A program made the translations under genes and the position numbers. The notes beneath the pieces are model-generated. The model was not told the DNA's origin. It saw only the letters and a list, made by a program, of their open reading frames with translations, and made no database searches. Shown here one piece after another: positions 1-25,281 of a DNA stretch of 25,281 nt (position 1 is its first letter; each line of letters starts with the position of its first letter). Source of the stretch: a virus; the IMG/VR virus record IMGVR_UViG_3300006622_000584, positions 1-25,281 of that record. One strand, given 5' to 3'.

Positions 1-25
1 ATATTTTGTTATAAATATATAAAAA

Positions 26-424
26 TTAAGCTAAATTATATTTTTGTTTATATTTACTAATAAATGATTTACCTACTCCTACTTCTAACCATTCAGCAAT
101 AGTTGGTATACCAGGTATTTTTTTAGATGTAAGAACATAATCAATATTTTTATTAATTACTTTCATTTTAGTTTTAGCATTAGAACGATTTGATGTTTTA
201 AATACCACAACTACAGGATTTTTACCATACATTCGTTGATCAATTTTAGGTTTAGATTGTCTAGTACCTTTAGGTGGAATATGTTCCCATGAATAGGGAC
301 CATTTTCTGATTTAGATCTATCAAATTTAATAATTGATCTAGACCCATCATAATCAGTACTATCTATAACCCATTTATCTAATCTTTCTACTTGCTCACT
401 TGGTCTACCTCTATTTTCTGCCAT
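26..424 (-). CDS. Hypothetical phage protein, 132 aa
   Basis: I do not recognise this protein. It is basic, with a charged, low-hydrophobicity N-terminal half and no signal peptide or membrane segment. The last ~35 residues (IPTIAEWLEVGVGKSFISKY) could form a small helix-turn-helix-like bundle, but this is only an impression. Its start lies 2 nt after the stop of the upstream 136-aa gene, so the two are very likely cotranscribed from the promoter near 1.3 kb. The leader has no Shine-Dalgarno match. Only 25 AT-rich bases lie beyond its stop before the window ends. Confidence 0.75.
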   Translation of the reverse strand: MAENRGRPSEQVERLDKWVIDSTDYDGSRSIIKFDRSKSENGPYSWEHIPPKGTRQSKPKIDQRMYGKNPVVVVFKTSNRSNAKTKMKVINKNIDYVLTSKKIPGIPTIAEWLEVGVGKSFISKYKQKYNLA

Positions 425-426
425 AA

Positions 427-837
427 TTAACTTAATTTAAATATATTATACAAACGTTTAGCACCTGTAAATCCATATTTGTTATTTAATTTTTCATGTA
501 AATCAAAATCTAATACTTCATTACATCTATTAACAAAATCAATAGTACAACCTTTAAGTGAAGTAGCTACTTCAACAATTTCTTTAGCCATTTCTTTAGG
601 TAATGCTATATTTTCCCTTTCATATTTAGACTCATATGGTTTTGATTCACCATCACCTTCACCACGATTTATTTCAGCATGTACTATTTCATGCCATTCA
701 ACTAAAGGGTGTCTAATCAAGTCTTGAACATTACTAAATAATACTTCTTTTGATTTTGATTTGTTTTTAAGAAAAGTAACAATGTTATACACTGTTGGTT
801 CTTTTTTACCTTCAAATTTTACAATTAATTTATCCAT
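427..837 (-). CDS. Hypothetical phage protein, 136 aa
   Basis: Function unknown. It is a mixed-charge soluble protein with a mid-region HPLVEWHEIVHAEINRG (about residues 43-59). The H-E-x-x-H spacing there superficially resembles a zinc-protease helix, but there is no supporting third ligand, so I do not call it a protease. The start is preceded by AAAGGTTAT directly before ATG, one of three such leaders in this end of the window and closer to a Shine-Dalgarno than most genes here. It follows the SWIM-finger gene by 7 nt and precedes the 132-aa gene by 2 nt, so it is part of the same short operon. Confidence 0.75.
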   Translation of the reverse strand: MDKLIVKFEGKKEPTVYNIVTFLKNKSKSKEVLFSNVQDLIRHPLVEWHEIVHAEINRGEGDGESKPYESKYERENIALPKEMAKEIVEVATSLKGCTIDFVNRCNEVLDFDLHEKLNNKYGFTGAKRLYNIFKLS

Positions 838-844
838 ATAACCT

Positions 845-1288
845 TTATTTATTTATTTTTAATTCTAATGCTTTTATGTGTTTACATTTACCATCAAACG
901 CTCTCCATCTACCTGGACAATTACAATGGAATTTACCTGATTCTGGGTAATATACCGTTTTATACGTTTTATTTGGGTCACTACTACTAGTTGATATTTC
1001 AATTATTGGTTCTTGTCTAACTTTAGGTTTAGGCTTAATCCAATTAATATCACTTAATTCAGTTTCAGGTAATACTTCTTGCCAAGTAGGAACAATATAT
1101 CTTTTACCACCGGTATTTAACAAACTTGGAGGTAGTAATTCATGTTTGTATTCATATCTAAATACTCTAACACCAATATAATTACCTAAACCTTTTGGAT
1201 TAATACTAAATGCTTTACCTTTAACACCAGGTATTATCCTTGTTCTTACATTACCGTGTTTATTATAATTTTTAAATTCGTATAACAT
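845..1288 (-). CDS. SWIM zinc-finger-like small protein
   Basis: A 147-aa protein whose C-terminus carries a CxCx(n)CxH signature: C122, C124, C135 and H137, followed by a short helix. This fits the SWIM zinc-finger pattern known from SWI2/SNF2, MuDR and bacterial DNA-associated proteins, where it binds nucleic acid or protein. The N-terminal ~70 residues (beta-rich, with NYIGVRVFRYEY) are not recognised. It is the first gene after a well-formed promoter at 1303-1337, with leader AGAGGTTATG, and leads a three-gene operon (this gene, 136 aa, 132 aa). A role in binding phage or host nucleic acid is inference from the finger alone. Confidence 0.7.
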   Translation of the reverse strand: MLYEFKNYNKHGNVRTRIIPGVKGKAFSINPKGLGNYIGVRVFRYEYKHELLPPSLLNTGGKRYIVPTWQEVLPETELSDINWIKPKPKVRQEPIIEISTSSSDPNKTYKTVYYPESGKFHCNCPGRWRAFDGKCKHIKALELKINK

Positions 1289-1463
1289 AACCTCTATTTA
1301 CTGTGTAAATATACGAAAAATAATTATGGGAACCAAATTGGTTCCCATTTTTCTTATGTTTTTCTTTTCTATAGTATTTTTTCTTATTCCTATGAGGTGT
1401 AGGAAGTTTCATAGCATCATTCCATTCATGCTGTGTAAGTATTATTTGTTTTAATTTTTTCAT
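1272..1463 (-). CDS. Small basic protein, 63 aa (boundaries uncertain)
   Basis: From ATG at 1463 the frame encodes a Lys/Arg-rich peptide including HEWNDAMKLPTPHRNKKKYY, which reads like real protein rather than random AT-rich sequence. It has no recognised domain. Two things are odd. It overlaps the upstream 53-aa gene by 38 nt, and its last ~20 codons run through the inverted repeat and the promoter at 1303-1348. Starting at the internal ATG at 1412 (46 aa) would remove the overlap. A shift of one base just before the hairpin would meet a TAA near 1354, so the true end may be earlier if there is a frameshift. Confidence 0.4.
   Translation of the reverse strand: MKKLKQIILTQHEWNDAMKLPTPHRNKKKYYRKEKHKKNGNQFGSHNYFSYIYTVNRGYVIRI
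1303..1337 (-). promoter_or_regulatory. Bacteroidota-type promoter, copy 1
   Basis: Reading the minus strand there is TTTGGTT, then TATATTTACAC, with exactly 20 nt between TTTG (1334-1337) and TATATTTA (1306-1313). This fits the Bacteroides/Flavobacterium pattern of TTTG near -33 and TAnnTTTG near -7. It is nearly the same as the 35-nt element at 3827-3861: both have TTTGGTT plus a C-run upstream and TTCGTATATTYACAC downstream. It sits just ahead of the SWIM-finger gene, with room for a short leader ending AGAGGTT. Repetition of the same two-box element at two operon starts is the main support. Confidence 0.7.
1326..1348 (-). terminator. Inverted repeat, possible terminator
   Basis: Arms ATGGGAACC (1326-1334) and GGTTCCCAT (1340-1348) form a perfect 9-bp stem with a 5-nt AAATT loop. 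The pairing extends further if drawn as a palindrome. On the minus strand the stem is followed by AATTATTTTTCG, a modest T-tract; on the plus strand by ATTTTTC. It lies between two operons and immediately ahead of promoter copy 1, a usual terminator-promoter layout. However, one arm also contains the -33 TTTGGTT, so it may instead be an operator. Which strand it acts on is not shown by the sequence. Confidence 0.5.
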
Positions 1464-1587
1464 CTTTAATTGATTGTAAGTCAAGTGTTAATGCTAGACA
1501 TAAATTTTTTAATTGTCCTGCATTATGTATAGCTAAAAAATCTTCATCAGACAAATTATTAAATAGAGTTATAGTACTTAAATCCAT
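1426..1587 (-). CDS. Hypothetical small protein, 53 aa
   Basis: The protein begins MDLSTITLFNNLSDEDFLAI and is acidic to neutral, with no known domain. The same frame stays open upstream to an ATG at 1620, but that would overlap the 44-aa gene by 32 nt. The ATG at 1587 lies 1 nt after that gene's TAA, matching the tight spacing of the rest of the window, so I chose it. The IHNAGQLKNLCLALT stretch could be an amphipathic helix. Function unknown. Confidence 0.5.
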   Translation of the reverse strand: MDLSTITLFNNLSDEDFLAIHNAGQLKNLCLALTLDLQSIKDEKIKTNNTYTA

Positions 1588-1588
1588 A

Positions 1589-1723
1589 TTATCTCCCTTG
1601 ACCACGATATGCTTTGACATAGTTTTTGCTTTTTTTTAATTTGCTTGATTTACTTTTAGCATGCACCCCAGGGCGTTTTTTTCTACTATTTGGTTTGTAA
1701 TTGTTTACAACTATTCTTGCCAT
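1589..1723 (-). CDS. Small, very basic protein, 44 aa
   Basis: Translating the minus strand from ATG at 1723 gives a 44-aa, Lys/Arg/Ser-rich protein starting MARIVVNNYKPNSRKKRPG and ending AYRGQGR before TAA. Despite its size it is convincing: it fills the gap between the lytic transglycosylase and the next gene with 21-nt and 1-nt spacings, its leader AAAAAAGATT-ATG matches other starts here, and the region is more G+C-rich (CCCTGGGGTGC) than its surroundings, as expected for constrained codons. Extreme basicity suggests RNA or DNA binding or a ribosomal-protein-like role, but no family is assigned. Confidence 0.65.
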   Translation of the reverse strand: MARIVVNNYKPNSRKKRPGVHAKSKSSKLKKSKNYVKAYRGQGR

Positions 1724-1744
1724 AATCTTTTTTGATTATACATA

Positions 1745-2341
1745 TTATAAATTTAAATAATAACCACTAAATTGTTCCATATATGTTGTCATTTTTGTCC
1801 CAAACCCATCTTCAAATTCTTTTCCTTTTCTAAAGAATTTCTTTACATTACCCTGACCTGCTAAATGTGCCGCCGCCAGTATTCCTGATTCGGTAATATA
1901 CACCCCATTTATTGTTTGACCACAGTATTTTTCAATTTGTTTCTTTAATTTTTTATGATTATGTTCTAATAAAGCTTGCATTGCTTTTTCTTGGATATAA
2001 GGACTATTTAAAAATTCATCTGAGGTAACTTTAAATCCTAACCCTTTTAATGTTGATTTCCCAAACTGATATCTACCCATATACCCATACTTGTTTACAA
2101 TATTATATCTATTACCTGATTCTCTAAATCCAATAGCATCTAAAAAATCATGGTGAGATTTAATTTCTAATTCAACCTTAGGTATCGTTAACGGGGTAAT
2201 TTCAATAGGGACTATATCTTTAACGGGTAATTTTACAATGGGGTTTGTTACTACTCTATACACTGAAGTAAATGCCATTAGTGAAAATAAGGATAGAGCA
2301 AATAATATAAATATTGCAGTACTATCTAATTTATTTTTCAT
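1745..2341 (-). CDS. Membrane-anchored lytic transglycosylase-like protein
   Basis: A 198-aa protein with an N-terminal hydrophobic helix (about residues 9-27, after KNK) and no obvious signal-peptidase site, then a Pro/Ile-rich linker (residues 33-60) and a lysozyme-like domain. In that domain DAIGFRESGN supplies the likely catalytic Glu74, followed by YGYMGRYQFGKSTL (residues 85-98). AHLAGQGNVKKFF (158-170) resembles the A-G-x-x-N-V motif of soluble lytic transglycosylases. It should cleave peptidoglycan glycan strands. A signal anchor suggests action from the inner membrane facing the periplasm, during lysis or DNA entry. It follows a 104-aa gene by 2 nt. Family assignment is from motifs only. 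Confidence 0.7.
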   Translation of the reverse strand: MKNKLDSTAIFILFALSLFSLMAFTSVYRVVTNPIVKLPVKDIVPIEITPLTIPKVELEIKSHHDFLDAIGFRESGNRYNIVNKYGYMGRYQFGKSTLKGLGFKVTSDEFLNSPYIQEKAMQALLEHNHKKLKKQIEKYCGQTINGVYITESGILAAAHLAGQGNVKKFFRKGKEFEDGFGTKMTTYMEQFSGYYLNL

Positions 2342-2343
2342 AA

Positions 2344-2658
2344 TTAAGATTTTAATTTTAAGTAATCTAATGCCTTAACTATTTTAGAACAACGTTCATA
2401 ATCTTCATATTCTTCCATTGTAATTAAATTTTGTTCTAATGTTTCAACCATATCAGGACGATCAATAATAATATCATAAATCATATCTTCATCCTTAGTG
2501 TAAATTGATACTACAGGAATTTGCTTTCGTTTTGTTTTTAAATTATCTAAAGCAATATCTACAATTAAATCATTTAATTCTTTCATTCCATCTTTAAAGA
2601 TATTATTTAGTTGTTCTGTAGTATCGAATTCCCAATTGTGTTCAAATTCTATTTTCAT
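2344..2658 (-). CDS. Hypothetical acidic protein, 104 aa
   Basis: Not recognised. The protein is strongly acidic and predicted mostly helical, with a hydrophobic stretch LNDLIVDIALDNL around residues 28-40 that is probably amphipathic rather than transmembrane, and a C-terminal region rich in Glu/Asp/Tyr. It has no Cys-pair motif and no nucleotide-binding loop. It is 2 nt after the 59-aa gene and 2 nt before the transglycosylase gene, so it is cotranscribed with both. A small regulatory or structural role is possible but nothing in the sequence decides it. Confidence 0.7.
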   Translation of the reverse strand: MKIEFEHNWEFDTTEQLNNIFKDGMKELNDLIVDIALDNLKTKRKQIPVVSIYTKDEDMIYDIIIDRPDMVETLEQNLITMEEYEDYERCSKIVKALDYLKLKS

Positions 2659-2660
2659 AA

Positions 2661-2840
2661 TTAAAAGTTTTTAAGAAAGTCACCTTTCATTGTTTTTGAT
2701 TTTAATTGATTTGCTTTTTCATCATTTTTAAGCAATTTATCAGTTAATTTTTCCAAATGCCTAGATTTTTGTTTATCATAATCACGAGTGATTTTATGAT
2801 GTTTTTTTTCTAGTGATCTAGCTCTTCTTGCTTTTTTCAT
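2661..2840 (-). CDS. Small basic helical protein, 59 aa
   Basis: ATG at 2840 overlaps the TGA of the upstream HNH gene in an ATGA arrangement, a common sign of translational coupling. The frame then runs 59 codons to TAA at 2661, leaving 2 nt before the next gene. The product starts MKKARRARSLEKKHHKITRD and is rich in Lys and Arg with a heptad-like Leu spacing (HLEKLTDKLL), so a short coiled coil is plausible. It fills an otherwise empty 178-nt gap. No family recognised. Confidence 0.6.
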   Translation of the reverse strand: MKKARRARSLEKKHHKITRDYDKQKSRHLEKLTDKLLKNDEKANQLKSKTMKGDFLKNF

Positions 2841-3454
2841 ATTCTACTTATGTATTGGTTTGGATCATCTTCATTATCTCCATCTAAACCTAATTCTTTT
2901 AAACGTTGTAAATGGTAATCATCTACTTCCCATTCTACTTTTTCACTTGTACCAAAATGTTCTTGTTTAGATTCTATTTGTTTAACATCTTTATCATTAA
3001 AAATATCCCCTACAGTTAAAAAATAGTGGTTATAACATAATAGCTGAACGTTATCTAGGCTGTAATTATTGCTATTATTATCTTTGAAATGAAGTAACAA
3101 AGGCATTTTATAATCTAATACTCGCCTTTCTTTAAAAGAACATACAGCACATTCCTCTGATAAATATCCCTGTTCTATTAAAGCGTACTTAAGTTTATTA
3201 GGATCAAATGAAGATGCAGCTATTCTACCTTCAATTATTTCTAACATATGGGGCATTTTTTTAGGCCCTTTTAAAAATTTAGGAATACCTTTACCACTTT
3301 GATTTTTATGTCCATCAAATAATTTATATAGCTTAGCCCATTTCTTATAGTGTTGATATGACACATGAAGATATCTAGCGGCAGCCATATTTGATTTTGT
3401 CTTGGCTTGGGCAGCTAAAATTTGTTCTTTTGATAGTGGTTTTGCCTTAGGCAT
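2837..3454 (-). CDS. HTH plus HNH-like zinc protein
   Basis: A 205-aa protein. Residues ~8-45 (QILAAQAKTKSNMAAARYLH then VSYQHYKKW) look like a helix-turn-helix. The middle holds a zinc-stabilised HNH/beta-beta-alpha fold: C102xxC105, the LLHFKD His122, NYSLDN Asn135, and C140-Y-N-H143. That spacing (CxxC, H, N, CxxH) matches small HNH endonucleases of phages. A DNA nickase or endonuclease, possibly a free-standing homing enzyme, is the likely activity; a DNA-binding regulator that has kept only the zinc fold is the alternative. Its ATG shares one base with the stop of the upstream zinc-finger gene. Confidence 0.65.
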   Translation of the reverse strand: MPKAKPLSKEQILAAQAKTKSNMAAARYLHVSYQHYKKWAKLYKLFDGHKNQSGKGIPKFLKGPKKMPHMLEIIEGRIAASSFDPNKLKYALIEQGYLSEECAVCSFKERRVLDYKMPLLLHFKDNNSNNYSLDNVQLLCYNHYFLTVGDIFNDKDVKQIESKQEHFGTSEKVEWEVDDYHLQRLKELGLDGDNEDDPNQYISRI

Positions 3455-3804
3455 TAGCTTCTATCTTTATCTGTATTATTAATAATTTTATATGGGCCTT
3501 GTAGATTACGATCTTCTTTATCCATATTTAACATTTCAGCTTTAGCAGTTTTTTTATCTCCCCTTTCTAATGCAGATGCTACAATAAATTCTTCATATTG
3601 GTCTTCTTCCATTATAAAAGTTTCAGTCCAAGTATGATCACCTGATCCCCTTGTTATAGGAACACCACGTTTAGCACCTACTGTTGAGCAATTAACACAT
3701 ACTTTATAACCATATTTAGTTAATCTTAATTCTGGCATTGCAGTACCGCATTTAATACAAGGGATCATTTTCATTTTAACTGGAGTTTTAATAGTCTGTC
3801 GCAT
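3454..3804 (-). CDS. DksA/TraR-like zinc-finger protein
   Basis: A 116-aa protein with a treble-clef finger near the N-terminus: C16xxC19 and C36xxC39. The text between them (TAMPELRLTKYGYKVCVNC) resembles the DksA/TraR finger, including the P-E-x-R-L piece. The long N-terminal coiled coil of DksA is absent, so it cannot be a full DksA equivalent. The C-terminal half is acidic and unknown. DksA/TraR proteins bind in the RNA polymerase secondary channel; whether this short version binds polymerase is inference. It is the first gene after promoter copy 2, with leader AAAGGTTATATATTT before ATG. Confidence 0.6.
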   Translation of the reverse strand: MRQTIKTPVKMKMIPCIKCGTAMPELRLTKYGYKVCVNCSTVGAKRGVPITRGSGDHTWTETFIMEEDQYEEFIVASALERGDKKTAKAEMLNMDKEDRNLQGPYKIINNTDKDRS

Positions 3805-3826
3805 AAATATATAACCTTTAAATTAG

Positions 3827-3861
3827 GTGTGAATATACGAACAAGAAATAGGGAAACCAAA
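3827..3861 (-). promoter_or_regulatory. Bacteroidota-type promoter, copy 2
   Basis: On the minus strand TTTG (3858-3861) and TATATTCA (3830-3837) are separated by exactly 20 nt. The whole 35-nt element closely matches the one at 1303-1337 (TTTGGTT, C-run, then TTCGTATATTYACAC). It lies in the 58-nt gap between the end of the glycan cassette and the zinc-finger gene, the largest gap in the window, so it probably restarts transcription for the small-gene cluster. No good terminator stem precedes it, so read-through from the cassette is also likely. Confidence 0.7.
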
Positions 3862-3862
3862 T

Positions 3863-5194
3863 TTATTCAAAGAGAAATTTACTCGTATCAAATAAATATT
3901 GTTTATTATTTAAGTGGTTTTTATTATAATCTACTAAATTATTAACTGTAATTTTAAAACTACCTATTGTATAAGTGCCTTTATAATTATCTGGGTTAGA
4001 TTTTATTAAGTTATCAAATATAACATTTGAATTAGCTATAAAGTCATTATTTTCTTGACTACTCATTCCCTTAGATAGTGAATACATATCTGTTTCTATA
4101 ATTATGTCTTTATCTTTAGACCATTTTTCTCCAACAACTATTTTATCTTCAGCATCTTTACCCATAAATGTTGATCTTAATTTATCCCAATCTTGTTGAG
4201 TATATTTCCAACGTTTATTAGTATAATAATGACTATCAAAGTTAGTTAAATTAACTAAAGCATCTTTAACAGGTTCTTCATTTAACATTATATTATCAAA
4301 GTAAGGTTCTATTCCTGATAGTAATCCTATATTTGGAGATGAATTGATATCTACAAACAAATGAGTTTTATATTTTGGTTTATATTCATGTCCAAAATAA
4401 CCCCATTTTCTAATAAAACGTTTTAGTTCTTCTTGATCTGCTCTGCCCTGCCAACCATTAGTTATTTCTACTTGCTTATCATTATTTTTATACCATTCTT
4501 TTCCTCTAGAAGAAACACAAGTATAATGGTATACACTAGCATTCCAAGTTTCTAAAGCATTTAATTCACAGGCAGCTAAACGAATAATAAAATCAGAATC
4601 TTCTCTTGAACATCTAAATCGAGTATCAAATCCTCCTAACTTATCAAAATATGTTTTTTTATATAAACCAAAAGGAGCAAAATGACCATAAACTAATGGT
4701 CTATTTTCTTTAGTTAAATTTTTAGCAAATTCCATAAATTCATCATATTGGAATTCATCAGGTGTTAATCCAAAGCTTTTAGTAATTTTTTCAGGTGATT
4801 CTGGATGAATAGGAGGTTCTATTCTTGCCATAGTAATCACTCTATTATCGTCTTCAGCTAATGCTTCCAAGAAATATTTATCAAATTCAGGACTAACAAC
4901 CATATCAGATTGTAGATAACAAACAATATCATTTGAAGCATTTCCAAATAATATTGAAATATTCTTTTGATACCCAATTCTATACCCTGTTGTATTTTTA
5001 TGTATTTTAATATTAGGTTTATTTTTCCTATAATCTAACAATTTTTCATATGTGTTTTGATTATCGGAATCAATTAACACTAATACTTCATGTTTTTCGA
5101 ACTGGGTGTTAGCTACTAAACTATCTAATAAACCAATAACATAATCTTTTTCATTATTGGCTGTTGTTATACAAAAACTAATTGGTTGCATCAT
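3863..5194 (-). CDS. Family 2 glycosyltransferase with C-terminal extension
   Basis: A 443-aa protein with a GT-A domain: ISFCITTANNE at residues 5-15, LVLIDSD (38-43), a YLQSDMVVS segment holding the metal-binding acidic motif (Asp97), GGFDTRF (187-193) and SREDSDF (196-202) with the catalytic Glu/Asp. No transmembrane helix is present, so it works in the cytoplasm. The last ~190 residues do not belong to the GT-A core and are unrecognised. It transfers a nucleotide sugar to an unknown acceptor. It is the last gene of the glycan cassette and its start overlaps the upstream reductase gene by 17 nt, implying coupled translation. Confidence 0.85.
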   Translation of the reverse strand: MMQPISFCITTANNEKDYVIGLLDSLVANTQFEKHEVLVLIDSDNQNTYEKLLDYRKNKPNIKIHKNTTGYRIGYQKNISILFGNASNDIVCYLQSDMVVSPEFDKYFLEALAEDDNRVITMARIEPPIHPESPEKITKSFGLTPDEFQYDEFMEFAKNLTKENRPLVYGHFAPFGLYKKTYFDKLGGFDTRFRCSREDSDFIIRLAACELNALETWNASVYHYTCVSSRGKEWYKNNDKQVEITNGWQGRADQEELKRFIRKWGYFGHEYKPKYKTHLFVDINSSPNIGLLSGIEPYFDNIMLNEEPVKDALVNLTNFDSHYYTNKRWKYTQQDWDKLRSTFMGKDAEDKIVVGEKWSKDKDIIIETDMYSLSKGMSSQENNDFIANSNVIFDNLIKSNPDNYKGTYTIGSFKITVNNLVDYNKNHLNNKQYLFDTSKFLFE

Positions 5195-5963
5195 ATACTT
5201 TATTTATTCCTTGTTTTAGCCCTATTAAATCTAAATTATAATTTTTAAATTTACCAGTATAGGGTTTACCTAATTCTTTATTATTAATTTTTATTTCACA
5301 GTAATGATTATTTCTAGTATTAATATATTCAGCTATTTCTTTTAGAGTATAGCTTTCTTCATAACAACAATCTATTACTTTAATATCAGGGTTCAATATA
5401 ATATGTTTTACTATGGTAGCCAAATCATCCATATAAATAAAATCAAATAATTTATTTTGATGAATTACCATTGGTTCTTTATTTTTGTATTTATTTAAAC
5501 AAGTTTTAATAAATCTAGTATCCCATTCATTTTCATCAAATACACCAAATACTCTAATATTATTTAGTTTGGGATCATTTTTAATAACATCCCAAATGAT
5601 AGCTTTGCTTAACCCATAAGGATTAGAAGGATTATTTAATTCAGCCCCAGAACCAAAACTTATTAGTTGACCAAATCTATCTTTATTAGCTAATAAATTA
5701 TAAAACATTTTTAAATTGTTGGCTAAAACATCATTTTCATCTTCTTTTAATCTACTTCCCCCACAAATTGCTGTATGGATAATTACATCAAAATAACCAT
5801 ATTTAGATAAAAAATTAGTTGTTGCTTCTCTATTAGTTAGGTCAAAATCATCTCTACCTACTCCTACTATAAAATTGGGATAAATAAAATCAAAATGGGA
5901 TTTTAATTTAGTTAATAAACTACTCCCTACATAACCCTTTTTACCTGTAACTAATATTCTCAT
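5178..5963 (-). CDS. NAD-dependent sugar epimerase/reductase (short)
   Basis: A 261-aa extended short-chain dehydrogenase. GKKGYVG (residues 7-13) is the GxxGxxG nucleotide-binding loop, and SNPYGLSK gives the catalytic Tyr116/Lys120, with Ser in the preceding FGSGAE. FDLTNREATTNFL and the IIHTAICGG segment recall GDP-fucose synthase (Fcl) and RmlD reductases, but at 261 aa it is shorter than typical Fcl (~310-320 aa). In context it could reduce the 4-keto or C4-branch carbonyl of a GDP-sugar, or complete GDP-fucose synthesis after Gmd. It abuts the aldolase gene with no gap. Confidence 0.75.
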   Translation of the reverse strand: MRILVTGKKGYVGSSLLTKLKSHFDFIYPNFIVGVGRDDFDLTNREATTNFLSKYGYFDVIIHTAICGGSRLKEDENDVLANNLKMFYNLLANKDRFGQLISFGSGAELNNPSNPYGLSKAIIWDVIKNDPKLNNIRVFGVFDENEWDTRFIKTCLNKYKNKEPMVIHQNKLFDFIYMDDLATIVKHIILNPDIKVIDCCYEESYTLKEIAEYINTRNNHYCEIKINNKELGKPYTGKFKNYNLDLIGLKQGINKVYDATN

Positions 5964-6965
5964 TTATTTTTTGAGTTTTTGGGCTACTTCTAATATTAAA
6001 TCTTCTTGCCCTGCTACTAATTTTCTATTACCTAATTCAAATATAAGAGAAGAATATTCAATACCATTTAATTTAGAAGCTTTAATAATAGGTCTTTCAA
6101 AACCAGAAAATAATTTATTTAACCCTGTTAATACATTTACTGGGGTTGTTGTAGGTACATTAGGTATTAAATAATCCATTACTTTATCTGCTTCAATTAT
6201 AATTTGTTTAAAATCAATTCCCATATTAAAGTTAGATTTTTCTAATACTGGAAGAAGTACTTCTAGGGGTGCATTACCTGCTCCTGCTCCAAATCCTCTA
6301 ATACAAGCATCTATATACTTAGCTCCATTTTGAGCCGCTACCAAAGAATTAGATACAGCACAACCTAAATTATTATGAGCATGAAAACCAACATCAATAC
6401 TAAGACTTTCAGTTAGTGCTTTAATTCTTTCCTCAACGTCTGAGGGTAAGTAAGTACCTGTTGAATCCATTATAATAACTGCTTCAGCACCATATTGCTC
6501 CATAATTTTAGCATTTTCAACTAATGTTTTAGTATCTGTTAGTGCTGTCATCATTAGCACTCCTAAAGCAGTAACATCTTTATTCTGAAGATATTCTAAA
6601 TGTGATTTACTTAAAGTTGCTTCAGTACAATGGGTAGCAATTCTAACTACATTAACACCCATATCAATTGCTGGTTGGATATCTTTATCTACAGTAGCAA
6701 TACCTGGGATGACATGAACTCCTAATTTACTATTAGTTAATTGTTTTTTTGCTGTTTCAATTATTTCTTTATCAGTATGGGTTGATTTGCCAACTAATAA
6801 TGAAGAAGCACCTAATCCATTTCCATGTCCTACTTCAACAATAGGAATACCTGCTTTATCAGCTGCCTTACAATATTTTTTAATACTATCTAAACTAATA
6901 GTATGTTTTACGCTATGGTTTCCATCTCTAAGAGATGAATCTGTTATAATAATATTATTCATCAT
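5964..6965 (-). CDS. DmpG/MhpE-like 4-hydroxy-2-oxovalerate aldolase
   Basis: A 333-aa HMGL-like TIM-barrel aldolase. SLRDGNHSVKH (residues 11-21) carries R13, D14 and H21, matching the metal/substrate Arg-Asp and catalytic His of DmpG. GFHAHNNLG supplies metal ligands H195 and H197, and GAGAGNAPLEV (226-236) is the family signature. Characterised relatives split 4-hydroxy-2-oxopentanoate to pyruvate and acetaldehyde, or run in reverse, with a partner acetaldehyde dehydrogenase that takes acetaldehyde by channelling. That partner is encoded immediately upstream with an 11-nt overlap. In a glycan cassette the pair probably serves sugar synthesis rather than aromatic degradation, possibly making the 2-oxo-acid used by the neighbouring ThDP enzyme. 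This last step is inference. Confidence 0.88.
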   Translation of the reverse strand: MMNNIIITDSSLRDGNHSVKHTISLDSIKKYCKAADKAGIPIVEVGHGNGLGASSLLVGKSTHTDKEIIETAKKQLTNSKLGVHVIPGIATVDKDIQPAIDMGVNVVRIATHCTEATLSKSHLEYLQNKDVTALGVLMMTALTDTKTLVENAKIMEQYGAEAVIIMDSTGTYLPSDVEERIKALTESLSIDVGFHAHNNLGCAVSNSLVAAQNGAKYIDACIRGFGAGAGNAPLEVLLPVLEKSNFNMGIDFKQIIIEADKVMDYLIPNVPTTTPVNVLTGLNKLFSGFERPIIKASKLNGIEYSSLIFELGNRKLVAGQEDLILEVAQKLKK

Positions 6966-7809
6966 TTAAGTGTTTGGTTATTTCAATTGCGGCACAATTG
7001 ATTATATCTAAATTACCAGCATATTCAGGTAAATAATCACCTGATCCTTTTACTTTAATACTTAGTACTAAAATATCATCATTAATAACAGGAGGCATTA
7101 CTAATTCATAATATGGGATATATGTTTGTAATTTTTTTATTGCTTCATAAATGTCTTCTACTAAAGGAGAAAAATTAACATTACCTGCTTTTACAAACAT
7201 TGTAGTTTGCATATCTACTTGTGGTATAGCTGGATTTAGGTTTAGTATTACTTTACATTCCTTACAGTTTGTAAATTCCTTAATTGCCTTTTCTGTGGTA
7301 TTTATATAATTATCAATATTAATTCTAGTTGCCATTCCAGCACTATCAGAAGCAATTTGAGAAACTACTTCAATATAATCTAAATCTGAACAATGTTTAG
7401 ATATAACGTTTAATAAAGGAGTAGATGCTTGGCCTCCACAAGTGATCATATTAACATTGCCATTGTTTTGTATAATTTTTGGATTAATATTAGGTACACA
7501 TAAATCTCCTACTTTAGCAGGTGTTAAATCTATTACTTTTATTCCTTGTTCAGCAAATATTTTAGCATGTTCCTTAGCATCTTTAGCACTAGTACAGTCA
7601 TATACTACATCACAACAATTAGGATTATCAATAAAATATTGAATACCTTTATCTGTTACAGCAATATTTAATTCTTGAGCTAATTTAATGCCTTTAGATT
7701 CCATTCTTCTTCCTGCAAATATAACAGGGGTGACAAAATCTGTTTTTCTTAATTTTAATAATAGATCGGTTCCAATATTACCGGTTCCAATTATACCTGC
7801 TTTTATCAT
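6955..7809 (-). CDS. Acylating acetaldehyde dehydrogenase, DmpF/MhpF-like
   Basis: A 284-aa protein with an N-terminal Rossmann loop GIIGTGNIGTDL (residues 5-16), a DLTPAKVGDLCVP segment (94-106) and the catalytic-Cys motif NMITCGGQAST with C124. All are hallmarks of the CoA-dependent acetaldehyde dehydrogenases that pair with DmpG aldolases. The reaction interconverts acetaldehyde, CoA and NAD+ with acetyl-CoA and NADH. It is slightly shorter than the usual ~300-315 aa but no core motif is missing. It overlaps the ThDP gene by 4 nt and the aldolase gene by 11 nt, so the three are almost certainly coordinated. Confidence 0.88.
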   Translation of the reverse strand: MIKAGIIGTGNIGTDLLLKLRKTDFVTPVIFAGRRMESKGIKLAQELNIAVTDKGIQYFIDNPNCCDVVYDCTSAKDAKEHAKIFAEQGIKVIDLTPAKVGDLCVPNINPKIIQNNGNVNMITCGGQASTPLLNVISKHCSDLDYIEVVSQIASDSAGMATRINIDNYINTTEKAIKEFTNCKECKVILNLNPAIPQVDMQTTMFVKAGNVNFSPLVEDIYEAIKKLQTYIPYYELVMPPVINDDILVLSIKVKGSGDYLPEYAGNLDIINCAAIEITKHLNDE

Positions 7810-9596
7810 CGTTTTATTTGGTTTGATTTTTTACTTAACTCAACAATCATTTCTCCCTTTAATTCTTCTTTTGAAATTAAAGGAGACATTTCTTCAATAG
7901 GAGGAGCTAAAATACTCCCATCTTCATTAGGTACACCTTTTACTTTTGGTAAAAATCCTTGATCAGGATCCATAAATACTTCTAGTACAGCAGGACCTTC
8001 ATGATTTAAAAACTCAGATATAGATTCATTTGTGTATCTCCAGTCTTCTAAAGAAAAATATTCGTATCCAAAAGCGGGTAACAATTTTTCATAATTAGGC
8101 AAACCAATACCTGTATTTTTATCTACACTAACGTAGTTACCCTTAAATAACATTTTCTGTGTGTGTTTAATCATTAAATATCCATCATTATTGAATATAA
8201 TAACTTTAATATTTAAACCATTTTCTATAACTGTATGTAATTCCTGAAGGTTCATCATTATACCTCCATCGCAATTAAGACATAATACATCTTTATTAGG
8301 ACAAGCTGCTGCTGCCCCAACTGCTCCTGCTATACCATATCCCATTTCTCCTAAACCTAAAGAAGTAAACATTTTTTGGTTTGCCTTTAATCTAAGAGCT
8401 TGATGACCACTTAATAAAGCAGTTCCCATATCTGTAACTATAATATGGTCATCTTTAAGATGATTAGATAAATTATCCATAAACTGATATGAGTTGGTGT
8501 AATTACCTTCATGTTCATGGATAGTATCAATCCATGGGTAGTTTTGTCTTTTATTATTACAATATTCTAACCATTTATTATCTATAGGATTTATATTTTG
8601 AATATTACTTAGTAATTGATCTAAAATAATACTAACATTTTCTTTTATATGTAAATCAATATGTTCCTTAGGGGCTTGTAAATCTGATATGTCAACACAT
8701 ATAATTTTACCTTCTCTAACAAATTCATTCCAATCATACCCAGTTTGTGGTAGTGCTAATCTACTTCCTAAAACAATAAGTAAATCACAATTTTGGACTA
8801 TAAAATTAGCTCCTCTTTGACCATATAACCCAAATCTTCCAAAAAAGTTAGGATTATCATTTTCCATTAAATCAATCCCAGACCAAGTTAAGGTTGTAGG
8901 TAGTTTAGTTGTATTAATAAAAGTATTGAATTTGTCCTTTGAATCAGATAATCTAATACCATGTCCTCCTAAAACCAAAGGACGTTTGGATTCATTTAAA
9001 GCATTAATCAAAAATTTAGAGTAATCTATTTGATTAGTAACTACAGGTGATGGTATATTCCAAGGTTGTTTTTCTACCATTTTAGATTGGATGTTAAAAG
9101 GTATATCTAACCAAGTTGGACCTTTTCTATCTTCCATAGTAATATTAAAACATTTTTCTAATTCAGATTGGATATTATTTTCATCCATTAAACAATGAGA
9201 ATATTTAGTAACGTCTTCAACCATCTTGGATATATTAAATCCTTGAGTACCATACATTCTTAAATTTTTATGTTCTTCAATGTGATATGAAGATTCATTA
9301 CCTGAAATGATAAAACCTGGAATGGAATCTGCCCAATTACTTACTACTCCTGTTATAGCATTAGATGCACCCGCTCCTGCTGTTACAATAGCTGCTGATA
9401 TTTCCCCTGATGCTCTATAATGGGCTCCCATAGCCATAACAGCTGCTTGTTCATGATGAGTATTTATAACTTTAGTATAACCTAACTTATCGATTGAATC
9501 AAATATGTGAGAATTAGCAGAACCTATAATACCAAAAACAGTTTTAATATTTTGTTCTTTTAAAAATTCTGCTACTAAATCACTTACTTTTACCAT
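7806..9596 (-). CDS. ThDP-dependent acetolactate-synthase/YerE-like enzyme
   Basis: A 596-aa three-domain ThDP enzyme. The N-terminal PYR domain has HHEQAAVMAMG with catalytic Glu49 and TAGAGASNAITG (residues 72-83). A central FAD/DHAP-like domain follows, then the PP domain with CDGGIMMNLQEL (442-453; Cys replaces the first Gly of the usual GDG) and NN at 469-470. Relatives decarboxylate a 2-oxo acid and transfer the acyl anion to an acceptor: acetolactate synthase, or YerE, which adds a two-carbon branch to C4 of a 3,6-dideoxy-4-ketohexose. There is no branched-chain amino acid gene nearby, and a 3-dehydratase and Gmd are, so the sugar-branching role is favoured. Substrate is unproven. Confidence 0.85.
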   Translation of the reverse strand: MVKVSDLVAEFLKEQNIKTVFGIIGSANSHIFDSIDKLGYTKVINTHHEQAAVMAMGAHYRASGEISAAIVTAGAGASNAITGVVSNWADSIPGFIISGNESSYHIEEHKNLRMYGTQGFNISKMVEDVTKYSHCLMDENNIQSELEKCFNITMEDRKGPTWLDIPFNIQSKMVEKQPWNIPSPVVTNQIDYSKFLINALNESKRPLVLGGHGIRLSDSKDKFNTFINTTKLPTTLTWSGIDLMENDNPNFFGRFGLYGQRGANFIVQNCDLLIVLGSRLALPQTGYDWNEFVREGKIICVDISDLQAPKEHIDLHIKENVSIILDQLLSNIQNINPIDNKWLEYCNNKRQNYPWIDTIHEHEGNYTNSYQFMDNLSNHLKDDHIIVTDMGTALLSGHQALRLKANQKMFTSLGLGEMGYGIAGAVGAAAACPNKDVLCLNCDGGIMMNLQELHTVIENGLNIKVIIFNNDGYLMIKHTQKMLFKGNYVSVDKNTGIGLPNYEKLLPAFGYEYFSLEDWRYTNESISEFLNHEGPAVLEVFMDPDQGFLPKVKGVPNEDGSILAPPIEEMSPLISKEELKGEMIVELSKKSNQIKR

Positions 9597-10576
9597 ATAA
9601 AATTTTTCTTATAATACTTTACTATATTGGGTAATTCACTATCAAATACCATTTTAGGTTCCCATCCTAAATTTCTTAATTTATCATCATTTAAAGCATA
9701 TCTCACATCTTGACCTTGTCTAGAGTAAGATAAATCTAAAAAATGATTTTTATCTTCATTATAATAGGGGAATGTTGATCTTAATGATTCATCTTCACCA
9801 TGATATAATGTAATAATTTTATTAACAGTATCCAAATTAGCTTGTTCAAAACCACCACAAATATTATATATTTCATTTTTAACTCCAGATTCGATAATAG
9901 TAATTACAGCATTAGCTGTATCTTGAGCATGTAACCAATTTCTTATTGGTGTACCATTATTATGTAATGGAATTTTTTTCTCTAAACTTAAATATTTAAT
10001 AGATTTAGGAATTAATTTTTCTACATATTGTCCAATCCCATAATTATTTGTTGGTCTAATAATAATATAAGGTAAATCATATGTACGATTCCAAGCCGTA
10101 ATTAATTGATCAGCTGCTGCTTTAGTAGCTGAATATGGATTAGAAGGTTTAAGTATATCAGTTTCTATATGTTCTCCTTCAGTAATATCTCCATATACTT
10201 CATCTGTAGAAAAATGAAGTAGGGTAGGTTTTTTACCACTTTCTGCTCTATAATTTCTTATAAGTTCTAATAAGTTATGAACTCCGTTTACGTTAGAATG
10301 TAAAAAGTTTTCACTTTTAACGATAGAATTACCTACATGGGTTTCTGCTGCTGTATTAATTATATAATCACACTCGTATAAGAACTCTAAATCATTTATA
10401 TCCGAACGTTCGAAACAAAAATTAGGATGCTCTAGAAATTCATCATAGGCATCTGGAAAGTATGCGTAGGTCATTTTATCAACTCCCATTACTTGCCAAC
10501 CTCTTTTTAAACATTCTCGTGTTACATAGCTTCCTATAAAGCCAAAACAACCCGTTACATATACTACTTTTTTCAT
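9590..10576 (-). CDS. RmlB-like NDP-glucose 4,6-dehydratase
   Basis: A 328-aa extended SDR. GCFGFIG (residues 9-15) binds NAD; HFSTDEVYGD places T124, D125 and E126 as in RmlB, and Y148/K152 complete the active site (NPYSATK). RPTNNYG and the RNWLHAQD segment are also typical of dTDP-glucose 4,6-dehydratase. The expected reaction is dTDP-glucose to dTDP-4-keto-6-deoxyglucose. No nucleotidyltransferase (RmlA) is encoded here, so the activated sugar must come from the host or from genes outside the window. It overlaps the ThDP gene by 7 nt. Some homologues use UDP- or CDP-glucose, and this cannot be excluded. Confidence 0.85.
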   Translation of the reverse strand: MKKVVYVTGCFGFIGSYVTRECLKRGWQVMGVDKMTYAYFPDAYDEFLEHPNFCFERSDINDLEFLYECDYIINTAAETHVGNSIVKSENFLHSNVNGVHNLLELIRNYRAESGKKPTLLHFSTDEVYGDITEGEHIETDILKPSNPYSATKAAADQLITAWNRTYDLPYIIIRPTNNYGIGQYVEKLIPKSIKYLSLEKKIPLHNNGTPIRNWLHAQDTANAVITIIESGVKNEIYNICGGFEQANLDTVNKIITLYHGEDESLRSTFPYYNEDKNHFLDLSYSRQGQDVRYALNDDKLRNLGWEPKMVFDSELPNIVKYYKKNFIW

Positions 10577-10577
10577 A

Positions 10578-11477
10578 TTAATTATCTATATTTATCCAAT
10601 TAGAGGGATAGTAGTTACCATTAATCCAAGCTGATGGATGATTTGGTTGGACATAATTTGTTGGACACACTATCTTTTTATTTTGGTTTTTACTTAAAAA
10701 TGCACCCCACCAAGGGTATGAACTATTTGATGTTATGTGATGATCACATAAACTTAGTAAAGCTAAATCTTCTTTTTCTGAGTCAGTACATACTTTATCT
10801 CCACCTTTAGGATCAACAAAATATATATTATCTCCTTCTAAAATAGATTTTGAATATTCTATATCATTAGAAAAACATATAAAATTATACTCATTGTAGG
10901 GCATAAAATTTTCAACAATAGCTTTAGTATAATATTCTATACCTAAATTACAAAAAGAAAATTCAGGGAGCAAATAATCTCCTCTACGCATATGGATACT
11001 TACAACAGGATTATTATTTTTAAATTGTTTTTTTATATGATCAAACCTTTTTTCTGCTTCTAATTTTAATTCTTTTTTATAATCCCAACTTTCAATTTCT
11101 TCTCTATTAGTATTATACCAGTAAGTGTAAAGATCAAATCTACCAATTAAATTATAATTATATCCTTGTTCTAAATTAAATAAAGTTTCATCATATGTTG
11201 TTGTGTGAAAGTTTATAGGTTTATCAACAAAATCTTTAAAAAAGTCATTAGGTTTTATGACATAATTATCCAAATTAAGTAAATCAAATATTCTAAGAGA
11301 ATTTGTAAAAATTTCATTAGTATGAGGGTAAATTACTTCTTTCCCTTTAATCATATCTTCAGAAAAAGCAATTTGTAGGTTATTAGCTTTTGCTACTGCT
11401 ACTAAACCTGCATATATGGTGAGTTGTGAACACATCCCACCAGCATTACCCATATCTTTTATTGTGATATAATTCAT
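10578..11477 (-). CDS. GT11 alpha-1,2-fucosyltransferase-like
   Basis: A 299-aa GT-B-type protein with the GT11 motifs: NAGGMCSQL near the N-terminus (residues 11-19), HMRRGDY (162-168), FSNDIEYSK (202-210) and the C-terminal ITSNSSYPWWGAFLS block (248-262). The family transfers fucose from GDP-fucose to a galactose or similar hydroxyl, or related deoxysugars from GDP donors. Gmd, encoded directly upstream with a 1-nt gap, makes the GDP-fucose precursor; an Fcl-like reductase is the 261-aa SDR candidate. The actual donor may be another GDP-deoxysugar made by this cassette. Confidence 0.85.
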   Translation of the reverse strand: MNYITIKDMGNAGGMCSQLTIYAGLVAVAKANNLQIAFSEDMIKGKEVIYPHTNEIFTNSLRIFDLLNLDNYVIKPNDFFKDFVDKPINFHTTTYDETLFNLEQGYNYNLIGRFDLYTYWYNTNREEIESWDYKKELKLEAEKRFDHIKKQFKNNNPVVSIHMRRGDYLLPEFSFCNLGIEYYTKAIVENFMPYNEYNFICFSNDIEYSKSILEGDNIYFVDPKGGDKVCTDSEKEDLALLSLCDHHITSNSSYPWWGAFLSKNQNKKIVCPTNYVQPNHPSAWINGNYYPSNWINIDN

Positions 11478-11478
11478 G

Positions 11479-12450
11479 TTATTTATACACTTTCATCCAA
11501 TGTTCAATCATTTCATCCATCATACTCTCAAAAGTATATTCAGGTTTCCATCCTAATTCTCTAATTCTAGTTGAATCTCCTTTTAAATATTTTAATTCCT
11601 CAGGACGTAAAAACTTTTTATTTTGGATTACATAGTCTTCATAATTTAAATCTAATTGAGAAAATACATACTTACACATATCTCTTACAGAACGGGTTTC
11701 ACCTGTAGCTACTACCCAATCACCTGCTTCCGGTTGTTGTAAAATTAAGTGCATAGCACGAATATAATCTTTTGAATGCCCCCAATCTCTATAAGCATCT
11801 AAATTACCTAGTTCTAATTCATTTTGAAGACCTAATTTAATTCTAACAGCAGCTTTAACTACTTTATTTGTAACAAAATTTGACCCTCTTCTTGGTGATT
11901 CATGATTAAATAATATACCATTTGAAGCATGTAATTTATAAGCATTACGATAATTTCTTACAATATTATAACCAAATACTTTAGCACAACCATAAGGAGA
12001 TACAGGAGTCATTCTAGTTGATTCTCTCTGAAAACCATCTTCATCAACTGAACTTCCAAACATTTCTGAGGAACTAGCTTGGTAAAATTTAGCTTTAGGG
12101 CAATTATTACGAACAGCTTCTAATATATTTACTACACCAACTGAATTTGTTTGTACTGTAAATTGTGGAATTTCATAACTGATCCTTACATGAGATTGGG
12201 CAGCTATATTATATACTTCATCAGGTTGTATATCACGTAATAATCGTTCAATTCCTGAGGTATCGTTTAAATCACCGTAACTTACGTGTAAATTTGGATT
12301 ATTCCGTATGGGATCCAATCTGGATTGTTGGTGTTCTGGGGTTGAGTTTCGTCTAACAATACCATAAACTTTATAGTTTAAACTTAATAGGTATTCTGCT
12401 AAATAAGAACCATCTTGTCCTCCAATTCCTGTAATAAATGCTTTTTTCAT
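11479..12450 (-). CDS. gmd: GDP-mannose 4,6-dehydratase
   Basis: A 323-aa SDR that begins FITGIGGQDGSYLAEYLL, the Gmd form of the dinucleotide loop (GIGGQDG, residues 8-14). ASSSEMFG gives S128 and E129, and SPYGCAKVFG gives Y153/K157. The NHESPRRG and RDWGHSKDY segments are also characteristic. It converts GDP-D-mannose to GDP-4-keto-6-deoxy-D-mannose, the branch point for fucose, rhamnose, perosamine, colitose and related sugars. Length is a little under the bacterial norm (~345-370 aa) but all core motifs are present. It overlaps the short DegT-like gene by 4 nt. GDP-mannose itself must be supplied by the host. Confidence 0.93.
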   Translation of the reverse strand: MKKAFITGIGGQDGSYLAEYLLSLNYKVYGIVRRNSTPEHQQSRLDPIRNNPNLHVSYGDLNDTSGIERLLRDIQPDEVYNIAAQSHVRISYEIPQFTVQTNSVGVVNILEAVRNNCPKAKFYQASSSEMFGSSVDEDGFQRESTRMTPVSPYGCAKVFGYNIVRNYRNAYKLHASNGILFNHESPRRGSNFVTNKVVKAAVRIKLGLQNELELGNLDAYRDWGHSKDYIRAMHLILQQPEAGDWVVATGETRSVRDMCKYVFSQLDLNYEDYVIQNKKFLRPEELKYLKGDSTRIRELGWKPEYTFESMMDEMIEHWMKVYK

Positions 12451-13043
12451 AAATTGTCTTTAAATATATCCATTTGTGTTAAATCAGGCCAATCTGTTAT
12501 GACCCACTGTTTTGGTTTTGTTTTGATAGTATTATCTAATTTTTCTAGACCCTTTATTGCTGTTTCAGGAGTCATATAGTAATGATAACCTAATGTATTT
12601 ATATTTTGATCTCTCCAAGGCACATTAGGAATTCTACCATCATAAGTCATCTTTTTTAATTGTTCTGCTGCTTCTTTATTATCAGTTAATATAATACCTC
12701 CCCTACCAAGAGACAAATGTTTTTGAAATTGGAATGATATATTCATAAAGGTACCAGGAATATAACTATTTTCTTTCCATAATACAGCAGCATCAATTAC
12801 TGTATTTGTTAAATAGTAATAATCAACCCAATTTTCATCTTTCCAATGTAAATCTATCCTTAATTTATTAGCTAAAAAAGGTATGGATAAATAGGTTCTT
12901 TTAGGTACTGTTATGTGATTAACCCCTTCATACCTTAAACAAAGTTCAACTCCGTGGGTGCAACAATCAACAGCTACAGCATAAGGAGAACCAAAAAATT
13001 CTGCTAACTTATTTTCAAATTTAGTTACTACTTCGAATCCCAT
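12447..13043 (-). CDS. Half-length DegT/DnrJ-family PLP protein
   Basis: Only 198 aa against ~370-400 for normal sugar aminotransferases. It has the family's N-terminal part (KFENKLAEFFGSPYAVAV, then a CCTHGVEL loop in the PLP-phosphate position) and the PLP-lysine block SFQFQKHLSLGRGGI, so Lys108 is kept. Most of the central linker and the C-terminal domain are absent, and the conserved D-x-A block survives as IDAA (residues 83-86). No frameshift is evident: the frame starts and stops cleanly with 16-nt and 4-nt overlaps to its neighbours. It could be a minimal aminotransferase of nucleotide-4-ketosugars or a non-catalytic remnant. Neighbouring GNA1-like and cupin genes favour amino-sugar synthesis. 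Confidence 0.7.
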   Translation of the reverse strand: MGFEVVTKFENKLAEFFGSPYAVAVDCCTHGVELCLRYEGVNHITVPKRTYLSIPFLANKLRIDLHWKDENWVDYYYLTNTVIDAAVLWKENSYIPGTFMNISFQFQKHLSLGRGGIILTDNKEAAEQLKKMTYDGRIPNVPWRDQNINTLGYHYYMTPETAIKGLEKLDNTIKTKPKQWVITDWPDLTQMDIFKDNL

Positions 13044-13468
13044 AAACTATTTTTCATTATAACTTTATTTTCAAATAACTTAAATCCATTTTTACTATAA
13101 AACTTAGTTAAAGGTTCATCACAAAATAATGTAACTCTATAACATCCTTTTGTTTTAGCAATACTAACTAAGGCATTAATTAACTTAACACCAATATTTT
13201 TTCCTCTAACACTTTTATCTACAACAATATCTTCAATATGACCTGCACGCGCTCCTCTGATTTTATGTTCAATAACAATGGCTCCATAAGCTATAACTTT
13301 ACCATTATAAACCCCAACTATTGAATTAGATGAATTATTAGTAATAAATCTATCCCAACAATCATCTTTATCCCTGGATGAATAGTCTATTTCAGTTAAT
13401 TGTTGTAATAAAGAAAATACTTCATCTAAATCTTTTCTTTTAACCGGTCTGAAAATAATATTATTCAT
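13028..13468 (-). CDS. GNAT acetyltransferase, GNA1-like
   Basis: A 146-aa protein with a complete GNAT fold. GHIEDIVVDKSVRGKNIGVK holds motif A with the R-G-K-x-I-G acetyl-CoA loop, and GCYRVTLFCDE followed by FYSKNGFKL is motif B. The GHIEDIVV and GCY...CDE combination is strikingly like glucosamine-6-phosphate N-acetyltransferase (GNA1), a type best known from eukaryotes but also found in phages and some bacteria. It would use acetyl-CoA to N-acetylate an amino sugar. It overlaps the cupin gene by 8 nt and the short DegT-like gene by 16 nt, which fits an amino-sugar step after transamination. Exact substrate unknown. Confidence 0.82.
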   Translation of the reverse strand: MNNIIFRPVKRKDLDEVFSLLQQLTEIDYSSRDKDDCWDRFITNNSSNSIVGVYNGKVIAYGAIVIEHKIRGARAGHIEDIVVDKSVRGKNIGVKLINALVSIAKTKGCYRVTLFCDEPLTKFYSKNGFKLFENKVIMKNSLWDSK

Positions 13469-13877
13469 TTATAAAAGTTTTATCTAATGCCTGACCTTCA
13501 TATGGTCCTGTTTTATACTCATATACAAGAGTATTATCTTCTAGAATTTCATAATTATGTCCTCCTTCTAGTGTAAATGATGCATCACCTGGTTCTAATA
13601 TAGGTTCAACTAAAATAGTATCGTCTAAGTCATAAAATATACATTTTACTTTACCTTGGATTACAATCCAACTTTCTTGGGCAATAACGTCTCTAGTTCT
13701 GTTTTTAAAAATATGTTTATGAGGTCTGAATGTTTTACCTTTTTCCATATTAAGATGAGAGCATTGTATAAAATGTTCCTCAGGTATGATATCTTTTCTA
13801 CCTGGTTTTAAATCTTCTTTTCTTACTACTACATGAAGTAATTTAGTAGGGTCTACTTTTGAATAATATTCTATCAT
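13461..13877 (-). CDS. WbuC-like cupin protein
   Basis: A 138-aa single-domain cupin. FRPHKHIFKN with a later QESWIVIQGKVKCIFYDLD forms cupin motif 1 (His-x-His and Glu), and LEPGDASFTLEGGHNYEIL forms motif 2 with its His. The C-terminal TGPYEGQALDKTF tail resembles WbuC proteins found in O-antigen gene clusters, whose function is unsettled. The alternative is an FdtA/QdtA-type 3,4-ketoisomerase of similar size, which would act on the RmlB product before transamination; the expected R-G-x-H-A-H-K signature is not clear here. It overlaps the dehydratase gene by 4 nt. Confidence 0.72.
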   Translation of the reverse strand: MIEYYSKVDPTKLLHVVVRKEDLKPGRKDIIPEEHFIQCSHLNMEKGKTFRPHKHIFKNRTRDVIAQESWIVIQGKVKCIFYDLDDTILVEPILEPGDASFTLEGGHNYEILEDNTLVYEYKTGPYEGQALDKTFINE

Positions 13878-15064
13878 TGGGCAAAAAATTCTTTAATTTT
13901 ATCACAAACATAATCTACATCATCTAAGTCCATACCATGGTGAGCTCCTAATAAGAAACCATTTTTCATTACTATATCTGCATTCTTAAAATCTTTTAAG
14001 TATTGTCTATAAACAGGGTGTCTAGTAACATTACCAGCAAATGTAACGCGTGTTTGTATATTATTATCTTCTAGAAAATTAAGTAATTCTAATCTACGTT
14101 CAGTTTGTAATGGAATTGCTAACCAATTAGGTTCAATACTATCATTTGGTAGGATTATTTCTTTAACATTTTTTAGATTTTTTAGGTATCTTTTAATATT
14201 ATCTCTACGTTTATCTTTAAATGTTTGGAATCGTTCCAATTGTACTAAACCAAATGCCGCACTCATTTCACTACATTTCATATTATAACCTAATACACCA
14301 TATAAAAATTTATAATCATAAGGTAAACCATCAACATCATGAGCAAATCTTTCATCCATATTTTCACTATTGTCTCCTATACGGCCCCAATCTCTATATT
14401 GTAATGCTTTTTTAACATGTTTTTCATCATTAAACATTACCATACCACCCATTCCACCAGCTGTAATAACATGGGAAGCATAAAAACTTGTTGTTGAAAC
14501 ATCAGATTCTTTTGTATAAGTTACAGTATCAGCTGAATCTTCAATTAGATAAACATCTTCTCTTTTTATTTTCTTTAATTCTTTTTTTAGTTTTTTCCAA
14601 TCAGGTTTATTTCCTATTAAATTAGGAATCATAACAGCTGTAACCCCACTGTACCCTTTAACAGCATGTATTATATCTTCTACTGTAGGAACATAAGAAG
14701 TTAAATCTGAATCTATAAATACAGGATGGTAACCTAATTGAATAATAGGGGCTAAAGTAGTTGAAAATGTTAAAGCAGGAGTAACTATTTTACTACCTTT
14801 TGGTAAATCTAAAGCTGCTAGAGCTAATAAACAAGCTGATGAGCCTGAATTAACGAATATACCATATTTTTTTCCGAATTCTTTAGCTATTTTTTCTTCA
14901 AATTCAATAGAACGTGGTCCAAAACCTGCTAACCAACCATCTCTAAGACACTGTTCAACAGCTTGGATTTCATCCTCACCATAAGCTTCTAATTTATTGG
15001 GAGCGTACCATACTTTTTTTACATTACTTGTTTTTTTATTGTTTTTAACATTTTTAGTTTTCAT
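13874..15064 (-). CDS. RfbH/ColD-type PLP-dependent sugar 3-dehydratase
   Basis: A 396-aa fold-type I PLP protein of the DegT family. VNSGSSACLLALAAL (residues 71-85) binds the PLP phosphate, LIEDSADT gives Asp176, and the PLP block reads SFYASHVITAGGMGG. Thus His198 stands where aminotransferases have the Schiff-base Lys. This Lys-to-His change marks the 3-dehydratases RfbH (E1) and ColD, which use PMP to remove the C3 hydroxyl of an NDP-4-keto-6-deoxyhexose. Downstream RDWGR and LGYNMKCSEMSAAFGLVQL also align with RfbH. The RfbH [2Fe-2S] cysteines that follow RDWGR are absent, so a ColD-like, cluster-free mechanism is more likely. With Gmd nearby the product would be GDP-4-keto-3,6-dideoxymannose. 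Confidence 0.85.
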   Translation of the reverse strand: MKTKNVKNNKKTSNVKKVWYAPNKLEAYGEDEIQAVEQCLRDGWLAGFGPRSIEFEEKIAKEFGKKYGIFVNSGSSACLLALAALDLPKGSKIVTPALTFSTTLAPIIQLGYHPVFIDSDLTSYVPTVEDIIHAVKGYSGVTAVMIPNLIGNKPDWKKLKKELKKIKREDVYLIEDSADTVTYTKESDVSTTSFYASHVITAGGMGGMVMFNDEKHVKKALQYRDWGRIGDNSENMDERFAHDVDGLPYDYKFLYGVLGYNMKCSEMSAAFGLVQLERFQTFKDKRRDNIKRYLKNLKNVKEIILPNDSIEPNWLAIPLQTERRLELLNFLEDNNIQTRVTFAGNVTRHPVYRQYLKDFKNADIVMKNGFLLGAHHGMDLDDVDYVCDKIKEFFAQ

Positions 15065-16002
15065 ATTAATTCAATTATTTTATTATACACTTTTTTATAA
15101 TTAGGATGACACTCAAAAGTAGGTTTATTAGCTAAACATTTAATTTGAGGAGGCACACCCATTATACTATTCCATTCTTTAACATTATATTTCATATTGC
15201 TAGAACAAAACTCTTCACATGAACCTGCAATATAATCATATTTATACATCTGAGAACCTTTTCTCCATGGTGCTCTTAATTTAGGATGTATCGAGCTTCC
15301 TAATTGTAATATACGAACATCTGTTGTCCCCGCCAAATGTAAAATACCAGAATCCATGGTAATTACCATAGAAGCTTCATTATTCATCATCCACCTTAAT
15401 TTATGTAAGGTTATATTAGGATCATTTAAAAGATTTTTACCTAAATTAATACTAATATCCATTACAGGTTTTTGAGTATTATAAAACCCAACTTCACTAG
15501 AATCTCTTCCTATTGCAACTACTGGGATTCCTTTGCTATTTAATAGGTCAATTAAGCCCTGCCATTGATTTTGATTCCAAGTTCTAGTAGCCCAAGTATG
15601 AGTTGGGTGTACTAGTACATACTTTCCTAAACCTAAGGGGTTAGATGTTTCAATATATAAATCCGTTTCCATTTCATCCGGGGTCAAAGAGAAACCTAAA
15701 GAAGTAGCATGAAACTGTCTAATATCGTGATTAGAATGTCTAAATTCTGTTTTTTGTCCTTTTAAATCATAAGTTTTCCCAACTAAAGGACTAAAAGTAG
15801 TAAAAACTTCATAACCATCAGTAGAAACATTTAAAGGGAATACTTCTTTTACTAATGGGTGTTTTTCAAATAAAGAAGGTTGGGAAGTAAAAACAGTAAA
15901 GAGAGATTCATATGCCATACACAATTTTCTAAGTGTTGGTATAGATGCTATAGTATCACCTAAAGCGGGAGTATCTATTTTTAGTGCTAGCTTTTTACTC
16001 AT
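15061..16002 (-). CDS. GT9 heptosyltransferase-family protein
   Basis: A 313-aa GT-B protein with GDTIASIP near the N-terminus (residues 15-22), VLVHPTHTWATRTWNQNQW (129-147) including the W-x-x-x-x-W/F region typical of GT9, and the VITMDSGILHLAG motif (D217...H222) of ADP-heptose:LPS heptosyltransferases. The C-terminus has several Cys (EEFCSSN and a later CH) that could be structural. It probably transfers a heptose or similar sugar in the cytoplasm. It overlaps its neighbours by 4 nt on both sides. A promoter-like element lies inside the gene near 15.3 kb. Confidence 0.85.
   Translation of the reverse strand: MSKKLALKIDTPALGDTIASIPTLRKLCMAYESLFTVFTSQPSLFEKHPLVKEVFPLNVSTDGYEVFTTFSPLVGKTYDLKGQKTEFRHSNHDIRQFHATSLGFSLTPDEMETDLYIETSNPLGLGKYVLVHPTHTWATRTWNQNQWQGLIDLLNSKGIPVVAIGRDSSEVGFYNTQKPVMDISINLGKNLLNDPNITLHKLRWMMNNEASMVITMDSGILHLAGTTDVRILQLGSSIHPKLRAPWRKGSQMYKYDYIAGSCEEFCSSNMKYNVKEWNSIMGVPPQIKCLANKPTFECHPNYKKVYNKIIELI
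15303..15337 (-). promoter_or_regulatory. Possible intragenic promoter
   Basis: Within the GT9 gene the minus strand has TTTG (15334-15337), exactly 20 nt, then TATATTAC (15306-15313), preceded by TTCG. This shares TTTGG and TTCGTATATT with the two intergenic promoters. If used, it would give extra transcription of the ColD-like gene and the sugar-synthesis genes downstream. It lies in sequence coding for the conserved DSGILHLAG region, so the match could be chance. Confidence 0.35.
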
Positions 16003-16622
16003 AGGGTATTATAGTATGAATTTTGTTTTTCTTGTCTTTTAATATCTTTAGGATGGTATATAGCAAAATCTTCCATAGATGGTAATGTAGCATAGGTTTT
16101 ATGTCCTTCTAAAACCTCATGTACCTTATTTTTCCATTTAATTTCAGGTTTATTTTTCCAAATCCTCCATTGATAATCAGGCCAATTAACCCATCCTTTA
16201 TTATCTACTCTCCAACCCCACTGTTTAATATGATTTTCTGTTAAATTTGTTACTGTATTAACTCTAGGGACTAGATAAACTTCATTATTAGGGTTAGATT
16301 CAACTATTTTAGGTAAATTTTTAATTAATAGTCTGTTAGGTACTTCATCAGCATCAATTTGAAAAATATAATCTCCAGAACAATATTCAGTTAATTTATT
16401 TTTCCAATCTGCAAAATGGTTATCAAAAAATCCTCTATAGAATTGAAAATTTGGTAGTTTATTGTAGCTAGTTAATAATTCAGCAACTTCTTCATCTCCA
16501 TTTTTTTGGTCATAAAGTATAACAATTTCATCTTGGACCCTTTTATGATCTAAAAGAAATAAAATTAATTTTTGGATTTCTAATAGTTCATTACATACTG
16601 TAATTGCGTAACTTATTTTCAT
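15999..16622 (-). CDS. Family 2 glycosyltransferase, small
   Basis: A 207-aa GT-A domain protein: YAITVCNE at residues 5-12, FADWKNKL (70-77) and YIFQIDADEV with the D90-A-D92 metal-binding motif. QWRIWKNK and VHEVLEGH in the C-terminal half resemble the SunS/WaaE-type GT2 enzymes that modify LPS core. No membrane segment. It transfers an NDP-sugar to an unknown acceptor. Overlaps of 4 nt on both sides place it firmly inside the cassette operon. Confidence 0.83.
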   Translation of the reverse strand: MKISYAITVCNELLEIQKLILFLLDHKRVQDEIVILYDQKNGDEEVAELLTSYNKLPNFQFYRGFFDNHFADWKNKLTEYCSGDYIFQIDADEVPNRLLIKNLPKIVESNPNNEVYLVPRVNTVTNLTENHIKQWGWRVDNKGWVNWPDYQWRIWKNKPEIKWKNKVHEVLEGHKTYATLPSMEDFAIYHPKDIKRQEKQNSYYNTL

Positions 16623-17440
16623 AAACTGTTTATATAATCTTTTAATTTATCAGAGGGTTTCCACCCTAATTTTTTTACACTATCATTATTTTCTAGTAAA
16701 GATTGTCTTACATTACCTTTTTGATCTGGGGTAAAATTACATGCAACATTAAATTTAGTTCTAAACATTAAAAATAATTCATTAATAGAATAATTTTTGC
16801 CTGTTCCTAATTCCCAAGCATCTTTATGATGTTCTGAGCTAGTGCCTATTTTATATAATCCTTCAACTATATCATCTACATGGATAAAATCACGGGTTTG
16901 CTCTCCATCTCCTACAATATTAAGAGGTAAATTATTTTTGATGTTATGTCTCCAAATACCAATTACACTTGCTTCTTTAGCATCTAAATGTTCACCAGGA
17001 CCATATACATTATAAAACCGAGCTATTTCAACATCTAAATTATACACTTTTTGATACATTTTACATAGTTCTTCTCCCATATATTTACTTAATGCATAAG
17101 GAGATAGATAAGGGTCTGTATGTCTTGATGCCGAACCCGCATACACAACTTTTGCTCCTACTTTTTTGGCATATTCTAAAACATATTGAGTACCTAACAC
17201 ATTATTTTCAATATATTGGGTTGGTATATTAAATGATTCTTGTACTCTAATATCTGCAGCTAAATGGTAAATTAAATCAGGGGGGGATCCTAATTTATCT
17301 ATTGAATTAACATCCATTTGTAATGTAAGATCCCTAGAAGATTTTCTATCTAAAGTAAATACATCATAACCCTGATTCTTTAAATATTTAGATAAATTTG
17401 AACCAATAAAACCATTTGCTCCTGTAACTAATATCCTCAT
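16619..17440 (-). CDS. NAD-dependent nucleotide-sugar epimerase
   Basis: A 273-aa extended SDR. GANGFIGSN (residues 7-15) binds NAD, YAGSAS (100-105) supplies the Ser, and LSPYALSK the Y115/K119 pair. FYNVYGPGEHL (about 145-155) and a RDFIHVDDI segment are characteristic of GalE-type UDP-glucose/UDP-GlcNAc 4-epimerases. It is shorter than typical GalE (~330 aa) but ends with the usual KLGWKP element. It likely epimerises or reduces an NDP-hexose for one of the adjacent glycosyltransferases. It sits 3 nt after the unknown 147-aa gene and overlaps the GT2 gene by 4 nt. Confidence 0.82.
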   Translation of the reverse strand: MRILVTGANGFIGSNLSKYLKNQGYDVFTLDRKSSRDLTLQMDVNSIDKLGSPPDLIYHLAADIRVQESFNIPTQYIENNVLGTQYVLEYAKKVGAKVVYAGSASRHTDPYLSPYALSKYMGEELCKMYQKVYNLDVEIARFYNVYGPGEHLDAKEASVIGIWRHNIKNNLPLNIVGDGEQTRDFIHVDDIVEGLYKIGTSSEHHKDAWELGTGKNYSINELFLMFRTKFNVACNFTPDQKGNVRQSLLENNDSVKKLGWKPSDKLKDYINSL

Positions 17441-17443
17441 TTT

Positions 17444-17887
17444 CTATTCTGGTAATACTCCAATATATGAAAGGGCATCTATATAATCACGTTCTTTAAA
17501 GTTTTTTATAGTAGACATATCCATTTTATGTGTTTGACCTTCATTTTTGGCTTCTTCACCTTTTTCTAATGGTATAGCTTTCACTGCAGACCAATTCCAT
17601 TCGTCAACATTTTCTCCATTAGCAAAAACCATTCCTTTTTCTTGAATATTAATTGTATTTGGGATCCAAATTAATTTAGTTTTAGGGTCTTCCCAAGCTA
17701 AATCTTTGTATAATTCAGGTAATACTTCTATTTGTTGGGTATAAAAATCACTTCCATCTTTCATTAAAGTATTAGTCCAAAACCCACAAGATAAACTAAG
17801 AAAATTAGTTATATCTTTGTTTATTTCAGTTTTATAACAAAGATCTCCTCCAGATTTAGGACAATCTATAATAGTATCTACATTCAT
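17444..17887 (-). CDS. Conserved-looking unknown protein, 147 aa
   Basis: I do not recognise a family with certainty. The N-terminus has DCPKSGGDLCYKTE (C9 and C17) and LSCGFWTN (C34), which could hold metal or disulphides. The rest is soluble, Trp-rich (WEDPKTKLIWIPN, DEWNWSAV) with an acidic C-terminal region ending ALSYIGVLPE. It lies between a GT4 gene (1-nt gap) and the epimerase gene (3-nt gap), so it belongs to the glycan operon by position. A small accessory or virion-associated protein is equally possible. Confidence 0.75.
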   Translation of the reverse strand: MNVDTIIDCPKSGGDLCYKTEINKDITNFLSLSCGFWTNTLMKDGSDFYTQQIEVLPELYKDLAWEDPKTKLIWIPNTINIQEKGMVFANGENVDEWNWSAVKAIPLEKGEEAKNEGQTHKMDMSTIKNFKERDYIDALSYIGVLPE

Positions 17888-17888
17888 A

Positions 17889-19166
17889 TTAATCTACTTT
17901 AGTTAATTGGGATAAATTAAGTTTAACTTGTTGAGCAATCTCGGGGACATTATTTTTAAGTATTTTATCTAATAATTCTTTCATTTTATCATAGCTAAAA
18001 TTGTTTTTAGCATAATGTTTTTGTTTTTTAGAAAGTTGGAGAAATTTTTTATACTTTTTATGTACACTTTTCATTTGAGATATAGCTGTTTTTGTATCTA
18101 CTTGAAACCATTGAGATTCTTGTATTAACCAATTATTAGCAGCACTTGGATGAACATTTTCTAATCTTCCGGGAAGTAGAGAAACGTGTTCTGGGTTTAG
18201 AAAATCTGTATGTCCACTCCAATTAGAAGCAATAATAGGTTTTCCAGTTAAAGAAAATTCTAATAAAGGACGTCCAAACCCTTCCCCTTTAGTAAAAGAA
18301 ATCATTGATTTAACCTTAGGGTGGTTATATAATTCATTCATTTCTTGATCATTAAATTCTCCACTAAGTAAATAAATGTTAGGTAAATTAGATCCTGATA
18401 CTTGTGATCTAATAGATTTGATTCTATCTAAGATTTCATCTCTACTTATATATGAAGCTACTCCTAAAGAACATTTTAAAATTAAAGCAGGTTTTTCTTT
18501 TCTGTTTTTAAAAGCTTCATAAAAAGCCTTTACTTGCACTCCAATATTTTTTCTATCATGCCCAAAACTCCCTTGCATCCAATGTCCTACAGATAAAAAA
18601 CAAAATTGTTCCTTAATATCTTTTAAATCTATAGTTTTAATTTCTTTAACATTTATAGGTTTATAAACATCTAAATTAGCTCCTTCAAATAAAACTTCAA
18701 TTGGTTTTTCTAATTTTAATTGGCTTATTACCTGTTGGGTTCTTTGATCTTTTTTATCATACATCATTTTTTGAAAAGTATCTTTAGCAAATTTAGAAGA
18801 TACTAAATTTAAATCCATTCTATTTAACCCTTCTATCCACTCAGGTTTACACCCAGTAGATTCAATACCCGCTGTTAAACCAATATTATATTTTCCTATA
18901 GGTTGGAATTCATTAGGGATAGTAATCTGCATCCAAAGATCTGGGCGTGTTGATTGCCAGTCTTGTTTTGCTAGATGATTATATAAAAAATGCCACTCTG
19001 GATGGTCTTTACAAAACCCCCAAGATGTTTCTCCCCATTTTTGGGATAAAAGTTCAACCTTATATTTATCTAATTCAATTACTGCTTTAACAAAATCTCT
19101 TGCTCTAGCTCCATATCCTGAATAAGTATCAAATGGACATGATATTACAAATCTTGGTTTATTCAT
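17889..19166 (-). CDS. GT4 glycosyltransferase
   Basis: A 425-aa GT-B enzyme. The N-terminal acceptor domain begins FVISCPFDTYSGYGARARDF, with the glycine-rich loop typical of GT4. The C-terminal donor domain has GEGFGRPLLEFSLTGKPII, the E-x7-E motif (E295 and E303) that binds the NDP-sugar ribose and catalyses retaining transfer. No membrane span. It shares one base with the upstream GT4 gene (A of the start, last base of the stop), so the two are translationally coupled and may act in sequence on the same glycan. Donor and acceptor unknown. Confidence 0.88.
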   Translation of the reverse strand: MNKPRFVISCPFDTYSGYGARARDFVKAVIELDKYKVELLSQKWGETSWGFCKDHPEWHFLYNHLAKQDWQSTRPDLWMQITIPNEFQPIGKYNIGLTAGIESTGCKPEWIEGLNRMDLNLVSSKFAKDTFQKMMYDKKDQRTQQVISQLKLEKPIEVLFEGANLDVYKPINVKEIKTIDLKDIKEQFCFLSVGHWMQGSFGHDRKNIGVQVKAFYEAFKNRKEKPALILKCSLGVASYISRDEILDRIKSIRSQVSGSNLPNIYLLSGEFNDQEMNELYNHPKVKSMISFTKGEGFGRPLLEFSLTGKPIIASNWSGHTDFLNPEHVSLLPGRLENVHPSAANNWLIQESQWFQVDTKTAISQMKSVHKKYKKFLQLSKKQKHYAKNNFSYDKMKELLDKILKNNVPEIAQQVKLNLSQLTKVD

Positions 19167-20605
19167 TAATATATAATTTTATGGTTTATTTTTCGTCCTT
19201 TGTATTCATTAGCATTAATAAGTTCATATTTTTCTCTTGGTTTCCAAGTTTTAAATAACTCATCAAATGCTTCTATAACTCTTTTTCCTTGAGTTTCTCC
19301 TGTAAATCCAGCTTCATCACTTATAGCCCATTCTCTACCTGCTAAACCTCTTTCTTCTCTTTCTTTAGGAGACAAGTTATATACTTCTTTAATTCTTTCA
19401 GCTACATCCTCCCAGGCACATCTATCATCATAGATATAAGGAGTTGGAGGCGAACCTTGTATAGATCTTGAAGTTGGGTAAACAGGAAATGCCCATTTAC
19501 CATGTTCTTTATAAGTACCCCTATGATTAGAAGGTACATCAGCACTTGGTGTAAACCATTTTCCATTCTCATCTACAAATCTCATTTGGTCTTGCATACC
19601 ACCAGTTGTATTAGCAATTACAGGGGTTCCTGAGAGAATAGCTTCTGTTAAAGTCAACCCCCATCCTTCATTAGATGTAATTAAAATTTGACAATCTGCT
19701 ACGTTATACATGAAGTTTAATACTTCAGTAGTTTGTTTTTCAATTGAAAATTGTACAGCATTTGGATAATCCTCATCAAAGAGATATTCTTTTACTTTAC
19801 CTAAATGGGTTCCAGCATCTGTAACTAATTCAGTATGAAGAAGTAATAAACATTTATCAGCTTTTTCTTTAGGGAGAGAATCAAGGAATACTCTGTAAGC
19901 CATTAAAGTATCAGGAATTTGTTTTCTTCTGATATTCCGGGAATTAAAGAATAATAAAAAATCATATTCTTTACCTTTAAATGTATTTTTTTTCCATTCT
20001 AAAAATGTAGGGTCATCTTTTGGAATTGGTTTATAGATGTTATGATTTAACCCATGAGGAACATATTTGAAAATTTTATTTTTTTCTGATCCTTTTAATA
20101 CTAATTTATTAATATTAACTGTTTGTTTAGAAATACCCATTAACAAATCACATGCTTCATAATATGGTTTATTATACATTGGGGCGGGATAATCATCCCA
20201 AATGTTTAAATATGCAATTGGAATTTGTTTCCTTATTTCCTGTTCCATATTCCAAATATGCATAAAATATCTTGGATCTGTAATTAACATTATAGCATCT
20301 GGTCTTTCTAAATTGATTACTTCTCTAATAATTTTAGTATTACCATAACCATCAACTGGGTATAATGTTACAGAAGCATCTTCAACTCCTGTAATTTCAG
20401 TTGTATCTTGAGAAATATCAAATCTTTTACCTTTTTCAGGGTGTTGGATAGCTCCTGATAAATTTACCCAATTAAAATGTTGACAAGTTTGCATTACAAT
20501 TTCTTTTGCTACAGTAGCAACTCCAGAATGTACTCTAATATCATCACAAATTAGAAGTATTTTTTTTCTTTTATCCTTAGGGATATACTTAAAGTCTTTA
20601 TTCAT
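19166..20605 (-). CDS. GT4 glycosyltransferase
   Basis: A 479-aa GT-B enzyme. LLICDDIRVHSGVATVAKEI (residues 17-36) is the N-terminal Gly loop. YVPHGLNHNIYKP (181-193) is the common interdomain segment, and SNEGWGLTLTEAILSGTPVI (311-330) carries the E-x7-E catalytic motif (E313, E321). The C-terminal ~60 residues are an extra region. Several segments resemble large GT4 proteins of T4-like marine phages, as far as I can judge by eye. It opens the glycan cassette, 5 nt after the ribbon-helix-helix gene. Confidence 0.88.
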   Translation of the reverse strand: MNKDFKYIPKDKRKKILLICDDIRVHSGVATVAKEIVMQTCQHFNWVNLSGAIQHPEKGKRFDISQDTTEITGVEDASVTLYPVDGYGNTKIIREVINLERPDAIMLITDPRYFMHIWNMEQEIRKQIPIAYLNIWDDYPAPMYNKPYYEACDLLMGISKQTVNINKLVLKGSEKNKIFKYVPHGLNHNIYKPIPKDDPTFLEWKKNTFKGKEYDFLLFFNSRNIRRKQIPDTLMAYRVFLDSLPKEKADKCLLLLHTELVTDAGTHLGKVKEYLFDEDYPNAVQFSIEKQTTEVLNFMYNVADCQILITSNEGWGLTLTEAILSGTPVIANTTGGMQDQMRFVDENGKWFTPSADVPSNHRGTYKEHGKWAFPVYPTSRSIQGSPPTPYIYDDRCAWEDVAERIKEVYNLSPKEREERGLAGREWAISDEAGFTGETQGKRVIEAFDELFKTWKPREKYELINANEYKGRKINHKIIY

Positions 20606-20610
20606 AAGAT

Positions 20611-20799
20611 TTATAAATCGAGGTTAGTTTGATTAGTAATTTGTTTACGAAAATCTTCATCGGTAAGATACAAAAATAAAGCCCGATCGGCAAGTTTTTG
20701 AAATGAAAATTTACGCTTTACACATTCAATCTTAAAATTCTCGAATAAATCGCTTTTGACTTTAACACTCGTTAGTGTCATTGGTTTTTTTGTTGTCAT
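20611..20799 (-). CDS. Ribbon-helix-helix DNA-binding protein, 62 aa
   Basis: A 62-aa protein with the pattern of an Arc/CopG-type fold: a basic N-terminal tail, beta strand TLTSVKVKSDLF (residues 8-19), helix FENFKIECVKRK, turn, helix SFQKLADRALFLYL. It is probably a dimeric DNA-binding regulator. It sits directly upstream of the glycan cassette and after the largest gap in the right half of the window (41 nt, 20800-20840), so it could control that operon. The gap is AT-rich (TTATATATGTATAATAAACG) with no clear match to the promoter at 3.8 kb. Confidence 0.65.
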   Translation of the reverse strand: MTTKKPMTLTSVKVKSDLFENFKIECVKRKFSFQKLADRALFLYLTDEDFRKQITNQTNLDL

Positions 20800-20840
20800 A
20801 ATCTTTATTTATTAAAACGTTTATTATACATATATAAGTA

Positions 20841-21815
20841 TTACTCAAAATGCGCTTTTGCTCCACATAGTTCTTTATCTTCTCCATAAGGACAAAATGT
20901 ACAATTCCATTTGGAAGGGGATTTTGGGTAATCTATTTCTTTAATATTTCCATTTGAACTAAAACACTCTGTTATAAAATCATTTATAGCACTATTAGCT
21001 CTATTTATTTTTATTTTTCCACTAGGTGGTACAAATGTTTGTACCCTATAAGCTTGGTGTGGTGACATAATTTTATCGTCATCCCAATCTAATACTTTTC
21101 TTTTAACAATAAAAAACTCAATATCAATTTTATCTAACGGGATCCCATATTGTTCAGAAAAGAATTTTTTATATAATATTAATTGAAAATGTTTATCTTC
21201 ATTTTTCTTATCATATGAATTCCATCCTTTAGTACTGGTTTTTATGTCGATTATTTTAAATGTATCTGTTGTTTCACAATATGTTACAACATCTAAATAC
21301 CCCATGTATAATATGTTATTATACATTTTATTTGGCGCAATTACAATTGGTATTTCACAACCAACTAAATATGTACCTTTTTTACTAAAATATCTACTAC
21401 GTTTTTTCTTAAACCAATTTAATATAGCAACTCCATCTTCGAAAAATTCTCTCATTTCTTCAGCAGAAGAAAAATGTTCATTATTATTAGATTTATATTG
21501 TTTTTGGTATTCACCTATAAATTTTTCTTGAAAAAATTCTTCTACATTAATTTCCCTATCAGCAGCAGCTGCAGATTTTTCATACATTACATCTAAATAA
21601 TGTTGCATTACTTCATGTATTGCAGTCCCAAATACAGTGTGTATTGAAGAACTAAATCTTTTAATTTTGTCTTTATATTGGAGTTTCCAACGATAAGGAC
21701 AACTTCGGAAAATTGACATTTGAGAATAAGATATATTCTTTTGATATGCAAAATTAATTTCCTTAGGAGGATTATTTTTAATCTCCTTTACTATTTTAGG
21801 TATTTTTTTAGCCAA
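20841..21815 (-). CDS. PD-(D/E)XK nuclease with four-Cys Fe-S-type cluster
   Basis: A 324-aa RecB/AddB/Cas4-family nuclease. His67 in FGTAIHEVMQ, Glu154 or the region near it, Asp174 in MGYLDVV, D190-x-K192 in IIDIKTS and Gln211/Tyr215 in HFQLILYKK are the catalytic set. Four cysteines, C39 (RSCPYRW), C305, C308 and C317 (CTFCPYGEDKELC), match the split arrangement that binds a 4Fe-4S cluster in AddB and Cas4. It likely acts as an exonuclease or DNA-end processing enzyme in phage recombination or replication. It has no helicase domain and no cas1/cas2 nearby, so I do not call it CRISPR-related. Confidence 0.88.
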   Translation of the reverse strand: MAKKIPKIVKEIKNNPPKEINFAYQKNISYSQMSIFRSCPYRWKLQYKDKIKRFSSSIHTVFGTAIHEVMQHYLDVMYEKSAAAADREINVEEFFQEKFIGEYQKQYKSNNNEHFSSAEEMREFFEDGVAILNWFKKKRSRYFSKKGTYLVGCEIPIVIAPNKMYNNILYMGYLDVVTYCETTDTFKIIDIKTSTKGWNSYDKKNEDKHFQLILYKKFFSEQYGIPLDKIDIEFFIVKRKVLDWDDDKIMSPHQAYRVQTFVPPSGKIKINRANSAINDFITECFSSNGNIKEIDYPKSPSKWNCTFCPYGEDKELCGAKAHFE

Positions 21816-21818
21816 AAT

Positions 21819-22514
21819 TTATTGATTATCTATATAAATGTATACTTCAGTATAATATTCTATAAAATGTTCGTTCCATAAATCCCATTTAATATCTACT
21901 CCATTAATAGCATTAATTTGATGTTTAGGGAATAATCTTAAATAAGTATCTCTAAAAGCTCTAAATTTTGATTTTAATTCAGGGGTTCCTAGATGCCATT
22001 CTCCTGCTATTTTTTTAACATTATTTTTTATCCACCATATATTTTCACTATTAAAAATATCATATTCCCCTCCTTCACAATCTGTTTTTAGAAAATCAAT
22101 TTTATTTATTTTATATTGATCCAATAAAGAAGAAAATTTTAAAGTTTTAACAAGAGTTTTTGAAATTGCTGAATTTTGTTGGGTTGATTCAAAAATATAC
22201 AATAATTCTTTTTCTCCGTCTGAATCAGAAATTGCATAAGGTACCAAGGTGAAATTACTATGTTTCATATTAGAAACTAAAGTTGGAATTTCTGTTTGGG
22301 AAGGTTCAACTCCAATTATTCTTTTAGGTTTACTATCAATAATTGAATAACTAAAAGGACCTATGCTAGCGCCACAATCAAGAACAATGTCTCCTTCTTT
22401 AACTTCAAAATATTTTTCATATACTTTATCTTTGATTTCTTGGGTAATTACATCTTTATGCCTTTGACCCTCAATTTTATCTTGGGTCATCCAACCCCAA
22501 TTAAATCCTTTCAT
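21819..22514 (-). CDS. FkbM-family methyltransferase
   Basis: A 231-aa class I SAM-dependent methyltransferase. IVLDCGASIGPFSYSI (residues 43-58) is the SAM-binding motif I, GVEPS (68-72) is motif II, and IDFLKTDCEGGEYDIF (139-154) is the FkbM signature. FkbM enzymes O-methylate sugars or other small molecules. Its position, between the nuclease and the nucleotide-metabolism genes but two genes upstream of the glycosyltransferases, makes sugar O-methylation of the phage-encoded glycan a reasonable inference. Gaps are 4 nt upstream and 3 nt downstream. Confidence 0.85.
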   Translation of the reverse strand: MKGFNWGWMTQDKIEGQRHKDVITQEIKDKVYEKYFEVKEGDIVLDCGASIGPFSYSIIDSKPKRIIGVEPSQTEIPTLVSNMKHSNFTLVPYAISDSDGEKELLYIFESTQQNSAISKTLVKTLKFSSLLDQYKINKIDFLKTDCEGGEYDIFNSENIWWIKNNVKKIAGEWHLGTPELKSKFRAFRDTYLRLFPKHQINAINGVDIKWDLWNEHFIEYYTEVYIYIDNQ

Positions 22515-22518
22515 GTAT

Positions 22519-22929
22519 CTATTTTTTCCATTTATTTCGACCTACTAAAAGACCGATTATTCCATAATTAGCAATGTCAATAAATGTATCTTGTATACCT
22601 TCACCTTCAACAAATGCCTTACCATTAATTAATAAATTTTTTAAACGTGATATTTTATCAGTTAATCTAATACATAACCCAGTTAGTGAAAATTGTTTAT
22701 CATCACTGTTATTAAGTATATCTCCGCCTAAAGCAATATTATTTAACCCATAATCCATATGTTTACGAGCAAACATTTCATACATTTCTTTTTGTATATT
22801 TTTGAATTCACTTGACAATTCAGGGTATTCTTTTTCAAATGCTCTTATTGCAGCTTCATCTGGACGTTTAGCGTCCATAATTTCTCTATCACTCATCATT
22901 TCGTGGTATTTAGTTATAGTATCACCCAT
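22519..22929 (-). CDS. DUF1599/Nmad1-like nucleotide-metabolism protein
   Basis: A 136-aa helical protein with MFARKHMDYGLNNIALGG (residues 52-69), the conserved K-x-x-D-Y-G-x-x-N-I element of the DUF1599 family, also called nucleotide modification associated domain 1. The C-terminal half has RLTDKISRLKNLL and the DTFIDIANYGIIG helix. The family is all-alpha like MazG/dUTPases and is associated by gene context with phage base hypermodification. It overlaps the upstream 77-aa gene by 8 nt. Whether the phage has modified DNA cannot be told from this window. Confidence 0.75.
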   Translation of the reverse strand: MGDTITKYHEMMSDREIMDAKRPDEAAIRAFEKEYPELSSEFKNIQKEMYEMFARKHMDYGLNNIALGGDILNNSDDKQFSLTGLCIRLTDKISRLKNLLINGKAFVEGEGIQDTFIDIANYGIIGLLVGRNKWKK

Positions 22930-23155
22930 TTACTTGTACTGGTCGATTAATATTAAAGTATTGTTCTAGGGCTCCTAGTCTATCATCAGCATCAACTAAT
23001 AATGTAAGTGCTTCTTCGGCATTTTTATAAAAATCTTCTGTGGAATGGTCTCCAATTCCTACTGCTTTATTACCTAGTAGTTCTAAAGATAATAATGCTT
23101 TAGCTTTATCTGCTTCGGCAGATGTTTTTAACATAGTGTATAATTCTTTTGTCAT
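22922..23155 (-). CDS. Small acidic helical protein, 77 aa
   Basis: No family identified with certainty. It is predicted all-helical and acidic, with HSTEDFYKNAEEALTLLVDA in the middle and a polar C-terminus (NINRPVQVNG). It is coupled to both neighbours (4-nt overlap upstream, 8-nt downstream), placing it with the DUF6884-like and Nmad1-like genes. A partner of one of these is possible. Confidence 0.7.
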   Translation of the reverse strand: MTKELYTMLKTSAEADKAKALLSLELLGNKAVGIGDHSTEDFYKNAEEALTLLVDADDRLGALEQYFNINRPVQVNG

Positions 23156-23514
23156 GATTTATAATGTTTTAAATATGGTTCTATTAAACTTCTATAACTA
23201 GGGTCTAATATAAGAAAAAATAAGTCGTTCTCCAAATCTAAATTTTTTTCTTTTAATTGTTTTTCAATTTCTTTCCCCCATTTTATTTTATCAGAATATG
23301 AAAGATTAGCTAAATTTAAATCATAAGGTTCTATTTCTTCTTCTAACTCTAATACATGATGTTTAGCTGAAATCACTAATATCCTATCTGGGTTTAAGGA
23401 TTGGGATTTAGAGAGTAAGTCACTAAAATTAGGAGAAGGTGAATATAAATCTTTTACTTTAGATTTATAATCTAATTTTTCTTTAGTGCATGATAATAAA
23501 ATTATTTTCTTCAC
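23152..23514 (-). CDS. DUF6884-like protein
   Basis: A 120-aa protein that begins KKIILLSCTKEKLDYKSKVK and continues with LYSPSPNF, ILVISAKHHVLELEEEIEPY and DLNL. This pattern (SC-x-K-x-K, YSPSPxF, SAKHHxL, EPYD) matches the DUF6884 family, widespread in phages, whose function is not established; it is thought to be related to enzymes acting on nucleobases. It overlaps gp62 by 4 nt and the 77-aa gene by 4 nt. A role in nucleotide or DNA modification alongside the Nmad1-like protein is suggested only by position. Confidence 0.72.
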   Translation of the reverse strand: MKKIILLSCTKEKLDYKSKVKDLYSPSPNFSDLLSKSQSLNPDRILVISAKHHVLELEEEIEPYDLNLANLSYSDKIKWGKEIEKQLKEKNLDLENDLFFLILDPSYRSLIEPYLKHYKS

Positions 23515-23924
23515 TTAAGCATTTTCTTAATTTCCTTTTTTTCTAATCCTATACTAGTTAGTATACCATCTACTTCTGCGTGATCTAATATACCTAAATA
23601 TTCTTTAGCCTCTTTTGCTGAACATTTATAATAATTTTTAAGGTTAATAACTAAATCTTTGTTTGGTTCTTTATTTTTTGATTTAATATATTTATTCCAT
23701 TTATTATTTTTAGGAATAAATTCTTTATAAATAGAATATATCATTCTTTTTTCCTGAGGTGGAAAATCTTGAACATAATTAACTACTTCAATATAATCTG
23801 GGTTCATAGATATAAATCTATGAATCATATAACTATTCCAAACCTCCCAGTCTTTATCTGTAAAAGAATCAACTGGGGGTTTGGTAGTATTAATTGCTTT
23901 TAACCAATCAAAAATATTTTTCAA
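23511..23924 (-). CDS. Clamp-loader small subunit, gp62-like
   Basis: A 137-aa helical protein. NIFDWLKAINTTKPP at the N-terminus, the YMIHRFISMNPD segment (residues 32-43), a central FIPKNNKWNKYI and the YYKCSAKEAKEYLGIL helix are the order of features seen in gp62 of T4-like marine phages. It lies two genes downstream of gp44, as in the T4 45-44-62 order. With gp44 (4:1 in T4) it loads the sliding clamp for phage replication and late transcription. It is shorter than T4 gp62 (187 aa), as is common in marine T4-like phages. Sequence similarity is low, so position is important support. Confidence 0.8.
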   Translation of the reverse strand: MKNIFDWLKAINTTKPPVDSFTDKDWEVWNSYMIHRFISMNPDYIEVVNYVQDFPPQEKRMIYSIYKEFIPKNNKWNKYIKSKNKEPNKDLVINLKNYYKCSAKEAKEYLGILDHAEVDGILTSIGLEKKEIKKMLK

Positions 23925-23926
23925 AT

Positions 23927-24172
23927 CTAATCCATTAAATCATCAGCTAATTCTTCTCTAAGTTCTTTTGGAACTGATGATTTTAGAATTTTCTTAGTTG
24001 ATGGATCATAAAAAACTGGAATTGGTAGTAAAGCATCTTCATCTGTACCCATTACAAATTTAGATACAGTTCTTAATACTACTCCTTGTTGAAAAACAAC
24101 TCCACCATCAAAATTTTTGATAGCTGTGGTGTTTTTTAAATCAATTGGGGGTTGTTGTACTTGCTGTTGCAT
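23927..24172 (-). CDS. Unknown protein, 81 aa, between clamp-loader genes
   Basis: An 81-aa protein with a Gln-rich start, then NFDGGVVFQQGVVLRTVSKF and DEDALLPIPVFYDPSTKKIL. The V-x-L-R-x-V-S-K-F ... D-A-L-x-P-I-P-V-F layout is reminiscent, from memory, of small zinc-ribbon proteins of marine T4-like phages, but all cysteines are missing here. An acidic C-terminus follows. It is placed with 2-nt gaps between gp44 and gp62, so it may be a partner of the replisome. That is inference from position only. Confidence 0.7.
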   Translation of the reverse strand: MQQQVQQPPIDLKNTTAIKNFDGGVVFQQGVVLRTVSKFVMGTDEDALLPIPVFYDPSTKKILKSSVPKELREELADDLMD

Positions 24173-24174
24173 AA

Positions 24175-25104
24175 TTATTTATTATTTATTAAGTTTTGAA
24201 TTAACGACATTGTATTTATTTCCTTGTCGATACGGAAATTAGCTTTGTATTGGTGCTCATTTATTAAAATAGCGGCTGTACCTTCTTTATCTTGTAAATA
24301 TTCAGATGCACGTTCATATAGTGCTTTAAATAACTCATCAAAATCATCTACATTAGCATCGGCTATAATTTGACGTATATCATTGTAACAATCTATTCTA
24401 TTATGTTTAGATCCCTCTGATAAAGCATTAATAACTTTATCTATGTAATTTGATGATACTAATACTGATTGGTCTAGCTTTAGTAGATTATCCTGTGTAG
24501 ATAACTGTATAGTATTAATACATTTACGTAAATCTGGGTAGTATTGATTAACTAAAGGTACTAAATCATTTATATCATGTTTAATAGACTCTTGTTGTAA
24601 TACCCAATTTAAATGTTTAGCAACATCTTTTTTAGTTGGAGGTACAATTTTAAGTACTTGACATCTAGATTGTAGAGGATCAATAATACGCTCTACAAAA
24701 TTACAAGTCATAATAAACCTTGTCGTACGCGAGAAAGTTTCAATAATATTACGGAGTGAAGCTTGCGCTTGGATAGTAAGAAAATCAGCTTCATCCAAAA
24801 TGACCACTTTAAGTGGTTTAAAAGAAGCCACGCTCGCAAAGCCTTGAACTTTATCACGAATCGTCTCAATACCTCTTTCATCTGAGGCGTTAATATAAAG
24901 ATGATCGCAATCAAGATTTTGAACACAAAGTTTTGCCAAAGTAGTTTTTCCTGTACCAGCGGGTCCATAAAATATTAAATTTTGAATATCATTCTGGTCT
25001 AAATATTTAGAGATAGATTTTTTAATATTTTCATTACCAACATAATTTTCTAATTTAGATGGTCTGTATTTTTCTACTAATAAACTATTCTCCAAATTCG
25101 CCAT
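24175..25104 (-). CDS. Clamp-loader ATPase subunit, gp44-like
   Basis: A 309-aa AAA+ protein (T4 gp44: 319 aa). VEKYRPSKLENYVG (residues 10-23) is the usual N-terminal start, GPAGTGKTT (47-55) is Walker A, VILDEAD (101-107) Walker B, TCN (133-135) sensor 1, and SRC (146-148) the arginine-finger box. The C-terminal collar region is present. It forms the ATPase ring that opens and loads the sliding clamp. A stretch coding for about residues 49-128 has clearly higher G+C and other codons than its flanks. It overlaps the upstream partial gene by 20 nt. Confidence 0.95.
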   Translation of the reverse strand: MANLENSLLVEKYRPSKLENYVGNENIKKSISKYLDQNDIQNLIFYGPAGTGKTTLAKLCVQNLDCDHLYINASDERGIETIRDKVQGFASVASFKPLKVVILDEADFLTIQAQASLRNIIETFSRTTRFIMTCNFVERIIDPLQSRCQVLKIVPPTKKDVAKHLNWVLQQESIKHDINDLVPLVNQYYPDLRKCINTIQLSTQDNLLKLDQSVLVSSNYIDKVINALSEGSKHNRIDCYNDIRQIIADANVDDFDELFKALYERASEYLQDKEGTAAILINEHQYKANFRIDKEINTMSLIQNLINNK

Positions 25105-25281
25105 ATATTGAATATTTCTTTTCTGGTTCTGGTATTACTTCTGTTTCTTTTGAATCAATTGCATATAAATTACTTTTTAAGGGTTCCAATCTATAACTTC
25201 CCTTAAATCCTGTTTTTACCATATAAGCCTCTAAAGTATCAGTTAAAGACTTATGTATAGGACCATCTGGTTCATTTGCAA
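25085..25281 (-). CDS. C-terminal part of an unidentified protein
   Basis: The minus strand is open from the window edge to TAG at 25085, giving about 65 residues including EPDGPIHKSLTDTLEAYMVK and ending KKYSIYGEFGE. The start lies outside the window. In T4-like phages the sliding clamp (gp45) usually precedes gp44, but these residues do not resemble a clamp C-terminus, so I leave it unnamed. The 20-nt overlap with gp44 shows it is the preceding gene of the same operon. Confidence 0.6.
   Translation of the reverse strand, partial: ANEPDGPIHKSLTDTLEAYMVKTGFKGSYRLEPLKSNLYAIDSKETEVIPEPEKKYSIYGEFGE

Follow-up and report, generated by a model that had tools for sequence, protein, structure and literature searches.

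A predicted cluster-free, E1-related sugar 3-dehydratase in a viral cassette for a putative branched surface sugar

The stretch of viral DNA analysed here, referred to as the window (positions 1 to 25,281 of the IMG/VR record IMGVR_UViG_3300006622_000584, 25,281 nucleotides), encodes a protein that, as judged from alignments and trees, is a third kind of His-type sugar 3-dehydratase, related to E1 and predicted to be cluster-free like ColD. It is probable that this enzyme acts as a PMP-dependent, iron-free 3-dehydratase feeding a JanthE-like ThDP enzyme and an SDR encoded in the same cassette, with an erwiniose-type branched surface sugar as the product. The well-characterised 3-dehydratases named in the excerpted review of dehydratases are E1 and SpnQ, both iron-sulphur enzymes, and the iron-free ColD.

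The excerpts at hand report rfbH among annotated viral genes (PMC10653327, together with ddhC; PMC11295528) and LPS genes in pelagimyophages (PMC7029224). At the level of titles and opening lines of abstracts, the literature searched holds no account of a cluster-free relative on the E1 side or of a phage pathway for branched sugars. A tblastn search in phages gave 64 records, all below 60% identity, the best among the matches listed (40 of the 64) reaching 34.1%, and megablast against phages matched nothing beyond 42 bases of the GMD gene, present in two records of a single phage. A neighbouring glycosyltransferase shares 54% identity with a glycosyltransferase from Flavobacterium phage immuto, a clamp loader is assigned to phrog_168, and the G+C content of the window is 28.6%; our guess is that the source is a tailed phage of Bacteroidota.

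Active site and lineage of the 3-dehydratase

The gene and the sites discussed below are the following.

13874-15064, minus strand: predicted cluster-free His-type NDP-4-keto-6-deoxyhexose 3-dehydratase (396 aa, ATG start; Pfam DegT_DnrJ_EryC1, 237.8 bits)
14531-14542, minus strand: EDSA, residues 175-178, with Ala178 in place of the E1 ligand C193 (from the alignment)
14471-14473, minus strand: codon of His198, at the position of the Schiff-base Lys (from the alignment; 81 of 81 relatives)
14345-14395, minus strand: RDWGR...RF stretch, residues 224-240, without the E1 cysteines (from the alignment)

Codons 14471-14542 read EDSADTVTYTKESDVSTTSFYASH, the last one being that of His198, and codons 14345-14395, which cover the RDWGR...RF stretch, read RDWGRIGDNSENMDERF. 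The enzyme had originally been predicted to be RfbH/E1-like, with His198 replacing the Schiff-base lysine and without the Cys-rich segment that follows RDWGR. These three points are borne out: E1 is the best solved relative, with the RDWGR, LGYNxK, and AGN blocks common to both proteins, and His198 aligns to E1 H220 (MAFFT; E1 taken from 3bcx). In the same alignment, C193, C251, C253, and C261, which we take to be the [2Fe-2S] ligands of E1 (presumably in the residue numbering of Agnihotri et al. 2004), correspond to A178, a gap, a gap, and M236 in the window protein. More ligands are missing than had been noted, since the fourth one, located ahead of the PLP strand, is absent too (A178). That four cysteines bind the E1 cluster is stated in the excerpts of the review of dehydratases.

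The pattern extends to the 81 close relatives (the best 80 of 150 confirmed IMG/VR loci, plus the MAG contig L081), all of which keep His198, and none of which has a cysteine at any of the four E1 ligand positions. These relatives are 71-89% identical to the window protein, and at such identities an unbroken His/Cys pattern leaves chance out of the question. The ColD fragment used in the alignment is the H188N mutant 3b8x, whose residue 188 falls one column ahead of His198 and whose His189 falls on the His198 column; His198 is equated with ColD H188 because of motif spacing (GG seven residues on in both ColD and E1), not because of the alignment column. Relative to E1, the window protein has a hairpin seven residues shorter between the strand of the PLP Asp and that of the His, and an extra Gly behind SHVITA.

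In a search of PDB sequences, E1 from Yersinia ranked best (3bcx, E 9.8e-56; its H220K mutant 3bb8, 1.5e-54), ahead of ColD (3.5e-32), and a further match scoring below ColD was 9wvy, a protein of 399 aa named 'putative NDP-4-keto-6-deoxyglucose-3-dehydratase'. The NCBIfam equivalog profile for RfbH gives 250.1 bits, under its cut-off of 423. An AlphaFold model built with 47 sequences has a mean pLDDT of 84.2, falling below 50 at residues 1-13, 228-236, and 254-259, the last two segments lying in or just behind the stretch that bears three of the cysteines of E1. Foldseek with this model ranked E1 first (5.6e-29) and ColD ninth, and the VIA-align Z-scores of E1 (41.3), ColD (40.6), and aminotransferases (up to 41.7) do not separate the three kinds.

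It had also been noted that the enzyme would need no E3 reductase and that none is seen, and the latter agrees with the profile search: PF00175 has no match in the window record, which is a fragment (control, 10/14). Among the 50 related virus records searched (of 80; mostly fragments, for which a host protein could serve), 48 are likewise without a match, and the two that have one (L217, L218) carry ORFs of 244 and 240 aa.

Relatives in prokaryotes were sought in 371, 379, and 398 genomes from the phyla of G001, G004, and G002, respectively, with at most 30 loci taken per phylum search; the resulting 90 loci were all aligned. Nine of them (L114, L143-L150; 38-43% identity) keep the His and lack the three post-RDWGR cysteines, and, unlike the phage rows, retain a Cys at the C193 position. 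Among the other loci, 65 of 80 have the His together with at least three Cys in the post-RDWGR stretch (L113, which is the contig of L081, was left uncounted).

Two trees were computed. The larger, of 67 rows, took in 16 of the 82 rows from the phage clade, 46 of the 90 loci, and 5 others; for the smaller, of 49 rows, the trait columns were taken out, and its rows were 8 from the phage clade, 38 from the 90 loci, and 3 others, without the long rows L138, L142, L156, and L166-L168. In both of them the phage rows and the nine cluster-free prokaryote proteins form one group (support 100/98 and 100/99, respectively), which adjoins the E1-type rows, with ColD placed elsewhere; forcing the phage rows, the nine, and ColD together is rejected (p-AU 0.000429). 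Thus, the original view of a protein joining RfbH-like sequence with a ColD-like absence of the cluster stands, but not that of a one-off phage hybrid, as the phage enzymes belong to a lineage shared with nine prokaryote proteins. The phage rows sit on a long branch (1.13-1.15 changes per column), and the trees, being unrooted, do not say whether the cluster was gained or lost.

Three other loci (L126, L127, L133) also lack the cysteine loop and are placed among the E1 rows. The idea that these loci lost the cluster on a separate occasion was considered and rejected: a single undivided E1 clade is compatible with the data (p-AU 0.208), and joining the three with the phage clade is also not rejected (p-AU 0.0735).

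The gene cassette and its related loci

On the minus strand, the 3-dehydratase gene is followed by ten others, listed here in that order.

13461-13877, minus strand: WbuC-like cupin (TIGR04366, 38.4 bits, cut-off 42)
13028-13468, minus strand: GNAT acetyltransferase (PF00583)
12447-13043, minus strand: half-size DegT protein, 198 aa (PF01041, 56.8 bits)
11479-12450, minus strand: GDP-mannose 4,6-dehydratase-like protein, GMD (TIGR01472, 374.5 bits, cut-off 415)
10578-11477, minus strand: GT11 glycosyltransferase (PF01531)
9590-10576, minus strand: RmlB-like NDP-hexose 4,6-dehydratase (TIGR01181, 295 bits, under the 365.1 cut-off; TDE and YxxxK motifs)
7806-9596, minus strand: predicted ThDP-dependent YerE-like carboligase of the JanthE type (8rph match; CDG motif)
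6955-7809, minus strand: DmpF, acetaldehyde dehydrogenase (acylating) (TIGR03215, 310.4 bits, above the 282.25 cut-off; TCGGQA)
5964-6965, minus strand: DmpG, 4-hydroxy-2-oxovalerate aldolase with communication domain (TIGR03217, 341.3 bits, above the 286 cut-off; PF07836)
5178-5963, minus strand: SDR, 261 aa (family SDR9)

Neighbouring genes overlap or sit at most 1 base apart, in an operon-like manner. The cassette encodes together the set expected for an erwiniose-type sugar, namely a 4,6-dehydratase, a 3-dehydratase, a ThDP lyase, DmpFG as a source of 4-hydroxy-2-oxo acid, and a putative reductase. A profile search for a PF00483 nucleotidyltransferase found none in the window. As to layout, the GMD gene lies nearer to the 3-dehydratase than the RmlB-like gene does.

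The 81 loci were scored with HMMs of the neighbour families, and in 53 of them (L081 and 52 virus loci) the downstream flank reaches 6 kb or more. A ThDP gene is present in 35 of the 53, of decarboxylase type (DC) in 17, split transketolase type (TK) in 12, and split E1_dh type (KADH) in 6; 18 loci have none, and none has two types together. This exclusivity is not absolute, because L039, whose flank is shorter, carries a DC as well as a KADH gene. The RmlD-like reductase occurs in 11 of the 18 loci without ThDP and in none of the 35 with it, and SDR9, the family of the window SDR, shows the reverse (29/35 and 0/18). Aldolase genes are confined to DC loci, where 10 of 17 have them (5 with DmpF and DmpG, 5 with HpcH/HpaI), against 0/18 for the TK and KADH loci and 0/18 for those without ThDP; in the other 7 DC loci no aldolase was found, and pyruvate may be the donor there. 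Pfam searches with one representative each gave Transketolase_N + Transket_pyr, E1_dh + Transket_pyr, HpcH_HpaI, and RmlD_sub_bind.

When near-copies are merged, leaving 42 loci, the pattern persists for aldolase (10/16 DC vs 0/13 TK/KADH, p 4e-4), SDR9 (24/29 with ThDP vs 0/13 without, p 3e-7), and RmlD-like genes (0/29 vs 7/13, p 6e-5), with p-values that overstate independence, as the loci are akin to each other. Taking into account that the neighbour families were picked for recurring near the 3-dehydratase, their presence is partly circular, but their mutual pattern is not. A control sample was anchored on a glycosyltransferase, in which 33 of 80 loci have at least 5 kb of downstream flank. 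Without a 3-dehydratase (n=25), one locus has ThDP and none an RmlD-like gene; with it (n=8), one has ThDP, five RmlD-like, and two neither. Enrichment of ThDP alone beside the 3-dehydratase is not shown in this small sample (1/8 vs 1/25), and ThDP or RmlD-like combined is enriched (6/8 vs 1/25). The control overlaps the first set, L219, L223, L244, and L269 lying on the contigs of L002, L076, L007, and L005, and L269 was scored as lacking the 3-dehydratase solely because this gene sits past the flank.

Counterparts exist in cells. Relatives of the window ThDP protein (E <=1e-100) were found in 13 of the 398 genomes from the phylum of G002, and 13 regions were examined. The bacterial locus L101 holds a YerE-like ThDP gene, DmpG, DmpF, and a gene of E1 type, whose protein shares 70% identity with E1 and bears CCDAL and RDCFCDPGKDDTC; L103 holds ThDP, DmpG, DmpF, and an ORF for the C-terminal portion of such an E1-type protein, bearing RDCYCKPGCDNTC. 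These two gene sets point to the same donor logic in cells that use the iron-sulphur type of enzyme. Beside the nine cluster-free prokaryote relatives, a ThDP gene lies nearby in five cases (L206, L207, L208, L209, L210), the other four being L203, L204, L205, and L211.

Proposed pathway and competing readings

From the observed sequence families, His/Cys pattern, lineage, and gene linkage, we infer the reactions, the nucleotide, and the product together with what it serves for. In this reading, His198 would take a proton off the PMP-sugar Schiff base and the C3 hydroxyl would depart; with no cluster for the delivery of electrons, hydrolysis would free the product, as happens in ColD, and glutamate would serve to regenerate PMP. 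ColD is described in the excerpts of the review of dehydratases as a cluster-free enzyme, with His for Lys, in which glutamate regenerates PMP, so that regeneration driven by glutamate is the natural reading by analogy. A ColD-like way of working, without electrons from a reductase, is the mechanism originally put forward; it is the best one available, and the enzyme most likely follows it.

The likely role of the 3-dehydratase is to supply a 4-keto-3,6-dideoxy sugar to the branching enzyme, for which this product would be the acceptor. Among solved structures, the window ThDP protein matches JanthE (8rph) with 543.9 bits, the next best reaching 245.4, and shares with it the CDG motif, described as uncommon in the excerpts of PMC12188165; there, JanthE accepts 4-hydroxy-2-oxovalerate with benzaldehyde, and pyruvate too. 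As excerpted, PMC12247030 reports that ErwE combines a hydroxy-functionalised 2-oxo acid, preferably 4-hydroxy-2-oxobutanoate, -pentanoate, or -hexanoate, with CDP-4-keto-3,6-dideoxy-glucose to give erwiniose, that YerE uses pyruvate as donor, and that use of ketones is known for three ThDP superfamilies, namely decarboxylase, transketolase, and alphaKADH2.

DmpF and DmpG could provide a 2-oxo acid of this kind, starting with acetyl-CoA and pyruvate in the direction that we infer for them and going by way of acetaldehyde to 4-hydroxy-2-oxopentanoate. This acid would be decarboxylated by the ThDP enzyme, which would attach the C4 unit at C4 of the sugar, and the SDR encoded at 5178-5963, for which linkage makes such a role likely, would reduce the ketone of the new branch. 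A surface glycan would in this way receive a branched sugar of the erwiniose type. Erwiniose is 3,6,8-trideoxy-4-C-(1-hydroxyethyl)-gulo-octose. This structure fits a 3,6-dideoxyhexose bearing a 1,3-dihydroxybutyl branch.

It could be argued that the same 3-deoxy sugar receives a C2 unit from pyruvate, giving a sugar of the yersiniose type, with DmpFG supplying pyruvate or acetyl-CoA elsewhere. The use of pyruvate by YerE, and by JanthE as well as 4-hydroxy-2-oxovalerate, speaks for this in the excerpted sources, as do four loci with CDG-type ThDP genes (L055, L056, L061, L068) in which no aldolase was found. We consider it unlikely, given that every locus bearing DmpF (7/7) has it next to a ThDP gene of the CDG type and that DmpF and DmpG appear again beside YerE-like genes in two bacterial loci. 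The ThDP enzymes linked to HpaI have a GDG motif in all four readable cases of five.

The second reading concerns the nucleotide. The 3-dehydratase might act on GDP-4-keto-6-deoxymannose made by the window GMD, leading to a colitose-like product, with ThDP and DmpFG serving another sugar. The GMD gene (11479-12450) is close by, together with a GT11 gene, ColD likewise lacks a cluster, and the 11 loci with an RmlD-like gene and no ThDP are what a plain 3,6-dideoxyhexose would lead one to expect. However, the window enzyme falls outside the ColD clade, and GDP is not favoured because, in the 35 ThDP loci, an RmlB-like gene is present in 28 and GMD in 11, never without RmlB-like. This makes the colitose-like reading improbable, and the GMD-like gene probably serves a second sugar. 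The RmlB-like gene stands directly behind the 3-dehydratase in 28 of the 43 loci having it, and about 3.3 kb away both in the window and in L002, its closest relative; the window 4,6-dehydratase scores 295 bits as dTDP type vs 62.5 as CDP type.

Finally, an aminotransferase-like or inactive descendant, using another Lys or only binding the sugar, would agree with the DegT aminotransferase fold and with the PHROGs label of aminotransferase, but it is very improbable in view of the His kept at the Lys position in 81/81 relatives, of the equally conserved PLP-loop Ser73-Gly74-Ser75 and Glu175-Asp176 (81/81), and of the fact that, among the six Lys conserved in at least 80 of the 82 phage-clade rows (K17, K65, K89, K252, K263, K389), the last three are Lys in E1 too (S, R, and V, respectively, in ColD; K65 is V/S and K89 P/K in the references, and K17 has no counterpart in either reference fragment).

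In the preferred erwiniose-type reading, the 3-deoxy product of the phage family would have two fates, branching by ThDP followed by the SDR, or reduction by the RmlD-like protein. By extension, the family could be a modular factory built on one iron-free 3-dehydratase, in which ThDP carboligases of three superfamilies (those of decarboxylase type often accompanied by an aldolase that makes their donor), or a plain reductase, are exchanged, and in which the window makes an erwiniose-like ten-carbon sugar; we hold equal belief and doubt in this proposal. If true, related phages would write different rare sugars onto a surface.

Comparison with known systems

An iron-free lineage on the E1 side, if real, would be a second iron-free solution for sugar 3-deoxygenation, and opens the question of how one fold gains or drops its cluster. 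A phage making a C4-branched sugar, if confirmed, would widen the effects of viruses on cell-surface chemistry. The cassette is also a source of new candidate ketone-accepting ThDP enzymes, and the exchange of carboligases a natural experiment on donor choice.

With regard to E1/RfbH (3bcx), the best solved relative (192.7 bits), the window enzyme has the counterpart of His220 in His198, and differs in the absence of the four cluster cysteines, the shorter hairpin, and the lack of an E3-type reductase in its record. It resembles ColD (PDB 2gms) in having His for Lys and no cluster, as that enzyme is described in the excerpted review of dehydratases, although it belongs to a separate lineage (115.2 bits vs 192.7 for E1).

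Regarding the YerE-like lyases (JanthE 8rph, ErwE, YerE), the window ThDP protein is by far nearest to JanthE and has CDG; unlike them, its gene is phage-borne and linked to a cluster-free 3-dehydratase. The erwiniose pathway of Pectobacterium (ErwE; excerpts of PMC12247030) offers the same logic of a 4-hydroxy-2-oxo acid plus a 4-keto-3,6-dideoxy sugar. In the bacterial loci L101 and L103, where DmpFG likewise lies beside the ThDP gene, the E1-type gene encodes the cysteines, whereas the phage combines an RmlB-like gene with the cluster-free enzyme. Lastly, the split-gene transketolase of miharamycin and amipurimycin and the sugar-branching enzymes of the alphaKADH2 family (also from the excerpts of PMC12247030) are paralleled by the split TK-like and E1_dh-like pairs found in the same slot of related phages, although the phage subunits are very short, virus-borne, and predicted only from their sequences.

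3-Dehydratases, E1-like proteins and PF00175 reductase ORFs

A 3-dehydratase sharing about 72% identity with the cluster-free phage enzyme, and adjoined by an RmlB-like gene, was found on a contig from a Pacearchaeota MAG:

L216 (G001:C7), 8435-10533: 3-dehydratase and RmlB-like gene, Pacearchaeota MAG contig

The genes around it are cellular in appearance, as judged by eye, and its presence on this contig may reflect either transfer or mis-binning. Three E1-like proteins from the phylum of genome G001 (L126, L127 and L133) likewise lack the cysteine loop, reading RDWGRIG...; tree topology tests are compatible both with a separate loss in these proteins and with none. PF00175 reductase ORFs occur in two of 50 virus records (L217 and L218; 244 and 240 aa).

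Thiamine-diphosphate (ThDP) enzymes and their neighbours

In phages, the decarboxylase-type ThDP gene has further genes nearby:

L008, 13377-15812: HpcH/HpaI aldolase, SDR and 3-dehydroquinate synthase-like genes

This set perhaps represents another donor route. SDR, 3-dehydroquinate synthase-like and ThDP genes are also found in L208, which belongs to a prokaryote genome. The split ThDP enzymes of phages have very short subunits:

L005, 12135-13213: split pair, 204+156 aa
L004, 14532-15699: split pair, 208+178 aa

Half-size DegT protein

Within the window, positions 12447-13043 encode a DegT protein of about half the normal length (198 aa).

This protein has a block that contains Lys and lacks the second half; homologues are present in 9 of 80 loci, seven of them at identities of at least 50%. 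The sugar cassette of Flavobacterium phage immuto includes a 645-base gene named 'transaminase'.
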